From the IMG/VR virus record IMGVR_UViG_3300037807_000878, positions 62,001 through 126,000 of that record: a DNA stretch of 64,000 nt; one strand, given 5' to 3'. Under the pieces are notes generated by a model. The model did no database searches. It had not been told where the DNA came from and saw nothing but the letters and a program-made list of their open reading frames with translations. The position numbers and the translations under genes were made by a program. Position 1 is the stretch's first letter. Each line of letters starts with the position of its first letter. This DNA comes from a virus. Below are positions 1-64,000 of this stretch, in pieces.

Positions 1-28
1 GATTTGGTATGGTTATAAAAAATCTATC

Positions 29-56
29 AAAAATGTACCTTTACTTCTGCTACAAT
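29..56 (+). promoter_or_regulatory. Candidate promoter of the replication/ubiquitin-like operon
   Basis: An AAAAATGTA box (29-37) is followed 13 bases later by TACAAT (51-56), a -10-like hexamer. The same AAAAATGTA box recurs in the divergent intergenic regions near 30740, 46295 and 59095. A ten-codon reading frame (68-100) lies between this site and the primase start at 93 and overlaps that start, so it could be a coupled leader. Its reality is not supported beyond position. Confidence 0.4.
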
Positions 57-92
57 CTCAACACGAGATGCGCATAGCCGAATACAAAGAAA

Positions 93-2051
93 ATGAATAG
101 CAAAGAACTAGCTGAAACTTTTAGATACACAGACTTCGCTAGTGGTAGCGTTGTCTATCGCAATAACGTCGTCGATTATATGGATATTTATAAGCAAGCT
201 TTAACCAGTTCGTTAGGTAAAGATGTATATTGTGGGCTATTTCAATTTGATATTACCTTCAAAACGCATGTAGAGGAACGCGGATCTGTTTCAGGTTTTA
301 AGGGAGAGCACTTTTCATATTTCTTTCCTCTTGATATAGATGCATCGCACGGTGATGTTGATGAAGCCAGAACTAAGACGATTCAATTCTTGCACTATCT
401 AGAATCTAAAAACGTAAAGAATGAAGATGTATACATCTACTTTTCAGGCGCTAAAGGATTTCATATCTTAATACCCCATGCTCTTTTCGGTTATACGCCT
501 TCAACTAAGCTTAACGTTATGTTTAAGCAGATAGCGCAAATAATGGCCAAAGATAGCGGAGTTGGGCTCGCCTCTGAGAAAGAAGCAGGTATAGATTTAA
601 TCTATGACAAAACACGCTTACTTAGGCTACCCAATACACAACATAGTAAGACTAACTTCTTTAAGACCCAACTAACTGGACAAGAGTTAAAGTCTTTATC
701 TATGGAGCAAATATATGAAAAAGCTTCCGAAGCTAGGATGTATTTACATAAACCTGCTGTAACCACCACTAATAGTGGGCTAAGGGATCTCTTCATGAAA
801 TCTCAATTAACTGAAGCAAAAGCACGTGCTATTATTCCAGCGCAAGCTTTAAGAGATAGTAACCACCAAATTAAAAATGGTAAGGTGTGTATAGCTCGGT
901 TACTTGATGGAGTGGGGCAAGGGCAGCGAGATGAGGTTGCTATTAGACTTGCTGACCATTTCCGTAAACAAGGTATGTCCCAAGAGCTTACAACAGCTAC
1001 GCTTCTTGCATGGAACCAGAAAAATGATCCACCTATGGCTATGCAAGAAATTGAAACCAAGGTAACTAGCGCTTGGATGAATGATGTGGATTATGGGTGT
1101 CATGATCATATTCTAGCTTCCCATTGCAGCAATACATGTTTCTTGTATAGCAAGTTAATCAAAAACCAAAACGAAGAAGAGCTATCAGCTTTAGAATGCA
1201 ACCTTAAAACTAGAGAAGATCTTGTGCGTGCTTACGTAGATAGATTCTTTGAAGGAAAAGGAATTTCTTTAGGTATCCCCACTTTAGACGCTAACTTAAA
1301 GTTACACGGCGGACATGTACTTCAATATATGGCTAAGAGCGGTAGCGGTAAAACATCCTTTGCTATGCATGTTATGAATAACATGAGTAAACAAAATATA
1401 CCTACCCTGTTCCTGTCACTTGAGATGTCCGATGCGGATGTAGCTGAACGTGGCTTTCAAATGGCCTCCAATACAACTTCTGCGGTCTTAGAACGCATGA
1501 TGGTGCAATTCCTAAATGAAGGTATTAGCCGTGAGGAGATGACAGACACCATTATATCTAAAATGGGTAATGCTTTCAGTTCTGTGATCACTGCTGACGA
1601 AGATAGCGCATCTATTGACTCTATCGAGCAATACATCTACAAAGCTAAGGAGGCTTTTGGTATCAAGGTTGTGTTTGTCGATTATTTAGGACGAGTCTCA
1701 CAAACCAAGGCTACTAGTTATGAACATATTAGTGAGCTCGCTAAAGGTTTAAAATCTATGGCTAAAAGACACGATATAGTTATCTTCTACTTACATCAGG
1801 TTAACCGTTCAATTGAGGATGCAAGCGCCGCTGTAGATATGAGTGCAGGTAGGGATTCCGGGCAGACGGAAGAAGCCGCTGATGTGGTGCTAGGAAGCTG
1901 GCGTCCAGGCGCTGCAGAAGGAATGAAAGAATTCGTAGTAAGGATATTGAAAAACAGACGCGGCGCTAGTAACATAGACGCCTACTTAGAATTCGAACCC
2001 GAAACAATGCAATTCCGAGAATTAACTGATGGATATGAATCAAGACTTTAA
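93..2051 (+). CDS. AEP-type DNA primase fused to DnaB/RecA-fold replicative helicase
   Basis: This is a bifunctional replisome protein that should make primers and unwind the fork. The N-terminal archaeo-eukaryotic primase domain shows the LDIDA metal site (Asp81, Asp83), the SGAKGFH motif (Ser118, His124) and GIDLIYD (Asp168, Asp172). A middle stretch around residues 255-330 resembles a PriCT helical domain. A Cys/His cluster follows near 335-350 and could bind zinc or an iron-sulphur centre. The C-terminal half is a RecA-fold ATPase with Walker A KSGSGKTS (about 415-422), a SLEMS motif typical of DnaB helicases and a hydrophobic strand ending FVDYLG. It is the first gene of the operon, and its end overlaps the next gene by 23 bases. 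AEP-helicase fusions are known in phages and plasmids. Assignment is firm; the function of the middle region is inferred. Confidence 0.9.
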   Translation: MNSKELAETFRYTDFASGSVVYRNNVVDYMDIYKQALTSSLGKDVYCGLFQFDITFKTHVEERGSVSGFKGEHFSYFFPLDIDASHGDVDEARTKTIQFLHYLESKNVKNEDVYIYFSGAKGFHILIPHALFGYTPSTKLNVMFKQIAQIMAKDSGVGLASEKEAGIDLIYDKTRLLRLPNTQHSKTNFFKTQLTGQELKSLSMEQIYEKASEARMYLHKPAVTTTNSGLRDLFMKSQLTEAKARAIIPAQALRDSNHQIKNGKVCIARLLDGVGQGQRDEVAIRLADHFRKQGMSQELTTATLLAWNQKNDPPMAMQEIETKVTSAWMNDVDYGCHDHILASHCSNTCFLYSKLIKNQNEEELSALECNLKTREDLVRAYVDRFFEGKGISLGIPTLDANLKLHGGHVLQYMAKSGSGKTSFAMHVMNNMSKQNIPTLFLSLEMSDADVAERGFQMASNTTSAVLERMMVQFLNEGISREEMTDTIISKMGNAFSSVITADEDSASIDSIEQYIYKAKEAFGIKVVFVDYLGRVSQTKATSYEHISELAKGLKSMAKRHDIVIFYLHQVNRSIEDASAAVDMSAGRDSGQTEEAADVVLGSWRPGAAEGMKEFVVRILKNRRGASNIDAYLEFEPETMQFRELTDGYESRL

Positions 2052-2793
2052 ACTAGAACGCCTTAAAATAGGCATTGATATAGCGCGCTACATTAAGGGG
2101 AGGGGACCTAACATCGCCTCCCTTGTTAGCTATGCTAAAACTAATAAAATGATATTGAGCCCACGTGCTTATGCATTCGAAAGTTATTATGTTATTACGG
2201 ATGATAGTAATATCGTATCTGCCGCTAAAAAAATGGGACACTCTCATTTACAGATACTGGTAATAGGAGGTAAAAAAGAAGCCCTTAATGACGTGAAACG
2301 TATCTTTAGAGACTACGTTAATGAGTCTAACTTTGGGGCTAAGGAGATGACTAAGACCGTTAAATACCTTGAAAATATTTGGAAGCGGTTATTTGTAGGA
2401 ACAAGCGTAGAAGATACTTTCTACGACACTTTCTCTGATGCTATCAACATACCTAAAGAAGTAATAATACGTGCTATTAAAACAAGAGAACCAACAGGTA
2501 TAACAAAGGAAGACCTATCTAGAAAAATTAAGCACATAAGAGAAGGTAGGTCCTATGTAGAACGAATTGATAAACTAGCAGAAACCTTTTGCCCACATTG
2601 CGGCAGTGTTGAAAAACTAAACTTAACAGGTGTTGATAGTACGATCATTCCGCATTACATACAGGCTGCGGTTATAACTAAGATTAACCATCTATTAAAA
2701 AACGTACCCTTTTCCGCAAGGGAGAGCACACTTAGATTAATTAAAGACGGGGTACAACGTCTAATCTCAAAATCAATCAAAAAAACTTACTAG
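2029..2793 (+). CDS. Unknown replication-operon protein with one CxxC knuckle
   Basis: 254 residues, not recognised. It sits between the primase-helicase and the SSB and starts inside the 3' end of the primase gene, so it is probably translationally coupled and made with the replisome. It is basic and mainly helical in appearance. A single CPHC pair lies near residue 189, too little for a full zinc ribbon unless partner residues are distant. A second possible start lies two codons downstream (2035). A replication accessory role (helicase loader or clamp-loader-like) is suggested only by position. Confidence 0.7.
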   Translation: MDMNQDFKLERLKIGIDIARYIKGRGPNIASLVSYAKTNKMILSPRAYAFESYYVITDDSNIVSAAKKMGHSHLQILVIGGKKEALNDVKRIFRDYVNESNFGAKEMTKTVKYLENIWKRLFVGTSVEDTFYDTFSDAINIPKEVIIRAIKTREPTGITKEDLSRKIKHIREGRSYVERIDKLAETFCPHCGSVEKLNLTGVDSTIIPHYIQAAVITKINHLLKNVPFSARESTLRLIKDGVQRLISKSIKKTY

Positions 2794-2795
2794 AA

Positions 2796-3197
2796 ATGAA
2801 AATCCCAAGCTCAGAATTACAAAATAGTGGTGGTAATAATCACCCACAAGGAGATTTCTCCGCAAGCGTCAAAGCCTGTACAGGTGAGATGAACTCAGAA
2901 GGTATCTACGAAATTAAAGTTACATTTAGTACTACAATAGGTACTGTAACCCAGTTCTGGAATACTGATAAAACAGGCTGGAAAATCCGTATCTTCGGCG
3001 ATGCGCTCGGCCTCGTTGGAGACTTTGATACAGATGATGCTATTGGCAAAAAGCTGGATCTGAAAGTAACGAAAAAAGTCAATACCAATAATGGTAAAAC
3101 TTACACTAATGTGGAAACGCACGCTGCGGGAAGTTTGGTGCTAGAGACCAACGACGAGCCTCCTATGGCTACGGCAGCGAATGATGTACCTTTCTAA
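2796..3197 (+). CDS. ssb: Single-stranded DNA-binding protein (OB-fold), phage SSB
   Basis: 133 residues with a beta-rich body and an acidic, flexible C-terminus that ends NDVPF. This closely matches the DDIPF tip with which bacterial SSBs recruit partner proteins. The body alternates strands with aromatic residues (QFWNTDKTGW, about 49-58), as expected for an OB fold. Its stop overlaps the nuclease start (TAATG). A position between primase and nuclease supports a role in coating ssDNA at the fork. The call rests on the tail motif, size and neighbourhood rather than on strong core similarity. Confidence 0.7.
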   Translation: MKIPSSELQNSGGNNHPQGDFSASVKACTGEMNSEGIYEIKVTFSTTIGTVTQFWNTDKTGWKIRIFGDALGLVGDFDTDDAIGKKLDLKVTKKVNTNNGKTYTNVETHAAGSLVLETNDEPPMATAANDVPF

Positions 3198-4057
3198 TGA
3201 AATTTAACGATCAGTCCGCTAATAACGAGACGCCCTTTTCTTCGGAGAAGGGCGTTTCTTTTCCTATAGAGCATCTCTCTTATTCCTCTATTGGCTTATT
3301 AGAAAGGTGTCCCAAAGCTTTTTACTATCGCTATATTAAAGGCATTAAGTCTTCACCCAACTGGAAGATGATTACAGGTTCAGCTTTTGATGAAACGCTT
3401 AACTTCCATTATGACCAGAAAAAAGCAACTGGAAAAGATGAACCTTTAGATGTATTACAAGATCATGTAAAGGAAGAGTTCGAACATCGCAAGGATGAGG
3501 CCTCTTGGATTCCTGGGCAAGACATTAAAGCGCAACAAGGAAAGGTCTTAACTGCCTGCACTAAAGGCTTAAAAATATTCAGAGATAAAATATTAACTAA
3601 AGTCGAACCAGAAGGAACCCAGATTGAAATATATCATGAGTTTACACCTGGGCTTAAGTTTAAAGGTTACATTGACCTACTGGAAAATAAAGACGGCAGT
3701 CAAGTTATTGTAGATAATAAAACTACATGGAGGCGTTGGAGTGGTACAGAGAAACTTTGGCAACTTGTAGTTTATTCTTACATGATGAGTCTGCAAGGAC
3801 AAGAAATCCGAGAAACACGATATGATGTATGTCTCTTGAAAAAAAGAGATGACCCAGAGATAGCTCAGTTTACTGATTTCATCACTGATGATCAGCATAA
3901 ATTCATGGCTCGTAAATTAGACTGGGCTGTTAAATACTTAACAATGGCCATAAAAGACCCTTCACTGTTTAACCATAACTTTAACACATGGCAATGTGGT
4001 AATAGTTGTCAATACGTTACTCAGTGTGAACTAGAATTAGGAATGAAATTAAAATGA
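3197..4057 (+). CDS. RecB/Cas4-family PD-(D/E)xK nuclease with Fe-S-type cysteines
   Basis: 286 residues. It shows the RecB-nuclease order: LSYSSIGLLERCPKAFYYRY near the N-terminus, a GSAFDETLN helix, GYIDLLENKDG (catalytic Asp), a VDNKTT strand (the xK part of the motif) and LWQLVVYSYM (motif IV, QxxxY-like). One Cys in LLERCPK plus three in WQCGNSCQYVTQCE give the 1+3 cysteine layout of Cas4/AddB-type 4Fe-4S nucleases. It likely resects or trims DNA ends in replication-recombination. A terminator-like hairpin overlaps codons 12-22 (3230-3262), so its expression may be attenuated relative to SSB. The next gene starts in an ATGATGA overlap. Confidence 0.85.
   Translation: MKFNDQSANNETPFSSEKGVSFPIEHLSYSSIGLLERCPKAFYYRYIKGIKSSPNWKMITGSAFDETLNFHYDQKKATGKDEPLDVLQDHVKEEFEHRKDEASWIPGQDIKAQQGKVLTACTKGLKIFRDKILTKVEPEGTQIEIYHEFTPGLKFKGYIDLLENKDGSQVIVDNKTTWRRWSGTEKLWQLVVYSYMMSLQGQEIRETRYDVCLLKKRDDPEIAQFTDFITDDQHKFMARKLDWAVKYLTMAIKDPSLFNHNFNTWQCGNSCQYVTQCELELGMKLK
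3230..3262 (+). terminator. Terminator-like hairpin inside the nuclease 5' end (attenuator candidate)
   Basis: An 11-base stem (one G.U pair), ACGCCCTTTTC / GAGAAGGGCGT, with a TTCG tetraloop is followed by a T-rich tract. It sits within the first 25 codons of the nuclease gene. The conserved nuclease N-terminal motif starts just downstream, so the gene cannot simply begin after it. Confidence 0.6.
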
Positions 4058-5739
4058 TGAGAAAAAAACCTTCCAGTGAGCTCCTCGATAAAAGCAGGCT
4101 CTTTATAGATAAGCACAACGTAGACTTAAATGCTCTTACTACCTTACTCTCTAGAGCTGCAGGTATTGAGTTTATGTCTAGAGCAGGACAACTTACCACT
4201 AAGCGCATAAGCCTTGCTAGGAATATTGACACACCTGTGTCAGTTAGCTTAGAGAATAAAGACAGACCTTTTTATTTGAGCCACATAAATAAAACAGAGC
4301 TGATAGAAGGCGACTCCTTCCATTTTTCTCATTCAGCTTTTACAGCATGGTGTCAGCAAGCGTCAATAAACTCTCTACAGGGACATAATTACTTAATAAT
4401 AAATCCTTACTCATACTATATACGAAGAAATTGTAGCTTACTTCGTATTATATATAAGATAAGTCCAAGCGGCGCCTCCTTTCGATTTCAGCCCTCCTTC
4501 CAGTTTGGAGCGCGTGAGGGACATGCATTTAATATTCTAGACTTCTTGCATCGAGTGGGGGATAAATTCTATTTCAAGATAGAAGAAGACGAAATTGCGA
4601 GTCTAGAAGATGTACCGTTAGAGAAACATCTTCAAGATGCGTGTAGGAAAGGAGGCGATTTCTCTGCTAAAATAGAAGACATAATGGAAAACGTCTCTAC
4701 TATGCAGCCAGCGCCTACTCACTATACTCTCCCTCATATGCTTAAGCTTCTTTCTGATAACTCCTCTTCTCTGATGGAGAGGTTACTTGAGCGCTTAAGT
4801 ACTCGCGCTAAGGTAGAGAGACTTAATACCCTACAATATCCTTTAGAGGATATTATAATCAGACGTAACCAAATAGGGGTTATTAATACTCCCACTACTT
4901 CTAAGCACTGTCTCTATTCACCGGTCACTATTACTGCTCCTACTCTAGCATGTGGGTTTAATGGGCCTAAGCAAGAATTACTTGATTTTATTAACACAGT
5001 AAAAACTGGAAATATGTCAATTACATTACTTTTCAGTATGCCGGATATACATATTTACTCTAACAATACGGTGACATATGATAATGGTATTCTTGTAGGA
5101 GATTTTCTCTTGCATGTCCGCTTGCAGGCGAGCGACGCAGAAGACTTACAAATCTCTTTACGCTTGTCCCCACAGCCTTCCCATAAGGATAGTGTAATTG
5201 CTGCTTATCTTGAAAAAGGCAGTGTAACCATAAATAGCTTTGACTCCGAGATGTATTTGCATCCGCATGTAGCAACCACCGGGATACTCTGTTTAGGTGA
5301 GTATGAAGCTTTAATTAAGAAAGAAATTTTAAGGGGCAACTTCCACTCTGTGCCTGCTTTGGTAGGTATGTTACTAGAGAATATAAACCCTTTTTCTGTC
5401 TTTATAAATATTGCAAATCTTTTACTCTTCAGTACAAACATTAGCGAGAAGAATTTTATAGCATATATAAGTGGAAATACAAAAATAGGCCTTTCCAATA
5501 AAGCGTTTTTGGAGTGTCTATTGGAAAGAGGAAGCAATCTTGATATGGAGAAAATACATAAGGACTTACTAGTAAGTGGCGAGGAAAAAATAGCTATAGA
5601 CTTAGCTAAAACTTGCGCCGATCTAGGGTATAAGATAGTAGAACCAGAAGAGGTTGAAGATGAAAAAGAAATTCTCCCTGAAACTAGAACTCTGGTAGAT
5701 CTACTAGTAACCACCCCGATTCTAGGGGAAAACCCATAA
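4054..5739 (+). CDS. E2-like (UBC-fold) ubiquitin-conjugating protein with a large N-terminal region
   Basis: 561 residues. Around residues 400-416 it carries YLHPHVATTGILCLGE. This matches the E2 active-site signature (HPN[VI]..G.[IL]CL), with Cys413 as the predicted catalytic cysteine that would carry the Ubl as a thioester. The preceding strands (ISLRLSPQP, about 369-377) fit the UBC meander, and the following helix-plus-NP segment (to about 455) fits the UBC C-terminal helices. The first ~320 residues match no domain known to me and could be a target- or E1-binding module. The last ~40 residues are acidic. The gene is four bases upstream of the Ubl gene and shares an operon with JAB and E1 genes, which strongly supports the E2 call. 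Prokaryotic E2s in such operons are established; this long form is not one I recognise. Confidence 0.72.
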   Translation: MMRKKPSSELLDKSRLFIDKHNVDLNALTTLLSRAAGIEFMSRAGQLTTKRISLARNIDTPVSVSLENKDRPFYLSHINKTELIEGDSFHFSHSAFTAWCQQASINSLQGHNYLIINPYSYYIRRNCSLLRIIYKISPSGASFRFQPSFQFGAREGHAFNILDFLHRVGDKFYFKIEEDEIASLEDVPLEKHLQDACRKGGDFSAKIEDIMENVSTMQPAPTHYTLPHMLKLLSDNSSSLMERLLERLSTRAKVERLNTLQYPLEDIIIRRNQIGVINTPTTSKHCLYSPVTITAPTLACGFNGPKQELLDFINTVKTGNMSITLLFSMPDIHIYSNNTVTYDNGILVGDFLLHVRLQASDAEDLQISLRLSPQPSHKDSVIAAYLEKGSVTINSFDSEMYLHPHVATTGILCLGEYEALIKKEILRGNFHSVPALVGMLLENINPFSVFINIANLLLFSTNISEKNFIAYISGNTKIGLSNKAFLECLLERGSNLDMEKIHKDLLVSGEEKIAIDLAKTCADLGYKIVEPEEVEDEKEILPETRTLVDLLVTTPILGENP

Positions 5740-5743
5740 AAAA

Positions 5744-5953
5744 ATGACTGACCCAATTTTCGTAGTTGAAATGGGAGAGGGCACTGATACTGTCCCCTTT
5801 CAAGAGCAATTAACTCTAGGTGCTTTAATTAGCACTCGGAATGTAAGTAAGAGCGTTACCGTAAAGGTAAACAATAGTCGTGTAGATAACGACTATGTGA
5901 TGCAGCCTGGGGATCAGGTTCAGCTTATTCCTAACGTAGAAGCTGGCCTATAA
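5744..5953 (+). CDS. Ubiquitin-like beta-grasp protein (ThiS/MoaD type) with C-terminal Ala-Gly-Leu
   Basis: 69 residues with the ThiS/MoaD pattern: an N-terminal hairpin, a short helix (LGALIS), then VTVKVNNSRVDNDYVMQPGD (about 39-58) and a final strand (VQLIPNV, about 60-66) leading into a C-terminal tail ending EAGL. ThiS, MoaD and ubiquitin work through a C-terminal glycine that E1 adenylates. Here Gly68 is followed by one Leu, so trimming of one residue, plausibly by the JAB peptidase encoded next, would expose it. It is the predicted modifier of the cassette. A strong terminator follows at once, before the JAB gene. Confidence 0.75.
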   Translation: MTDPIFVVEMGEGTDTVPFQEQLTLGALISTRNVSKSVTVKVNNSRVDNDYVMQPGDQVQLIPNVEAGL

Positions 5954-5965
5954 TCCATTTAATGT

Positions 5966-6002
5966 AAGAGAGAGATATTAATATATCTCTCTCTTTCTTT
6001 TT
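5966..6002 (+). terminator. Intrinsic terminator between the Ubl and JAB genes
   Basis: A perfect 13-base stem (5966-5978 with 5983-5995), a TAAT loop and a TCTTTTT tail. Placed mid-operon, it would give more E2/Ubl transcript than JAB/E1 transcript. Confidence 0.8.
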
Positions 6003-6013
6003 ACAGGAACAAA

Positions 6014-7099
6014 ATGACAAAAGAACTAACAAAAGAAGCGGAGAAAGAGACCTCAATGAGGTTCTCTGGAAAAGGAGCTGAACTCTCCATTGTATTAAGT
6101 GCATATGTATACCAACGCATGCGGTTCCTTGTTGATAACGTAGACGCTGAGGTGGCGTGGTTTGGCACAGTAGAGAAGACAGGTAATGTCTTCAATATCA
6201 CGGAAATATACGTTCCGGAGCAAGAAGTGACCGCCTCATCAGTCGAGGCTGATGCAGAAATGGTTTCTAATTTATTGCCAGAGCTTATTGAAAAGCATGG
6301 GAAGGAAGAAGCCTTAATGGATATCATGCCTAAGATGAGGGCTTTCTGCCACTCACACCATACTATGAAAACCTTCTGGTCTTCCACGGATGAGGGTGGT
6401 ATTAATGGATTAGCTAATAGTCATTACTTAGTGAGTTTAGTGCTTAATCGAGGAAATGATATTTTAGGTAGGGTAGATTTCTTTAAGCCCTATAGGATGA
6501 CAATTGATAATGTTGTAGTTAAGATAGACTACAAAGCGTCTTTCGAGGACCTTCAAAAAGATGTTGATGAGAAAGTGCAAACAAAGAAGGTTTCATATCA
6601 AAAAACTGGGACTCCCTATTTTGGAGGGGTAGGTTCTTCTTATTATGGAGGCCAAGGTTCTTATTATGGAAGCACGTCTACTAAGGGAGCAATAGGCACT
6701 GTAAAGGCTTATGGACTGCCCAACCTTGTAATAAAAGCTCATCCAGAATTGAAAGATATGTGTCGGATACTTCTGACAGCGCATAGCAAACCTAAAGCTA
6801 TTAAAGACATAGCATTTCTAATCTTCGCACTAAATTATGAAAATAATGAACTAAAAGATAGGCATAAAGAGCTTATGAACTTGTTTACTGCACTTCTTAA
6901 GGTATCAACTCTTGAAAAACTTAAGCCTACCATTATCTGGGAACTTGTTAGTGTAGTAAAGATGTTCGGCTCTACGGCTGCTGTAAACTCCCATGATCCA
7001 GCAAAGGTGTTGAAAAGTGACACAGCTGTAAACATATTAAACTTAATGAAGAATCGCTACAACCTTAACGCTGGCAGTACATACTGCGTAAAACCATGA
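6014..7099 (+). CDS. JAB/JAMM-domain metallopeptidase (predicted Ubl processing or deconjugating enzyme)
   Basis: 361 residues. The JAMM zinc site is complete: Glu46 in DAEVAWFG, His113 and His115 in CHSHH, Ser123 and Asp126 in SSTD, with exactly seven residues between the HxH and the serine. JAB enzymes cleave after the C-terminal glycine of ubiquitin-like proteins, either maturing precursors or removing conjugates. A Gly/Tyr/Ser-rich linker (about 200-225) separates the JAB domain from a helical C-terminal domain of unknown role. AGGAAC nine bases upstream is a good ribosome site. Its stop overlaps the E1 start (ATGA). With Ubl, E2 and E1 neighbours it is the predicted protease of the pathway. 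Confidence 0.9.
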   Translation: MTKELTKEAEKETSMRFSGKGAELSIVLSAYVYQRMRFLVDNVDAEVAWFGTVEKTGNVFNITEIYVPEQEVTASSVEADAEMVSNLLPELIEKHGKEEALMDIMPKMRAFCHSHHTMKTFWSSTDEGGINGLANSHYLVSLVLNRGNDILGRVDFFKPYRMTIDNVVVKIDYKASFEDLQKDVDEKVQTKKVSYQKTGTPYFGGVGSSYYGGQGSYYGSTSTKGAIGTVKAYGLPNLVIKAHPELKDMCRILLTAHSKPKAIKDIAFLIFALNYENNELKDRHKELMNLFTALLKVSTLEKLKPTIIWELVSVVKMFGSTAAVNSHDPAKVLKSDTAVNILNLMKNRYNLNAGSTYCVKP

Positions 7100-7809
7100 G
7101 AGGAGACTTTAAAAGACAAGCTGCCTTATTCAACCCCTTTCTCTATAAGGACACACCAGTCGTTCTTATAGGGGTAGGAGGGATTGGCTCTGGCGTACTA
7201 ATGGGCCTCGCAAAAATGGGCATTTCAGATATTACAGTGTTTGATCACGACTATGTAGAGCCTCATAATATACCTAACCAATTCTACATGAATACAGATA
7301 TTGGTGAAAGTAAAGTCGAAGCGGCTTATCGCATAGCTAAGCAATTCAGTCCTGAAGGGATTGAGATTAGTATCAATAAAGAGAAAGCCACTCCACAAAC
7401 TATCTTACCTAAGAATAGTCTTGTGATATTCGCTACAGACTCGTTAGCAGCTCGTAAGGAGCTCTTCACGTCCGGTTTCATGGTGAATGCTGGTTACCTC
7501 ATTGATGCGCGTATGGGCGGTAATGTGATCTCTCTGTACAACGTAGATGTCACAAGTGATTTCCGCTTAGCTTCTTACGCAGAGAGTTTAGAGGTAAAAC
7601 CTCATAAAACTTCTTGTGCCGCACAGGCTATTTCGTATACAATATTGCTCACAGCTGGTTTAGTCTGTAGCTCTGTTCGAAATGTCTTGGTAGGTAACGT
7701 GAACCCTTTCAATGTTGTACTAGATGCACAGAACTTTATGCTCCAGGTTGAAACTGGTCAAAGCGCTAATGCATCATATGAACGAGAACGAGATCCCATC
7801 GGGGTTTAA
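7096..7809 (+). CDS. E1-like ThiF/MoeB-family adenylating enzyme
   Basis: 237 residues. The Rossmann ATP-binding motif IGVGGIGSG (about 25-33) is followed by ITVFDHDYVEPHNIPNQ (about 45-61), the hallmark of ThiF/MoeB/E1 adenylation domains. The strand-Asp LVIFATDS follows, then Cys174 in KTSCAAQ, the best candidate for the thioester cysteine. The length is that of a minimal ThiF domain without rhodanese or ubiquitin-fold additions. It would adenylate the Ubl C-terminus and hand it to the E2-like protein. It is coupled to JAB by ATGA. The next gene begins inside it. Confidence 0.9.
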   Translation: MRGDFKRQAALFNPFLYKDTPVVLIGVGGIGSGVLMGLAKMGISDITVFDHDYVEPHNIPNQFYMNTDIGESKVEAAYRIAKQFSPEGIEISINKEKATPQTILPKNSLVIFATDSLAARKELFTSGFMVNAGYLIDARMGGNVISLYNVDVTSDFRLASYAESLEVKPHKTSCAAQAISYTILLTAGLVCSSVRNVLVGNVNPFNVVLDAQNFMLQVETGQSANASYERERDPIGV

Positions 7810-8233
7810 CTTACTAGATCTGGGTATAGAGCCGGACTTAAATATTACACCTAATATATACACGTCATCAATTGAAACGGATGACTTTTTTTGTAATTAT
7901 TGCGACTATGGTGAATTCATGTCTTTGTGTATAAGATTAAAAAGAGCTACCCCAGCTAGAGAACCTCTTTTTGATTTTATCATAGACACTGAAGCATACA
8001 CTAAAAGCTTAATAGAAAAAGATGCAAAAAGCTATTATTTGGATAAATGGTTTCCTGGGCATGTTATATTCGTACTTTCTTTATCCAGTAATACACAACC
8101 TCACCGCTTTGCTAATTTTATTGTCACAGGGTTACAGGTAAGGATGGAGGCAACTATTAATCAAGCAGAGCTTATAGCTATAAATAAAATGAAAAAAGAT
8201 AAAGTCGAACAACTTAAAATTGCTCGACTTTAA
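7778..8233 (+). CDS. Unknown last gene of the ubiquitin-like operon
   Basis: 151 residues from the ATG at 7778, which overlaps the E1 3' end by 32 bases. An upstream in-frame ATG at 7724 is possible but would overlap more. It contains a CNYC pair (about 38-41) and a C-terminal helix rich in Lys. I recognise no domain. Position suggests a cassette component such as an adaptor, substrate or E3-like protein, but that is inference. It ends convergently with the tail gene at 8248. Confidence 0.6.
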   Translation: MNENEIPSGFNLLDLGIEPDLNITPNIYTSSIETDDFFCNYCDYGEFMSLCIRLKRATPAREPLFDFIIDTEAYTKSLIEKDAKSYYLDKWFPGHVIFVLSLSSNTQPHRFANFIVTGLQVRMEATINQAELIAINKMKKDKVEQLKIARL

Positions 8234-8247
8234 ATTATAAGTAAAAT

Positions 8248-9003
8248 TTAACCTTGTGGATTTGTCGTTTGCCCAGTGTCTCCAATCCCTATTGGAAGAG
8301 CTCTGTCAAACTGGATTGTTACTGCTTCTCCAATAACATCTGAAGAAGCGCCAATATTAAACTGGTGTGCATTAATGTAACACTCAGTGCAATAGAAAGC
8401 GCCATAAGGGGTTTTCTTTGAATCTTCCATATAGAACATTAAACCAAATGGAATATCGAATAGGCTAGAGTCAAGGTTAATAAAAAAATCTTTATAGCCT
8501 GGAGAGGAAAGAATCTCTATATCATTCTGCCCAAATTTATCTGCGCCACTCAAGAGTTCTGTAATCGTGCCTCCGCCAATGCCTTCAAAAGCTTTAGATC
8601 CCATATAAGCGTATAAGACTCTCAGCAAAGAGGGGCCGTGGAAAAGAACACGAGCAATACTCATTTGAGACATTGTATGCCCAGTAATAAAATGAAAACG
8701 CTTACTTCCTATCTCGGCAAAGCGTCTTAAAGATTTTGTTTGGGATATATTAGCATTCTCAATTACACCCATAGGAAAAACAGGTATGCCACTTATGCTT
8801 GCAGAACCAAACTTCTTTGGGTCATAATCTGTGGTTTCAAGCCCTGAATCAGAAGTGCCAGCTAAACCAGATGCCACATTGTATGCACCAAAATCGTCCA
8901 AGAAAGGGGGGCCTGCAGCTATGAGAGTACTTTCACTTTTTATAAAGCTAGCGCCTGTGAGTTCTTTTTGAACTTGATTGTTTTCGAAATCGAATGTTGT
9001 CAT
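8248..9003 (-). CDS. Candidate tail-tube protein
   Basis: 251 residues, encoded directly after the tail sheath on the same strand, where contractile-tailed phages place the tube gene. The sequence is beta-rich with many Gly and Ser and no signal peptide or membrane segment. A C-terminal strand (EAVTIQFDRALPIG, about 228-241) is reminiscent of tube inner-wall proteins. No residue-level signature proves the family, so the call rests on order and composition. An AAGGAAAAATTT ribosome site precedes the ATG. Confidence 0.5.
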   Translation of the reverse strand: MTTFDFENNQVQKELTGASFIKSESTLIAAGPPFLDDFGAYNVASGLAGTSDSGLETTDYDPKKFGSASISGIPVFPMGVIENANISQTKSLRRFAEIGSKRFHFITGHTMSQMSIARVLFHGPSLLRVLYAYMGSKAFEGIGGGTITELLSGADKFGQNDIEILSSPGYKDFFINLDSSLFDIPFGLMFYMEDSKKTPYGAFYCTECYINAHQFNIGASSDVIGEAVTIQFDRALPIGIGDTGQTTNPQG

Positions 9004-9013
9004 AAATTTTTCC

Positions 9014-11374
9014 TTAGATGAACAGCTTCACTGAGAAATAGTTAGCTGGATAGAGAGGAACCACATCTATCTCTAGCGTAATTCTTGTTGGATCGTCCTC
9101 ATTTTGATAAATACTCATCACGGAGGATTTTGCAGATAATTGTCCGCCATCTGTAAGCGCATGTAAAGCAGCACTAGCGGTAGGCCAGACAACTTTCTTG
9201 ATAAAGGAATCAGTAATGATCGATTTACCTACTAGAGGGTTTAGATAATTACGGAAAACTTTTGCTGCATAATCAATAGATTTCACAACAGAAAATTCCC
9301 TCAAAGTCACATCGCTAACTGCCGTAGTTAATTGATGCCGAGTGCTAACGCTGCCCGCCTTGTTCATCAAAATCCAATTGCCACCGCCACTTATAACATC
9401 GAGATTATCAGCTGATAATTCATCGTTACTTCCCACTGCGCTTGCTATACCTGGAACCGTGATATTTGTTTGTGGTTGTACAGGTTGAAGAGCTGAGGCG
9501 TGACAAGCTACACAGAAGGCAGCTACAGAAGCGTTTACATCTTCCAACCCTGATTCTTCCACTGCGGCATAGTGAGGAGCTTCTTGTACAGTACGCGTAA
9601 CTGAAGCCTCTACTATATCGGGGTAGATATTAACAACTCGCTTATTGTCGAAAGAAGCTGCTTTTTCAGCTGCTATTCTAGCTTTCTCGCCTTTTTGATA
9701 CGTTGGCGTAGTAACAGCCCAAGTCATAGCCTCACTACCATCAACAGCTGCGCCGTCGATTTTTGCAATTTGGCCAGCTACTTTAAGACTAGTAGCGCCT
9801 ATTACGTCTAAGATAACTAGCTTATTTTTTAAATTATCAATATAAGTTCCGTCTAGAAGCTGTATTTGATTATCTTCCACTCTTAAAATATGTCCAGGAC
9901 GAGCGTCCTCTAAATTCTCTCCGTAAGTGACGGTTGTAGTGGCATCTGCTGGGTTTGGTACTGTTATAGCCCCGTTCGTTACAGGAGATTCTATGATATC
10001 ATACTCAGGGATAGTTTTGCTCACTAAGGCAACACGTTCTCCTTTTTGATAAGGGTCACTCATAAAATCTACGTGTGTTTGACATAAGGAGATTACGTTA
10101 TCATCTTGCGAAGCAGGTACAATAAAGTAAGCATCTTCTTGCAGCTTTAAACTATCCAGAGCGACTTCAAAACCTTCTACATCATCTGAGGCAGCTCTTA
10201 CAGCAAAGAAGGTTCTATCTGTGGCAATAGCCCCCATAAGGGCATGGTAGCCAAGAGGATTCTCAGGCTCTAAAGTACCAAAGTTATCTTTAATATCTTG
10301 AACACCATTAATTTCAACGACTTTATTTACATCGTTTATAACAGTGGCTTCGTTATATGAAGTGTACACTTGACCCGCCACACCTTGATACGTGCCATAA
10401 GTATAACTAGATAAACTAACTACATCATTTCCAACCCACTCAGAGGCAAAAGGTGCTTCTTTGTTTTCAAATAGGCCGTAAGCTATAGTATCTGTAACAC
10501 GTTGTCCAATTACTATCGTATCATCCATACTGTATGTCACAAGATTTTCAATTGAATATGAGGTAGTATCAAAAACTAAAGTAGCTCCTAGCCAGTCCCT
10601 GCCCTCGGCAAAAAGGGTTGTAGCGCCAGTATCAATCTTCAGCGCACTTTGCGATATAACGTAACTCACTGTTACGTCTAGGGTCGCTCCAGTATCGATC
10701 GTTGTCGGTGTCCCTTCACCCCGCATCTCTGGGGTGTCTATATCATATGCTATGTTAATTTCATCTGTCCAGAGAGCGTTGTTGTCTGTAAAAGTACATT
10801 TTATTACTGAAGGGTTATCAACAACAGAGACTACTAAATCTACTGTGAAATCGGCTGAGTCATTTAGGGAAGAGGTCGAAAAATCAATAGTCACCTTATC
10901 ACCAGGCATCACACCCAATGAAGGGAAAGCAGCCCCCGCATCTTCGATCGTAATATAGTTTACTCCATTTAAGGTATTTAAAGTAATGCTGGAAGCAATT
11001 CTGTCATCAATTAACTTTTTAGTTAAAAGGAGTTTTGCTTGCAAAGTTACCTTGTTCTCTACCCCAAGCGCGCCATCCAACTCTACTGCATAATCATCTG
11101 TTTCGGTGAGCTTCACCAAACCTCTATCAGTATCTATAAAGACGGATATGTCAGACGAATTTTCAAAAGTTTGCTGTACAATAGCTGAATTACCTGTAGG
11201 GATCGTCCCTACCTCAGCGTTTCCCGCGTAGTGGTATACTAAAGGTTGATTGTATTGTATATTCTTATGAGTCCCTACTATTACAGGAACTAATACGGGA
11301 CGAAAAGCAGTTGGCTTCCGATTCTCAAGAATCTGAAAGACATCTACACCTGGTTTATCTAATCTGCCGGCCAT
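9014..11374 (-). CDS. Contractile tail sheath protein
   Basis: 786 residues. The N-terminus KPGVDVFQILENRKPTA resembles the PGVyv start of sheath proteins. The C-terminal ~120 residues have the sheath domain order: a long helix with FRNYLNPLVGK, a segment ending VVWPTASAALHALTDGGQL, then strands TRITLEIDVVPLYPAN and FSVKLFI, which form the inter-subunit handshake in known sheaths. The central ~450 residues are beta-rich insertions, making it longer than T4 gp18. It would form the outer contractile layer around the tube encoded next. This gene is the main evidence that the phage is a myovirus. Confidence 0.85.
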   Translation of the reverse strand: MAGRLDKPGVDVFQILENRKPTAFRPVLVPVIVGTHKNIQYNQPLVYHYAGNAEVGTIPTGNSAIVQQTFENSSDISVFIDTDRGLVKLTETDDYAVELDGALGVENKVTLQAKLLLTKKLIDDRIASSITLNTLNGVNYITIEDAGAAFPSLGVMPGDKVTIDFSTSSLNDSADFTVDLVVSVVDNPSVIKCTFTDNNALWTDEINIAYDIDTPEMRGEGTPTTIDTGATLDVTVSYVISQSALKIDTGATTLFAEGRDWLGATLVFDTTSYSIENLVTYSMDDTIVIGQRVTDTIAYGLFENKEAPFASEWVGNDVVSLSSYTYGTYQGVAGQVYTSYNEATVINDVNKVVEINGVQDIKDNFGTLEPENPLGYHALMGAIATDRTFFAVRAASDDVEGFEVALDSLKLQEDAYFIVPASQDDNVISLCQTHVDFMSDPYQKGERVALVSKTIPEYDIIESPVTNGAITVPNPADATTTVTYGENLEDARPGHILRVEDNQIQLLDGTYIDNLKNKLVILDVIGATSLKVAGQIAKIDGAAVDGSEAMTWAVTTPTYQKGEKARIAAEKAASFDNKRVVNIYPDIVEASVTRTVQEAPHYAAVEESGLEDVNASVAAFCVACHASALQPVQPQTNITVPGIASAVGSNDELSADNLDVISGGGNWILMNKAGSVSTRHQLTTAVSDVTLREFSVVKSIDYAAKVFRNYLNPLVGKSIITDSFIKKVVWPTASAALHALTDGGQLSAKSSVMSIYQNEDDPTRITLEIDVVPLYPANYFSVKLFI

Positions 11375-11386
11375 GATATTATTATA

Positions 11387-11956
11387 TTAAATTATTGTTT
11401 TTAAGCGAATTGATAAGTCTTCGAACAAGAAACCTTTCTCCTGTACAACCCAACTATCTTCAGCTGTTACCGCAATGCGAACAGGGACAGTAACAATATC
11501 GGTATCTGAACTAGCTTTTCTTACTTGCTCAGTTCCAATGGTAAGATCTTTAATGTCAAACAAATCTTTGCTAGATATTATAGATCTAAATCTAGTAAAG
11601 AACAGAAAAACATCCTCGGCTATTCTTTCGGCTTCCAAACCCACTGTTGATGTACAAAGGCAGGCAAAAGAACCATTTAACAAATCTAACCCAGTATGTT
11701 TATCCTGTAAATTATTATAAGCTGTTTGATTTAAATGTCTACTTCGCCAACCAAAATCAAATCTTTGCAACACAATTAAAGGATATTGCTCAGTATTATC
11801 TTTATCTATAGGAAATGCATCACTTATATCTATTTTTGATTCCGCAGCATTAGCTGACCATTTATACTCATCATGAGTGCTGAAAAAAGTTTTTAGGCAC
11901 AGTAATAAAGTGTCCTTTGTCTCATTTATAGGACGCTTTGGGGCAAGCTCACTCAA
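11387..11956 (-). CDS. Unknown tail/neck protein, tail-terminator candidate
   Basis: 189 residues, starting with TTG preceded by AAGGAAC and overlapping the upstream gene by 8 bases. Compact alpha/beta composition, with no recognised motif. It lies immediately upstream of the sheath gene, where tail-terminator or neck proteins often lie. The PLIVLQRFDFGWRSR segment (about 58-72) is the sort of strand seen in tail-completion proteins, but this is weak. Treat as an unassigned virion assembly protein. Confidence 0.6.
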   Translation of the reverse strand: MSELAPKRPINETKDTLLLCLKTFFSTHDEYKWSANAAESKIDISDAFPIDKDNTEQYPLIVLQRFDFGWRSRHLNQTAYNNLQDKHTGLDLLNGSFACLCTSTVGLEAERIAEDVFLFFTRFRSIISSKDLFDIKDLTIGTEQVRKASSDTDIVTVPVRIAVTAEDSWVVQEKGFLFEDLSIRLKTII

Positions 11957-12263
11957 CGTTCCTTACTCCTACACCTTCTAATATAGCTAATTTACTTTTA
12001 GCTTTTTGATACGCATCCCCATATATAGATAAAAGCAGCTGGTAAACTTCTTGTTCTAGCTTCTCCATTTTTATACGACTTCCTTTTTGATCTATGTCAA
12101 TATAAAAAGCGCCCGGCTTTGTTACTTCAATATGAATCCTATCCCCATATGTTTTGCTTAGCTCTTTATTGACTTCTTCTGATAGAGTATGTGTTAATAT
12201 GTTATCAAAATCTATTGAGTTGAAGACTGGTTCAGCTTTATCTACGATTTTTATTTTTTTCAT
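11949..12263 (-). CDS. Small unknown virion-block protein
   Basis: 104 residues, alternating charged helices and strands, with no recognised domain. It is coupled to the gene above by an ATGA overlap at 12260 and to the one below by an 8-base overlap, so it belongs to the neck/tail operon. Confidence 0.6.
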   Translation of the reverse strand: MKKIKIVDKAEPVFNSIDFDNILTHTLSEEVNKELSKTYGDRIHIEVTKPGAFYIDIDQKGSRIKMEKLEQEVYQLLLSIYGDAYQKAKSKLAILEGVGVRNVE

Positions 12264-13153
12264 TGCTCTGTTCCTTCTTTATAAATTGAAAAATTCTTAT
12301 TCTTATGTTCTATATCTTTATAGTCAAAATGTTCTCCTGTGCTTATGCCCCCATATTGTCTATGTATCAAATCTAAAGCAGAGAATTCATCGAAATCAGG
12401 CAAAGGTATATTATTATATTCTCTGTCCTTCTCCATTAAAGAAACACCTAATTGTTGACTAACTACCGTCTCTCTAAAATTGGTTAAGTTAACCGTCTCT
12501 ACTCTATAAATTTCTTTGGCGTCAAGAACTAAAATATCCCCTGGCTTTATCAGTGGATAGTTAGTGGTCCACAATTGTCTTTGTATATTCTCATCCGTAC
12601 CTAAAACGGATACCGTTTTTGATTCTAAAGAGGCGCTAGATGAAACAAAAAGAGGTAAAGGTGTAGAAAGCCCTTTATCCCATCCAGTATCTCCGCAAGA
12701 AGAGCAATGGCTTTTGGTGCGCCTTTCTTTTATAGTATCCCAGCACGAAGGACAGCGAGAGCCGGAAGTGCTTTTTGTCATTAGATAAGCCCTTAAACCA
12801 ACAAACCTTTTTAAAAGTAAATCGTTTCTTCTAACAATTTCTAGTGCAATTTTAGGTCTATCGCGCCTAGGATGCATAATAGCTGAGGTGTTTAACACTT
12901 CATCATCTAGTATATTTCTTAGTTGTAGCCGATAGTAATAAACCTTCAGCTCGCTACTACCTGGCGGAGCTATATCTACAAAAGAAGCAACTCCAGTTAA
13001 ATTAACTGGAGTTGATATATCTATAAAACCTTCTTTGGGGCTATCGGATCTTTGTACTATTAAATAAGAATTTTCTGTCAGAGAACCTTTTAGCTTCCAT
13101 TCTAAGGCTACTGTTTTCGTTGTGAGCCACCGTACAGAGATTTCTATAAGCAA
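12260..13153 (-). CDS. Virion protein with fibronectin-III-like N-terminus and zinc ribbon
   Basis: 297 residues from a TTG start with a strong GAGGAG ribosome site. Residues about 1-90 look like a fibronectin type III domain (VRWLTTKTVALEWKL, VQRSDS, YYYRLQL). A zinc-ribbon-like pair, CPSC (about 134) and CSSC (about 149), with a following GDTGWDKG loop, sits in the middle. The remainder is beta-rich. FN3 and zinc ribbons are common in phage neck and baseplate parts. The location just before the tail-terminator and sheath genes suggests a neck or head-tail connector component. Confidence 0.6.
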   Translation of the reverse strand: MLIEISVRWLTTKTVALEWKLKGSLTENSYLIVQRSDSPKEGFIDISTPVNLTGVASFVDIAPPGSSELKVYYYRLQLRNILDDEVLNTSAIMHPRRDRPKIALEIVRRNDLLLKRFVGLRAYLMTKSTSGSRCPSCWDTIKERRTKSHCSSCGDTGWDKGLSTPLPLFVSSSASLESKTVSVLGTDENIQRQLWTTNYPLIKPGDILVLDAKEIYRVETVNLTNFRETVVSQQLGVSLMEKDREYNNIPLPDFDEFSALDLIHRQYGGISTGEHFDYKDIEHKNKNFSIYKEGTEQ

Positions 13154-13169
13154 GCAATTTTTCTCCTCA

Positions 13170-14915
13170 TTAACTAACAGCTGTCTTAACGGCTGCTCCT
13201 CCTGCCATAAAGCCAGCTCCTTTAGCTATACGCTTGCGAGCGAGAGTGCGAGAGGCTTTAGCATAACCTGTGACAGTACCCTTTTGCGTAGCTTCTTTCC
13301 AAGTCTTCACTGAACCTTGGCCTGCTGAAGTAACAGCTTTTTTAGCTTTACCGAGGCCTTTCATTGCTTTAGCGGCGAGACCACCAAAAGCCTCTTTTTC
13401 CATAGAAGCATTCTTTACTTTTTCCGGTGTAACGCCTTGCTTCTTCAACAGATTTGCTAAGGTTATGACGGCGGCTCTGTTTTCCTGAACTTGTCCCATT
13501 GTCCTCTGCTGCCGGCCTATAATAAAACGATCACGCTTATCAAAAACCTGATCTGTTGCAATATCTGCTGTAGTTTCTGCGGCTATCATTTGCGCGAGGT
13601 TTTCTTGCACTTTACGTGATTTTTTATTCAAGCGATGTTGGTTCCAGAAACCAGACCCTGCTAAAGCACCTAAGCCATAAACACCTGCATTTCTACCTAC
13701 ATGACTTAACGCTTTTTGTGAACCTGCGACTAGAGTATCTTTAAAACCCGCATCTTTCTGCATCTCTGCATAAATTTCTTCCGTTAAGGAATCTGCAAGG
13801 GGGTTTAATTGCTCCGCTATTTTCTCAGAGTGAGTCTCTTCCTCCTCCATATATTGATAAATTCTATCACCTATTACATTAGCGTCTTCTTCGGAAAGCA
13901 TAGAGAACACGTCCGTAAAATTCTCTGCGCTCTTCTGGTTTTCATTCTCGAAGATATCAACTAGATCGCTGAATTCTGCTTCGGTGACAAAGGGTACCAA
14001 AGCTTCCGCTTTCTTCTCTTTTTCTTCTGCGTTTTCTTTCTTCTTATCTTTTCCATGCCCTAGAGCGGCTCCTCCGGCTCCGCCTGCCATACCAAGTAAC
14101 ATACGAATCGGTTTCTGTGCTCTTGGACTGGCAGCAGCGTAGGCAAGAGTGTTGCCAGCAAGGTGGCCTCCTACCCCACCAAGCATGGCGCCTATTGTTG
14201 TTGCCCAACCTTTTCCTTTTTCTGCTCCTAGGCCTGATAAAATAGGAACCAACGCCCCTAGTGCTGCGGCATTTTGTTGACCAGCTTCTTTAGCCATCAA
14301 AGGTTTTGCTTTCTTCTCTTTTTTCTGCTTCGACTGCATGTTAGCTGCATGTTGCTTTTTGTTGGCTAAGAGTCCTCTCACCGAGCCGAATGCTGCTCCT
14401 ATAGGAGCTCCAACACCTAAGCCTCCTATGAGACCAGCACCTATTGCCCCTGCTGCCATAACTGCACCTACTTTACCTTTACTTTTACCTCGCAGGCTAG
14501 GGATTACTTTCTTTAGACGTCTAGAGGCCTCAGCTCCGACTCCTCCTTGTTTCTGCGTTAAAGCTAGCTGCGCCCCTGCAGCAATGCCAGCGGCTGCCCC
14601 CATCGCCGCGCCGTAGCCAGCCCCCCTCACCTGTGAGCCGCCGCCGTCTTGTCCACTTTGAATTAGACGCTCCCCAAGCCCGGCTATTCTTTCCTGAATT
14701 ATGTCTATATCTTCTTCTGTTAACTGTGAAAAGACCTCTTCGTAAGAGCTTGCTTCTTTACCAGTTTCATTTTCAAACATAGTAAAAAGGTTCATGGTCT
14801 CTTCTTCGGAGATGACAGATATAAGCTCTGAGAGCGTAGCTTCTTTTTCAATTAGTTCAGCAAGAAGAATAGTCTCCTGCTCTGTGAGTTCTGAAAGTAG
14901 TTGTTCGTAATCCAT
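13170..14915 (-). CDS. Large Gly/Ala-rich protein with hydrophobic glycine-zipper repeats
   Basis: 581 residues. Long coiled, acidic segments (1-100 and about 310-385) alternate with Gly/Ala-rich hydrophobic stretches (about 100-190, 210-290). The C-terminus (about 500-581) is basic and Gly/Ala-rich after the peptide MEKEAF. A very similar EKEAF plus basic Gly/Lys segment occurs in the protein at 29451-29879. The make-up suits an internal virion protein ejected with DNA, or a membrane-active tape-like protein. The enzymatic role, if any, is unknown. Its ATG overlaps the stop of 14915-15148. Confidence 0.55.
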   Translation of the reverse strand: MDYEQLLSELTEQETILLAELIEKEATLSELISVISEEETMNLFTMFENETGKEASSYEEVFSQLTEEDIDIIQERIAGLGERLIQSGQDGGGSQVRGAGYGAAMGAAAGIAAGAQLALTQKQGGVGAEASRRLKKVIPSLRGKSKGKVGAVMAAGAIGAGLIGGLGVGAPIGAAFGSVRGLLANKKQHAANMQSKQKKEKKAKPLMAKEAGQQNAAALGALVPILSGLGAEKGKGWATTIGAMLGGVGGHLAGNTLAYAAASPRAQKPIRMLLGMAGGAGGAALGHGKDKKKENAEEKEKKAEALVPFVTEAEFSDLVDIFENENQKSAENFTDVFSMLSEEDANVIGDRIYQYMEEEETHSEKIAEQLNPLADSLTEEIYAEMQKDAGFKDTLVAGSQKALSHVGRNAGVYGLGALAGSGFWNQHRLNKKSRKVQENLAQMIAAETTADIATDQVFDKRDRFIIGRQQRTMGQVQENRAAVITLANLLKKQGVTPEKVKNASMEKEAFGGLAAKAMKGLGKAKKAVTSAGQGSVKTWKEATQKGTVTGYAKASRTLARKRIAKGAGFMAGGAAVKTAVS

Positions 14916-15148
14916 TAGTTAAGCTCCTCTATATCTGAGTTAGCTATATCTTGAAGGCCGTCAAAGAAGCCTTCCATTGTTAAGTCTTGAAGTAGCTCGG
15001 CTGATTTCACTGTATCAACCGATGTGTCTGTTTCGATAGCTATTTGGGTATAAGCCATATCGCGCTCTACTTCTTCTAATGCAGTAGCAAATTTATCCAT
15101 TTGCTCTGGAGTAAGTAAATCTAAAAAGTTCTGTAGCTTTTCGTGCAT
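14915..15148 (-). CDS. Small acidic protein upstream of the Gly-rich virion protein
   Basis: 77 residues, acidic and helical. No recognised domain. Coupled by a TAATG overlap to the 581-residue protein and therefore probably co-produced with it, possibly as an assembly chaperone. The 104 bases upstream (15149-15252) contain only a weak hairpin. Confidence 0.6.
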   Translation of the reverse strand: MHEKLQNFLDLLTPEQMDKFATALEEVERDMAYTQIAIETDTSVDTVKSAELLQDLTMEGFFDGLQDIANSDIEELN

Positions 15149-15252
15149 CGTATTATTTTGTTAACGTTAGGTTAAATATTTATAGATGTTTAACGGTCAT
15201 CTGTATAACAATTTTACCTTGTTGTGGTAATAAGGCAAAAACTGCTTTAAGT

Positions 15253-18200
15253 TCATATTTTAACTACTTTAAAAATACGAATTGATAAAGCATCCAATGA
15301 GATATTTTTTGTGTATTCCTCTGTCCAGTCTTGTATCTCCCCTAACCCAACCTGCACTTTTTCTTTATCATATTCTGTAATAGTAAAAGCTGATGTTATA
15401 TCATCCTCTTGCATGTGCTTCTTAAAATTAATGTTAATATTAACGTCCGGATTATCAATAAAAGAGTAATTTCCTACTATAATTAAACCTTCTTTATTGT
15501 CATTTAAACGGAAACTACCCAGAATATTAGATAAACCAAAAGCAGAAGCGCTTTTTAAATTAAACCCATAATGGTTATCTCTAACAGCAAACCACTGAAT
15601 CAACTCATAGGGGGTGGTTATAAAACCTTTTAAAGGATTTCCTCCTATATCAAAACTCGTTTGCAATTCTTCTCTATAAGCTTTGTAGTATTCAGCTAGT
15701 AATCTTATAAAAGCTTGGAAAGATATAGCATCAGCATGTAGTCCTAATGAACCTGGATAAGCGTCGTATTCGGGATCTCCGTCTAGCCTTCCTTCATATA
15801 TACGTCCTTTTATAGCATCATTAAGTGTATCAGCGCAATGATATACTGTGGGAGGTGCTGCATCAAAGGTAAGGAAGAACAGCTGCGCATAAGTCATGTA
15901 AGTAACTGTCATGCGTTTCATGGCCGCATCATCCGTTAATTCTGTTGGTAAATTCGCTACTCCTACTTCATTCGTGTATTTAACTAATGCGGTAAGAAAC
16001 CTAGCATAAAAAGTCCCATAGGATCTAGGAGCGCCCTTCTGTACATGAGCCAATATGTTACAACGAGAAGAATAAGGAACTACTAGCGTATTTATCCAGT
16101 GTGCTCTGTCCGTCTCTAAAGACCTTATAAAGTGTACGGCATCTACTATAGGATACATATTATGATGCTCATTCTCTCCTTGACCAAAAATAGAGGTAAG
16201 CATATTATTGCGCTCAGTTCCTGAATAAAAACTGCCATTTAGGGCCGCTGCTTGTCCATATAGTTGTATCTCTGTCTGAGCTGCTTTTATAGCTTCACCT
16301 GAGAAAGAGCTAGATCCAATAGGATGAGTATGTGTACCAGGGTGCGGTCTTCTCTTCTCTGGAAGAGCCTCTAATTCACTGATATATGCACGATCTTCAA
16401 AACATTCTATATCTATGCGTGTTTTAGAACCATGTACTATTTCTGCATTATCAATAAAATTAGATTGTAATAAAACTTTTTCACCGCTAGCAGAAGCCTG
16501 TATAGCTGTACTTGATACTACATCTAATGTATTAAGCTCGTTAGCCAGCTGCATGGCGTTTAAAGCCTTTGTGTCCTGCCATATTAGTGTAGACCCATCT
16601 ACAGTTTTATAACTAAACTTATAGGGTCTCCATTTATCTGGTTGATTATTAATATCGGATATAGATGTATTAGCGCTTTGGATACCATTTATAGTCATAG
16701 TACCTCTTGGACTAGGAATATCATCTGGATGATCAAAAGTAAGTGTTACGTTTTTTTCACAATATACAGCTTGTTTTAAATAGTCGCTGCTTAGACCATA
16801 ACTGGTTTCACTTATCTGATTGCTTAATAATAAACCTCTGTAATTTTCGGATATTGTTAAAGGGGGAAGTGTCAATTTTACTATATCCCCATACTCTAAC
16901 TCTATTATAACTTGTGGTACATCTATAGTTGCGGTATCAATAAATGCAAAATATCCAGCATTTAGCACAGCCTCTTTTAAACTTTCTGCTGTTTCACCTT
17001 CAGTCGTTCCAATAAACCATTCTGTTCCAGCGGTTAAGATTGTATCTTTTATTTGAAGACTAGTCAAAGCATCTTTAAGACAATAATTATGTAATACACC
17101 TAGAACAACTTTACTTACATTAGCAAAAACACCTTCTATAGCAGGAGCAAAGCAGTCTATTAATGCTGAACTAGCTCCTGTTAATTTTATATAGTTCATA
17201 GTGCCTTCAAAAACATCGATAATTACTTTAGCTTCTCTAATATATTCATCTATCCACAGAGAACCTGGACACACACTACTCTGAGAATTACCTTTTTTTG
17301 TTAAAGTGCCATTCTTATCATAAATCGACGCATATACATATAAATTATCTAAAGTTCTTAATGGATATTCGTTAGACCATCTTGCGGGTCTATACGGATC
17401 GGGGTGAGTGGAATCGCCAAGTATGTCCTTACTTACTACAGTGTTTTCTACAATACGTCCCGTATCTTGGTTGCTTACTATGTGTATATGACCTAACGTA
17501 GTATCAGCGTGCATGTCTTTTAAAAATTGCACTAAGCCTTTCCTTACTCTATCCAATAAAGGGTTTGGGATCCCATTAGCTAGGTTTTCTGCTTCTGTGG
17601 CATATCCTATTTGACCCGTCGCACCAACAAAAGCCACCGCTGGCAGAGACTCATTGGTGGGTACTGACCAGGGACTTACTGCACACGTTAAGGGAGCTAC
17701 TTCTATAGGATCTGTTAGCTCTAACGAACCTCCTCTGTAATAGTTAATCACATTATTTAAAACTGTGTATAAAGTATCTGAAGAAGCATAGAGAACCTCA
17801 TTTGCCTCAGTGTTATCAGTTGGGTCGTCTATGATCCAAACAGATAAAGGTATCTCCTTGCTCGCATCAGGTGTTGCTGGATTACTATAAGGAGTTACTA
17901 AAGAAAGAGCATTATATATTTTAGTTCTATATATTAGGCATGATTCTACTTCATCTCCTTCAAAGAGTTGTAATTTATGTTTAAACCCATAAGTAGCGCC
18001 AGTGCTATCTGTGTAAAAATTTACAGCGGTATCGAAGGATTTAGTATATAAATTGCGTCTTCTTCCAGTCCTAAAATCCTCCTCATCTAGATTACAAAAA
18101 GAACGCTCATACATAATCCATTTAGGTGAGTCTTTTACATTAGTACTTATTATCCTTTTTAAAGCGTGTTTAGGATCTAAATTATATAACATGATGCCAA

Positions 18201-19425
18201 ATTTATTCGTGTCATCATACCATGACTGTAAAGATACAGCCTGATCCCCTGGGAACTGGGAACCAGCTTTATTTCTACCCGTACTCTCTGGGTCAGTAAG
18301 ATACATAAAATTTCCTATAGGATCCAGGAGAATCTCACCACCAGCGAAGGCTGTATATGCTCTGGGGGAAGGGCCTAGCTCTGGCACCTGCAAGTAAGGA
18401 AACCTGATACTCTGTAAAGTAGAAAAACAATCCTTGTTGTTGCCATCTACATTAATCTCACTCTTTAGCGACATATCTAGAGCGTCATCGTTTATTTCAA
18501 CTGTTACTTCAACCGTAAAGAGGCCTCCAGGTGGTTTAGTGTCGTATGCATTAACCGCATCAGCTATAGAAGCGTATGTAAAATCCGTCCATTTTAAAAT
18601 AAGCTTATCGTTTTGACTATCATCTATAGAAACGTAATCTTGTCCGTCTGTAAATTTTAAAGGAGCTGCTGCTTCTGTAAGAATACCTGTATGATCCTCA
18701 TAAGTTGAATAAGGGATAGCTATCTTAGTAGCCATAGCAGTTAAAGCTAGATTTAACTTTAAGTCCATTTGCCATATGGGCGATGCTGACATGTCTATCT
18801 CATGTCCGGTCTCTTTATTTAGTATATAATCAAATTGGAGATAAGGACCTATTCCATGAGCTGCGGCTTGTTTTGAAAAAACCCACTTGAATTTAGAGTT
18901 ACTCAGTATGTAGATATGTGTACTTTTATCCACCCCTCCGCTATGTATAGTGCCTAATGATACGGCTGTATGGGTAGCACTTCTAGAAAAGCCTGCCTTA
19001 TTATTAAAATCCAAATATGATCCATATTCACTACCAACGCGACCTGTTGTAGCCACAATGTTTATTTGTCTACTATGCTGTTCTTGCATCTTATAGTAAC
19101 GATAGATTAAAGTATCAACCCATCCTGCACTTGCTCGCTCTTCTAACGAGGTGCTTGTAATGAATCTATCCTCTTCGTCTTTTTCAATAAAAGACTCAAC
19201 CTGTAAAAGTTCTATAAGGGCTCTGTATATTATTAAACCTGTACCAGCGTTCTCCTCGCTATTACCAGCAACAAGAGGATTTAAAATTATATAAGCTTTC
19301 TTAGCTTTCTTTATACAGACATCAATAGCATCGTCGCTTGGGTTTTTATCCTGTAAAAGGTCCTTCAATATAGCATCATTATCTATATACGTGTTTATTA
19401 AAGCTAGCCATGCTGTCTTATCCAT
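15253..19425 (-). CDS. Giant virion protein, paralogue 1 of a tandem pair
   Basis: 1,390 residues. It is homologous along its whole length to the next gene upstream (19473-23702): shared SPIWQMDLKL, LKFTDGQDYVS, YGFKH..LFEGDE, NQDTGRIVENT, GQGENEHHNM and IRIFKV at the end. A helical N-terminal ~80 residues may be a virion-attachment segment. Long beta-sandwich regions follow, and the final ~90 residues resemble the C-terminal beta domain of glycoside hydrolases. The size and position in the virion block suggest a tail fibre, spike or carbohydrate-acting receptor-binding protein. The catalytic residues cannot be identified by eye. Confidence 0.6.
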   Translation of the reverse strand: MDKTAWLALINTYIDNDAILKDLLQDKNPSDDAIDVCIKKAKKAYIILNPLVAGNSEENAGTGLIIYRALIELLQVESFIEKDEEDRFITSTSLEERASAGWVDTLIYRYYKMQEQHSRQINIVATTGRVGSEYGSYLDFNNKAGFSRSATHTAVSLGTIHSGGVDKSTHIYILSNSKFKWVFSKQAAAHGIGPYLQFDYILNKETGHEIDMSASPIWQMDLKLNLALTAMATKIAIPYSTYEDHTGILTEAAAPLKFTDGQDYVSIDDSQNDKLILKWTDFTYASIADAVNAYDTKPPGGLFTVEVTVEINDDALDMSLKSEINVDGNNKDCFSTLQSIRFPYLQVPELGPSPRAYTAFAGGEILLDPIGNFMYLTDPESTGRNKAGSQFPGDQAVSLQSWYDDTNKFGIMLYNLDPKHALKRIISTNVKDSPKWIMYERSFCNLDEEDFRTGRRRNLYTKSFDTAVNFYTDSTGATYGFKHKLQLFEGDEVESCLIYRTKIYNALSLVTPYSNPATPDASKEIPLSVWIIDDPTDNTEANEVLYASSDTLYTVLNNVINYYRGGSLELTDPIEVAPLTCAVSPWSVPTNESLPAVAFVGATGQIGYATEAENLANGIPNPLLDRVRKGLVQFLKDMHADTTLGHIHIVSNQDTGRIVENTVVSKDILGDSTHPDPYRPARWSNEYPLRTLDNLYVYASIYDKNGTLTKKGNSQSSVCPGSLWIDEYIREAKVIIDVFEGTMNYIKLTGASSALIDCFAPAIEGVFANVSKVVLGVLHNYCLKDALTSLQIKDTILTAGTEWFIGTTEGETAESLKEAVLNAGYFAFIDTATIDVPQVIIELEYGDIVKLTLPPLTISENYRGLLLSNQISETSYGLSSDYLKQAVYCEKNVTLTFDHPDDIPSPRGTMTINGIQSANTSISDINNQPDKWRPYKFSYKTVDGSTLIWQDTKALNAMQLANELNTLDVVSSTAIQASASGEKVLLQSNFIDNAEIVHGSKTRIDIECFEDRAYISELEALPEKRRPHPGTHTHPIGSSSFSGEAIKAAQTEIQLYGQAAALNGSFYSGTERNNMLTSIFGQGENEHHNMYPIVDAVHFIRSLETDRAHWINTLVVPYSSRCNILAHVQKGAPRSYGTFYARFLTALVKYTNEVGVANLPTELTDDAAMKRMTVTYMTYAQLFFLTFDAAPPTVYHCADTLNDAIKGRIYEGRLDGDPEYDAYPGSLGLHADAISFQAFIRLLAEYYKAYREELQTSFDIGGNPLKGFITTPYELIQWFAVRDNHYGFNLKSASAFGLSNILGSFRLNDNKEGLIIVGNYSFIDNPDVNININFKKHMQEDDITSAFTITEYDKEKVQVGLGEIQDWTEEYTKNISLDALSIRIFKVVKI

Positions 19426-19472
19426 AATAAACTAATTGTATTCTTTTATTATGTTTTAACAACTAACTACAC

Positions 19473-22400
19473 TTAAATTTTATGTACTTTAAAGATTCTT
19501 ATCTCAAAGGAGTCTACTGATATAGTCTTTATATAAGGAACTAGCCCTTGGATAATTTCACTTTCACCTATTTGATTTTTATCCTTATCATACTCCGTTA
19601 AACTAAAGGAGGCGTTTTCATCCGTAATGTGTAAATATCGCTTTAAATCTAGCTTTAAATTTACCTCTGGGTTATCATCGAAAGAATAATTCCCTACGAA
19701 GATCAAGCCTGCATTGTCAGTGAGAGTATTGGTGCCATCCTCTATCTTCCTAAAAGCGCCTATAACATTAGTAAGGCCTAATTCACTCAAAGATCTTAAG
19801 CGCTGGCTATAAGTATTGTCTTGTCCTTGAAACCAGTAGTTAAAATCGTTAGGGGAAGTGCAGAAATCTTTAGTAGGATTGCCGCTCATTGTGAAGCTTG
19901 TATGAAGTTCTTTTCTGTAGGCCTTGAAAATGTCTACTAGTGTTCTAAAAAAGGCCTGCAGCTGTTCTCCTTTAGCCTCTAGCGAAGGGCTTCCCGGATA
20001 GGAGTCAAAACGTGGGTCTCCCATAAGGCGTCCTTCATATGTTATCGTATTATCCCTTAATATATCATTATACTCATCCCAGCATAGAAAGACACTCGGA
20101 GGAGCTGCTTCGTAGATTAAAAAATATAGCTGCGCGTACGCCATGAACTGGAGAGACATCTTATCAATAGAGTCTTCGTTTTGCAGCTCAGGAGGCAGCT
20201 GACCTAATTCTGTCTCTAACCTCACTAAGGCTCCCCGAAACCATGTATCCATAGTTCCGAAAGCTCGGGGAGCTGATTTCTGTGTATGCGGTAAGACATT
20301 AGTTCTTGTTGAGTAAGGAATTACATACTGAGATAGCCAGTTCTCTCGCTTAGTACTTTCCGCTGCGCCTATTCTAAAATTATGTAGGAATAGTGCATTA
20401 GGGTGCATATTGTGATGTTCATTTTCTCCCTGCCCATATTGCCCCACCTTCATATTATTACGCTCAGTTCCGCAGTAAAAAGAGCCATTGCTAGCTATAC
20501 TTTTACCATAAGCTTGAAGTTCCCTCATAGCCGCTCCTGTTTTTTCTAGGAAATATGAACTAGATCCCGTAGGGTGTACATGATTTTCCGCTACAATATT
20601 TCCTTCGGGTAGTGCCTCTAACTCGCTTACATAAACATAGTCTGAAAAAGCGTTTAAAGATATGCGCGTTTTTGAGCCCCTCTCGATAGAGCCATCAGGA
20701 GCAAGAAAATTAGATTGTAGCTTTACTGAAGTAGTATCGATTGCGGAAGCAATAATTGCTGTACTGGATACAGCATCTACTGTATTTATGGCACTAACAA
20801 AAGAACTGGCATTTATTGTCTTGTCCGTATGCCATGTTATGGTCTCGTCTAAAGGTTCTAAATCGGCATAGCCGAAAGAAAACTCTCTCCATTTATCTGG
20901 TTGAGCATTTATCTGTGTAAGTAGAGGGCTTTCTACTCCATGAATGGTAAGCCTACCAAGTGGCGGCGCTTCATACATAGGGTGGTCGAAAGTTAAGACT
21001 ACCCCATTCTCGCAATAAATATTCTGTGAAGGGTATTTACTATTATATAAAGCCTTTAAAGGCGTGTGACTAAGATTCAGGGCGCGTAAAGTTCTATCTG
21101 CTGTAAATGCAGGTAAGGTTAATTTTACTTTGTCATACAAATCTAATTCAATAATAATCTGGCCTATGGCGGGGACATCTTCAGTGTAGGCATAGAAACC
21201 TGCTTCTATTATAGCCTCTTTAATGTTTTCCGCTGTAGCTCGTTCAGTAGCCCCTGCAGCCCAGGCTACACCTGCTTTTAATTCTATATCATTTATCCAT
21301 AAAGATGTTTGCTTCTTTACTATAGACGCGTTATTTAAAACACCTACACATACTTTCGGTGTACCTATCTCTGTATCTTTTAATAAAGGAGCAATACACC
21401 TTACTGGGTGAGAAGAAGAACCTGTGAATTTAATATAATTTACAGTCCCTTCAAAAGCATCAATAATCACTTTAGCTTCTCTAATATACATATCAGCTAA
21501 CCAAGCAGATCCTGCACATCCTCTGCTTTGATTGTCTTTTTTATGAGTGACAAGTCCGCTATAATCATAAATAGAATGATTAACGTTAATCCTGCTTAAA
21601 TTACGTCTAGGGTACTCGTTAGCGGCGTCAGAAAAATGAAAGGGGACAGGCGAGTTGCCTGCGCCGCCCCAGTTAGTTGAGCTATATATAGTATTCTCTA
21701 CAATACGTCCCGTATCCTGGTTGCCTGCCACCGCAATCTCTCCTAACGAGGCGTCATCGTGAAGACCCTGTAGAAAAGGTACTATGCCTTTACGCATTCT
21801 GTCTACCATAGGTCTCTCGTAGCCCTCAGCTATATTCTCTGCCTCTGTAAGGTACCCAACTTGGTTACTGGCGCCAAAAAAAGCTCCGCATGGATAGGTC
21901 TCGGCGGTCGGCGTCATCCAGCCGTTTGTTGTTAAAGATAAAACATTTATCTCTATAGGATCATGCAGCTCTAAAGACTCAGCTCTAAAATAGTTAACTG
22001 AGCCGGAAACAACATCGTACATATCACAGCCTGTTCCGTACGTCAGGGTACTGTTTTCAGCTTTATTATCAATTGCATTATCTATTAACCATAAAGAAAG
22101 AGGAGACTCTTTATGGTCCTCTGGAATATCTTGATTATCATATACTGTAGGAATATTAAAGGTTTCAATATAGTCTTTTCTAAATATATAAGCCGCTTCC
22201 GTTTCATCGCCTTCAAATAATACACATTTATGCTTAAAGCCGTAAGGATTTCCATTTATATCAGTGAAAAAATTAGTAGCTGTGTTCCATGATCTAGTGT
22301 ACGCGCCTCTTCTTCTGTGGACAGGTCTAAAATCATCCCCTTCCAATTGACACCATAATCTATTATAAGTAAACCAATTATCGTTTGCCTTAACAGATGT

Positions 22401-23702
22401 ATTTATAATATTTCTAACAGAATCGTACGGATCTAGGTCATAACCAAGCACTCCGTACTTATTATCCTCGTCAAACCAAGCCTGCATTGTCGTTGCTGTA
22501 TCTCCTGGATATAAACCAGAGCCTCCAGCAGTTCTATCACTCATATCCGTATCTCCTACGAAAATATTAGCTCTTACAGGCTCTATTACAAGCTCTCCTC
22601 CAGTAGTGGTAGTATAGGCATGCGACTTTCCACTAAAGTTAGGCATACTTAGGTAAGGGAATCTAATACTTTGTAATGCTGTAGGACACGACAAACCCGC
22701 TTCGTCCACTGTGATATCCGTGCGTACTGACATCTCCAATACGCCTTTTTCTAATTCTACCAAAACCTCAACCGTAAATAAACCACCTTTAGCGCCTTCG
22801 TATATCTTAGGTTGTTTTATAGAATCATATGTAAACTTGGTCCATTTTAAAACAAGCTTGCCTGGTTCACTACTATCTACAGAAACGTAATCTTGTCCGT
22901 CGGTGAATTTTAGAGGCTCTGGTGCATATACTAATTCACCATTACCGCTAGCGTGCAAAGAAAAAGGTATGGCGTACGTCGTAGGATTTTCATTATCAGT
23001 TAAATCCAACTTTAAGTCCATTTGCCATATGGGCGATGCTGACATGTCTACTTTATGACCAGTCTCTTTATTTAAAACATGATCAAACTGTAAATAAGGT
23101 CCTACACCGTCTACTCCTAGCTGTTTTGAGAAAGACCACTCATACGTATCATTAGCTAGTAGATAGGTTTCTACGCCCTCCTCTGGGGCTGGTTCAGTAC
23201 CTCCGCTGCTTCCTGGTTTATCGCCTGGCCAAGGTGCTACACCCACGCCTGTGGTTAGATCACCATAATTAAAGGCGTTCCCATATTCGCTTCCTACCGA
23301 ACCGTAAGCTCTGTTCATATTTAGAGCCTGCTTATGTTGGAGTTTTAATTGATTATACCTATTTAATAATAGACTAATCCAATTACTATATTCACCAGCT
23401 TTATCACTTACGTTTACCTGAACTCCGCCAGCATTATAATTTAACCTATTCCTAGAATTAAGGATACCCGCTGACATTAGCATTTCAATCATTGTGCCAT
23501 AGATTAACAAACCTACTGCGGGATGATTTTCTATAGTAAAGCCAGTGATAACAGGAGGAGTCATATTATACTCCATCTCTGCCATTCTTATACAGCTTTC
23601 TATCGAAGCATCTGTTAATTCATGTCCCGACAATAAGGCGTTCGCTTCAGGAGTATCCTGCATATGACGACGCATGAATTGAACAAATTCGCTTCGTTTC
23701 AT
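19473..23702 (-). CDS. Giant virion protein, paralogue 2 of a tandem pair
   Basis: 1,409 residues, full-length paralogue of 15253-19425. The same N-terminal helical module is followed by a Gly/Pro/Glu linker (about 155-180) absent from its partner. The same central blocks and C-terminal beta domain (VGNYSFDDNPEVNLKLDL, then ending IRIFKVHKI) follow. Conserved His/Asn/Glu-rich segments (GENEHHNMHP) and an aromatic-rich C-terminal half hint at glycan binding or cleavage. The start overlaps the stop of the SAP-domain gene (TAATG). Likely a receptor-binding or fibre protein; divergence between the copies may widen host range. Confidence 0.6.
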   Translation of the reverse strand: MKRSEFVQFMRRHMQDTPEANALLSGHELTDASIESCIRMAEMEYNMTPPVITGFTIENHPAVGLLIYGTMIEMLMSAGILNSRNRLNYNAGGVQVNVSDKAGEYSNWISLLLNRYNQLKLQHKQALNMNRAYGSVGSEYGNAFNYGDLTTGVGVAPWPGDKPGSSGGTEPAPEEGVETYLLANDTYEWSFSKQLGVDGVGPYLQFDHVLNKETGHKVDMSASPIWQMDLKLDLTDNENPTTYAIPFSLHASGNGELVYAPEPLKFTDGQDYVSVDSSEPGKLVLKWTKFTYDSIKQPKIYEGAKGGLFTVEVLVELEKGVLEMSVRTDITVDEAGLSCPTALQSIRFPYLSMPNFSGKSHAYTTTTGGELVIEPVRANIFVGDTDMSDRTAGGSGLYPGDTATTMQAWFDEDNKYGVLGYDLDPYDSVRNIINTSVKANDNWFTYNRLWCQLEGDDFRPVHRRRGAYTRSWNTATNFFTDINGNPYGFKHKCVLFEGDETEAAYIFRKDYIETFNIPTVYDNQDIPEDHKESPLSLWLIDNAIDNKAENSTLTYGTGCDMYDVVSGSVNYFRAESLELHDPIEINVLSLTTNGWMTPTAETYPCGAFFGASNQVGYLTEAENIAEGYERPMVDRMRKGIVPFLQGLHDDASLGEIAVAGNQDTGRIVENTIYSSTNWGGAGNSPVPFHFSDAANEYPRRNLSRINVNHSIYDYSGLVTHKKDNQSRGCAGSAWLADMYIREAKVIIDAFEGTVNYIKFTGSSSHPVRCIAPLLKDTEIGTPKVCVGVLNNASIVKKQTSLWINDIELKAGVAWAAGATERATAENIKEAIIEAGFYAYTEDVPAIGQIIIELDLYDKVKLTLPAFTADRTLRALNLSHTPLKALYNSKYPSQNIYCENGVVLTFDHPMYEAPPLGRLTIHGVESPLLTQINAQPDKWREFSFGYADLEPLDETITWHTDKTINASSFVSAINTVDAVSSTAIIASAIDTTSVKLQSNFLAPDGSIERGSKTRISLNAFSDYVYVSELEALPEGNIVAENHVHPTGSSSYFLEKTGAAMRELQAYGKSIASNGSFYCGTERNNMKVGQYGQGENEHHNMHPNALFLHNFRIGAAESTKRENWLSQYVIPYSTRTNVLPHTQKSAPRAFGTMDTWFRGALVRLETELGQLPPELQNEDSIDKMSLQFMAYAQLYFLIYEAAPPSVFLCWDEYNDILRDNTITYEGRLMGDPRFDSYPGSPSLEAKGEQLQAFFRTLVDIFKAYRKELHTSFTMSGNPTKDFCTSPNDFNYWFQGQDNTYSQRLRSLSELGLTNVIGAFRKIEDGTNTLTDNAGLIFVGNYSFDDNPEVNLKLDLKRYLHITDENASFSLTEYDKDKNQIGESEIIQGLVPYIKTISVDSFEIRIFKVHKI

Positions 23703-24136
23703 TATTCTTCGTAATTCTTAATTGCTTCGATTAAACCTTTCTTGCCTTTACCTGCTACGCCTAGTTCAGTGGCTATCTCTTTTAATTCTTTATAGCTTTT
23801 CTCTCCTAAGTCATTCCCTTCGTCCGAAACAGACTCTTCTAGTGCCGGTTCAATCTCAATAGCTTCTTCTACTGGAGGCGCCTCTATTACTTCTCTCTCT
23901 ACTACAGGTTCTTCTATGATAGGTACTTCCACGACCTCCTCTTTAATAGCTTTACTATCAACTGCTATTAGTTTTGCACCTTCTGCACCTAAGATCTTAA
24001 TAAGACCTCTATCTTGGTACATTTTACAGCGACGAAGCTGAGCTGAATTAATAGTTAATTCTGCTCCTGAACGAAGCCAAACTTTTCTAGATAAGTTTAA
24101 TAAAATCTTGGTTTTAGTTATGTTTTTAATTCTCAT
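23702..24136 (-). CDS. Head-completion-type protein with C-terminal SAP/HeH domain
   Basis: 144 residues from the ATG at 24136, chosen because AGGA lies 11 bases upstream; a longer frame starts at 24181. Residues about 1-55 form a compact domain (VWLRSGAELTI). A Glu/Val/Pro-rich linker (about 58-105) follows, and the last ~30 residues (SYKELKEIATELGVAGKGKK) match the helix-extended-helix SAP/Rho-N fold, which binds nucleic acid. Located directly after the capsid gene, it may act at the head-tail joint or bind packaged DNA. Function is inferred. Confidence 0.65.
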   Translation of the reverse strand: MRIKNITKTKILLNLSRKVWLRSGAELTINSAQLRRCKMYQDRGLIKILGAEGAKLIAVDSKAIKEEVVEVPIIEEPVVEREVIEAPPVEEAIEIEPALEESVSDEGNDLGEKSYKELKEIATELGVAGKGKKGLIEAIKNYEE

Positions 24137-24215
24137 GATGTAGCATCCTATATAAAATGAATGTAGGGGAAATTTTAACAATTTCCCCTACATTCGTCAA
24201 AGGGTACTGCCTAAC

Positions 24216-25223
24216 CTAGGCAATATCTCCTTCTAGTACCTCATTTGCTGCAGCAATTACAGCAGCTGCATTATCGGCTAAGGAGAAACCTCCTTTTGCA
24301 TATGCGCCATCCCAGAAGATGCCACCCATGCCTTTAATGTTACCAATACCAATACCGATATTTTCCCATGTTTTCCAAGAGACAACGTTTGCACGCTTGT
24401 CAATCCAGAACTTGGTATTACCAAGGACATAGAAATTACCAAGGAACTCAGGAGCAGCGAAAACCAAAATAGCACCGTAAGGAACTAAGTCTTCTTTAAT
24501 AGTAACAATAAGCTTTTTGCCTAAAACGTTACCATAAATAAAGCCATCTTTGAAAGTTTCAGAGCGAAGATCTGTACCTACTTGTTCTGCTGGGAGACCC
24601 AAGAGATCTAGGTAAGTAGACTTCGACATCAACAAACAATCAGAAACAAGCTGGTTGCCTTCTTCCAATGTACGCATTGCGCGTGTCAAATAACGAGCAG
24701 ATTGTAGCGGAAGTGTAGAGTCAGCATTTGCGGCATCGACCACACCCAACCACTGATCGCTCTCCAAAAGAGCAGCGTTTACATACTTGAGGAATGTTTC
24801 GTCCTCAACAGTTTGAATATCCTTGACCGAGTTACGCTCAACGATTTCGACGACGGGCATCTCGTATGCGAGAAGCTCCTCTTCTGTCTTACTATACTCA
24901 GGAGTAGAGATAAGAAAGAAAGGAATCTCGTAACGACCGCCTTCGACGAAGGTCATTGGAGTTTCACCACGGAAGTCGATAGAAACTGCAGTCGAGTTAG
25001 GCTCGATATCTACAATTTTTACCAAACTATCGTTTTTAACGTTTCTTTGAAGATCGTGCTTGGTGCAACGCTCTGCAGGTAGAATCTTACGCGTAAAAGA
25101 CTCCTCACGGAGTTTCATACGAATGTAAGATGCGCCTGCGCTGCGGAGAGCCTCTGCGCCTTCATCAGAATCGAGCATTTCAGAGAATGCAGAATTAAGT
25201 ACTTCTTGACTAATTTTTTCCAT
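24216..25223 (-). CDS. Major capsid protein (HK97-fold candidate)
   Basis: 335 residues. An N-terminal helical arm (about 1-45) is followed by mixed alpha/beta sequence with the features of a phage capsid subunit: RKILPAER, ISTPEYSKTEEELLAYEMPVVE (extended E-loop region, about 106-127), a spine-helix-like segment about 142-205, then FIYGNVLGKKLIVTI and FLGNFYVLGNTKFW toward the end. It is preceded by a strong GGAG ribosome site and followed by the decoration protein gene order typical of head operons. The genes around it (decoration, scaffold-like, protease candidate) support the call. Confidence 0.75.
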   Translation of the reverse strand: MEKISQEVLNSAFSEMLDSDEGAEALRSAGASYIRMKLREESFTRKILPAERCTKHDLQRNVKNDSLVKIVDIEPNSTAVSIDFRGETPMTFVEGGRYEIPFFLISTPEYSKTEEELLAYEMPVVEIVERNSVKDIQTVEDETFLKYVNAALLESDQWLGVVDAANADSTLPLQSARYLTRAMRTLEEGNQLVSDCLLMSKSTYLDLLGLPAEQVGTDLRSETFKDGFIYGNVLGKKLIVTIKEDLVPYGAILVFAAPEFLGNFYVLGNTKFWIDKRANVVSWKTWENIGIGIGNIKGMGGIFWDGAYAKGGFSLADNAAAVIAAANEVLEGDIA

Positions 25224-25241
25224 TTTTTATATTCTCCTAAA

Positions 25242-25748
25242 TTAACGGGTCCACTTAATGCGGGTAAAGGTTTTGCCGCCTCGCGACATGCCTGTTTGTT
25301 CACAAACACCAACAGCGTATGCGCCGGTGGCATCGTCAGTGAACTGATTGACAGATGCGGACCAATAGAGAGCTTGACCCGCTACTGCGGCCTCAACTAA
25401 AGATGCGTCAACATCGAATAAAAAGTATCCACCATCAATCATTGTGATAGTGTCGATAGCACCAGAATCGTGCTGATCATAGCCAGTCCAGACTACGCCA
25501 AGGGAGAGGTTTGCATCCGTCTCGCCTGCTGCAACTGCTGCGGCTTTGCCATCAGTATCTACTTTAACAACATGACCTTCCATAGGAAGATTAGAATTGT
25601 CAAAGGTAATACTAACACCATCACTACCGAGAGCAGTCGTGCCGCCCCATTCGATAGCTCTACGCCACACCAGTCCCAACGGAGAAAGAAGCTCAACAAC
25701 ACCATTGCCAGTCTGCTGGGAACCAAAATTGCCAGAAATTTTTGCCAT
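25242..25748 (-). CDS. Head decoration/stabilisation protein candidate
   Basis: 168 residues, beta-rich, with many Gly, Ala and Asp. The pattern EGHVVKVDTDGKAAAVAAGETDANLSLGVVWTGYD (about 57-91, in short pieces), then an Ala-rich strand VEAAVAGQALYWS and a final GVCEQTG, resembles lambda gpD-like and related capsid-decorating proteins. It lies 18 bases upstream of the capsid gene in transcription order with its own AGGAAAAAATAAC ribosome site. No enzymatic motif is seen. Confidence 0.6.
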   Translation of the reverse strand: MAKISGNFGSQQTGNGVVELLSPLGLVWRRAIEWGGTTALGSDGVSITFDNSNLPMEGHVVKVDTDGKAAAVAAGETDANLSLGVVWTGYDQHDSGAIDTITMIDGGYFLFDVDASLVEAAVAGQALYWSASVNQFTDDATGAYAVGVCEQTGMSRGGKTFTRIKWTR

Positions 25749-25774
25749 GTTATTTTTTCCTAATTGTTAGAAAT

Positions 25775-26164
25775 TTAATGTGTTTTATTTTGGACATAGT
25801 TAAAGATAGCCCTTTCGAGAGGGTTGCCTTGACTAGAGTTATCTTCAGAGGCACTGTCCAAATGACCTAAAGTATTTAAAGTTGGCGCAAGACTCATTGC
25901 TTCTTTGTAAACATCTGGAGAATGTCCCGATGATACAAGTTCTTCCAATTTATCCTGCTTAGACGTTATATCAACAATGCCGCTTTCAATCATCTCATCG
26001 ACGATCTCAGCAAACTTTAATATGTTGATACTTTCAGCTAATTTATTCATTAGTTGTCCTTTTTCATTACGAAGACCATTGCGCTCTTGAGTGAGCGTAC
26101 GAATTACATCTTCCGCTTCCTTAAGAAGCGAAAAAGCTTGATCTAGTTCTACGTAATTACTCAT
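25775..26164 (-). CDS. Coiled-coil head-region protein
   Basis: 129 residues from the ATG at 26164; a GTG four codons upstream (26176) is an alternative. The first ~50 residues form a clear coiled coil (AEDVIRTLTQERNGLRNEKG, about 16-35). The rest is helical, then Ser/Asn-rich. It overlaps the preceding gene by eight bases. Consistent with a scaffold or scaffold-associated protein; not recognised further. Confidence 0.6.
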   Translation of the reverse strand: MSNYVELDQAFSLLKEAEDVIRTLTQERNGLRNEKGQLMNKLAESINILKFAEIVDEMIESGIVDITSKQDKLEELVSSGHSPDVYKEAMSLAPTLNTLGHLDSASEDNSSQGNPLERAIFNYVQNKTH

Positions 26165-26516
26165 TTGTTTGCTCACTCAGTGCAAGAGCTGTTTGATAAG
26201 CTGCCTGCGCCATTTCAGCTAAATTAAGTGCTAGGTCGGCATCTTCATAACGACCGGAGGCACTTTTTATTAGCGTATGTGGGATATCTGAGTGTTCTGA
26301 AACTTGTTCAGCTAATGTAAAAGATGTACGCGCCAATTGCTGACCTAACGAGTAGGCTCCATTCACTTCTTCAGCGAACTTTTCAGACTCCATGACCAAA
26401 CCTACTAAAGTAGGCTCAACGCCTTCCTCAGCACACTTATCAATATAAGTATCTAGTGTTTGGACTTCATCATCAGTCAAGTCACTTAAAAGCGAAGCAG
26501 AATTTTGGCTATCCAT
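26157..26516 (-). CDS. Helical acidic head-region protein
   Basis: 119 residues, helical, acidic, Leu/Ala-rich. No recognised domain. It lies between two scaffold-like genes within the capsid operon, so a role in head assembly is likely but unproven. Confidence 0.6.
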   Translation of the reverse strand: MDSQNSASLLSDLTDDEVQTLDTYIDKCAEEGVEPTLVGLVMESEKFAEEVNGAYSLGQQLARTSFTLAEQVSEHSDIPHTLIKSASGRYEDADLALNLAEMAQAAYQTALALSEQTNE

Positions 26517-26520
26517 CTCA

Positions 26521-27111
26521 CTATACCTCGTCTTCGGTCATCTGGTCGCGCAGGCCATCAACAAAGCCTAGAGCCATAATGCGGCCATATTGAATGGCCT
26601 CACTAGCGACTTTCATAACTTCATCACGATCTTCTTCGGACGCTTCCTTAGATAGGGTTTCGTGTATTCCTGCAAGTAAAGAAACGAGGTGGTCCTCTTC
26701 TCCGTACTCTGCTCCCTTCGCCATATTAACAGCGTTGGTAGGAGCGGCGGCAGCAGTATCGATAGCGGTTTCGGCCTCAGCTTGCGCTTGAAGCTGTTGT
26801 CCCGCTAGTCTCTCGAGCTTACGCTCTAACTGTACCCTAGCATCCAATTGTGTATCACCCATTTGAGTATTTATGTCAGCGTTCTCATCAGCAATAGCGG
26901 CAGCGTGCTCTTGAACGGCAGCTTGTCCGGCAGATTGACCTGCCATGGTAGCTTCTAGTTCATTAGCAGCAACAGCTGGGCCCCCAGGGGCTTCGGCTGT
27001 TGCGGCAGCTTGCGTAATAAGGGCTGACTCTTCAGGGGTGGTTGCTTCTTTCATAGACTCCTTGACAGCGTTTAGCTGATCAAGAAAAGCATTCATGTCA
27101 AAATTACCCAT
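26521..27111 (-). CDS. Ala/Gln-rich scaffold-like protein
   Basis: 196 residues, rich in Ala, Glu and Gln, with long predicted helices and a coiled coil (QLERKLERLAGQQLQAQAEA, about 94-113). Low complexity, no Cys, and an acidic C-terminus ending TEDEV. This is the usual look of a phage scaffolding core, and it sits between the protease candidate and the capsid gene. An AAGGAAAAAAATAAA ribosome site precedes it. The peptide SKEAS recurs in neighbouring virion proteins. Confidence 0.6.
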   Translation of the reverse strand: MGNFDMNAFLDQLNAVKESMKEATTPEESALITQAAATAEAPGGPAVAANELEATMAGQSAGQAAVQEHAAAIADENADINTQMGDTQLDARVQLERKLERLAGQQLQAQAEAETAIDTAAAAPTNAVNMAKGAEYGEEDHLVSLLAGIHETLSKEASEEDRDEVMKVASEAIQYGRIMALGFVDGLRDQMTEDEV

Positions 27112-27137
27112 TTTATTTTTTTCCTTTGTTAAAAGTT

Positions 27138-28856
27138 TTACCTAAAAAGTTTGTTGACAGAGCTTAATTGCTCGTCAGCTAAAGAGATTAATTCCTGATC
27201 GACTACAACGGTAGCGTTCGAGAATACATCACATAAGTTGTTATATTGTACACAACTATTAGTATTGTCAATTGTTAAAGCATTTTCAGAGGCTTTTTTC
27301 TGTATACCTTTTGTCTTTGACAACAATTTTCCTACTCTACTCGACACTAAACCTAAACCTATTGTACTGATTAAGGGATTTTCCGCCACAAAACGTAACG
27401 CGCCAGGGATTTTTTTCCCTTGATGCTGGCGACGATATGCCTCTGCGGATAAGCCATAAGAAGCTCCTAAGCCTACCAAGCCATGCTTTAACCACTTTGC
27501 ATGCTTTTCTATATTATAATAAGAAGCAACTTTCTCACCTCTCATAGTATGCTTGGCTAATTCATAACCACCAATAGCCCCTAATACTTTAGCTGGTTGT
27601 ATATTAAGAAGGTTTTTTATAACACCAGATGGGATCTTAGCGGCTGCTGCTCTGTATCCCCCATAAAGTAAACCTGCGCGTAATAAAAGAGCTAAAACAG
27701 CTGGAAACTTTTCTATATCTTTAGGAACCTTAACATCTAAACTTGTTAACCTAGTCTCACCTAACTCGGCTATATTAGCCATTTCCTTGCTAATTTGTCT
27801 AGCGACAGTTTTTAAGGCTCCTTCACTAGATCTAAGAGGGTTACGGTTTAGTAATACGTCACTAACAGCGTCTTGGGTATTCTCAGTTGTAGCTGTTTTT
27901 TCTAATACAGAAATGAGCTCATCCGCTATATCATAGAACTCTATAGTAGGTGTTTGGAGGAACCTATTAAGTCCCTCAAAAGAAGAACCTTCTTTATATA
28001 GAGTCTCAGCTAATTTTTCATTTTCTTGTGATAGGGCAATATATTGAAACTCTTTTGGTGTAAAACAGAAGCCATTTATAAAACTACTAGCCATGGCTTC
28101 GTTCAGGCCTCCCGCAGCAAACTTCTTTAGATCTGTTAGGCTTGCTTGCTTAAATAGCTTTTCTCTCGGAGTGAAATATAAATCAGAGCAAGCTAGGAAG
28201 CCTTCCACTAACTCTTCTTCTGAAAGCTCATGTATATGGTCGTCTACAATCTCTTCTGAGGCCACCTTTTTGATAGACCAAACTGTTTTATCTGCTGGAT
28301 TAGGTGTTTCAGAAATGTCAAAGAAATCAGGATATCTATTAATGGCATAGCATAACTTACCCTCTACCTCTTGATTCATGTGATGCTTCATATGTTCGCA
28401 TCTATCAGCGGTTTTGAAGACTTTCTGGCTACATACACTACATTCTTCGTACGGCACGCGACACCCCATAGAGAACCCCACTGGTTGCCCAGCATCAGCT
28501 TTTTCCGCTATATCGGGAGCTAAATCTCTATATACTTTAATAACCAACTCAACGCGCCGCATCTTAGGATTATATGAAGCAAGCACAACGTCACCTAAAG
28601 ATTTGCGTGGGTCTTTATTCTTATGCCTTCGATATACTTTTGCATTATAAAAACTTTTATATGTCTTCTTTAAAGACTCTTCTGGAAAATAATCACCCCA
28701 ATTATTTGGTCCATACAACTCCCCTGCTACAACTGCTGGTATATGTAAGTATACAGCGCGTTTGTCTGGAATTAGATTACGTAAAAAAAGGTCAACCTGC
28801 GGATTAGAAGATGCCTTGGTTGTTTCTTGGCTAGGTAAATCTTTTTTTACTGACAT
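27138..28856 (-). CDS. Prohead-protease-like protein with extra C-terminal region
   Basis: 572 residues. The N-terminal ~200 residues show a layout like prohead maturation proteases: a His in VYRRHKNKDP (about 74-83), a GDVVLASYNP strand, and PVGFSMGCRV (about 126-135) with the candidate catalytic Ser. Four cysteines and several histidines (ECSVCSQKVF, DRCEHMKHH) just after could bind zinc. The C-terminal half has Gly/Ala hydrophobic stretches (about 380-440 and 470-500) and is unassigned, possibly a scaffold or internal-virion part. The start overlaps the upstream stop (TAATG). The protease call is moderate; the position next to scaffold and capsid genes is the best support. Confidence 0.5.
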   Translation of the reverse strand: MSVKKDLPSQETTKASSNPQVDLFLRNLIPDKRAVYLHIPAVVAGELYGPNNWGDYFPEESLKKTYKSFYNAKVYRRHKNKDPRKSLGDVVLASYNPKMRRVELVIKVYRDLAPDIAEKADAGQPVGFSMGCRVPYEECSVCSQKVFKTADRCEHMKHHMNQEVEGKLCYAINRYPDFFDISETPNPADKTVWSIKKVASEEIVDDHIHELSEEELVEGFLACSDLYFTPREKLFKQASLTDLKKFAAGGLNEAMASSFINGFCFTPKEFQYIALSQENEKLAETLYKEGSSFEGLNRFLQTPTIEFYDIADELISVLEKTATTENTQDAVSDVLLNRNPLRSSEGALKTVARQISKEMANIAELGETRLTSLDVKVPKDIEKFPAVLALLLRAGLLYGGYRAAAAKIPSGVIKNLLNIQPAKVLGAIGGYELAKHTMRGEKVASYYNIEKHAKWLKHGLVGLGASYGLSAEAYRRQHQGKKIPGALRFVAENPLISTIGLGLVSSRVGKLLSKTKGIQKKASENALTIDNTNSCVQYNNLCDVFSNATVVVDQELISLADEQLSSVNKLFR

Positions 28857-29449
28857 TATAAGAGTCCTTCAAGAAAGGTTTCAAATGAATTGTCTTCTAT
28901 CGGATCAGAGGCGTACTTTTGATTATGAGCATCTTCTTTCATATGTTGCTCAGATAACAGTTTTGCCTTATCTACTAAAGCATCGCCTAGATTTATTAAT
29001 GGGTTACCTGTGCTTCTAGCTGGCGCCATTGGTGTTCCTTTCTCCATAGAGATGGCCTGTTCTACCGATGTTAATGGTAGCTGAATACCTTTAGGGTGGC
29101 TACCATGCATTTGCTCTATGTGATCCATTTTTTGATCTATAATTGTTTTAGCTATTAAATAATTACTTGCCATATGAGGTGCTGTATGCAGCAAAGTTCC
29201 ATAGACTTCCGCTAGCAATTTATGCTGATTTTCTGGATAAGACTGTTTAAGCTTCTTAAGGACAGAGTGCTGCGCTATCGCTCTGGTTATAGAGGTGCCT
29301 ATACCTCCACCCACGCCTAAAGCCGCTCCTATTACAATAGCCGGTTTATATAGCTTATCAAAAAGAGAACTAAGCTGTGACGCTTTTGTAGCTTCTTTAC
29401 TAATACCTTCTGAGGTACTTATTAAAATAGTGTGTTCTAAATTTTTCAT
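28856..29449 (-). CDS. Unknown virion-block protein with Gly-rich hydrophobic segment
   Basis: 197 residues from the ATG at 29449; a longer frame to 29512 would overlap the upstream gene heavily. A hydrophobic glycine-rich segment (AIVIGAALGVGGGIGTSI, about 33-50) could insert in a membrane. The rest is helical, with several His and Met. It contains SKEATKAS near the N-terminus, similar to the KEA peptides of neighbours. Role unknown. Confidence 0.6.
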   Translation of the reverse strand: MKNLEHTILISTSEGISKEATKASQLSSLFDKLYKPAIVIGAALGVGGGIGTSITRAIAQHSVLKKLKQSYPENQHKLLAEVYGTLLHTAPHMASNYLIAKTIIDQKMDHIEQMHGSHPKGIQLPLTSVEQAISMEKGTPMAPARSTGNPLINLGDALVDKAKLLSEQHMKEDAHNQKYASDPIEDNSFETFLEGLL

Positions 29450-29450
29450 T

Positions 29451-29879
29451 TTAAAAATTAGGTGTTTTCCATGCTTTGGACGAAACGGCGCCGCTGATGG
29501 CTCCACCCGCAATCCAGCCTGGTTTAGATAGCGCGACTTTACCTACTTTGACGCTTCCCTTTCCTACGCTTTTTATAGTCCCTGGAAGAGTTTTAGCCAC
29601 TTTAACGCCTGTTTTGTAAGTAGTTCGTGCGGCCCAATTAACCGCAGGAGCTGCGCGGCCAAACATTTTACCGGACGCTGCAGTGCCCGCTTTACTTATA
29701 ACTCGTCCTGCGTTATGTACAACTCTTCTGGCTGATACACCAGCGGATCGGCCAAAAACTTTCCCGATGCCTTTACCTACTGTTTTTGCGGCAGCGCCTA
29801 GAAAGAAAGCTTCTTTTTCTAAAGCCTCTTCTATATTTCGATGAGCTGTTTTTAATAGCTCAGTCTTTAAATTAATCAA
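29451..29879 (-). CDS. Basic Gly/Ala/Lys-rich virion protein with EKEAF peptide
   Basis: 142 residues, starting with TTG behind GGGGGAG and overlapping the upstream stop by 8 bases. After a short acidic leader ending ALEKEAFF (about 19-26) the protein is strongly basic and rich in Gly, Ala, Lys and Val, with few acidic residues. It resembles the C-terminus of the 581-residue protein (13170-14915). This suggests a DNA-associated internal head protein whose leader might be removed at EKEA. That processing is a hypothesis. Confidence 0.6.
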   Translation of the reverse strand: MINLKTELLKTAHRNIEEALEKEAFFLGAAAKTVGKGIGKVFGRSAGVSARRVVHNAGRVISKAGTAASGKMFGRAAPAVNWAARTTYKTGVKVAKTLPGTIKSVGKGSVKVGKVALSKPGWIAGGAISGAVSSKAWKTPNF

Positions 29880-30702
29880 CCTCTATCTCCCCCCTGAGGT
29901 GAGAGTTAATACCTTCAACAACATATCGAATAGATTCTCTGATTTTCATATAACCTTCATTCTGCACTTCCATGCGATCATGCTGCCTCACCAGGGTATT
30001 TAATTCTTTAACCATGGAACGGCCTCCTTGAAACTTGTCTACTGGAATAGGCTCAGAATACATAAGCATACTGTCTGGCAAAGCTGCTTGATCAGCTATG
30101 TCTCTACCCGCTATTGAGTTACAGCAAGCACATGTAATGTATGCTGCTGTTTTTGCTAGAGCAGGTTCTTCTTGCTTAATGTACGCGACTATCTCAGGAG
30201 CAGACACATCTTCGGATAGTAAAGCCTCTTTTATGATGCTATAAACTTTATTATAACCGTCTTCTATATCTTGAGATGTCTTATTGATCGAATCCTCTAA
30301 TTCGCTTAAGTCTAACTCTAGACGCTCTTTTGACTCTATTAAAAAATCGCCGCTAAATTGATTATTTCCGCTAAAGGTCTCCTCCTTATCGGCAAACTTT
30401 CTCTCGTACGTCCATGTGGAAGAGGCTCTCTTTACTGTAGAGGCATCCTCAAATTCAGAATTAGCTTCTATCGATATTTGAGATGGGTCTACCATGTCAA
30501 ACTCAAAGGCCCCTTTTGGTCCATTTTCTGAGTACATTCTAATTTGTACTTCTTTATTAACCAACTGTGCAACACGTTCTATCTCATAGCTTTGTAAGGA
30601 ACTATCTTCTGAAACTTTCTTAGTTAGATTATGTAAAGTATCTAACCCAGCCAAAAAATCAGCCGCTACATCGTCTGCTATTAATTGTAATCTATCAGTC
30701 AT
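29872..30702 (-). CDS. Unknown first gene of the virion operon
   Basis: 276 residues from the ATG at 30702. An upstream frame to 30777 would run through the divergent promoter region and is unlikely. Mostly helical and acidic with a CACC cluster (about 189-192). No domain recognised. It begins the minus-strand virion block, nine bases after a TACAAT box on the minus strand (30712-30717). Confidence 0.6.
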   Translation of the reverse strand: MTDRLQLIADDVAADFLAGLDTLHNLTKKVSEDSSLQSYEIERVAQLVNKEVQIRMYSENGPKGAFEFDMVDPSQISIEANSEFEDASTVKRASSTWTYERKFADKEETFSGNNQFSGDFLIESKERLELDLSELEDSINKTSQDIEDGYNKVYSIIKEALLSEDVSAPEIVAYIKQEEPALAKTAAYITCACCNSIAGRDIADQAALPDSMLMYSEPIPVDKFQGGRSMVKELNTLVRQHDRMEVQNEGYMKIRESIRYVVEGINSHLRGEIEVD

Positions 30703-30806
30703 AACGTATTTATTGTACCAAAGGTTTGTGAAATAAAAAATGTACCTATTAAATGGTATAAAATTATATCTAAACATCCTAGTTTAACAAAAACGGAGAA
30801 AAACAA
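30703..30806. promoter_or_regulatory. Divergent promoter region between the virion operon and the GC-rich orphan
   Basis: Plus strand: AAAAATGTA (30736-30744) and TATAAA (30757-30762), then a 44-base leader with CGGAG before the ATG at 30807. Minus strand: TACAAT (30712-30717), nine bases before the ATG at 30702. The AAAAATGTA box is shared by other divergent regions in this window. Confidence 0.5.
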
Positions 30807-31589
30807 ATGGGTAAACAAAACAAACTACCGGTTTGTGAAGTAATACTTCACAAGCCTTTCGAGGCCATAACAGCGATTGACCCCGTACTGGGGGAACATT
30901 TCTATAACCTCAAAAAGCGATGCTCTATAGAAGTAGAGCGGCTTCGCTTTTTTAATAAAGAGTTACTGAAGAGGTTATTCAGTGACACTCACCTCACGCT
31001 TCAAGGCCGCGTGCGCGAGCACGGAGGCTTTAAAGTTATAGAAGGCGCGGCGCAAGTACTTTGCACGTCGGAGGGGGCGCCGGTGGCTGGGTCTAGCGCC
31101 CGAAACCCCAAAGCCTTTGGGGCTGCGTTGTGGTACAGGGTCCGAAACGAGCCAGTGTACATCGTTAGAAGTCACGCCGATTTTATCGGTGGTGATGGTA
31201 TGGCAGAAGAGTGCACAGGAGAAAAGTGGGATCCAAAAGCCAAGGCGGCCGGGTTGAGGGGAGTGTGGCGCCGAGAGGTCCCTAAGGAGTGGCGGTTCTT
31301 CAAAGCTGACGTCAACAACTTGGAGCAGCAGCTCCGAGAAGGTTGCTTAGCCACGGAGGAGAAGCGCCTAGTAAACTTCTCCTCGGAGACGTTGAAGGGC
31401 GCTATCGAGGCGTCCTTTGATAAGGCGCAGTGTGTTGGCTGTAACCATATACATTATGGTTTGCTGACATTGCCTCCCGGTGTAGCTCAGCCGGAAAGGA
31501 ATCGCACGCGAAGGAGCGCTATTGAGCTTATAGCTTCTTATAATGCCGCTTCAGGAAAGTGGCGTAAACGCTTTAAGCCGTTGAAATAG
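30807..31589 (+). CDS. Orphan protein of contrasting base composition
   Basis: 260 residues, not recognised. The gene is visibly richer in G and C than everything around it, especially 31000-31440, suggesting recent transfer. It is Arg/Glu/Trp-rich with a CVGCNHIH cluster (about 211-218), a possible metal site, and a basic C-terminus. It is insulated: its own promoter upstream and a strong terminator directly after the stop. This layout is that of a moron-type cargo gene. The function is unknown; the Cys/His cluster and basic tail allow nucleic-acid binding as one possibility. Confidence 0.75.
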   Translation: MGKQNKLPVCEVILHKPFEAITAIDPVLGEHFYNLKKRCSIEVERLRFFNKELLKRLFSDTHLTLQGRVREHGGFKVIEGAAQVLCTSEGAPVAGSSARNPKAFGAALWYRVRNEPVYIVRSHADFIGGDGMAEECTGEKWDPKAKAAGLRGVWRREVPKEWRFFKADVNNLEQQLREGCLATEEKRLVNFSSETLKGAIEASFDKAQCVGCNHIHYGLLTLPPGVAQPERNRTRRSAIELIASYNAASGKWRKRFKPLK

Positions 31590-31590
31590 T

Positions 31591-31631
31591 AAAAAAAAGA
31601 GAGCTGTGTATATACATAGCTCTCTTTTTTT
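31591..31631. terminator. Strong (bidirectional-looking) intrinsic terminator
   Basis: The stem GAGAGCT / AGCTCTC is flanked by an A run on the left and a T run on the right, with loop GTGTATATACAT. The A and T runs let it work in both directions. It separates the GC-rich orphan from recA. Confidence 0.85.
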
Positions 31632-31633
31632 GC

Positions 31634-31639
31634 TAAACT
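31634..31639 (+). promoter_or_regulatory. -10-like box TAAACT just upstream of recA
   Basis: TAAACT is followed by seven bases and then the recA ATG, with no Shine-Dalgarno sequence between. It follows the leaderless spacing seen at 33171, 39099, 46310, 59111, 60384 and 60645, but the hexamer is a weaker match. Confidence 0.4.
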
Positions 31640-31646
31640 ATCTACT

Positions 31647-32645
31647 ATGGCTATACGTAAAAAGAAGAAAAGCAGCTTACATGATAAGCTAGATACATTA
31701 AAAAATAAACACGGTGCTCAGCATTTTACCGATAGCACTAATTGCGATGAAGTAGAGCGTATACCCTCGGGCTTATTTTCTATTGATTACGCTACCGGTG
31801 GGGGTCTTCCTCTAGGGAAGATCGTAGAAATGTTTGGGCCAGAGTCTTCAGGGAAAACATCTATGGCAATGCATTTTGCTGCTCAAGCACAAGCACAGGG
31901 CAAGCTTGTATGCTACATTGATGCTGAAATCGGTTTTAACTATGACTTCGCTAAACAGGTGGGTTTGAGTACAGACCCCGATAAGTTTGTATTAGTGCAA
32001 CCTCAGTATGGAGAGGAGGCGCTAGATATATGTCTTGAGATGCTAGATGTAGAAAATATGGGTGTCATTGTTGTAGATAGTATCCCGGCATTAGTTCCTC
32101 GTGCTGTAGTAGAGGGGGATGTAGGGGATGCGCATATTGGTCTGTTAGCAAGAGCGCTGTCACAGTTCTGCCCTATGATTGTAAAAAAGTTAGATGAATC
32201 TAAGTGCTCAATCATTTTTATTAATCAGATCCGTGAAAAAATCGGTGTTATGTTTGGCTCACCTGAAACTACGCCTGGCGGAAGAGCTATGAAATTTTAC
32301 TCAGCAATGCGTATGCGCGTTAAAAAGCGTAAGTTTATTGAGAAAGAGGGGGAGCCTATAGGAATGAGAGCCGAGATGCATGTTGTTAAAAATAAAACTG
32401 CACCTCCTTTTAGAAAAGCAGAGTACGAACTTTTCTTTGGTACAGGCTTCTCTAAAGAAAGTGACCTTGTGGAAAACGCCTTGGCGAGAGGCATCTTTAC
32501 TAAGAAAGGTTCATGGCTTTTCTATAATAAAACAGATAAGGAGCAGATACAACTAGGACAAGGCGCCCTTGCTGTAGGCAAACTTTTAGAGGATAACCCT
32601 GAAATGTTTAAAGAAATATGGGATAAAGTTGAAGATAAGGCTTGA
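31647..32645 (+). CDS. recA: RecA-family recombinase
   Basis: 332 residues. This is a complete RecA core: Walker A GPESSGKT (64-71), the YIDAE strand, Walker B GVIVVDSIPAL, loop L1-like AHIGLLARALSQF, then FINQIREKIGVMFGSPETTPGGRA, the diagnostic RecA L2 region. It should form filaments on ssDNA and drive strand exchange for phage recombination and replication restart, working with the SSB and RecB-like nuclease of this genome. It is closer to bacterial RecA than to T4 UvsX by these motifs. The short basic N-terminal extension (KKKKSS) precedes the usual core. It is preceded by a strong terminator, so it has its own transcript. Confidence 0.95.
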   Translation: MAIRKKKKSSLHDKLDTLKNKHGAQHFTDSTNCDEVERIPSGLFSIDYATGGGLPLGKIVEMFGPESSGKTSMAMHFAAQAQAQGKLVCYIDAEIGFNYDFAKQVGLSTDPDKFVLVQPQYGEEALDICLEMLDVENMGVIVVDSIPALVPRAVVEGDVGDAHIGLLARALSQFCPMIVKKLDESKCSIIFINQIREKIGVMFGSPETTPGGRAMKFYSAMRMRVKKRKFIEKEGEPIGMRAEMHVVKNKTAPPFRKAEYELFFGTGFSKESDLVENALARGIFTKKGSWLFYNKTDKEQIQLGQGALAVGKLLEDNPEMFKEIWDKVEDKA

Positions 32646-32676
32646 TTTTAAAAAATATCTTTGGTAAAACTTACAC

Positions 32677-32892
32677 ATGGCACAATACGCAGAAGAAAGT
32701 GATTTCCTTTTATTAATATCTTACTCCACAATAGGTGATGAATGGGAGGAAGCAGCCCGTAGTTCAGATTATGGTGAGATTGAAACAGCGCTCCAAGAAC
32801 TCTCCGATAGTGTACAGCACTATGCTATCGTAAGAGTTGAAGATTGTGGAGAGCCTTTAGCACCGGAAGAGGCTGAAGAATACGAATATTAA
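32677..32892 (+). CDS. Small acidic unknown protein
   Basis: 71 residues, strongly acidic (C-terminal EEAEEYEY), with no recognised domain. It lies between recA and the first tRNA and probably shares the recA transcript. Small acidic proteins of phages often inhibit host DNA-binding enzymes by mimicry; nothing here proves that. Confidence 0.55.
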   Translation: MAQYAEESDFLLLISYSTIGDEWEEAARSSDYGEIETALQELSDSVQHYAIVRVEDCGEPLAPEEAEEYEY

Positions 32893-32898
32893 TAGTGA

Positions 32899-32975
32899 AG
32901 GCCCTTAGCTTAATTGGTTAAAGCAGCAAACTCATAATTTGTTGAGTCTCGGTTCAAGTCCGAGGGGGCCTACCA
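32899..32975 (+). tRNA. tRNA-Ile2 (CAU anticodon, predicted lysidine-modified, reads AUA)
   Basis: Cloverleaf with a 7-base acceptor (AGGCCCT with GGGGCCT), T arm CTCGG-TTCAAGT-CCGAG and encoded CCA. The anticodon is CAU in loop CTCATAA. CAU could mean Met, but the acceptor and D arm (GGCCCTTAGCT) closely match bacterial tRNA-Ile2, whose C34 is converted to lysidine by host TilS. AUA is a common codon in this AT-rich genome. Confidence 0.85.
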
Positions 32976-32983
32976 CTATCTTT

Positions 32984-33060
32984 GGGGGTGTAACTCAGGT
33001 GGTTAGAGTGTGGTTCTTATATAGCTAAAGTCGGGGGTTCAAGTCCTCCCACCCCTACCA
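32984..33060 (+). tRNA. tRNA-Ile (UAU anticodon)
   Basis: Acceptor GGGGGTG with CACCCCT (one G.U pair), T arm with TTCAAGT and encoded CCA. The anticodon arm is TGGTT-CTTATAT-AGCTA, which includes two G.U pairs and gives anticodon UAU for AUA. It lies eight bases after another AUA-reading tRNA, which is unusual duplication of one decoding task. Confidence 0.8.
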
Positions 33061-33120
33061 AATAACTAGATGGACTTAATCGTAAGATAAGCTGACCCGA
33101 ATAAGAACCGGCATCTAGGA

Positions 33121-33154
33121 TAGCCTAAGCAGTAATGTTTGGGCTATTTTTTGT
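33121..33154 (+). terminator. Intrinsic terminator after the tRNA pair
   Basis: An 8-base stem, TAGCCTAA with TTTGGGCTA (one G.U), followed by a run of T. It closes the recA-tRNA transcript just before the next promoter. Confidence 0.65.
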
Positions 33155-33170
33155 TTAAATAGATCCTAAG

Positions 33171-33176
33171 TATAAT
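33171..33176 (+). promoter_or_regulatory. -10 box TATAAT, leaderless spacing
   Basis: TATAAT, then CAAGTA, then the ATG at 33183. There is no room for a ribosome binding site, so the mRNA would start at or next to the start codon. Confidence 0.6.
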
Positions 33177-33182
33177 CAAGTA

Positions 33183-33899
33183 ATGACTTATTCATCCTCT
33201 ACTTATCCTAACCCACCTCAAGATGATACTCATGTATCAGTAGATAACTTTCCTGCTACACAAACTGTAGATGGTTCTGTAGACGCTAATGTTACATTTC
33301 CCGTCACACAGACTGTTGACGGCTCGATTTCAGTAGATAACTTTCCTGCTACACAAACTGTAGATGGTTCTGTAGACGCTAATGTTACATTTCCCGTCAC
33401 ACAGACTGTTGACGGCTCGATTTCAGTAGATAACTTTCCTGCTACACAAACTGTAGATGGTTCTGTAGACGCTAATGTTACATTTCCCGTCACACAGACT
33501 GTTGACGGCTCGATTTCAGTTGATAATCTCCCTAGTGATAAGAACTTAAGCACAGTAACTTTGGATTACGCAACCAATGGAGCAAACCCTGTAACAAACG
33601 ACACTCTCATTGCAGCACCTGGGGCTGGAAGTAAAGTTGTTATCTACGGGTATCAGGTAGTTGCACAGGGCACTGGTGCGGGCTCTTCAGGGTCGTGGGT
33701 TATCTCTAATGGAAATGCAGCGAACTCTGACTACAAAGGTTATGGTGTTGTACTTGGGAATGTCCCAACTTCCACGTGTATATCTTTCACCCACGGGGTA
33801 GACCTCAGCGAAAATACTGCGTGCAACATGACTATAACAGAGACCTCTACACAAGTTTATTTAACAGGCGTATTATATTACCGTGTAGAAAGTATTTGA
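33183..33899 (+). CDS. Repeat-stalk fibre protein with C-terminal beta domain
   Basis: 238 residues. After a short N-terminus come three identical 31-residue units (residues 19-111). Each is made of two half-units around NFPATQTVDGS and NVTFPVTQTVDGS, a pattern found in phage head-fibre and tail stalk proteins. The C-terminal ~120 residues form a beta domain (APGAGSKVVIYGYQVV, GVLYYRVE) that is clearly related to the 130-residue protein at 48480-48872. This domain is probably the exposed, ligand-binding or capsid-decorating head of a fibre. It is encoded away from the other virion genes, on its own promoter. Confidence 0.7.
   Translation: MTYSSSTYPNPPQDDTHVSVDNFPATQTVDGSVDANVTFPVTQTVDGSISVDNFPATQTVDGSVDANVTFPVTQTVDGSISVDNFPATQTVDGSVDANVTFPVTQTVDGSISVDNLPSDKNLSTVTLDYATNGANPVTNDTLIAAPGAGSKVVIYGYQVVAQGTGAGSSGSWVISNGNAANSDYKGYGVVLGNVPTSTCISFTHGVDLSENTACNMTITETSTQVYLTGVLYYRVESI
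33237..33515 (+). repeat. Three perfect 93-bp in-frame tandem repeats
   Basis: Units at 33237-33329, 33330-33422 and 33423-33515 appear identical base for base, followed by a degenerate start of a fourth. Identity at silent positions points to recent expansion or ongoing homogenisation by recombination. Confidence 0.9.
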
Positions 33900-33965
33900 C
33901 TTTTGAGTTAACGCTATTCTATAATCCTTTCTTACTAACCCTTCTCTTGTAACCCTTATAGGAAA

Positions 33966-34382
33966 ATGAAGAAACATTTAGAAAGAGAGATTATAGAAGC
34001 TAACCCTATCCTGTATCGAGGTGTTCACCTACCTCCTACTCGATCCCTCATGTATAGAGGTTTCGAATGTGGAGATGGTTGGTTTGCACTTCTCAAAGAA
34101 GCATCTATTAAGACTGAGCGCCTGCTTAAGAAAATGCCAAAAAAAGAAAGACGCAATAACTATGCGATGCATGTCATAAGTAAACATGGCTGCTTACGTA
34201 TCTATATGTCTCTAATTAATGAGCATATAGAAAAACTACTTAGTGAATTAGTAACTACTTCCTTGCATACCTGTGAGATATGTGGCAGTGAAGGTTCGCG
34301 AAATAATGATAAAACCCGTTGTAAAGAACACCATGATGAAGCCTACGCAAGAAAGTTCACCACCAGAACTAAAACTCCCTGA
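33966..34382 (+). CDS. Unknown protein with C-terminal CxxC...CxxxH zinc site
   Basis: 138 residues, basic. CEICGS (about 100-105) and CKEHH (about 119-123) near the C-terminus form a likely treble-clef or HNH-like zinc site, but the central HNH residues are not evident. AGGA five bases upstream of the ATG is a good ribosome site, and TATAAT near 33920 may be its promoter. Possibly a small nucleic-acid-binding protein. Confidence 0.65.
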   Translation: MKKHLEREIIEANPILYRGVHLPPTRSLMYRGFECGDGWFALLKEASIKTERLLKKMPKKERRNNYAMHVISKHGCLRIYMSLINEHIEKLLSELVTTSLHTCEICGSEGSRNNDKTRCKEHHDEAYARKFTTRTKTP

Positions 34383-34626
34383 ACCTGAAAAATTCCAAAC
34401 GGTTCTTATTTACTTCTCTAACGGCACTATAGGTTCTTTTACGGGAAAACCTATAGCAAGTCCAGAAAATGCAGAAAAAGAAAAACTATCTATTACAGAT
34501 ATAAAGTTCCTTCCTCCGCAAGCTTTGCCTGAAGGATGTGTTTTTGAACTTATGGAGGAGTCAGAAAATGAGCTAGACTTGCCAGAAGTCATTGCTGGGG
34601 AAACTTCCGAAGAAAAAACGGAATAA
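34336..34626 (+). CDS. Small acidic unknown protein
   Basis: 96 residues from the ATG at 34336; a further in-frame ATG lies one codon upstream (34333) and longer frames overlap the previous gene more. Pro/Glu-rich at both ends with a short beta core (TVLIYFSNGTIGSF). Not recognised. A terminator follows. Confidence 0.55.
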   Translation: MKPTQESSPPELKLPEPEKFQTVLIYFSNGTIGSFTGKPIASPENAEKEKLSITDIKFLPPQALPEGCVFELMEESENELDLPEVIAGETSEEKTE

Positions 34627-34645
34627 AAGTGTAATCCCCTTAAGG

Positions 34646-34685
34646 ACACAGGACTTAGTATTCTCTAGGTCCTGTGTTTCTTTTT
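34646..34685 (+). terminator. Intrinsic terminator
   Basis: A 13-base stem (one G.U) beginning ACACAGGAC and closing GTCCTGTGT, followed by TTCTTTTT. It separates the acidic gene from the lipoprotein gene. Confidence 0.8.
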
Positions 34686-34688
34686 ATC

Positions 34689-34904
34689 ATGAACAAAACT
34701 AAAATAAAAAACTTTCTCCTTTTAATAGCAATAACTGTAATAAGCTATATATTGTTGTACCTCATCATCAGTTGTTCCAGTGTACATACAACGGAGAAGC
34801 CTTTAAATACAGTTTCTTGCAACTGCGTTGTTCCTGTAATAGCTAAACGTAAGTACAAAGGCCCTGAAGACACACTACCAAATGATACCGATAGACGAAA
34901 CTGA
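34689..34904 (+). CDS. Predicted small lipoprotein
   Basis: 71 residues from the ATG at 34689. The N-terminus has Lys residues, a long hydrophobic run (LLLIAITVISYILLYLI) and then a lipobox-like SC (IISCSS), typical of signal peptidase II substrates. The mature part is short, with a CNC pair and a polar tail. It may be a spanin-like or superinfection-exclusion lipoprotein; neither is proven. Confidence 0.55.
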   Translation: MNKTKIKNFLLLIAITVISYILLYLIISCSSVHTTEKPLNTVSCNCVVPVIAKRKYKGPEDTLPNDTDRRN

Positions 34905-35067
34905 AAAATTCCTAGCCCTTTTAAATGAAATGCTTATGGTGTGGGAAAAAGAAAAAATGAATACAGCTTTTGATAATTTTAAAGACGAAGTAGATTGGAA
35001 AAAAAATAAGGAGCGGTTAAGAGCTTTTATGAAACTAATGAACGAAAATGCAGCAAACGACACTTGA
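34882..35067 (+). CDS. Small charged helical protein
   Basis: 61 residues, nearly all charged helix, overlapping the lipoprotein gene by 23 bases and the deaminase gene by 20. No domain recognised. Tight overlap on both sides supports that it is translated. Confidence 0.5.
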   Translation: MIPIDETEKFLALLNEMLMVWEKEKMNTAFDNFKDEVDWKKNKERLRAFMKLMNENAANDT

Positions 35068-35476
35068 TCATGCTTATATGGATATGGCTATTAGATGGAG
35101 TAAATTATCTAGAGCCGAGAGAAAAAAAGTAGGTGCTTTAATTGTTAAGGACGGTGCTATTATCAGTGATGGTTTTAATGGCACTCCTGCCGGGTTTAAC
35201 AACCAATGTGAGTTTGTCCTAGAGAAAGAACTTGTAACGAAGCCAGAAGTCTTACATGCTGAATCTAATGCTATCCTTAAACTAGCTAAAGCCACACTTT
35301 CATCTGAAGGCGCTACTTTATATGTAACCTTATCCCCGTGTTTTGAATGCGCTAAGCTAATAATACAGAGTGGTATAATTCGAGTAGTATATGCAGAAAA
35401 ATATAGAGAAGATAGAGGCTTGTGTCTGCTGGAAAAAGCAAATATAATAACTGAACAATGCAACCAGAACCCTTAA
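35048..35476 (+). CDS. Deoxycytidylate (dCMP) deaminase
   Basis: 142 residues. The zinc-dependent deaminase signature is complete: HAE (His-Ala-Glu in VLHAESNAI) and SPCFECAK (PCxxC). The N-terminal AIRWSKLSRAERKKVGALIVKDG and NGTPAGFNN segments are those of dCMP deaminases. It converts dCMP to dUMP, feeding thymidylate synthesis for an AT-rich genome. The gene overlaps its neighbours on both sides in a run of small genes. Confidence 0.92.
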   Translation: MQQTTLDHAYMDMAIRWSKLSRAERKKVGALIVKDGAIISDGFNGTPAGFNNQCEFVLEKELVTKPEVLHAESNAILKLAKATLSSEGATLYVTLSPCFECAKLIIQSGIIRVVYAEKYREDRGLCLLEKANIITEQCNQNP

Positions 35477-35649
35477 ATGTATTAACCCTAGTAAATAAAA
35501 AATCAGGTGAAAATAAAGTTTTGTGTGGTTTAGCCTTAAAAGAAGATGCTGTCAAATATAAACTAGACTATTTAAACAGATTACCCCAGAATGAGAGGAT
35601 ACTCTATGATATTAAAATTAGTGAGGTGAAATTATGGAAGAAACTATAA
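35458..35649 (+). CDS. Small unknown protein
   Basis: 63 residues, starting inside the end of the deaminase gene and overlapping the next gene by 16 bases. Basic alpha/beta, reminiscent of small phage proteins that echo user codes such as KSGENKVLCG, but no family is recognised. Confidence 0.5.
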   Translation: MQPEPLNVLTLVNKKSGENKVLCGLALKEDAVKYKLDYLNRLPQNERILYDIKISEVKLWKKL

Positions 35650-35861
35650 CAATGGAACAGTTATTGCAGAATAATGATACTTCCTTTATTGAGACTCAAG
35701 ATACTATCAAAATGGCAGACGCTGAATTTTTATATAAATTAACTGTTATAGGTTTAAGCAGCAATGTTGATCAGCTTGGTATGGAGATAGGTAATGCCGC
35801 TGCTAGTGAGCTCGCTAGACGAGCCCAGTTAGCAAGTGAACTTATAAAAAGAATAAAATAA
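35634..35861 (+). CDS. Small acidic helical protein
   Basis: 75 residues, helical with an Ala/Leu-rich second half. No recognised domain. The first ATG overlaps the previous gene; a second in-frame ATG lies six codons downstream. Confidence 0.5.
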   Translation: MEETITMEQLLQNNDTSFIETQDTIKMADAEFLYKLTVIGLSSNVDQLGMEIGNAAASELARRAQLASELIKRIK

Positions 35862-35862
35862 A

Positions 35863-36093
35863 ATGGACGATTCCCCTGAACGTGAACTCATGGAGATTCC
35901 TCTTCTGGAATACCTCTACTTACTGGACATAGTAGACGAAGCTAAACAGCTATTCACTGAGCTCACATGGGCTGAAACACCCAATGAGCATTTAATGTTC
36001 GTACGCTCGGATACGCCGGGCGGTCCTAAAGTCTTCAGGGATAGATTGCGTCGAAGTCTCATGTATTTAGATACATACAGGACTGAAGAATAG
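35863..36093 (+). CDS. Small acidic unknown protein
   Basis: 76 residues, acidic, Leu/Tyr-rich, with the sequence SDTPGGPKVFRDRLRRS in the second half. Not recognised. The last gene before the Arg/Leu tRNA pair. Confidence 0.5.
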   Translation: MDDSPERELMEIPLLEYLYLLDIVDEAKQLFTELTWAETPNEHLMFVRSDTPGGPKVFRDRLRRSLMYLDTYRTEE

Positions 36094-36166
36094 ACAATTT
36101 CTAGGAATAAATAGTACTAAGAACTAATTGAAAAACCATTTGGTTTTATGTATGCTTTTAGTTCAT

Positions 36167-36243
36167 GCACCCATAGCATAACTGGATAATGCCTCCGACT
36201 TCTAATCGGATGAGTTCAGGTTCGAATCCTGATGGGTGTGCCA
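36167..36243 (+). tRNA. tRNA-Arg (UCU)
   Basis: Acceptor GCACCCA with TGGGTGT, T arm TCAGG-TTCGAAT-CCTGA, encoded CCA. The anticodon loop TTCTAAT gives UCU for AGA, a codon abundant in the surrounding genes. Confidence 0.9.
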
Positions 36244-36250
36244 TAAACAC

Positions 36251-36326
36251 GGGGTTGTAGTCCAACGGCAGAGACATCGGACTTAAAATCCGTCCAGTAT
36301 GGGTTCGAATCCCATCAGCCCTACCA
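36251..36326 (+). tRNA. tRNA with UAA anticodon (Leu, short variable loop)
   Basis: Acceptor GGGGTTG with CAGCCCT, T arm with TTCGAAT, encoded CCA. The anticodon arm CGGA-CTTAAAA-TCCG gives UAA, which reads UUA (Leu). At 76 bases there is no long variable arm, unlike ordinary bacterial tRNA-Leu, so its charging by host LeuRS is uncertain. Confidence 0.8.
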
Positions 36327-36339
36327 AGCCTTTTTAAAC

Positions 36340-36717
36340 ATGCGTAAAGAAAATTGCCCCTTTTGTGAGAAAATAAAAAATAAAGACTACGTACTTAAAG
36401 TGCGTGATTTCTATATCTTAGAAGATGCATATCCAGTTACACCCGGACATAAGCTGGTAGTGTCAGATAGACACATAGAATCTTTCTATGCACTCGATCA
36501 GGATGAGCTCCATCAACTTGGTTATGTGATAGAAATGGCTACCTTACAGCAAGCCGATGCTGACGGATTCAATATAGGCTTTAACGAAGGTGAAGCGGCA
36601 GGTAAAACTGTGCCTCATTTTCACATACACATAATCCCTCGTTCTTTTGGAGATACTGAAGAGCCTACGGGGGGAGTAAGAAACGTGATCCCTGGAAAAG
36701 GGTCATACGAAAAATGA
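36340..36717 (+). CDS. HIT-family nucleotide hydrolase/transferase
   Basis: 125 residues. The histidine triad HFHIHIIPR (H-x-H-x-H) is intact. The N-terminal CPFC pair and C-terminal GGVRNVIPGKG are typical of bacterial HIT proteins of the Hint/Ap4A-hydrolase type. These cleave nucleoside phosphoramidates or dinucleoside polyphosphates. In a phage it may clear alarmone-like dinucleotides or salvage nucleotides. Its stop overlaps the next start (ATGA). Confidence 0.9.
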   Translation: MRKENCPFCEKIKNKDYVLKVRDFYILEDAYPVTPGHKLVVSDRHIESFYALDQDELHQLGYVIEMATLQQADADGFNIGFNEGEAAGKTVPHFHIHIIPRSFGDTEEPTGGVRNVIPGKGSYEK

Positions 36718-36983
36718 CTAGTTCTGATACCCGAAACCATACAGATAAGACCAATGAATCTTCTTATTGGTCTTATCGTGTTTTTAACCACGCTCCGGAT
36801 ATCTGGAGTATCGAAATGGTACTCTTTGATAAAGATGGACAGCCTTGTTCGCATACCACTAAGGGCACTGACGCAGGGACATTTAACGCTTTTGATAGAG
36901 ACGATCTTGAAGGGGATCTAATCCGGATGATGCAGGCCTTTGACCACCCCACCCTTACCCCTGATGACTTTGACTACGCCTAA
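36714..36983 (+). CDS. Small unknown protein coupled to the HIT gene
   Basis: 89 residues, acidic, with Asp-rich C-terminus. It starts within the HIT stop codon (ATGA), so the two are likely made together. No domain recognised. Confidence 0.55.
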   Translation: MTSSDTRNHTDKTNESSYWSYRVFNHAPDIWSIEMVLFDKDGQPCSHTTKGTDAGTFNAFDRDDLEGDLIRMMQAFDHPTLTPDDFDYA

Positions 36984-37001
36984 TCTTGGAGGAGTTTTTA
37001 A

Positions 37002-37775
37002 ATGATTAAATTACACATACTTTCTGATCTTCATGTAGAGTTTTCGCCCTTCGTGATCCCTATAGTAGATGCTGATTACTTAATACTAGCAGGAGACTGT
37101 GGGGTAGGTACTGGCGCCTTAGATATGCTATTTGAAGCTGCACCTAGGTATAAAAAAGTCTTTTATATTATGGGTAATCATGAGTATTATGGTGGGGATT
37201 TACTTTACACATTAAGTGATTTATTTGAAAGTGTGCGTAAGTATAATGTTTCTAAGAATAACATCCGTATTTTACATAACTCTAGTGATCTCATAACCGA
37301 TTCGGAAAGTAAGGAGCTATGCCGCATAACTGGTTCTACCTTATGGACCGATTTCTATAATAAAGATCCTCTGCAAGTAACTACCGCTAAATTCTGTTTG
37401 AATGATTTTACTGGAAATATAAAATTTGATGAAGCGTCTTTTACAATAGATAAATGTATTGAGGTTCATGACGTATGTAAAACCTACCTTAAATGGACTG
37501 TAGAAAGAGCAGATGCAAGCTATAAAGATATTATTGTTACTCATCATATGCCTTCTAGACACTTGGTGGCAGATGCATATAAAGACTCCCCTTTAAATGG
37601 TTCCTTTGCTTCTGACTGTGATGAAATTATGTCTAAAGCTAAGTTATGGATATGTGGTCACTCCCATCATACTGTAGATACAGAATTACATGGGTGTAGG
37701 GTTGTAATGAATCCTCGAGGCTATCCACATGAAAATAATAAAGGGTTCAACCCAGAACTGGTAATAGAGATATAA
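37002..37775 (+). CDS. Calcineurin-like metallophosphoesterase
   Basis: 257 residues. All five metallophosphoesterase motifs are present: SDLHVE, AGDCG, GNHEY, THHMPS and GHSHH. A strong GGAGG site lies eight bases before the ATG. This family hydrolyses phosphomono- or diesters with two metal ions. The substrate is unknown; nucleotide or nucleic-acid end processing are common in phages. A second, distinct metallophosphoesterase is encoded at 58339-59076. Confidence 0.88.
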   Translation: MIKLHILSDLHVEFSPFVIPIVDADYLILAGDCGVGTGALDMLFEAAPRYKKVFYIMGNHEYYGGDLLYTLSDLFESVRKYNVSKNNIRILHNSSDLITDSESKELCRITGSTLWTDFYNKDPLQVTTAKFCLNDFTGNIKFDEASFTIDKCIEVHDVCKTYLKWTVERADASYKDIIVTHHMPSRHLVADAYKDSPLNGSFASDCDEIMSKAKLWICGHSHHTVDTELHGCRVVMNPRGYPHENNKGFNPELVIEI

Positions 37776-37851
37776 GTATCGGAATGCGACGACAAAAGTT
37801 TTAAGACCTCCTACTCACTTCGTTTCTGCAGCCTAAGCCTCACTTAATCCC

Positions 37852-38565
37852 ATGATTCAAACTTGCACAAAATGCGCTAAACTATTTCATAATCTAACCG
37901 AGGTTAAAAGCCCTGAAGGTAAAATTTATCTACGAGTCTCTGATAACAGAACGCGTTGTTTTAAATGTTCCCCTAAACAAAAAAGAGTCCACAGGAAACA
38001 GGTAATTAAAACATGTAAAAAATGTGGACACGTTTTTGAACTAGAGCGTGGCAAGAGACTAAGGAAAGATAAAGAAGGAACAGAATATTATTGGCCTATG
38101 AATCGTAAGAACTGTTATGCCTGTATGCCAGATCAGAAAAGAAAAAACCCTGTTATGAAAGGTGTTCAGCATAGGAAATGCTATATATGTAAACGTCTAA
38201 AGGTTGTCACCGAGTTCTATGTTCGCTCGGATAGAACTACCCCTGCAGCGGGATGTAAAAAATGCCACTCTGATAGAAGTAAAGACAGAGCAGTTCTTTT
38301 TATGCTACGGGCTAGGAATCAAAAAGGATGTAGGTGTGAGTGCTGTGCCTCAAAAGATTTACTTAGCTTCTATCAACCTTCCCATGTGCCTAAAGGTGAA
38401 CGTATCAATAAAATTAAAACACGCTCTTGGGCTAACCCTAAAACACAAGCGTCATTAAACGAGGCTTATTTGCTATGTTTCGAGTGTCGAGCTAGACTAA
38501 TAAAAGGTCTGGAACTGTGGCTTGAGTATCGTAAAGCAGGCAGGAAAAAACTAAAGCATCTCTAA
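37852..38565 (+). CDS. Multi-zinc-finger protein
   Basis: 237 residues with at least six CxxC-type knuckles (CTKC, CFKC, CKKC, CYAC, CYIC, CKKC, CECC, CFEC). These form repeated zinc ribbons, with basic spacers between. The last part (CECC ... CFEC with a histidine between) resembles a degenerate HNH/treble-clef. Probably binds nucleic acid. Nuclease activity is possible but a convincing HNH core is not visible. Confidence 0.7.
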   Translation: MIQTCTKCAKLFHNLTEVKSPEGKIYLRVSDNRTRCFKCSPKQKRVHRKQVIKTCKKCGHVFELERGKRLRKDKEGTEYYWPMNRKNCYACMPDQKRKNPVMKGVQHRKCYICKRLKVVTEFYVRSDRTTPAAGCKKCHSDRSKDRAVLFMLRARNQKGCRCECCASKDLLSFYQPSHVPKGERINKIKTRSWANPKTQASLNEAYLLCFECRARLIKGLELWLEYRKAGRKKLKHL

Positions 38566-38651
38566 AACAAGGTTGTCATTGTACCTTAGCTCTTGCGAAA
38601 AACAGTGACTTAGGACGGGCCTGGTGGGAGCCCTAATCTCACCAACTCTTA

Positions 38652-38984
38652 ATGAAAACTAAATTCAAAAACTGGAAAACTGTAAAAAGTTTGCGTGATG
38701 CTGAAAAGCTCACAACATTACTACAAGAAAAATACCCGGAGCTTCTTTTCAGGGTTAAAACAAACTCCTGGAAAGGTAAAGATAAAAAAACATATTCTGT
38801 ACAAAATATAGTAAGAAAGGGCTGTAAGAGAGATCTTACTTATTTGGGTCCTATTCAAGATAAGCTTACGGAGGCATTAGGGAGAGGTCCTAGTACTGAT
38901 GAGCTAGTAGAAGCAGCCGGTATACCTTTAAGGGCTCTTAAAAAGTTCTTTGCACGTAAAGAGCTTTTCGCGTCTATAGCTTAG
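38652..38984 (+). CDS. Small basic protein with helix-turn-helix-like end
   Basis: 110 residues, very basic N-terminal two thirds (TKFKNWKTVKSL, NSWKGKDKKTYS). The C-terminus (GRGPSTDELVEAAGIPLRALKKFFA, in short pieces about 80-104) looks like a sigma-type or helix-turn-helix recognition pair. It may bind DNA. Its last 15 bases, including the stop codon, lie inside the tRNA-Gly gene. Confidence 0.6.
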   Translation: MKTKFKNWKTVKSLRDAEKLTTLLQEKYPELLFRVKTNSWKGKDKKTYSVQNIVRKGCKRDLTYLGPIQDKLTEALGRGPSTDELVEAAGIPLRALKKFFARKELFASIA

Positions 38985-39043
38985 AGGTAAAGCTCCAGCC
39001 TTCCAAGCTGGTCACGGGGGTTCAATTCCCCCTAGACGCTCCA
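38970..39043 (+). tRNA. tRNA-Gly (UCC)
   Basis: Acceptor GCGTCTA with TAGACGC, anticodon arm CCAGC-CTTCCAA-GCTGG giving UCC for GGA, T loop TTCAATT, encoded CCA. The 5' end overlaps the upstream CDS. A terminator follows directly. Confidence 0.9.
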
Positions 39044-39047
39044 AAAT

Positions 39048-39083
39048 GAGCTTACTGCTATACAGCGGTAAGCTCTTTCTTTT
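39048..39083 (+). terminator. Intrinsic terminator after tRNA-Gly
   Basis: A 12-base stem (one G.U), GAGCTTACTGCT with AGCGGTAAGCTC, loop ATAC, tail TTTCTTTT. Confidence 0.85.
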
Positions 39084-39098
39084 ACATAAATAACCTGT

Positions 39099-39104
39099 TA
39101 TACT
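39099..39104 (+). promoter_or_regulatory. Extended -10 box TGTTATACT, leaderless spacing
   Basis: TATACT preceded by TGT (an extended -10) is followed by six bases and the ATG at 39111. No ribosome binding site fits between. Confidence 0.6.
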
Positions 39105-39110
39105 GAAAAC

Positions 39111-39503
39111 ATGAAAGAACTTACATTGTATGAAGAGAACGAGCTGCTTAAAGAGATGCTAGAAACATACGCAGGAGGTTTGGAGGATCACGGTCTACAA
39201 GCCGCTGAACGTTTAAAATATATAGCTTTATTTGAGATTAGTAAACAATGTACACGTTGTGGAGACTTAGTACCTGAATCCGCTATGCGAAAGGATAATA
39301 GAAGGGAAGGAGGTCTCGGTTGTTGGTGTAAAACCTGTGATAGAGAAGATAATAAAATGAGACGTTCAATGAAACATAAGCCAACAAAAGCTTTAGAAAT
39401 ATCTTTAAAAAAATTAGAAAAACTCGCCATGAAAGATCTCAGAGAGATATCTTTTCAATGGGGTCTTGTGTGGAAAAACATAGAAAGGATTAAAAATGAA
39501 TAA
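39111..39503 (+). CDS. Small zinc-finger protein
   Basis: 130 residues. Helical N-terminus, then CTRCGD (about 44-49) and CWCKTC (about 67-72) forming a likely four-cysteine zinc site, followed by a basic stretch (NKMRRSMKHKP). Similar in style to the multi-finger protein at 37852-38565. A DNA/RNA-binding role is likely; enzymatic function is not evident. Confidence 0.6.
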   Translation: MKELTLYEENELLKEMLETYAGGLEDHGLQAAERLKYIALFEISKQCTRCGDLVPESAMRKDNRREGGLGCWCKTCDREDNKMRRSMKHKPTKALEISLKKLEKLAMKDLREISFQWGLVWKNIERIKNE

Positions 39504-39765
39504 ATCTAGAGTCGTATGCGCTGTACGCTGCTCCCACTGCCAAGAATTTGGTACATTTACCGCTTATACAAAAACAGAAGGACACTTTAATGGTGTATTT
39601 ATATGCCTCGTTTGCCGCAACAAAGGGGTAACTTTTGAAGCTAGTATTGAAGAGGAGGTTGAAAAAACGCCTTGCAAGAAAGCTAAAAAGAAAAGACGTG
39701 TAAAGAAAAAACCTGATAATATCACTACGTTATTAGTCAATAAACCGGCTAAGAAACCTAAATAG
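39496..39765 (+). CDS. Small zinc-ribbon protein with basic tail
   Basis: 89 residues. CSHC (about 12-15) and CLVC (about 36-39) form a compact zinc ribbon, followed by a Lys/Arg-rich tail (KKAKKKRRVKKKP). Probably a nucleic-acid-binding protein. It overlaps the upstream gene by 8 bases and ends convergently with the terminase gene (8-base overlap). Confidence 0.6.
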   Translation: MNKSRVVCAVRCSHCQEFGTFTAYTKTEGHFNGVFICLVCRNKGVTFEASIEEEVEKTPCKKAKKKRRVKKKPDNITTLLVNKPAKKPK

Positions 39766-41308
39766 CATCTATAATTAAGTTCCCTGTAGCAATCTCCCCC
39801 GCGATCAAGCCATACATTAATGAATGGAAAAAATCGTCGGGAGCTACATGGACATACTTTAACTGTGTTTTTTGCACGCCAGCTTCATCTGGATCTTCTG
39901 CTTTAATGGATAAGATATCTTTTGCAAAAGTACCGAAATCCTCGAAACGCGGAAACCTTATCCGCTCCTCTAAAATCATGTTAAATACTCTCGACATCAT
40001 ATTTGAGCGATTGATAACATAGCGCCCAGTAGCATCTAGAATAATAGGAGCAGCTCCTACAGACGAAAATACAGTACGCACTTCTCCGTGCGTATATTTA
40101 AGCTTTATTTGTGCATTCTGTAAGTGCCCAAAACCCCAATCACAAGAAACAGCCTTAGGTCTAAAACGATGCAGCTCTTCTAGAATTAACTCCATCTGTC
40201 TATTGGCATCAGCTTCTACTCCCGAGAATCTTTTTGAACGCAACATGGTCCATTTGCCACCTATGTGAGCAACAAAAGTTAATACTGTGTAGGATTTTAA
40301 GCCTGTACCCCAATCAATACCTGCATAGATAGGAGCTTGCACACCCTGTGGAATTACGCCTCCTTTAAGCATTTGAAACTTATCGTCGCAACATTTCCGT
40401 ATGTGTTTCTCTGTGACAGGTGCACCCATGGATTCATAAGGAAGAGCTATTACCTCATTCAAAAAACGCTTGGGAGCATAACGCTCTTGCTTATCTAGAA
40501 TATCTTCTGTGGTTAACCAAGGAACCATTAACTGGCTAGTTCTATATCCTTTATATTTACCGCCCTCATGAGCAGTTACCCATTCACCCTGGCTTCTGTC
40601 TAGAATAACTCCACATGTTTTACAGTGAATGCCATCTACTTCTACAAAATTTACGATGTCATGATCTTGCCGGACCCAATGCCCATTCTTACATTTAAAT
40701 ATAAACTCTGTTTGATCAGAAAACTTCCATACCTGATCTAAAGCATCCTGAGCTACATCTGGTGTGCCTGCATATAATCTTCCCTTGAAAGGCGAGTGAG
40801 AAATGCACTCTTCCATGACGGGTAGAAAATCAGGATTAATATGTTGTACTTCATCTACACAGAGATAATCTGCCGATATGCCTCGGATACGGTCAGCATT
40901 TTTATATGCCGATTTTAACACAATACGAGACCCATTTCTTAATTCTTTTGAATACACATTATCTACTACTGGAATTTTTCCCCAAAAGTGGTTTTGTATT
41001 AATGGTGAATATTTTAATTTCGGATCTAACTTATCTATTGAAAACTCTTTTGTTTGTGCATCGGCTGGTGTTACATAAAGAGTCCTAAATCTTCTTTTTG
41101 TAATACTGTTTAAAATAATCTTATTAGCTATAGTAGTAGATTTTTCAGACTGCCTTCCAAAATACAATACCATAATATTATCTTGATTATCGTAAACAGG
41201 CTTAAGATAATCTCTACCCTTAAACGAAAATGGAAACTCCATATCGATATAGAAGGAGCTCTCAACGAGTTCGCTTGGTTTTATAGAGACAACAGGTTTA
41301 GATGTCAT
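39758..41308 (-). CDS. Terminase large subunit (packaging ATPase-nuclease)
   Basis: 516 residues. ATPase part: a Walker A position GRQSEKST (about 51-58) in which the usual Gly before Lys is Glu, Walker B YLCVDEVQHI, and a coupling motif YAGTP. A zinc-ribbon-like insert (CKNGHW, CKTC) lies about 210-235. Nuclease part (RNase H fold): GIDWGTG, SCDWGFGH and DDFFHSLMYGL provide the metal-binding acids. It pumps DNA into the prohead and cuts concatemers. Overlaps the upstream glycosyltransferase gene by 11 bases. Confidence 0.9.
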   Translation of the reverse strand: MTSKPVVSIKPSELVESSFYIDMEFPFSFKGRDYLKPVYDNQDNIMVLYFGRQSEKSTTIANKIILNSITKRRFRTLYVTPADAQTKEFSIDKLDPKLKYSPLIQNHFWGKIPVVDNVYSKELRNGSRIVLKSAYKNADRIRGISADYLCVDEVQHINPDFLPVMEECISHSPFKGRLYAGTPDVAQDALDQVWKFSDQTEFIFKCKNGHWVRQDHDIVNFVEVDGIHCKTCGVILDRSQGEWVTAHEGGKYKGYRTSQLMVPWLTTEDILDKQERYAPKRFLNEVIALPYESMGAPVTEKHIRKCCDDKFQMLKGGVIPQGVQAPIYAGIDWGTGLKSYTVLTFVAHIGGKWTMLRSKRFSGVEADANRQMELILEELHRFRPKAVSCDWGFGHLQNAQIKLKYTHGEVRTVFSSVGAAPIILDATGRYVINRSNMMSRVFNMILEERIRFPRFEDFGTFAKDILSIKAEDPDEAGVQKTQLKYVHVAPDDFFHSLMYGLIAGEIATGNLIIDAI

Positions 41309-42167
41309 TTACTAAAGAGTACTCTAAAGCCTTGTCTATAACAAATTTAGCTCTGTTCCTGGTCATGTGATATTTAAGAGCATGCTCCCGCCCTTTTTTA
41401 CCTATAGTTTCTATATCTATTGAATCTAAGTTATTAAAAATATCTACAAGTTCTGAAGGGTGTGTAAAGAAGATAACGTTCTCCATATGAGTAAAAGGAT
41501 GAGCCATCTCTAGATCTAATTGCTCAGATATAACACAAGCGCCTGTAGAGAGTGCTTCCCAGAAACGAGCAGTATCTTGCCCCCACCCTATAGACGAGAT
41601 AATAACTTTGGCTCTATTTAAATGCTTATAATAATCATCGGAACCTTGCACCGTAACTGAATGCCTAAATTTACCAACCCTGCCTACTTTAATAGGTAGA
41701 TTGAATTCCTTTATGTAACGAATGATTTCTCGTCTATTAGGATACTCCCCCGCAGAGGGGAAAATACATAAATCTTCTTTTTGTTCATTATAGTGTTTTA
41801 AGTAGTTAGAATATAAACCGAAAGGCAGAGGAAACTCATGTGACAGTCGCCTGTTCCAAGGAAGCACTTCTCTTCTAAAATAAAGCTTATACTTTTCTGG
41901 GTACCTGAAACAACCCCATTCTTGGTTATAGGGGTGGTTATCGAAAAAGTCCTCTCCGTTTATATAGATAGGGCAGAGATCATTTGTAAGGCTAATAGCT
42001 GCAGTTAAATTTGAGTCTACCCCTCTATTGGCATGTTCAATCAGTAAATTATAAACCTTAGAGGGCACTGGTTTTCTATCCACCTCATGACCTAGCTCCA
42101 CAAAACCTTCAATGATATTAGCCGTGTGCATATCATTTAGAGGACTAGTAACACAGGCGATTTTCAC
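41298..42167 (-). CDS. CgeB-like GT-B glycosyltransferase
   Basis: 289 residues from a GTG start (42165-42167) placed six bases after a TATACT box. The C-terminal half has the CgeB/GT4-like block YYKHLNRAKVIISSIGWGQD, then ARFWEALSTGACVISE and a final domain REHALKYHMTRNRAK. The Glu in FWEAL and the small-residue loop bind the nucleotide sugar in this family. It could glycosylate DNA bases, virion proteins or host receptors. One of four probable sugar-transfer genes in the window. Confidence 0.75.
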   Translation of the reverse strand: MKIACVTSPLNDMHTANIIEGFVELGHEVDRKPVPSKVYNLLIEHANRGVDSNLTAAISLTNDLCPIYINGEDFFDNHPYNQEWGCFRYPEKYKLYFRREVLPWNRRLSHEFPLPFGLYSNYLKHYNEQKEDLCIFPSAGEYPNRREIIRYIKEFNLPIKVGRVGKFRHSVTVQGSDDYYKHLNRAKVIISSIGWGQDTARFWEALSTGACVISEQLDLEMAHPFTHMENVIFFTHPSELVDIFNNLDSIDIETIGKKGREHALKYHMTRNRAKFVIDKALEYSLVNDI

Positions 42168-42173
42168 CTTTAT

Positions 42174-42179
42174 AGTATA
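42174..42179 (-). promoter_or_regulatory. -10 box TATACT, leaderless spacing (minus strand)
   Basis: On the minus strand TTGTTATACT is followed by ATAAAG and then GTG at 42167. It has the same geometry as the plus-strand boxes, and it supports GTG as the true start. Confidence 0.6.
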
Positions 42180-42212
42180 ACAAAAAAGACTAAAAACTAA
42201 AGACCAAATAAG

Positions 42213-42243
42213 GTATAAAACTATATCTAGAGAGAATCTAGAT
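42213..42243 (+). promoter_or_regulatory. Orphan -10 box and ATCTAGA hairpin
   Basis: TATAAA (42213-42218) within GGTATAAAAC, followed by a perfect 7-base inverted repeat ATCTAGA-GAGAA-TCTAGAT (42225-42243) at the expected 5' end of a transcript. It may drive a short RNA or the 40-codon frame at 42270. Confidence 0.35.
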
Positions 42244-42269
42244 ACAAAAAGAGGATGGGACTATAGCTT

Positions 42270-42392
42270 ATGTGTGTCAAAGCGTTACGTTGCATCAAAT
42301 GCATAGAGCTGCAGACTTATGAATTAAGATGTAGTAGACTACGTAAAGAAGGGGGCGCAAACCCCTCTAGTTCCTACTTCTCTTTTTTATAG
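42270..42392 (+). CDS. Possible 40-residue Cys-rich small protein
   Basis: A 40-codon frame with four cysteines (CVKALRCIKC near the start, and one at residue 21) that could form a zinc knuckle. It follows an orphan promoter-like box. No convincing ribosome site is present, and its end overlaps the convergent gene by 6 bases, so it may be non-coding RNA instead. Confidence 0.25.
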   Translation: MCVKALRCIKCIELQTYELRCSRLRKEGGANPSSSYFSFL

Positions 42393-42590
42393 TAGGTTTT
42401 GTATCCATTTTTTTGTATAAATGGGGCGCTTGTTGTACCGACGATGGTGCTCTTCCAATAGCTCATCATACTCACTCTTCTTCAGCTTAGGTAGCGTGAT
42501 AGCCGTCAACACGCTTAGCAATAAGAGACCTTTTAAGAGATCGTCTTTGCCTTGTTTTGTTTTAGGAAATAATCTAGTAATATGACGCAT
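42387..42590 (-). CDS. Small basic protein with one hydrophobic helix
   Basis: 67 residues, with a hydrophobic helix (DLLKGLLLLSVLTAITL, about 17-33) and basic ends. Possibly a small membrane or virion-associated protein. Its ATG overlaps the upstream stop by one base (TAATG). Confidence 0.5.
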   Translation of the reverse strand: MRHITRLFPKTKQGKDDLLKGLLLLSVLTAITLPKLKKSEYDELLEEHHRRYNKRPIYTKKWIQNLL

Positions 42591-42823
42591 TATTCTACTT
42601 CTATATTGAGGTCCACTAAGTCAGAGAAAACCTCAGTTTGTTTCTCTAATTGTACCTTAATTTTATTTTCACTCAACATAGCATAAATATATTCTATATT
42701 CTCTTTTTTAGTAGGATTTTTTAACTTATCTTTATCATACGAAAGATCCATAAGGCCCCTACTCTCTTTTACTTTTGAAAGTAGACGAGCTAACCTTTTA
42801 TGGTACCTATCATATGTAGCCAT
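42590..42823 (-). CDS. Small helical unknown protein
   Basis: 77 residues, charged helices throughout, no recognised domain. Adjacent to the Cys/His-rich gene upstream and overlapping the next gene by one base. Part of the terminase-spike operon. Confidence 0.5.
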   Translation of the reverse strand: MATYDRYHKRLARLLSKVKESRGLMDLSYDKDKLKNPTKKENIEYIYAMLSENKIKVQLEKQTEVFSDLVDLNIEVE

Positions 42824-43213
42824 TTAATCATCTAAAATAAGAGAATACCTAACATCGGTATCCGTTAAAGCTTCTAGCTCTTTGAGCTTACTCTCAATAT
42901 CTGTAAGTTCTATAATCTTAGCCTGCGCAAGACAAGCGCTAGTAAGAGCTGTCATTAACTTGGGATTCACATTCCCCCAAATTAATTGAGGGATCATTAT
43001 ACCCATTACATCCCTAACCTGTTCTAAAGAATTTACCGTTGGTGGGATGGAATCTAAGGCATAGCTAGGCGCACCCTGCTCCTCTGGGACATCCTCGCCG
43101 AGAATGACTTCGTTGTAATGCTCCACGCAGTAGTCCTGTCGCCCGAAGACTGGCTTATCACACCTATCGCCATCATCGAACATAAACCTACACGTGTGTT
43201 TCGGTCCTGGCAT
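42824..43213 (-). CDS. Cys/His-motif protein, small-terminase-position candidate
   Basis: 129 residues. The N-terminus has CRFMFDDGDRC, then CVEHY, a C-C-C-H pattern resembling a small zinc-binding motif found in some phage packaging-region proteins. The rest is helical (about 55-115). It lies near the large terminase on the same strand but does not adjoin it. A DNA-recognition (small terminase) role is a guess from position. Confidence 0.55.
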   Translation of the reverse strand: MPGPKHTCRFMFDDGDRCDKPVFGRQDYCVEHYNEVILGEDVPEEQGAPSYALDSIPPTVNSLEQVRDVMGIMIPQLIWGNVNPKLMTALTSACLAQAKIIELTDIESKLKELEALTDTDVRYSLILDD

Positions 43214-45069
43214 TACTTCTTAACCTTTTTCCCTAGCGTTGCTTTTGCTATCTCTAGATCGTCTATGACTTTGCTAACATAGTCTAAAGCTCTTGTAACG
43301 TTTACTTCATCCGCCAAAGGTACACCTAGGCGAACTTGAAAAAGAAGCTTCGCTAATATAGATTCTAACTGTTTAATATCCTCTACATAAACTAGCGCAT
43401 CTAATACATCTAGATCATTTATAAAGTTGAGACCAAGCATGGCCTCGACCGAAGAATCAGGTATGAGTTTATCTTCTGCTAAACTAACTAACTCATGAGG
43501 TACATTAAGATTAATCTTTGTGTCTTTAAAGGGAGAAACGTTTCCTATAGTAACCTCTCCATTGTGTTGCCAAACTGAAGCTATGATAGCTCTAGAGGTT
43601 CCTTCAGAAAAACCTAAATTGATTAAGTACCAAATTAAAGCATTCTCATCGGTTGCATACTTCCCAAAGTTAGCATCAAAATCTTTGTCATCCAGTGTTA
43701 CTAGTTTCTCAGCTACTTTACCTTTAATATAATAATGCGGTACACCCTCTGCATTAAAACCTTTTATCTTAATTGAGTAGCCTAGATTATCCGCCAATAC
43801 GGAAGCAAAGGATTTATCTGTTAAATAGGTAAGGCTAATCTTGTTGTTGCCAACCTTATTTAATTTATAACTTGTTGGTATGTAATAAATTACTTCTCCT
43901 TCCATATCTTCCGCAACATCCCCTAGATTTGAAAAAGGCGCGTCAACTTCTTTGGAATACTTAATAGTAATTTCCTTCCCGAAGTGTGTTTTAGCTTTAA
44001 AAACTAAACCCTTGTTGACAACAGATGGTTTTTCTAAAGCTGTAAAAGGTGCAGTGCAACGCTGCTCAGCTCCTTCTGTAAAGCTAAAACAATACTGCTT
44101 ATGTTTCTCTATAGTGGTAACGCGAGGGGCATGCGAATCTCTTAAGTAGTAACCTGAGAAACCTTCCCCAATGGTATAGTCTTCTCCATTATACCACATA
44201 GAAAAGCCTAAAGGCCTTGCTAATAAATCCGTTACGGTTTCTACATGATAGCCTATCAGCGTGTTATTTTTACTCGTAATAACCGAAGACATGCCTGATG
44301 CAGTTAAAGGCTTTGGGGCCTCCATAAAATCTTCGGCTATGAAAGGTTTTCTGTCCTCTCTTGAGATAAAGATATTATCGCTCCTATCCATCTCTTGGGC
44401 CAGATTTACGTCGTATTTGGAAAGCTCTTCGAGGATCTTCTCGCGGCCTTCTATCTTAGTAATATTAAATCTATCATCGCTAGCCAGCGCTATCCAGCCT
44501 TTGTGGTTTGAGGAATAAAAAATCCATAAAGCTCTATATGGAATATCTTTTAGGAGCGATTTTATTCTCTTGGCAATTAGGTTGTCTTCTTTCTTGCCCA
44601 TAGAATCGAGAATAATTTTAAGCATTCCTGGTCCGATACCTGCTTTTTTAGCCCCCGCTTTAAAAAGGCTTGCTGTTTTTCTTATATTATTATTAGATTT
44701 CTTTCCTGGAGGGCTCGTTTTTACCGGCATGTCTCCTCTACCTTTTCTCTTGGGTTTAAGTTTCCCCATAGATTTTCCTAAATATTCAGTTAAGCGTGTT
44801 ATAGTTAATGGAATGTATTGCGTGTCATCGACAATGAAAACATCTAGATTGCTCAGAGAGAACTCAGATATTACTAGCGGTATAACAGCGCTCATGCCGG
44901 TTGATTTATTCTCTAACATAATACCACCCATGGCGGTGCCCGAACTCGGATCAACCGTTTTGAACTTAATGCCCTGCATATAATCAGCTATGAAAGGGTA
45001 GTCAGAGTAGATAAACTCTAAAATCTGCTGAGGCCAAAAATTATGGTCATTTCCTAATTGTCTTTTCAT
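43213..45069 (-). CDS. Large unknown virion-region protein
   Basis: 618 residues, mostly alpha/beta with long beta stretches and no recognised catalytic motif. A basic linker (KPKRKGRG, about 104-111) follows an N-terminal domain of ~100 residues. Its place between the spike gene and the packaging genes, and its size, would suit a structural or DNA-injection protein. No portal was found elsewhere in the window, but nothing in this protein shows the portal stem pattern, so that label is not applied. Confidence 0.6.
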   Translation of the reverse strand: MKRQLGNDHNFWPQQILEFIYSDYPFIADYMQGIKFKTVDPSSGTAMGGIMLENKSTGMSAVIPLVISEFSLSNLDVFIVDDTQYIPLTITRLTEYLGKSMGKLKPKRKGRGDMPVKTSPPGKKSNNNIRKTASLFKAGAKKAGIGPGMLKIILDSMGKKEDNLIAKRIKSLLKDIPYRALWIFYSSNHKGWIALASDDRFNITKIEGREKILEELSKYDVNLAQEMDRSDNIFISREDRKPFIAEDFMEAPKPLTASGMSSVITSKNNTLIGYHVETVTDLLARPLGFSMWYNGEDYTIGEGFSGYYLRDSHAPRVTTIEKHKQYCFSFTEGAEQRCTAPFTALEKPSVVNKGLVFKAKTHFGKEITIKYSKEVDAPFSNLGDVAEDMEGEVIYYIPTSYKLNKVGNNKISLTYLTDKSFASVLADNLGYSIKIKGFNAEGVPHYYIKGKVAEKLVTLDDKDFDANFGKYATDENALIWYLINLGFSEGTSRAIIASVWQHNGEVTIGNVSPFKDTKINLNVPHELVSLAEDKLIPDSSVEAMLGLNFINDLDVLDALVYVEDIKQLESILAKLLFQVRLGVPLADEVNVTRALDYVSKVIDDLEIAKATLGKKVKK

Positions 45070-45084
45070 TTTTTCTAGTATTTG

Positions 45085-46287
45085 TTAGTATTCTGGTAAG
45101 CAAGCCGCTCCCACTATAGTACCAGAAGAATTTAAACCTGCCGTAGCGGTAGTCATGCCTTGAACGGTTAAATTACCAGCTATCGTCACATTACCCATAA
45201 AAGTAGTATTGGGACACTGTATTTTAACATCTGAGGCCGATATCGCCACAGTACCTCCGCTATTCAGCACTACTGTACTTGTCGCTGCAACAAGAATAGT
45301 GCTGGCATTAATCATTACTGTTCCTTCTGTGCCAGTTAGACCTCCTTTCATGGAAACAATAGGAGCTTGTAATGTAGCCATCTGCGTTAAGGGTTCTAGA
45401 TCAAAACTTAAGGGAGCTGTTAATTTTAAAGCCTGTAATGCAGTCACTGGTTGACGTGCATTCGCCATCTCTGGTCCTGGTAGCCCTGACATGATAGAAT
45501 AACCACCAGACTTAGTTGCTATTATTGCTGCTGTATTATTGAAATTTTGTAAATGAATAGGAGTAATCGGATTTGCTTCTATCTCCAAACTGGACATACC
45601 TAAATTTCCCTGCTCTGTATATACAAACTGTCCCCAATTATCACTAGCCTTGGCTCTTACAAGGCGTGTATATTGTCCTGGTCTTGGTACCCCTGGCGGC
45701 GCAGCATTACCAATTAAGGGATGAGGTCCCCATGTTTCATGACCACTTTCAGTGAATAGGCTGTATCTCCAAGTTTCTACTTCTATGGAATTCGTTTCCC
45801 CCTCAACTTTTATATGACTGCTATTCGCTTTGAGCTCTATCCCGCCTGATTTATCTAAGAAAATAAACGACGACCGCTCTGGCATTTTAACACGCGGCCC
45901 TCCTATAACAACCTCACCTGGTGACATAGGGCGATTGAACCCCCCAACAACAGGGAGGTTAGCTGTTGCATCAGTAAGTGCAGATAAAACAGAACCTAAA
46001 ATATAGATAAGCCCATGCATTGTTTCCCCTACTAAAACCTCTTCGTCTCTGTTAAACAGCCGAATAAAGCCTGCATTTGTTTTCGGATCATACGAGCCGG
46101 GCATCATCGGGATGTTATTTAACTCCGTAGCATCCTCTAATACAACTGTAAACAATCCACTATATACACTCTGTGGGATACCATTTTTTATAATAGGCTC
46201 AGCACCTTTTATCTTCCCATGCCATAGTTTTGCCCATTTAGGACCAGAAAAAGGAGCAGGAGCAGTAAAATTAGTAAGACGGGGCAT
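45085..46287 (-). CDS. Baseplate/tail spike protein with C-terminal beta-helix repeats
   Basis: 400 residues from the ATG at 46287; a longer frame to 46410 would run across the divergent promoter and the RT gene and is rejected. The N-terminal half is a beta-barrel-like domain. The C-terminal ~90 residues are short regular strands (GTVMINASTILVAATSTVVL, GGTVAISASDVKI, GNVTIAGNLTVQG), the hallmark of triple-stranded beta-helix spikes of the gp5/gpV/VgrG class. It likely forms the membrane-piercing tip of the contractile tail. Confidence 0.72.
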   Translation of the reverse strand: MPRLTNFTAPAPFSGPKWAKLWHGKIKGAEPIIKNGIPQSVYSGLFTVVLEDATELNNIPMMPGSYDPKTNAGFIRLFNRDEEVLVGETMHGLIYILGSVLSALTDATANLPVVGGFNRPMSPGEVVIGGPRVKMPERSSFIFLDKSGGIELKANSSHIKVEGETNSIEVETWRYSLFTESGHETWGPHPLIGNAAPPGVPRPGQYTRLVRAKASDNWGQFVYTEQGNLGMSSLEIEANPITPIHLQNFNNTAAIIATKSGGYSIMSGLPGPEMANARQPVTALQALKLTAPLSFDLEPLTQMATLQAPIVSMKGGLTGTEGTVMINASTILVAATSTVVLNSGGTVAISASDVKIQCPNTTFMGNVTIAGNLTVQGMTTATAGLNSSGTIVGAACLPEY

Positions 46288-46320
46288 TTTAAAAATGTAT
46301 ATAACTAGGTATAAAACCGT
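46288..46320. promoter_or_regulatory. Compact divergent promoter between spike and reverse transcriptase
   Basis: Only 33 bases separate two divergent starts. Plus strand: AAAAATGTA (46291-46299) and TATAAA (46310-46315), then five bases to the ATG at 46321. Minus strand: TATACA (overlapping the AAAAATGTA box) followed by TTTTTAAA and the ATG at 46287. Both transcripts would be leaderless or nearly so. Confidence 0.55.
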
Positions 46321-47502
46321 ATGACAGAACGTTACAAGTCGCATATCATACCGAAACAAAATTCCAAAGGTTTCAGAATCATACATGAGTTTGCAGATAT
46401 TAGCAAACACAAAGAAGCTTTAGGCTATATACGATCTTTTTATAAGGCGGTTCCTTTATTAGACCGAAATAACCGTAAAGTCTCTCTATATAACACTGTG
46501 CATGGTTACCCGTATGGTAATCCTAACATGATCTCTCTATTACGGCGTTTCTTAAAAGAGGATGAATCTAAACCTAATAGTATCTTGTGCGGGTTCGATC
46601 TAACTAATTTTTATCATTTTATTACTAAAGCAAAACTTAAGAACTCAGCTTTTTCTAACTTAATGCCTCACTTAGACCAGGCTTTTGTCTCAATAGGGAA
46701 TAGCATTGAAGTACTGTCGCAAGGGAGCCCGCTATCACAAGATATCTCTAATATGTGTTTACTGGAAACAGATCTTAAGATAATGGCCCTACTCAATACA
46801 TTTAATACTTGGACTAAGAGAACAGAGACGGTACTACTTAACCCAGGGAATATGTCTCAGCATTTTAACCTTCCATTAGATTACGAGTTTGAGCATAGGT
46901 ACGACATACCTATTATATATAAAAGCGGTAGTAGCTATCTATCGAATTTAATTGGACCTGTAAAGGCAGCGAAAATAACTGCTATTTATGAGAAAAAGGA
47001 AGTAAGCGAGGTTTTGCGTGCTTCTTATATGAGATACGTGGACAATATTTATATCTTAGTTCGCGGTGTGGAAGATATACCTTCTTCTCTACTTAAGGAC
47101 ATAGCTACTGCCTTAACTACACGCAGTAAGACTTTTTTCCTTAAGAAGCAGTTTGATATAAATTATCGTAAAGATAGCGTCTCTTCTACAATGAGTAATA
47201 GAAAAATGCCTATTTTAGGTTTAAATGCTTCTAAGCGCCTTAAGTGCAGTAGATATTATCTTAATAACCTAAGAGCTGGCTTGTTTCAGTTTGCACAGGG
47301 ACGCTGGGAAGATATTCCTCAAAGTTTGGTTTCGTCCGTAATCTATGCTCTATACGTAGACCCTCGTTCTCATAACCGTCTACGGAAATGTATGAAACTG
47401 ATACGAGAAAAAGATCTATCTAAGGCGCCTAATGCAAAAATACTCATCTCTTTTACCGATACTAAAAATAAATTAACACATGAACTACCAAGCGCTTATT
47501 GA
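46321..47502 (+). CDS. Reverse transcriptase with YVDN catalytic box
   Basis: 393 residues. The RT blocks occur in order: KGFRIIHEFA (RT1, about 17-26), VHGYPYG (RT2), FDLTNFYHF with Asp93 (motif A), LSQGSPLSQDISN (motif B, about 136-148), then a ~75-residue insertion, SYMRYVDNIYILV (motif C, Tyr239-Val-Asp241-Asn242) and LGLNASKR (RT6/7). The second catalytic Asp of YxDD is Asn, rare among bacterial RTs but compatible with activity in some polymerases. It overlaps the next gene by 23 bases. It is not a group II intron ORF (no maturase or intron visible), and retron or DGR status is not supported by visible RNA or repeats. Possibly an Abi/UG-type RT carried by the phage. Confidence 0.82.
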   Translation: MTERYKSHIIPKQNSKGFRIIHEFADISKHKEALGYIRSFYKAVPLLDRNNRKVSLYNTVHGYPYGNPNMISLLRRFLKEDESKPNSILCGFDLTNFYHFITKAKLKNSAFSNLMPHLDQAFVSIGNSIEVLSQGSPLSQDISNMCLLETDLKIMALLNTFNTWTKRTETVLLNPGNMSQHFNLPLDYEFEHRYDIPIIYKSGSSYLSNLIGPVKAAKITAIYEKKEVSEVLRASYMRYVDNIYILVRGVEDIPSSLLKDIATALTTRSKTFFLKKQFDINYRKDSVSSTMSNRKMPILGLNASKRLKCSRYYLNNLRAGLFQFAQGRWEDIPQSLVSSVIYALYVDPRSHNRLRKCMKLIREKDLSKAPNAKILISFTDTKNKLTHELPSAY

Positions 47503-48139
47503 GTTTCAAATAGAGTGTCTAGACAAATACATAGAAAGAAAGGTAAGCTCTGACGAAAAATTAAAGGGCTTGGCAAGAAAGAGGATACTAGATGAGGAGG
47601 GAAATGCTTTACTGATTAATATGCCTAAATATTATAAAATACTTTGTTTTACCTGTGGAATGATACGACCTCTTTATGCATCAAGGTTACCTGAAAAATC
47701 TAACCCCTCTATTGGGAGATTAAAAGAGATCCTTGAAACGGCCTCTGCTACAAGATCTTTCTTACCCCGAAGTATAAATCTATCCAGTACTATATTTGCT
47801 TACTTAAACCCTTTTGAATTTCGTTGTTACACTAATACCGCAAAGGTTATTTTATTTAAAACTAGGGGATCTTTAAAATTTCCTTATAAAACATCCATGC
47901 AGATAACAGAAGGAAAAGATGAAATCTTTTTATCTGATCCAGTAGAAAAAGATATGCACCTATTAATAGAAGAAATAGCTTACAGTTTTTATACGAGGAT
48001 TAAACTAGATGAACTTAATAGAGAACAAGAGGTACAAGGTATACAAAACATAAGTACTATAAAAGAAAAAGATTATATTCCAGTAGAAAAAGGTTTAGAT
48101 ATAGAAGAACCTATAAAAAGTATAATCGAAAAGGCTTAA
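47480..48139 (+). CDS. Unknown partner protein of the reverse transcriptase
   Basis: 219 residues, starting inside the RT gene and therefore coupled to it. Helical ends with a beta-rich centre. One CFTC pair (about 55-58). No domain recognised. The constant overlap makes it the obvious candidate for an RT accessory or effector protein. It ends convergently with the HNH gene (4-base overlap). Confidence 0.65.
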   Translation: MNYQALIEFQIECLDKYIERKVSSDEKLKGLARKRILDEEGNALLINMPKYYKILCFTCGMIRPLYASRLPEKSNPSIGRLKEILETASATRSFLPRSINLSSTIFAYLNPFEFRCYTNTAKVILFKTRGSLKFPYKTSMQITEGKDEIFLSDPVEKDMHLLIEEIAYSFYTRIKLDELNREQEVQGIQNISTIKEKDYIPVEKGLDIEEPIKSIIEKA

Positions 48140-48480
48140 AATTCCCAGTCAAAACTACAGCTTGAACAAGCTATCTTCCTTTCCTCGCTGTCTACCCTCC
48201 ACTCGGCTCCGCACCTCGTGCAATCGTTTGGGGGAACAGACATTAACCACTTTTGATAATCTTCCTCTGCTTTGTCATGTACAATTCGATGACATACATT
48301 ACAAAGTAGAGCCAGATTAACAGCGTTATTTAAATAACGCCACCCACGCCCTCTACCTCGTGTAACAATATGATGCACCTCTAATCTTTTTTTTGAGAAA
48401 CAATGCTCACATCTATTACAAGCTCGTTTATATACATAAGCAATAGTTTTTTTGCTTAAGCCGTGTTGGGAATGCGTCAT
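48136..48480 (-). CDS. HNH endonuclease with C-terminal zinc ribbon
   Basis: 114 residues. CNRCEHCFSKKRLEVHHIVTR (in short pieces, about 21-41), LNNAVNLALLC and CHRIVH give the complete HNH motif with structural zinc cysteines. The last ~35 residues (CTRCGAEW ... CSSCSFDW) form a second zinc ribbon. HNH enzymes nick or cut DNA and serve in packaging, homing or restriction. Its ATG overlaps the upstream stop by one base. Confidence 0.9.
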   Translation of the reverse strand: MTHSQHGLSKKTIAYVYKRACNRCEHCFSKKRLEVHHIVTRGRGRGWRYLNNAVNLALLCNVCHRIVHDKAEEDYQKWLMSVPPNDCTRCGAEWRVDSEERKIACSSCSFDWEF

Positions 48481-48872
48481 TAAAGCTCTATATAGTAAGC
48501 AGTGCCTGATATGAAAAACTGCCCACTGCTTTCAGTAGCCTGTAACATAAGGGTGGCTCCTTTTGTTAGTACAATAGGATTACTTAACGATAAAGAATTT
48601 ACAACTGGAGTAGTACCCATATGCATTCCTTTTAAAAGATCATTTGATCCTGTATCCTCGCCATCAGTAAACCTGAAATCTCCAGTCGTGCTTGAGGCGC
48701 CAGCAAAGCAAGTTATAGTCCACCCCAAAAGTAATATTCTTTTACTAGCTGATGAGGGGGCAACTATAATAGAATTTGCTATTGGGACACTTCCATTTGT
48801 CTCTAAAGAAAAAGAAGCACATAAGGTAGGTTTTGCATTACCTGTTAAATCATTAATATTTCTAATAGTCAT
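48480..48872 (-). CDS. Beta-domain protein related to the repeat fibre head
   Basis: 130 residues. It aligns with the C-terminal domain of the repeat-stalk protein at 33183-33899: both have ETNG/ATNG, an (A)APxxxSKR/KVxxxG(W/Y) strand, a GDFRF/GSWVI region and a final (I)SGTAYYIEL / LTGVLYYRVE strand. Here there is no stalk. Likely a virion-surface domain (capsid or fibre head). One-base overlaps tie it to both neighbours. Confidence 0.6.
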   Translation of the reverse strand: MTIRNINDLTGNAKPTLCASFSLETNGSVPIANSIIVAPSSASKRILLLGWTITCFAGASSTTGDFRFTDGEDTGSNDLLKGMHMGTTPVVNSLSLSNPIVLTKGATLMLQATESSGQFFISGTAYYIEL

Positions 48873-49198
48873 TATTTACCACCACATCCTTTACACCCTT
48901 TACCATTAGTGGGTTTAATAAGGAAGTATTCTAATAACATTATAAACCAACTTGTGCCCGATGCTATACAGCCATCGAAAAAGAAATTCCCGGTTATGCC
49001 TTGTCCGCATAAGCTTACTATTAAACCTGCCCAGAAACCCACGCATAAGGGACAGTTAAAAAAGGTATGTAACGATCTCCAGGGTTTAAAGCCTCGTAAC
49101 TTTTCATACCAAAAGCGCCTGAAGCCTTCAAAAATACTGCCTTTAGTTATTATAGCTGTAACGCCGAAACTGATTAAAGTAAAAGGGATGATGGACAT
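48872..49198 (-). CDS. Small integral membrane protein (DUF1360-like)
   Basis: 108 residues from the ATG at 49198; a GTG at 49228 is an alternative that overlaps the upstream gene. Two hydrophobic segments, with CPLCVGFWAGLIVSLCG between them, as in small DUF1360-type proteins described in phages and Bacillus. The C-terminus ends in CKGCGGK. Role unknown. Confidence 0.6.
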   Translation of the reverse strand: MSIIPFTLISFGVTAIITKGSIFEGFRRFWYEKLRGFKPWRSLHTFFNCPLCVGFWAGLIVSLCGQGITGNFFFDGCIASGTSWFIMLLEYFLIKPTNGKGCKGCGGK

Positions 49199-49202
49199 TA
49201 TT

Positions 49203-49883
49203 TTAATTTGGAAGAATCTCTTTAACACGAAGTAAATCTACTTTAGTATTCCATTTGGAAGCTAAAAATTTTATAGCATATAACGTAGATTCATCATAGT
49301 TTGCATCTTCTACCTTAAATTGTATAGCAGAAGAAGGCGCAGTCAAGCAATTTAAACCTAAAGAATGCAGATGCATTTGATGATCATATTGACCTAAACA
49401 TACATTATTAAATGGAGGTTCGTATCTATAACTGTCCACGCGCCAAGACCAAAGACAATCATCTAATACATGAGCTAAATGTCGGGAGGGGACTTCGTTT
49501 CCATCTATACTCTCCCAATTACCATGTATAAAATACCCAATTGCCCCTATAGCGCCTATAGTTTTATCCCTTCGATGTTGCTGAAGGTAAGAAAAATAAT
49601 CTTCAGTTATTATAGTCCCTGGAGCGATTCTGGTTACCCAGTCGGCTTTAGGGTATAACTCGTATATCTTATTACGGTTTAAATAACCGCCAGCAAAAAC
49701 TTTTGGGTTACACACAATAACTCTAGATTCTTCTGTAGTCCATTTCTTAGCCTCTAGGTAAGAGTCATAGGTTTCAGGAAGAAGAACAAACCAAAAAGCT
49801 CTTCCCACACATTTTAAGAGACTCTCGTAGGTATTCTTTGCTGCAATACCCATCGAGCCTTTATCACACAGTATAACTTCCAT
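49203..49883 (-). CDS. Glycosyltransferase-like protein (GT-A type candidate)
   Basis: 226 residues. The segment ADWVTRIAPGTIITEDYFSYLQQH (in short pieces, about 80-103) resembles the donor-binding part of GT2-like enzymes, where an Asp-rich DxD is usual; here the acidic motif is weaker (EDYF). Trp/Tyr-rich middle region and a C-terminal Val/Glu block. It is encoded directly after the RNA polymerase gene. Modest confidence in family, none in substrate. Confidence 0.5.
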   Translation of the reverse strand: MEVILCDKGSMGIAAKNTYESLLKCVGRAFWFVLLPETYDSYLEAKKWTTEESRVIVCNPKVFAGGYLNRNKIYELYPKADWVTRIAPGTIITEDYFSYLQQHRRDKTIGAIGAIGYFIHGNWESIDGNEVPSRHLAHVLDDCLWSWRVDSYRYEPPFNNVCLGQYDHQMHLHSLGLNCLTAPSSAIQFKVEDANYDESTLYAIKFLASKWNTKVDLLRVKEILPN

Positions 49884-52800
49884 CTAGAATTCACCTTTTG
49901 TACCTGGCTTATCCTTAAAATCACCTAAAAGCCAAGAGTTTATAGGGTTGATGCTGCGTATTTTGGCAACTGAGCCTTTTATAGCCGCCTCTGGAATAGC
50001 TGTTCTAGCTTCTCTTCTTGCAGATTGTGCCAAGAAATCATTACGTAACAAGGGTACTCTATTAGCCCCCTCTAAGCGTGCCGCATATTTTATGAGGGCG
50101 CCATTTTTGTTTAATTTATCTAATACTGCTATTTTCTCCATATCACCTGGCTCATACTTAAGAGAAGTTCCTGGATCTATTACACGCGCATGCTCAGTCA
50201 GGGAGCGACTTAAGACTTCGAAGTGTATGGGGTTTAAGGAAATTCCATTAGAAGAATACAGGTTCCGCATGCTATTTGTCAAGTACTTTCTTGCCCCTAA
50301 TAAGCCTTCTACTTCAAGTACTTTTCTAGGATGCCTTAATCCTGTAGTGAGTGCCTGTCCTCGTTCCACGCGTTGATCCTTTTTAACCAAAGGATTAACT
50401 ATATCTGTAGCATGATATTTTCTATCATCTACGTGTATGTCCCAGCCCCCACCTAACGCTTTCTCTACTTTGGTTACAAAACCTGTAGACTCGGCCACAG
50501 GAGCTTCATTAAAAAAACTATTAGGTATCTTACCAAATAGGTTGTTTGCATCTCGTGCTAAGGTCTTAGGCCCTCCTTCTTCTGAACCCTTTCCTGAGTG
50601 AAAAACACGCATTAAACCTTGTGTAATACTTTCACTAGTTACTTGAGCAGCTTCCGCGCCAACATGGTCTCCTATAGTTGGTAATCTAAACTGATCATTT
50701 AGACCGTGACATTTTACGCAAATACCTTGTACCGCTTCGCATGTTAATGGCGAGCGTACCAGGAACATCTTTTTCTTGTGTGTTTTTAAATATACCTCAT
50801 CAATAGGAGAAGAACCATCCACTAGAAAACGCCCTATTATGAAAGGGTCTGTGCGAGACAAGCTGATGCCTTTTGTTGTCAAACAGTCTTTTTCAGTTAT
50901 AACAAGCTCCATTCCAGCATGTACTTCATCCTTGCTTAGCTCCCCTCCTTTAGCAACGCCTCTTACTTTAGAAATCATTCCGCTTCTAGCTGCAAACTGA
51001 GTATTTATATAATCAGAAGCATTCATACCTTGAGCATAACCAGTAGATAGAGAGTTGTCTTGTAAACCCTGTCCAGCTACTCCTTCCATGAAGCCAGGCG
51101 TGTATAGCATCTGCGTCAGATTACTCCATTTCCCTTTTGCACCAGATCTCTTCATATCATAAAGGCGATTCTTATCGAAAAAACTTTTAAAGGTTTTTTG
51201 AGTTTTAGCCATACCCTTGTCTAAGTTATCTGCGTACTTATTATCTTTACCGTATACATCTACTAGAGATGCGACCTGCTTATCTAAAGCCTTTGGTGTA
51301 GTAATATCATTTAAAGATATACTAAAGCCAGCAAGGTATACATACTTATTTCCTAAGTCTTTTAAGGTGTTTAAAAGATCGGCAGCTTTTGATGCACTCT
51401 CTTTATATATAGCTTTAATTAAGTCTTGAATAACGCCTTTATCCAGACTTTTCCCTTTTATAATGGAATGATATTTAGCTGGAATATTCTTGTATAAAAT
51501 AGCCCAACCTAAGCTTACTTTTTTACCTTGTATAGTTACTTCATCGTTTAAAGTTATCTCGTTTTTTAGGAAAGAAGCCTCTGCTGCACTTAGATTTGTG
51601 TACGTTTTCTGTGAGCTCTTTCCTTTTTTACTCAATATATAAAGACCGAGGACAGCCTCGTTAGAAGGCATTGGCAAGATATTGCGATCAGGACCGAACA
51701 AAGAGTTGCTTGGCATCAGCTTTCTAGCTGCTTCAAGTCGTGCACCTTCTGTAACTGGAACATGCATATTCATTGTGTCCCATACAAAATAACCATAATC
51801 AGTAGCAAAGTTTTTGTAATCCTTAACGGTGATATCATACATATCAATAGTGCGCCCTGTCTTTCTGGAAGAAGTAATTAAGCCCCATCTAACGGCTTTG
51901 TTCTGTACTAATTTCATATATTCCCTAGGTAAAACTTCCAGCTCCTCATCTGTCATATGTGATAAAAAGAAATTGAAAGCTGCACGAGTCCATGGCTCAT
52001 AGCCGAGTTCTATCCAATCGCTATAAGATTTTAATGAATAAGCATAGCGTAATTTATTAGCTTTCATTTTTGAATCTATTCTAAATCGGGTAGTTTCAAG
52101 AATGAGCATACTTACAAAAGTAGGTACAGGGATAAAATCGTGTGCCTTTAAAGATATACTTAGTAGCTTGCTATCATCCAAGAAGGCCCGGCTTAGAGCA
52201 GAGAAATAGTGCGCATTCTTCAGGTAAAAATTCTTTACATCTAATTGTTTAAACTCTAAGCTATAGATAGAGCAGTTTTTAATTTTCTTCGAAGTGAATG
52301 TACCATCTACGCCAACGGACTGGACCAGCTTTGCTATGTCATCTAAGAAGGCTTTGTTCTTTGTTTCTCTTATAGCAAAAGAATCTTTATTAAGCATGAT
52401 AGAGGCTTCAATTAGGCCAGACACAAAGGCTTCTCTTTCTTTTTTAGAAACACCTATTAAAAAAGAAGGGAGCCTTAACTCATCATTCAAGTAGACGTTA
52501 GAGTCTATCCAGTTTAAAATAAAAGGACTAATGAAGCGGCCTTGTGTATCAAAATGAGCCTCTTTATACTCATTAACTAGCCTAGCTCTACCTTCTAGGA
52601 AAGTAGAATTGCTAAAAGTGTATCCCCCGACACGTTTTTTATTATTGCGCGTAGAGCCAGTAAAGAAACCTAGACTAGATATTAAATGCAGTCTTTCTTG
52701 TTCTGAGCGGCTATTAGATACGCCCTCAAACTTATTTGGATTAGCATACTCAATATCAAAAAGACGAGGGACACATAGAAAAGAAGCGTCGGCTGGTTTT

Positions 52801-55800
52801 GTTTTCTCAACTATATTTAACTCGGGATTAAAACAAACCAAACTGTGGTTATCACTAACATTTAAAGTAATGTCGCCAGTAAGTTTTACCTCCCATTCTT
52901 CGCAGCCTTTATGTTTATGAAATTTAGTAACTTCTTTTAACTCTATCGTACCATCAGGTGCTATAGCAGGAACAGTCATTCCTTTAGGCACAGAGTATAT
53001 CTCTTTATTAGCTTTTCTTTCTATGAGATCTCCGTGAGGTATATCTGCAATATTGGTAGTAATACACAGTTTTGTTTTTACAATACTGTCGCCATTATCA
53101 ATATTATACTCGCCAGGGGCACTTAGCCAAATATCGCCTATCATGGAATCCCCATCAAAATCAGCATTAAAGCCATGGATTACTAGGGGGTTAAGCATGA
53201 TAGCCTGCCCTGGGACAACTCGACCCCACTGCGACATAAAATTAAACTTATGTAAAGAGGGGTGTCGGTTAACCATTACGGGACGTTCTTTCATTACTTC
53301 GTCGAGCTGGTGACGCGCTACTGGTGTTCTATCTTTTATGGCCTCCAAAGCTTTAATGGGTGTGTACCCATTTTGCACCATTTTTCTAGTTATGAATGGT
53401 TTCATGATCTTGAAAGCCATGTCTTCTGGAACGCCTACATGATCTAACGGCAAGTTGGGGTCTACTGTAATAGTAGAACCACCACTTATGTCCTGTTTTT
53501 TCCGCATCATCTTCTGTTGTATTACACCTAACTTACCTCCTGATTTAGGGGCTAGCTGACGTAAGATACCTTTCTCAGATGCACGCTGTTTTAGCTGGAA
53601 AGATACAGGGTCTGTTGTACCAAACACTGCACCTGCGTGCTTGTATAGTTGCTCAATACGTGTACCTACTGTTTCGTCATCGTAAAAATCTAGAGCTTTT
53701 AAATTCTTCAATCCGTCGCTTTCTAATTTTAGAGACTGATAAAGCTCGTTTATAGGTGGATTTTGTACTGTACCAGTTGGCAAAATAGTCATCTGCCTGA
53801 ATTTAGGAGGCAGAATAGGGAAAGCGTTTAGTACATACAACTCAGAAGGTTTTTTCCCTAATACTTTAATGTTAGATAAGAAGCGTATTTTTGTATTAGT
53901 ATTATTTAAATCCCCCCATTCTTTATCTAAACCCTGTTGTTTTCCTTGTGCTCTTAATTCTTTTAACTGCTTATCTATATTTATAGCATCAAGCATAGTA
54001 GCAATAGCCTTCCCTCCAAAAAGAACACCATCTTTAGATATAGTGCCATCCTCCGATACTTTAGTTTTTCCTTTTAGAATCGCATTGAAAACTTTTGTTG
54101 TGATACCCAATGTTTTTGTGATTGCTCTTTCAAAAATCGGATTAGGTATAGGCTCAGCTAAAGAGATGTGTGTCCATTTTGTTCCCGCATCACCTCCAGT
54201 TAGCGCAGGGTCATAAAAACCGCCCACCTCTGGTTTCATATCGCGTGAACGCATAAATTTAGCTTCACGGATCTCTCCGTTGCTCTGCTTAAGAATATCT
54301 TCTGTGGTAGAAGGCGTGAGTGCTAATGAATCCTTTGTCTTAAAAGTGTTTAAACCTAAAGCTTGCAAAGAAGATAAAAAGTTATCTTGCATAGCAGGGA
54401 CTTTTGGATTAGGTAGCGGCATTCCGGAATGCATAGCTCTCCAAAACTCATCGTTTTTTGTACCTTTTATATTCGCCATCTCGGCGAGATTCTTTCTTGC
54501 TCCGCCTGCCAATAAACTATAAAAGGAGAGGCCATCAATAGCCCTAGTTCCATTTGTTTCAGTCTTCTTTGGCTGCTCGTATTGAACATCGTAATAACCG
54601 GTCTCACCTGCTTTAATCTTCTTTCTTACACTATGCTTGAGTTTATTAAAATAAAGCTGACCAACATGAACATTCGTCATGGTTTTTCCTGTTTCTGGGT
54701 CAGTTACCGTTTCTTCGTCGTGAATCCCTGAACGGGCTTGTTCTTGCTTAGCTATATTTACATGCCCCCTCTCGTCGAACTGCTTTAAAGCGTATATCTT
54801 CCCCTCTTTTTTTGCTATTTTACCCAAGGAACTTTCTATCATCTGGGATGGATTCATTCGACTTGGTATGCCATGCGGATTGAAGAGAACTTCTAAGGGA
54901 CTCCCATCCGCGCCCACTGGCATCTGGGCATCAGCTACAATCTTAGTGATAATCCCTTTACCGCCATAGCGTGTAGCCATTTTATCCCCCTCTACAGCGG
55001 GTTCTTCTGTTTTAACAAAAACTTTATTATGTTTATTGTCTTGATAAACCCGTGTAACAACCCCAGGTACATTTTTGTTATAAATAGGGCTTATATCGCG
55101 AGGAGCTAGTAATTGAGATATTTTTTTATTTAGAGTAGATATAGCGGCTTGTGCTGGTGTTAACTCGCGTTTTTCATAAGCTAATATAAGCGGAATACCA
55201 TATTCAACTATAGTGCCTTCTTTAATTAAACCATTATCATCGTAGTTTGCGAGATTCGTTATTGAAGCCGACCCTGGGAAGAGTGAAACATATGAACCTT
55301 TTCCTATTACAACATCTTTTCCTTTTTCAACTTCGAATTCTAGTAAATGTAGGGATGTTAGCTTCTTTGCCGCTCCCTCACTGACCACGAACCCATCTTC
55401 GAAATTATAACCTTTATAGGCTAAGAACCCTGTTTTAAGATTAGTACCTAAAGCCAGTTTCCCGTCTTTAGAAAAAACTGAATCAGCTAAGCGTTGCCCT
55501 TTCTTTACACTATCTCCTGCTTTTACTATTACATTTGTATCCATAAACGATTCAGTATTAAGCGGAAAATCAGAAGGATATTCATGATCTAACAAAGTCC
55601 CGTTAAGACTTTTTAGGACTATCTTGTCTTGCCTCACTGCTTGAATAGTACCTGATTCGATAGCAATAATATTACCTTGCATATCTACGCTAGGGAAATC
55701 TCTACTCCCTTTATTGCTATGCGTCTGCTCATACTGTGTAGTTACTAAAGGCGCCTCTCTATATTTAAGAGGTAATGATTGCGTATATTGTTTATTCCCT

Positions 55801-57266
55801 ACATTAGCTCTTACCCCATAGGTTGAACCGAGCATGGGGATCATATTAGATACTTTACTAAATAGGCTCTCTGGTTTCATAAAATATTTAGCAGTGGACG
55901 CTTTTATCTGCTGAGCAATCCCGTTCTTGAATCCGCTAATACTTCCTTTATTTGCAGGATCACCTATACCAATTACTGTATTGGCAAAAGCATAAGAGGA
56001 GATGGTCGTAGCTTTGTTCGCTCTATCAACTACTTTTATATGAGGAACACCACCTTTTATGGCCGAGCCTACTGTCCTATGAAGCACCACACCGATTTTA
56101 TCGGCTGATTCAGGGGAGGCTAGTGGATCAGCGATGCCATGTAGCGTTGGTTGTAATGTGCGCATATCATCACTTACAGCTCGCGCTTGACTAATCCCGC
56201 CTGGTCCGAATACGGTTAATGCGTCTTCGCCTGAAATCCAGTCAAGCGGGTTAGTTTGGTCTGTGTACTCTTTTAGAGAGCTACTAGAAAAAAGATCATA
56301 AATAGGCTTTTCAAATTTACTAGCTGAAAGAATGCTTTTTAAATCTTTTTTACCCCCTCTTCTTCGTACTCTAGTAACAAACTTAGAAGTAGCTGCAGTG
56401 ATAGATTCTACTATATTATCTTCTGGTGTTAGATATTCTCTAAAGTAAGAAGCATTAACATCGTCTGGTTTTTGAATACCCGCTGCAGTTTTTCTTAGCT
56501 TAGCAGTTAAAGCCAACCAGAAAGAAGGTGAAACTTTATCATATCCTTTGCCTAACGTAATTTCATTAGAGCCTCCCTCAAAAGAGATACCTGTGAATTT
56601 CTCACGTATATCTTCCGAGGCTTCAACGAAGGATGAATAGGTTTTTCCTGTTAATCGTTTAGCTATTTTTTTAAGCTCACTATTTAAATTATCTGTATAG
56701 TTAACTCTAAAAAGCTTATCTCCCATCGCCGTTTTAAGTTGGCTATCAGAGACATTAAAGGCTTTTATTAGCGCAAATAAACTAAACTTAGAATCTTTTA
56801 TTTTAAATAGGAATTTACCTGTCTCTGGTACTAACTCAACAGCTACTCTCTGATCAAACTGTGAATTACCCGCTGCCATATTGAAGGAAGCGCCGTAAGC
56901 GCCTGCTTGATTTTGGGAGACGTAAACACCTGGCTTTCTACGATATTGATTTTTTATGACAATCTCATTTCCATTCCATATATAAGTCCCGCGATTTGTT
57001 TTTATGGGTAATTTAAAAAGCCGTTTAGTAACCTTCTCTTCTTTATTATTAATAGTATCTTTTAATATAAAACGACCTTTTATAGCGCTCCCATGGGTTT
57101 GTCCTGCTAGACGCGCTTTTAGTTCAGCTTTAAGGGACCTGTCTGGATCATCAATAATTATATTGGTTAGTGTTAGTGTTCTTCCTGTGCCTACTGGAAT
57201 ACCTTTTATTGAAGAGGTTAAGGCCTTTTCAATTGATGTTTTAAACGTATTAATTCTATCAGTCAT
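49884..57266 (-). CDS. Fused beta-beta' multisubunit-type RNA polymerase with intein
   Basis: 2,460 residues; about 2,003 after removal of the intein. Beta-type motifs: GDKMATRYGGKGIITK (about 758-775) and LEVLFNPHGIPSRMN (about 790-805). Beta'-type motifs: RPVMVNRHPSLHKF, the catalytic loop NADFDGD (1367-1373, interrupted by the intein), the zinc pair CVKC after CEAVQG (about 2175), and AAQVTSESITQGLMRVFHSG (about 2200) as in the beta' bridge region, then NPIHFEVL near the end. This is a full two-barrel enzyme in one chain, with beta ahead of beta'. It would transcribe phage genes; no alpha, omega or sigma gene is seen here, so initiation factors are unknown. Start ATG lies 20 bases after TAGAAT (minus strand). 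Confidence 0.93.
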   Translation of the reverse strand: MTDRINTFKTSIEKALTSSIKGIPVGTGRTLTLTNIIIDDPDRSLKAELKARLAGQTHGSAIKGRFILKDTINNKEEKVTKRLFKLPIKTNRGTYIWNGNEIVIKNQYRRKPGVYVSQNQAGAYGASFNMAAGNSQFDQRVAVELVPETGKFLFKIKDSKFSLFALIKAFNVSDSQLKTAMGDKLFRVNYTDNLNSELKKIAKRLTGKTYSSFVEASEDIREKFTGISFEGGSNEITLGKGYDKVSPSFWLALTAKLRKTAAGIQKPDDVNASYFREYLTPEDNIVESITAATSKFVTRVRRRGGKKDLKSILSASKFEKPIYDLFSSSSLKEYTDQTNPLDWISGEDALTVFGPGGISQARAVSDDMRTLQPTLHGIADPLASPESADKIGVVLHRTVGSAIKGGVPHIKVVDRANKATTISSYAFANTVIGIGDPANKGSISGFKNGIAQQIKASTAKYFMKPESLFSKVSNMIPMLGSTYGVRANVGNKQYTQSLPLKYREAPLVTTQYEQTHSNKGSRDFPSVDMQGNIIAIESGTIQAVRQDKIVLKSLNGTLLDHEYPSDFPLNTESFMDTNVIVKAGDSVKKGQRLADSVFSKDGKLALGTNLKTGFLAYKGYNFEDGFVVSEGAAKKLTSLHLLEFEVEKGKDVVIGKGSYVSLFPGSASITNLANYDDNGLIKEGTIVEYGIPLILAYEKRELTPAQAAISTLNKKISQLLAPRDISPIYNKNVPGVVTRVYQDNKHNKVFVKTEEPAVEGDKMATRYGGKGIITKIVADAQMPVGADGSPLEVLFNPHGIPSRMNPSQMIESSLGKIAKKEGKIYALKQFDERGHVNIAKQEQARSGIHDEETVTDPETGKTMTNVHVGQLYFNKLKHSVRKKIKAGETGYYDVQYEQPKKTETNGTRAIDGLSFYSLLAGGARKNLAEMANIKGTKNDEFWRAMHSGMPLPNPKVPAMQDNFLSSLQALGLNTFKTKDSLALTPSTTEDILKQSNGEIREAKFMRSRDMKPEVGGFYDPALTGGDAGTKWTHISLAEPIPNPIFERAITKTLGITTKVFNAILKGKTKVSEDGTISKDGVLFGGKAIATMLDAINIDKQLKELRAQGKQQGLDKEWGDLNNTNTKIRFLSNIKVLGKKPSELYVLNAFPILPPKFRQMTILPTGTVQNPPINELYQSLKLESDGLKNLKALDFYDDETVGTRIEQLYKHAGAVFGTTDPVSFQLKQRASEKGILRQLAPKSGGKLGVIQQKMMRKKQDISGGSTITVDPNLPLDHVGVPEDMAFKIMKPFITRKMVQNGYTPIKALEAIKDRTPVARHQLDEVMKERPVMVNRHPSLHKFNFMSQWGRVVPGQAIMLNPLVIHGFNADFDGDSMIGDIWLSAPGEYNIDNGDSIVKTKLCITTNIADIPHGDLIERKANKEIYSVPKGMTVPAIAPDGTIELKEVTKFHKHKGCEEWEVKLTGDITLNVSDNHSLVCFNPELNIVEKTKPADASFLCVPRLFDIEYANPNKFEGVSNSRSEQERLHLISSLGFFTGSTRNNKKRVGGYTFSNSTFLEGRARLVNEYKEAHFDTQGRFISPFILNWIDSNVYLNDELRLPSFLIGVSKKEREAFVSGLIEASIMLNKDSFAIRETKNKAFLDDIAKLVQSVGVDGTFTSKKIKNCSIYSLEFKQLDVKNFYLKNAHYFSALSRAFLDDSKLLSISLKAHDFIPVPTFVSMLILETTRFRIDSKMKANKLRYAYSLKSYSDWIELGYEPWTRAAFNFFLSHMTDEELEVLPREYMKLVQNKAVRWGLITSSRKTGRTIDMYDITVKDYKNFATDYGYFVWDTMNMHVPVTEGARLEAARKLMPSNSLFGPDRNILPMPSNEAVLGLYILSKKGKSSQKTYTNLSAAEASFLKNEITLNDEVTIQGKKVSLGWAILYKNIPAKYHSIIKGKSLDKGVIQDLIKAIYKESASKAADLLNTLKDLGNKYVYLAGFSISLNDITTPKALDKQVASLVDVYGKDNKYADNLDKGMAKTQKTFKSFFDKNRLYDMKRSGAKGKWSNLTQMLYTPGFMEGVAGQGLQDNSLSTGYAQGMNASDYINTQFAARSGMISKVRGVAKGGELSKDEVHAGMELVITEKDCLTTKGISLSRTDPFIIGRFLVDGSSPIDEVYLKTHKKKMFLVRSPLTCEAVQGICVKCHGLNDQFRLPTIGDHVGAEAAQVTSESITQGLMRVFHSGKGSEEGGPKTLARDANNLFGKIPNSFFNEAPVAESTGFVTKVEKALGGGWDIHVDDRKYHATDIVNPLVKKDQRVERGQALTTGLRHPRKVLEVEGLLGARKYLTNSMRNLYSSNGISLNPIHFEVLSRSLTEHARVIDPGTSLKYEPGDMEKIAVLDKLNKNGALIKYAARLEGANRVPLLRNDFLAQSARREARTAIPEAAIKGSVAKIRSINPINSWLLGDFKDKPGTKGEF
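51777..53147 (-). other. Intein in the RNA polymerase active-site loop (457 residues)
   Basis: Residues 1374-1830. The insertion splits NADFDGD from TMNMHVPV, which rejoin into the normal active-site loop. Block A begins SMIGDIWLS (Ser1374 is the nucleophile). Block B has NVSDNHSLV. Block F is MYDITVKDYKNFATD. Block G is YFVWD followed by Thr1831. Between them lie degenerate LAGLIDADG blocks (LISSLGFFTGS; FVSGLIEASI), so a homing endonuclease is or was present. The last intein residue is Asp, not the usual Asn, and it is preceded by Trp, not His. Confidence 0.88.
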
Positions 57267-57623
57267 AAATAAAACCTAGTAAAGGTATTCTAGCAAAAAG
57301 TAGTAAAAAGACTAAATCATCTAAATAACGCCGAAAGAGCAGGTATAAAAAACTCGTACTACTTTAGATATGGTTTCCATATCACTAAATTTACCATAGT
57401 GTAAAAATAAACATAGTTTGCAATAGTAAGGACTATTGAAACTATTAAAGGTTCGCTTCTCTAAAAAATAGAAGGTGTTACACTTTCCGGTAATGTAAAG
57501 GTACTTTGAGCAGACCCAAAAAGGCAAAAACTCAATAAGCCTAATAAGTAGAGAAGAATAATTCATAAAACAGAAAAGGTTTCCTTTTCATAAGATAAGC
57601 CAGCTTGGATGTAATCAAACACA

Positions 57624-57704
57624 TCAGCAGCCTTGCTCGCCGGCAGCCTCATGTAAGCTAGCGGCGCCAACTTACAGTAGGCTGCCGGCGAGCAAGGCTG
57701 CTGA
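57624..57704. repeat. 26-bp perfect inverted repeat with inner stem
   Basis: The arms at 57624-57649 and 57679-57704 are perfectly complementary and GC-rich (CAGCAGCCTTGCTCGCCGGC at the outer left). Inside, TGTAAG (57652-57657) pairs with CTTACA (57671-57676), leaving a 13-base loop containing GGCGCC. Confidence 0.9.
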
Positions 57705-57806
57705 AGAGGTAAAGTGAATTAAAAAAATGTTAACTTAGTTAAGGGTTCCTTAACAATGTACTGTAATAGCAGTAGAAAAAAATAAACACTCTTACAGGCG
57801 TCACAG

Positions 57807-57852
57807 CGATCCGAAATTCCCAGGTAATTCTTACCCTGGAGATTTCGGATCG
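57807..57852. repeat. Two-part inverted repeat
   Basis: CGATCCGAAAT (57807-57817) pairs perfectly with ATTTCGGATCG (57842-57852). Inside, CCAGG pairs with CCTGG around a ten-base loop. On the minus strand it is followed after ~25 bases by a T-rich run, so it could end a minus-strand RNA. Confidence 0.85.
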
Positions 57853-57951
57853 AGTTTCGCCGGCAGAGGTTTAATAAAGACATTTACTTCATAAAACAGA
57901 GGTGGTTTCCACCTCAACGTGACCAGTAAGGACACGTGCTCAAACGAAAGC

Positions 57952-58014
57952 CGGGAATAGGCGGAGCCCGTGTAACTATGCGCTACGCTTATGTCACAGG
58001 GCCACCGCCTCCCG
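57952..58014. repeat. Long bulged inverted repeat
   Basis: CGGG, AGGCGG and GCCC on the left pair with GGGC, CCGCCT and CCCG on the right, with small bulges and a ~20-base apical loop. Bulged, multi-segment pairing like this is more typical of structured RNA than of a terminator. Confidence 0.75.
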
Positions 58015-58033
58015 TTCTTAGATAAAGTGAAGT

Positions 58034-58342
58034 TTACTTTCCATATATCCATTCAATAAATTTACTGTTCTCTTTTAAGAGGGCAAAAAAACATTGGGAT
58101 AGGGCATACACTGCACGATGAGATAGGTTTAGATCTAAAAAATCATCGATGCAGTGGATTGCTTCATGTAATATAACTATTTTTTTGTGATCATCCGCAA
58201 GGGAGGATTCGACTCTTATCTCTAGTTTTTTAGAATCATACTCCCCCCATGTATTAGGTTCTAAATTATTCTTTTCTTTCGTAGAGCAGACAACGATAGG
58301 GATATCTACGCCTAAAATTCGTATGCTCTTTATTTTTTTCAT
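58034..58342 (-). CDS. Small HExxH metallopeptidase-like protein
   Basis: 102 residues with ILHEAIHCID (about 57-66), a zinc metallopeptidase HExxH motif, in a size typical of minimal SprT/IrrE-like domains. A third ligand is not certain; a downstream Glu in the last helix is possible. Overlaps the phosphoesterase stop (ATGA). It may cleave a host regulator or a DNA-protein adduct, both inferred from the family. Confidence 0.7.
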   Translation of the reverse strand: MKKIKSIRILGVDIPIVVCSTKEKNNLEPNTWGEYDSKKLEIRVESSLADDHKKIVILHEAIHCIDDFLDLNLSHRAVYALSQCFFALLKENSKFIEWIYGK

Positions 58343-59076
58343 ATCGTGCCGTAAATCTTATTCCCCTCAATACGGAACGGATAGGGGGTATTAATATGAC
58401 TCCCTGTATTCATTAATAATAAGGTGCCACCATGCTGCCAGTTACATGTACCTCCTTTATCATATTCTGGATCTAATTCGCAGAGGCAGGGATTCTCAAC
58501 GCCTACCATTGTTTGCCCTGTACCATATCGTTTATAAATAACAGCGGATCTATGTATGTGTCCTATTATGCAGGACTTCATAAAGTGATTCATCCAAGCC
58601 GTGGCTGTATATCCAGCGTTTCTAGAACAGCGTCCATCCCCATGGTAAAAAATCATACCATTTAAACAAAACTTATCTTTCTCCCACTTTATCCCCATCT
58701 TCTTAAGCTCTAAAACTTTAGGAAGGCGCAAAATGCCTAACTCCCCAAACTCAGGGGCTCGATCCGTTACATACCTGTCCCAGCGATCTTCATGATTTCC
58801 TTTTGTATAGATGATATCTGTTTTTGGGAACCTATCTCTTACGTCAGCAAGGAAATCTTTTGTCTGCTCTAACTCATCATTTAAACTAGCTCGGCGGTGT
58901 AGCGATTTACCATAGCGACTTACTGCAAGAAAATCTGCTATATCTCCTAACAAGACTAGTTTATCCAGATTAGAATTTTCTAAATACTCTAAAGCCATCT
59001 TGGTTGCTTTTTTATCTTGGAAGGGGACATGGATATCGCTAAGGACACCGACTCTTAATTCTGGTTTTTTTGACAT
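58339..59076 (-). CDS. Metallophosphoesterase (second copy type)
   Basis: 245 residues. Motifs SDIHVPF, LGDIADF, GNHEDR, YHGDG and IGHIHRS give the dimetal phosphoesterase site. It differs from the protein at 37002 in length and in having cysteines (CSRNAG, CLCELD) in the second half. In phages such enzymes can act as phosphodiesterases or on nucleotides; substrate unknown. Divergent from the gene at 59122. Confidence 0.88.
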   Translation of the reverse strand: MSKKPELRVGVLSDIHVPFQDKKATKMALEYLENSNLDKLVLLGDIADFLAVSRYGKSLHRRASLNDELEQTKDFLADVRDRFPKTDIIYTKGNHEDRWDRYVTDRAPEFGELGILRLPKVLELKKMGIKWEKDKFCLNGMIFYHGDGRCSRNAGYTATAWMNHFMKSCIIGHIHRSAVIYKRYGTGQTMVGVENPCLCELDPEYDKGGTCNWQHGGTLLLMNTGSHINTPYPFRIEGNKIYGTI

Positions 59077-59110
59077 ATAATTTAGTTATTAAAAATGTAA
59101 CTCTTCAAGG

Positions 59111-59116
59111 TATAAT
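59111..59116 (+). promoter_or_regulatory. -10 box TATAAT, leaderless spacing, with upstream AAAAATGTA
   Basis: AAAAATGTA (59091-59099), then GGTATAAT with the hexamer at 59111-59116, then ATTTT and the ATG at 59122. No ribosome site fits. Divergent from the phosphoesterase gene. Confidence 0.6.
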
Positions 59117-59121
59117 ATTTT

Positions 59122-59481
59122 ATGACACATAAAATTGAAACACCGAAAGTGTATGAAGACCCCAATACCGACTTTCTAATGATTGGTTTTAAAATTATTA
59201 ATAACCCAAATGAAGAGAAACGCATGGTCGGCTTAGGCTTACTACGTAACACAAAAGAAACTATGAATCCTCATTATATGAGCTTAGACTCGATTAAGCA
59301 AGCGCGTCGTTCTACGGTGCGCGCCGCACTAGAATTGAATAGAGCACAGATGCAAATCATTGTGTATCGAGCACAGCAGATTTTAAAACTCTATAATGAG
59401 TATGAAATATGCTTATTAGACGAGGAAATAGATCCAAATCTAATAGCCATATCCGAGAGCGGCGTAGCTGACTTTAACTAA
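59122..59481 (+). CDS. Unknown 119-residue protein
   Basis: Starts with a predicted leaderless mRNA. Mixed alpha/beta, helical in the second half (AALELNRAQMQIIVYRAQQI). No domain recognised. A terminator follows. Confidence 0.65.
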   Translation: MTHKIETPKVYEDPNTDFLMIGFKIINNPNEEKRMVGLGLLRNTKETMNPHYMSLDSIKQARRSTVRAALELNRAQMQIIVYRAQQILKLYNEYEICLLDEEIDPNLIAISESGVADFN

Positions 59482-59511
59482 AAAATGAAAGCATATTTTC
59501 GTTATGATATA

Positions 59512-59550
59512 TCCTAACCTATAATATAAATAGGTTAGGACTTTTTATTT
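59512..59550 (+). terminator. Intrinsic terminator
   Basis: A perfect 10-base stem, TCCTAACCTA with TAGGTTAGGA, nine-base loop, tail CTTTTTATTTT. The TTG start of the next gene lies at its end. Confidence 0.75.
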
Positions 59551-59939
59551 TGTTAAATTCAATTGTATCATTAATTCAGGAAACGGCACCAGATGTCCCC
59601 TTGTGGGTTTTTGGTTTAGAAGTGCTCGGTTCTGTGATAGTAACAGTCATGGGTTTATGGCAAGTGACGTCACGGACTGTAAACAAAGCTATTAGAGAAT
59701 GTCAGCAGGCTAATAAAGCTACTATAGACAAGTTAACAGAAATAATAGAAGAACTAAGCATTACAGCTAAACGACAAGAGAGGCTTCTTGAGCAAATTAA
59801 AGAAAGAGAAGATCGTGTTGAAGTAGGGGTAAACAGAATTGTAGGAAGTCGTCCGTGTGCTTTTAATGATATATCCGCAGCGAAAGCTTTAACGGATACA
59901 ATAGCTGAGGATGTTGTATCCAAAATAGACAAAAAATGA
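59550..59939 (+). CDS. Membrane-anchored coiled-coil protein
   Basis: 129 residues from a TTG start. One transmembrane helix near the N-terminus (WVFGLEVLGSVIVTVMGLW, about 19-37), then a long charged coiled coil (about 45-90). Placement before a lipoprotein and a 40-residue membrane peptide suggests a lysis or envelope module; holin or spanin roles are possible but unproven. Confidence 0.55.
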   Translation: MLNSIVSLIQETAPDVPLWVFGLEVLGSVIVTVMGLWQVTSRTVNKAIRECQQANKATIDKLTEIIEELSITAKRQERLLEQIKEREDRVEVGVNRIVGSRPCAFNDISAAKALTDTIAEDVVSKIDKK

Positions 59940-60355
59940 AAAACTTCCTACTTATAACTATATTAGCGTTCACTTCATGTTCCACGCTGCTGAGAACTGG
60001 TGGAGCGCTCGTTGGAGGAGGTGCAGGCGCTCTTGCGGGTCCTCCTGGAATAGCTGTTGGGGTTGGGGCGGGGATAGCGGCGGTTGACCTCTATCTTCAG
60101 GAGGATGAGATACAAGAGAAGGAAGAGCAAATAAAAGCCTTGACTATGGGTGATATCCATTCGGTAGTGAATACTGCTGAGAAAGGGATCATAGGACAGA
60201 TTTATGATTTAGGTATCTTGGTAATAATAGGCATATCCCTATTCTTCTTGGGTTCTTTCCTATACACGCTTAAACGCCGAAATAAAGGCGAAGCCTTCTA
60301 TTCAAGGATTAAAAAGTTAGAAGCTTACATAGATGGAAGCCTAAAAAAGCTTTAA
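59936..60355 (+). CDS. Predicted lipoprotein with glycine zipper and C-terminal membrane helix
   Basis: 139 residues. Signal peptide with a lipobox (LAFTSC, Cys15), a Gly-rich zipper (GGALVGGGAGALAGPPG, about 22-38), a charged linker and a second hydrophobic helix (LGILVIIGISLFFLGSF, about 92-108), then a basic tail. Membrane-active, like an inner-membrane lysis or exclusion protein. It overlaps the previous stop (ATGA). Confidence 0.6.
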   Translation: MKNFLLITILAFTSCSTLLRTGGALVGGGAGALAGPPGIAVGVGAGIAAVDLYLQEDEIQEKEEQIKALTMGDIHSVVNTAEKGIIGQIYDLGILVIIGISLFFLGSFLYTLKRRNKGEAFYSRIKKLEAYIDGSLKKL

Positions 60356-60383
60356 TTCTTTTTTTGACTCTATAGGGAGCATG

Positions 60384-60389
60384 TATAAT
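60384..60389 (+). promoter_or_regulatory. -10 box TATAAT, leaderless spacing
   Basis: TATAAT is followed by GTACCC and the ATG of a 40-residue membrane peptide at 60396. Confidence 0.6.
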
Positions 60390-60395
60390 GTACCC

Positions 60396-60518
60396 ATGTC
60401 AACTTTCAAAAATACTGTAAAAGATCTAGGTGTTAAAAACGCCCCCTTCATTACTGGACTTGTTTTAGGATATGTCCTAGGTGTAGTTTTCGGACTCCCT
60501 TTCTTTGGCTCGTTATAA
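60396..60518 (+). CDS. 40-residue membrane peptide
   Basis: Polar N-terminus (MSTFKNTVKDLG), then a 20-residue hydrophobic helix (FITGLVLGYVLGVVFGLPFF) with glycines. The start is set by the leaderless -10 spacing. Small single-helix proteins of this type act as holins or anti-holins in some phages. Not proven. Confidence 0.5.
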   Translation: MSTFKNTVKDLGVKNAPFITGLVLGYVLGVVFGLPFFGSL

Positions 60519-60524
60519 AATGTT

Positions 60525-60638
60525 TTGAGTAAAATACTCTTAAAATTATATGATAAAATAGACGGCTGGGTCACTAATAATGGTGACCTGGCTTGTGTCC
60601 TTTTAATAACGTTATATATGGTAGTCCTGAATGCTTAA
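60525..60638 (+). CDS. Possible 37-residue membrane peptide (TTG start)
   Basis: A 37-codon frame starting with TTG six bases after the previous stop, ending in a hydrophobic helix (LACVLLITLYMVVLNA). No ribosome site is visible. The frame contains a GGTCAC/GTGACC hairpin. Included with low confidence because it repeats the membrane-peptide pattern of its neighbour. Confidence 0.3.
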   Translation: MSKILLKLYDKIDGWVTNNGDLACVLLITLYMVVLNA

Positions 60639-60644
60639 CTCTGT

Positions 60645-60650
60645 TATACT
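60645..60650 (+). promoter_or_regulatory. Extended -10 box TGTTATACT, leaderless spacing
   Basis: TGTTATACT, then TAATGG, then the ATG at 60657. A second ATG lies four bases earlier in another frame. Confidence 0.6.
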
Positions 60651-60656
60651 TAATGG

Positions 60657-61337
60657 ATGCATTCAAGCGCCTTCTTAACTGAATTAAATTTATCTGCGGA
60701 TCCATGGTCACCCTCTAATGATAGTGTGACTACTATGTATACTCTAATGGAGCTTAGCTCTCCTAAGTCTATTTTATTCTTAGGAGCGTCTAATGCTTCC
60801 ATTATAGGATCAATGTATGCTTACCAGAACTATGCCAAAGTTCATATTGTAGAAGAACATGAAGCTATTCTACAACATGTTCAAAAAAAAGCTGGAGTAT
60901 ACAAGGAGGGAGTCACCACTGAGATCGTCTCCACGATAGAAGAAAAGGTGCAGTTAGAGGCTAAGTTCAAACAACCCTTACATGCTGATCTTGATGTTGC
61001 TGAGGAATACCGCAATAAACATGACATGCTCTTATCTAAACCCTGGGAGGGGGAGCGTGTTACCTCGCGCTATAAAAAGGTAACAGGTAAGTATGATTTT
61101 GTCGTAGTTGATGGACCGCGTAAAAGTGGACTTGGTAGAGCCCTCCCTTTAATGGAAGACATCTTGGAGGAAAAATGCTTAATACTATGGATGAACGGGA
61201 TGCACGATCTAGTTATAGAAGCTATAAAGTACTTTGATCATGACGCTAGGTACTATGATAATTCTCTATCTAGCTTCCATCTAGATACAAGAGATGGACT
61301 AGTGATTACACGAATTCTTGATGAGGAGATTATTTAA
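60657..61337 (+). CDS. Rossmann-fold protein, class I methyltransferase-like
   Basis: 226 residues. ILFLGASNASIIGSMYAY (about 38-55) fits the SAM-binding loop position, and VHIVEEHEAIL follows as the acidic strand. YDFVVVDGPR (about 145-154) ends a central strand with an Asp. Similar to small methyltransferase or class-I nucleoside-binding proteins of glycan clusters. The substrate is unknown. Followed immediately by a second methyltransferase gene. Confidence 0.65.
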   Translation: MHSSAFLTELNLSADPWSPSNDSVTTMYTLMELSSPKSILFLGASNASIIGSMYAYQNYAKVHIVEEHEAILQHVQKKAGVYKEGVTTEIVSTIEEKVQLEAKFKQPLHADLDVAEEYRNKHDMLLSKPWEGERVTSRYKKVTGKYDFVVVDGPRKSGLGRALPLMEDILEEKCLILWMNGMHDLVIEAIKYFDHDARYYDNSLSSFHLDTRDGLVITRILDEEII

Positions 61338-61721
61338 ATGAAATGGTACGAAGAAGAAGCAGACAAGTACGATAAAGTATGGGATAGAGGGTACGCTGGA
61401 ACTCCTTCCAACTCTTTAGATGTATTTAATCTAGATAGAAATTTAAAGGTATTAGATATAGGCTGTGGCTGCGGTGAGTTTTCACATCGGTTTACTGACT
61501 ACACCGGTATTGATATTTCTAAAAGCGCTATAGAACTAGCTAAGAGAAGAAGGAAAGACGCGACCTTCCATATAGGAGGCTTTCATTCTTTAAATTTATT
61601 TAAAGACGATAAGTTTGAATTAGTGATATCAGTAGATGTACTAGAGCATCTTCCTCCAGAAGTAGTAGAAGAATGTCTATTAAACACCTCTAAACTATCG
61701 TCTAAGCTATTCTCTTTTTAA
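61338..61721 (+). CDS. SAM-dependent methyltransferase, N-terminal part (frame broken at the end)
   Basis: 127 residues. LKVLDIGCGCGEFS (about 36-49) is motif I of class I methyltransferases; GIDISKSAIELA and VISVDVLEHLP give the later motifs. The frame ends at ttc tct ttt taa, just before the family's last strand. The missing part follows at once in the +1 frame, so this is a frameshifted gene or one that uses +1 recoding at a UUU UAA site. Confidence 0.8.
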   Translation: MKWYEEEADKYDKVWDRGYAGTPSNSLDVFNLDRNLKVLDIGCGCGEFSHRFTDYTGIDISKSAIELAKRRRKDATFHIGGFHSLNLFKDDKFELVISVDVLEHLPPEVVEECLLNTSKLSSKLFSF

Positions 61722-61890
61722 CATTAGTACGAGACCTTCTGGTATATTAGATCTAGAAGGAGGAAACCTACACCTTACAGTATGGCAACCAAAGGAATGG
61801 AAAACCATCTTGTCTAAATACTTTCATATAATCAAAGAAGTAATAGGTCATGACACGTACAAGGTACTACTTAGTAATATAGATAGATAG
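61713..61890 (+). other. Out-of-frame continuation of the methyltransferase
   Basis: After one skipped T the frame continues F-N-I-S-T-R-P-S-G, then GGNLHLTVWQPKEWKTIL and a stop at 61888-61890. This fits the expected C-terminus of the methyltransferase and ends 24 bases inside the convergent gene. Confidence 0.7.
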
Positions 61891-62991
61891 TACAGGATCC
61901 ATACTTAAGTTAAAAGATTCTTCTGTATGTTCTACTGGACTGCCCCCATGAGGATCAATTGAACTCCACATGTAAATCTTATCATCCGTTAAATCTCTAG
62001 CGAGCTGTATCAACCCATTTGGAGTATACTCTCTAATATGAAATTTATTGGAACATCTAGATACGTTATAATTAGGTGTAGTAAGAACAACTCCATCTTT
62101 ACTTAGATTATATAGAGACTCTAGAAATTTAGTATCCTCATAAACATGCTCGATCACATCAAAGCATGTTACGACATCAAACACTTCTTCTATCTTTTCA
62201 ATTGAACAAGCAAAATCAACATCTAACCCTGGCCCTATATCCTGTAGCATTACTTGATTACCACCAGTCTCCAACCTCTTTTTAGAAAGCCCTAGCCCAG
62301 CCCCAACATCTAAAATAGATTTAGATTTGAAATAGGATCCAAAAAAGGATTGCCACCCTTGTTGATAGTCCTCTCTTCCCTGCTCTCCAGAGATCTCTCC
62401 TAGATCCATAAAATTAGGATTATCTCCACACATTTGTAATATTAAACTTTCTTCCTGAATAGAAGAGTGAGTTATATGAGAAGTGTCCTCTGCAGAGTAA
62501 TAATGAAGATTACTATTCTTAAAGAAGTCAAACCCAAATAGGTTATCTTTATCAATCGTACCTATTACTTTGTATAGCCAAAAAAGAAAAGAACATCCAC
62601 TGCTAGGCTTGTCTACGTAAGTCAATAATTCTTTGTAAATACCCATAGGCATATACAATACGTCAGAATCTTCATCGACTAGTTTAAAGTTCGAATCTGC
62701 GAAATGAGGTTGAATCTCTAAAAGTTCAGGATCATCTAATGGAAATGGACATATAACAGAAAACTTACCAAGAGGATGAATGATATATGACCACATTGAG
62801 GTAACCCAAACAGATGTTTTTTTTCCTGAATATTTCTCAAATTTCCCTATATAAAAATTATTGAAACGAAAAACTAAGTCAGCTGAGTCAATCAAATACC
62901 CTAGCTCATTAACTAAGACACTAGGACCATTCCCTACTATAGCTACTGTCTTACCTTCTACTAATTCTTTTAAACTGTTAGTTGTAATCAT
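61867..62991 (-). CDS. GT29-like sugar-transferase domain fused to a SAM methyltransferase
   Basis: 374 residues. Residues 1-180 start VAIVGNGPSVL and include DSADLVFRFNNF and SSGCSFLFWLYK, the layout of bacterial GT29 (sialyltransferase-like) domains. Residues about 215-330 form a class I methyltransferase: ILDVGAGLGLS, MLQDIG and VVTCFDVIEHVYED. Two glycan-modifying activities in one chain suggest a sugar that is transferred and then methylated. The donor and acceptor are unknown. Confidence 0.7.
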   Translation of the reverse strand: MITTNSLKELVEGKTVAIVGNGPSVLVNELGYLIDSADLVFRFNNFYIGKFEKYSGKKTSVWVTSMWSYIIHPLGKFSVICPFPLDDPELLEIQPHFADSNFKLVDEDSDVLYMPMGIYKELLTYVDKPSSGCSFLFWLYKVIGTIDKDNLFGFDFFKNSNLHYYSAEDTSHITHSSIQEESLILQMCGDNPNFMDLGEISGEQGREDYQQGWQSFFGSYFKSKSILDVGAGLGLSKKRLETGGNQVMLQDIGPGLDVDFACSIEKIEEVFDVVTCFDVIEHVYEDTKFLESLYNLSKDGVVLTTPNYNVSRCSNKFHIREYTPNGLIQLARDLTDDKIYMWSSIDPHGGSPVEHTEESFNLSMDPVLSIYITK

Positions 62992-63664
62992 TAATATCCA
63001 TCCATTCTTTAGGAAACTCTCTTCTTATATCTCCTGGCCCAAATCCAGGAGAATTTTCAGGTATACTTAATGCGTAATCTGAAATTATAACATTATGCCC
63101 CCAGCAATTCCACTTCTTGCATCCAGGGAAAAAGTGCTCCTGTTTCTCAGGCGTTAGAGCTTTTAAGTGTGTTATTAAACCTATATCTACAGCGTAATGC
63201 AGGATGGCGCCTCGTTGCCTACACCTATGAAGATAGTCATCGTCTTCATAACCCCATCCTACTAGCTCTTCGTTAAAACTTAAATGAGAGAAGAGCGCTT
63301 TAGGCACAACCATATTACCTGTATGCGCCCCTGTAGTATAGGAGCCTATTCTGGGAAACAGGATACGCTCATCTAAATAAGGCTTGATACCCTCACCTAC
63401 TTCTGGTGATATAAGAATATCAGCATCTGCAAACCAAATGTAATTCATCTCCTTTAACACCTCGGCTCCTAGGTTGTTGGCAAGAGATCTAGAATACACA
63501 TCACTAGTCTGGTGAAAGACGTAGTAATCCTCTTTAGCTTCTTTATAGCGCTGTATGTTATTTTGCTCTACTACGCAGACAATAAAACCTGCTTCCTTAA
63601 ATGCGGAGACGCATTTATAGATAGAAGCTCTATTGCGTACGCCTATTACTATACCTACGTGCAT
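62978..63664 (-). CDS. GT2/GT7-like galactosyltransferase-type protein
   Basis: 228 residues. WFADADILISP holds the DxD metal-sugar site (about 92-102), and VGWGYEDDDYLHR (about 142-154) is the GWGxEDDD motif of polypeptide and chondroitin-type galactosyltransferases. The start is six bases after a TATACT box, with leaderless spacing. Together with the next gene it forms a glycan module, perhaps for virion or receptor decoration. Confidence 0.82.
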   Translation of the reverse strand: MHVGIVIGVRNRASIYKCVSAFKEAGFIVCVVEQNNIQRYKEAKEDYYVFHQTSDVYSRSLANNLGAEVLKEMNYIWFADADILISPEVGEGIKPYLDERILFPRIGSYTTGAHTGNMVVPKALFSHLSFNEELVGWGYEDDDYLHRCRQRGAILHYAVDIGLITHLKALTPEKQEHFFPGCKKWNCWGHNVIISDYALSIPENSPGFGPGDIRREFPKEWMDINDYN

Positions 63665-63670
63665 TTAATA

Positions 63671-63676
63671 AGTATA
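63671..63676 (-). promoter_or_regulatory. -10 box TATACT, leaderless spacing (minus strand)
   Basis: On the minus strand TTCTTATACT is followed by TATTAA and the ATG at 63664, the same geometry as on the plus strand. Confidence 0.6.
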
Positions 63677-63777
63677 AGAACCACTGCGTGAAATACAAGC
63701 AAAAAGAGGGTATTAAACTATACAACCTTTATGGGATGCTACTTTTTATTGCGTCCTAATTTAGAATAAATTTTAAA

Positions 63778-64000
63778 ATGCAAATAAGTGATAAAACTTT
63801 TTACTCTATAGTAGACTTCGCTGAGAGAAGTGTACGAAATCAAACAGCTCCGTCTAGGGAAGGGGTCTGGGGGATACTAACACGTCTTATAGGAGCATGG
63901 GGATTATATATCCCTATCCTAGAAAGAATCTTAGTAGCGCCTGTGGGTACCTTGGAAGAAGAGGCTTGGGTGTACTATCATGAGGTGGGACACTGGGCGC
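63778..64000 (+). CDS. Partial gene: HExxH metallopeptidase-like (runs off the window)
   Basis: The first 74 codons only. The frame starts with ATG at 63778, ten bases after TAGAAT, and is open to the window end. Near its end is YYHEVGHWA, a zinc HExxH motif as in peptidases. The preceding part is helical with a hydrophobic run (WGILTRLIGAWGLYIPIL). It may be a peptidoglycan- or protein-cleaving enzyme, but the rest is not visible. Confidence 0.6.
   Translation, partial: MQISDKTFYSIVDFAERSVRNQTAPSREGVWGILTRLIGAWGLYIPILERILVAPVGTLEEEAWVYYHEVGHWA

Follow-up and report, generated by a model that had tools for sequence, protein, structure and literature searches.

A 64,000-nucleotide stretch of phage DNA (the window) encodes what we consider, at a probability of roughly 80%, a working and reversible ubiquitin-like conjugation pathway. 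Positions 4054-7809 carry ORFs for an E2-like protein, a ubiquitin-like modifier (Ubl), a JAB protease with an intact JAMM site and a ThiF/E1 enzyme (Table 1). Unlabelled relatives with conserved catalytic residues occur in about 100 diverse phage lineages, including crAss001. A preliminary description of this DNA had proposed the four-gene set, which is confirmed by the ORFs themselves and by family profiles built without the window proteins (leave-one-out profiles). Prokaryotic ubiquitin-like conjugation is known chiefly as host defense; here, bacterial viruses, cultured phages among them, appear to hold the entire pathway, with its catalytic residues kept over great divergence.

Table 1. 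Features of the window in and around the predicted conjugation operon
Feature	Position	Strand	Basis
Primase-DnaB helicase (same gene run)	93..2051	+	DnaB_C, 3.7e-32
254-aa ORF	2029..2793	+	no family at cut-off
SSB-like protein, 133 aa	2796..3197	+	PHROG 378, 3.1e-5
PD-(D/E)XK (Cas4/exonuclease-like) nuclease, 286 aa	3197..4057	+	PF12705, 5.3e-23
E2-like (UBC) protein, 561 aa; E2 domain at about residues 315-470	4054..5739	+	leave-one-out profile, 1.5e-8
E2 active-site motif HPHVATTGILCLG, residues 403-415; predicted catalytic Cys413 at 5290-5292	5260..5298	+	sequence
Ubl modifier, 69 aa, beta-grasp, ends ...NVEAGL	5744..5953	+	leave-one-out profile, 1.1e-11
Ubl-JAB intergenic hairpin resembling a terminator (13-bp stem, T-rich tail)	5966..5995	+	pattern scan
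JAB/JAMM metalloprotease (deubiquitinase-like), 361 aa	6014..7099	+	leave-one-out profile, 2.3e-52
JAMM motif HSHHTMKTFWSSTD	6350..6391	+	sequence
E1/ThiF adenylating enzyme, 237 aa; GVGGIGS loop, Asp115, Arg120	7096..7809	+	PF00899, 2.2e-22
Candidate thioester Cys174 of E1	7615-7617	+	kept in homologues
Fifth ORF, operon's last, 169 aa	7724..8233	+	no family match
Operon-end hairpin, 15 pairs	8200..8232	.	scored as minus-strand terminator

Predicted components of the pathway

The assignment of the first gene as an E2 with a catalytic cysteine is based on sequence profiles. Pfam, NCBIfam and PHROG yielded no match of note, and in the leave-one-out search this gene was the sole window ORF below E = 0.7. 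When a 61-sequence profile of the family was compared with 177,635 PDB sequences, its best matches were UBE2L3 and other eukaryotic ubiquitin-conjugating enzymes. The UBE2L3 match (6.3e-5) spans the strand region leading up to the active site and aligns the catalytic cysteine, in agreement with the E2-type active site around Cys413 that had been proposed from the letters; the profile also aligns with a PRTRC_B protein at this cysteine. Cys413 is kept in 113/113 distinct homologues, and in 32/32 homologues lacking the seed motif. A full-length global alignment of four E2s misaligned the motif and was replaced by a domain alignment. In ORFs adjoining phage ThiF/JAB genes, the motif occurs at 22 times the density seen in the remaining ORFs of those contigs, an excess beyond chance. 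Structure prediction is weakly supportive: the AF2 model is of low confidence (mean pLDDT 65), and its two best Foldseek matches in the PDB are Ubc9 (E 0.12) and UbcH7 (E 0.28), with nothing below E 0.1.

The product of the second gene resembles ThiS and MoaD, as had been suggested. It matches ThiS below the Pfam cut-off (6.5e-4), and SAMP2 is the best PDB match of its family profile (3.9e-12). Lack of a beta-grasp fold had been set beforehand as refuting this assignment; the AF2 model has that fold (pLDDT 87), and Foldseek matches it to MoaD, Urm1, SAMP and ubiquitin. In the window the protein ends ...EAGL, with Gly penultimate rather than terminal. Across 98 distinct Ubls, the last Gly lies 0-2 residues from the C-terminus in 87, mostly one residue short, which fits the expectation of protease trimming.

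In both remaining enzymes the predicted catalytic residues are conserved. No curated family reaches its cut-off for the JAB (Prok-JAB, 0.15), and its family profile matches Rpn11 in the PDB. The JAMM residues Glu46, His113, His115, Ser123 and Asp126 are intact in the window and invariant in homologues (125/125 for the last four), upholding the proposed protease site. For the E1, the leave-one-out family profile gives E 6.3e-53, and invariant Asp115 (127/127), Arg120 (127/127) and Cys174 (124/124) accord with the ThiF adenylation domain previously noted. Cys174 would have the thioester role.

Genes for a primase-helicase, an SSB-like protein and a PD-(D/E)XK nuclease lie immediately upstream of the set. 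Family matches bear out the primase and nuclease neighbors of the preliminary description; the SSB gene is present, with a weak family call. That description had also called the phage lytic, for which the sole support is that no integrase match was found in the 156-kb record, itself possibly incomplete. Within the operon, the hairpin between Ubl and JAB is possibly an attenuator that would raise Ubl relative to JAB and E1. The true start of the last ORF is probably downstream of 7724, and this ORF has no homologue in other cassettes. The window also contains tRNA genes.

Occurrence of the set in divergent phages

A search for the set in other phages, proposed at the outset, found it on a large scale. 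Among 92 divergent phage loci with enough flank (E1s less than 80% identical), a JAB gene is present in 89, an E2 in 81, a Ubl in 72 and all four in 68. The picture is similar for the 60 loci with enough flank that were found by E1 alone (JAB 59/60, E2 55/60, Ubl 49/60, all four 46/60). The neighboring genes belong to replication modules and are nearly always on the same strand; a homologue of the primase-DnaB helicase lies near 26 distinct cassettes. The set is found in phages and rarely in cellular genomes or plasmids. No match was obtained by tblastn of cultured phages and plasmids with a JAB, by tblastn of plasmids with the window E1, or by single-protein scans of viral contigs with an E2 or E1. 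A broad alignment of E1s proved too diverse for searching, and subsets succeeded.

Two cultured phages, FpV4 and the human-gut phage crAss001 of the crAss group (gp78-76), encode E2, JAB and E1 together with a probable Ubl, under the annotations "hypothetical," "metalloprotease" or "thiamine biosynthesis." In crAss-like phages, the gene upstream of the set (gp79 type) has invariant Lys84, Ser88 and Gly89 and a C-terminal extension. We regard it as a probable Ubl and no more, because its profile comparison was not significant. The literature searched contains no phage-borne E1-E2-Ubl-JAB set, although one may be described elsewhere, and the crAss phage literature examined does not mention ThiF, JAB or ubiquitin. 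Conserved genes of gut crAss-like phages that had no known role (crAss001 gp76-gp79) gain a testable function, and the cultured-phage systems offer experimental access to the role of tagging in viruses.

A proposed conjugation cycle and its alternatives

In the pathway we envision, the JAB protease would remove the single residue beyond the Ubl glycine. The E1 would then use ATP to adenylate that glycine and load it on Cys174, as its invariant residues suggest, and the Ubl would move to Cys413 of the E2-like protein and onto target proteins, with the long extra region of the E2 perhaps aiding target choice. The JAB could later detach the Ubl, in the manner of Rpn11-type enzymes. No E3 and no tag-reading protease machine was identified. 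The targets may be phage replication proteins, or host proteins encountered during viral DNA replication and recombination.

The preliminary description had proposed that the phage tags a host or phage protein or jams a host ubiquitin-like defense. Tagging, a prediction from sequence, is the preferred interpretation, given that none of the catalytic residues varies even among highly divergent phages. Jamming is weakened by the same observation: a decoy needs no invariant E1 Cys174, E2 Cys413 or JAMM site (five residues), and their retention favors an active, reversible pathway.

Since the genes form one run with those for a primase-helicase, an SSB-like protein and a nuclease, viral DNA replication and recombination is the most likely setting, at odds that we put slightly short of even. 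We speculate, more tentatively still, that in many tailed phages, crAss-type gut phages included, viral Ubl conjugation is a common core element of DNA replication that would control replication or recombination proteins through reversible tagging, as a prokaryotic-virus counterpart of PCNA/SUMO-style regulation. Placement in a replication module probably tells of expression timing rather than of what is modified.

The pathway, or JAB and Ubl by themselves, might instead serve counter-defense by tagging, stripping or occupying host antiviral proteins, such as those of Bil or CBASS type. Bacterial Ubl conjugation is a defense tool in CBASS (PMC10097602) and in Bil (as cited in PMC12135933), the set is scarcely found outside phages, and all of the sequence data fit conjugation to a host target. 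However, the cassettes sit in same-strand replication modules and not among accessory genes, all four parts stay intact jointly although a decoy or lone deconjugase would not need them, and the E2, Ubl and JAB lack PADLOC matches; we therefore consider this role unlikely.

Sulfur transfer is a poorer fit. The Ubl is near MoaD, ThiS, SAMP2 and TtuB, some of which are sulfur carriers, the E1 is ThiF/MoeB-like, and the two alone could form a thiocarboxylate that donates sulfur to a modified nucleotide, a tRNA (the window has tRNA genes) or a cofactor; the JAB would then process the Ubl, and the E2-like protein would serve as a scaffold or an acceptor. That scheme is made improbable by the E2-like protein of 81/92 loci, with its invariant Cys and usual HPH..C.G motif, and by the lack of any recognized sulfurtransferase among the recurrent neighbors examined. 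Finally, the missing curated family, low-confidence model and weak Foldseek scores of 4054-5739 would suit an unrelated phage protein with an E2-resembling Cys motif beside a real set of only Ubl, JAB and E1, which its E2 matches in the PDB with the catalytic Cys aligned, its universally kept Cys and its alignment with PRTRC_B at the active site render very improbable.

Relationship to known systems

The phage set shares the logic of E1, E2, Ubl (or tail) and JAB with Bil and CBASS Cap2/Cap3, whereas fold-level similarity is confined to the E1 and the phage genes reside in phage replication modules. None of the PADLOC models matches the phage E2, Ubl or JAB, so the set is no phage-borne copy of either system. 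Membership in Bil was rejected on these grounds; BilD was also absent from the best 25 matches of the window E1, and a weak BilD similarity (2.5e-5) was limited to the crAss001 E1. CBASS Cap2/Cap3 and 6A-MBL were rejected because E1 and E2 are separate genes, not fused, and no CD-NTase or MBL family was found among the scanned proteins of the gene run. The PRTRC plasmid cassette likewise combines an E2-like protein (PRTRC_B) with a ThiF. Phage E1s score 37-50 bits against the PRTRC ThiF model (49.3 for the window E1), short of the curated 144.75-bit cut-off, and L036, a genuine PRTRC locus, reached 182.6 bits with the same model; as the window E2 also has no match to the curated PRTRC_B model, membership was rejected.

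A further close parallel is class 6d among the bacterial Ub-like/JAB/E1/E2 operons surveyed by Iyer, Burroughs and Aravind (2006; PMC1779556), with which the phage set shares a sporadic spread, a small Ubl with a C-terminal Gly, and JAB, E1 and E2-like proteins encoded separately within the same neighborhood. The classical His upstream of the active site is absent from class 6d E2s, in contrast to phage E2s, which mostly have HPH, the window E2 included. As described, class 6d JABs carry a JAB-N domain with conserved Arg/Trp, its operons include an alpha-helical gene, and it is listed in bacteria rather than in phage replication modules (PMC1779556). SAMP2/Urm1/MoaD, Rpn11/JAMM and the eukaryotic E2 UBE2L3 are PDB matches of the family profiles but are cellular proteins, not parts of one viral cassette. 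A Ubl and a JAB are known in phage as lambda tail proteins I and K, which, unlike the cassette, are products of tail-assembly genes without E1 or E2 (PMC1779556). Viruses provide a reservoir of divergent E1-E2-Ubl-JAB forms, relevant to the early history of such pathways. Judged by these comparisons, the phage set is a new form of prokaryotic Ubl conjugation, housed in phage replication modules.

Recognition and conservation of the four proteins

Within the window's set, only the ThiF protein was confidently recognized by curated libraries (PF00899, 2.2e-22); the Ubl and JAB fell below cut-offs, and the 561-aa protein had no match. Relatives were therefore sought. Further sets were first reached through searches of cultured or deposited phages, and alignments of E1 and JAB retrieved at least 182 IMG/VR loci on metagenomic contigs presumed to be viral. 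We built profiles of the four families from the collected loci and, for testing, rebuilt them without the window. Searched against 365 window ORFs, these window-free profiles recovered the E2 at 1.5e-8 (runner-up ORF, 0.7), the Ubl at 1.1e-11 (runner-up, 0.087), the JAB at 2.3e-52 and the E1 at 6.3e-53. The preliminary description of an E2-like, Ubl, JAB and E1 set is thus upheld for each protein. FpV4, an isolated Flavobacterium phage outside the training set, yielded an E2 at 2.7e-5 and a JAB and E1 as well.

Conservation was counted with one locus per E1 cluster at 80% identity (129 clusters). Invariant residues comprise Gly26, Gly28, Asp50, Asn58, Lys73, Asp115, Arg120 and Cys174 in E1, and Glu46, His113, His115, Ser123 and Asp126 in JAB; Cys413 of the E2 is kept in 113/113. 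Because seeds for the E2 profile were chosen by a motif that includes this Cys, we separately counted distinct E2s without the motif, and all 32 retain it. The JAB scans selected for HSH, but among loci retrieved by E1 alone the JAMM motif is present in 79 of 81. The final Gly of 98 distinct Ubls is C-terminal in 16, one residue in from the end in 56 and two in 15, positions that would fit limited C-terminal trimming, for which the JAB is a candidate.

Family identity and predicted structure

Against all PDB sequences, the E2 profile matched UBE2L3 best (6.3e-5), and the remaining matches listed were overwhelmingly ubiquitin-conjugating enzymes; its HPHxxxxxxC aligned to HPNIDEKGQVC of UBE2L3, including the catalytic Cys. 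The JAB profile matched Rpn11, its HxH, S and D in register, at 5.5e-7 (1.2e-7 from a second alignment), and the Ubl profile matched SAMP2 (3.9e-12), followed by MoaD and ThiS. A beta-grasp fold for the Ubl, the check set by the preliminary description, was confidently predicted by AlphaFold2 (pLDDT 87), and Foldseek matched the model to MoaD, Urm1, SAMP1 and ubiquitin. The E2-domain model is poor overall (pLDDT 65), with values of 83-90 at the active site and following helices; it places a four-strand meander ahead of the active site, and its PDB matches are led by Ubc9 (E 0.12) and UbcH7 (E 0.28). This predicted fold is consistent with an E2, not conclusive. Many family members carry a Cys-rich segment C-terminal to the E2 domain, possibly a zinc-binding or E3-like part, which is absent from the window E2.

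Distribution and gene order

Among 92 clusters with enough flank, JAB is present in 89, E2 in 81 and Ubl in 72. The preliminary description proposed a search for the same four-gene order in other phages. All four genes occur together in 68 of these clusters; the window's order, E2-Ubl-JAB-E1, was seen once, the commonest being Ubl-E2-JAB-E1 (39). Among loci found by E1 alone, the counts are JAB 59/60, E2 55/60, Ubl 49/60 and all four 46/60. The E1 tree sets the window on a long deep branch (1.51) of unsure placement.

Among isolated phages, such loci occur in Bacteroides phage crAss001, a cultured gut phage with E2-JAB-E1 and a probable Ubl, in some forty further crAss-type records, in FpV4 and in Xanthomonas PhiXhv-12. 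The gene upstream of E2 in crAss-type phages and in FpV4 shows an invariant K-x3-SG around residue 89, followed by an extension; it probably encodes a Ubl precursor, although profile similarity is not significant. In one such crAss-type phage, cr106_1, an HNH endonuclease gene interrupts this gene right after the conserved KSG. The short protein that remains ends ...KKIKSGKF, which would fit a dispensable extension. Xanthomonas PhiXhv-12 encodes an 892-aa protein with HPHM....GSLCLG upstream of ThiF. Three loci have tandem Ubl genes, with two beta-grasp-like copies per protein, each with a GG or GN end, and in gut phage MT835544 a reverse-transcriptase-like ORF, assigned by eye, follows Ubl-JAB-E1.

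Across 84,980 genomes of bacteria and archaea, one non-exhaustive short-pattern scan returned 10 loci, all in metagenome-assembled genomes (MAGs) and none in cultured isolates. Loci L195, L196, L198 and L199, in Methylomirabilota MAGs, have a JAB, two of them also an E2, beside chromosomal genes of ordinary appearance; neither an E1 nor a Ubl was found near by. These are possibly domesticated or partial sets. A full set lies on an 8-kb contig in a Lokiarchaeota MAG bin, which could be a virus contig or misbinned.

Genomic setting and proposed function

The window (bases 62001-126000 of a 156,428-base, possibly incomplete IMG/VR virus record) encodes a terminase and major head protein; no integrase match was found across that whole record. 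The set belongs to a single tightly packed gene run; here and in the compared loci, ORF starts were assigned mechanically. A strong 14-bp hairpin, then T-rich sequence, falls inside the PD-(D/E)XK gene at its predicted start; the gene may actually begin farther downstream, or transcription past the SSB-like gene may be attenuated by the hairpin. The final ORF contains a C-x2-C segment (FCNYCDYGEFMSLC) and has no relatives among the other cassettes.

Features of the window and of compared loci
Locus	Coordinates	Feature
Window	93-8233 (+)	Gene run: primase-helicase, unknown gene, SSB-like, PD-(D/E)XK nuclease, 561-aa protein, 69-aa Ubl, JAB, ThiF, final unknown ORF
Window	3227-3258	Hairpin at predicted PD-(D/E)XK gene start
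Window	4054-5739	E2-like
Window	5744-5953	Ubl
Window	5966-5995	Terminator-like hairpin between Ubl and JAB
Window	6014-7099	JAB
Window	7096-7809	ThiF/E1
Window	7724-8233	Final ORF
Window		Second terminator-like hairpin, end of gene run
crAss001	gp79 to gp75	Annotated hypothetical, hypothetical, metalloprotease, ThiF, hypothetical
L010 (cr106_1)	6687-7890	Split Ubl-like gene
L113	6263-6676	Tandem Ubl
L048	5456-5872	Tandem Ubl
L159	9866-10312	Tandem Ubl
L002 (MT835544)	6783-8120	Reverse-transcriptase-like ORF, 445 aa
L005	3193-5871	E2 with Cys-rich segment
L012	4306-6159	E2 with Cys-rich segment
L022	6228-7973	E2 with Cys-rich segment
L202 (Lokiarchaeota bin)	1719-4887	Full Ubl-E2-JAB-E1

Recurrent same-strand neighbors of the set are a primase-helicase like that of the window (26 loci), an AAA ATPase (22) and a ~200-aa family without a Pfam match (20), together with PD-(D/E)XK exonuclease, uracil-DNA glycosylase, primase, dUTPase and resolvase-like nuclease. 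These replication-type neighbors point to expression alongside replication genes.

E1 enzymes catalyze adenylation and then thioester formation, E2 enzymes transthiolation, and JAMM proteins act as isopeptidases. Because this chemistry is established for the families, we propose, as the most likely scheme, that the phage would produce the Ubl and then expose its Gly, which would be activated and then loaded onto the E2 Cys; the Ubl would be attached to proteins and could be removed from them again. The replication setting suggests targets in replication; host proteins, including defense proteins, are possible candidates. A set serving as a decoy or persisting as a relic is disfavored, since every catalytic residue is conserved.

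Comparison with known systems

Membership in PRTRC was rejected: where the curated cut-off is 144.75 bits, the phage E1s score 37-50, and a true PRTRC locus in the hit set (L036) scores 182.6. Identity with Bil or CBASS was likewise rejected, matches to their models being limited to the E1 fold. Prior description elsewhere is possible. Of the kinds already described, class 6d operons come closest, bacterial sets whose E2s are without the classical His (Iyer et al. 2006, PMC1779556).
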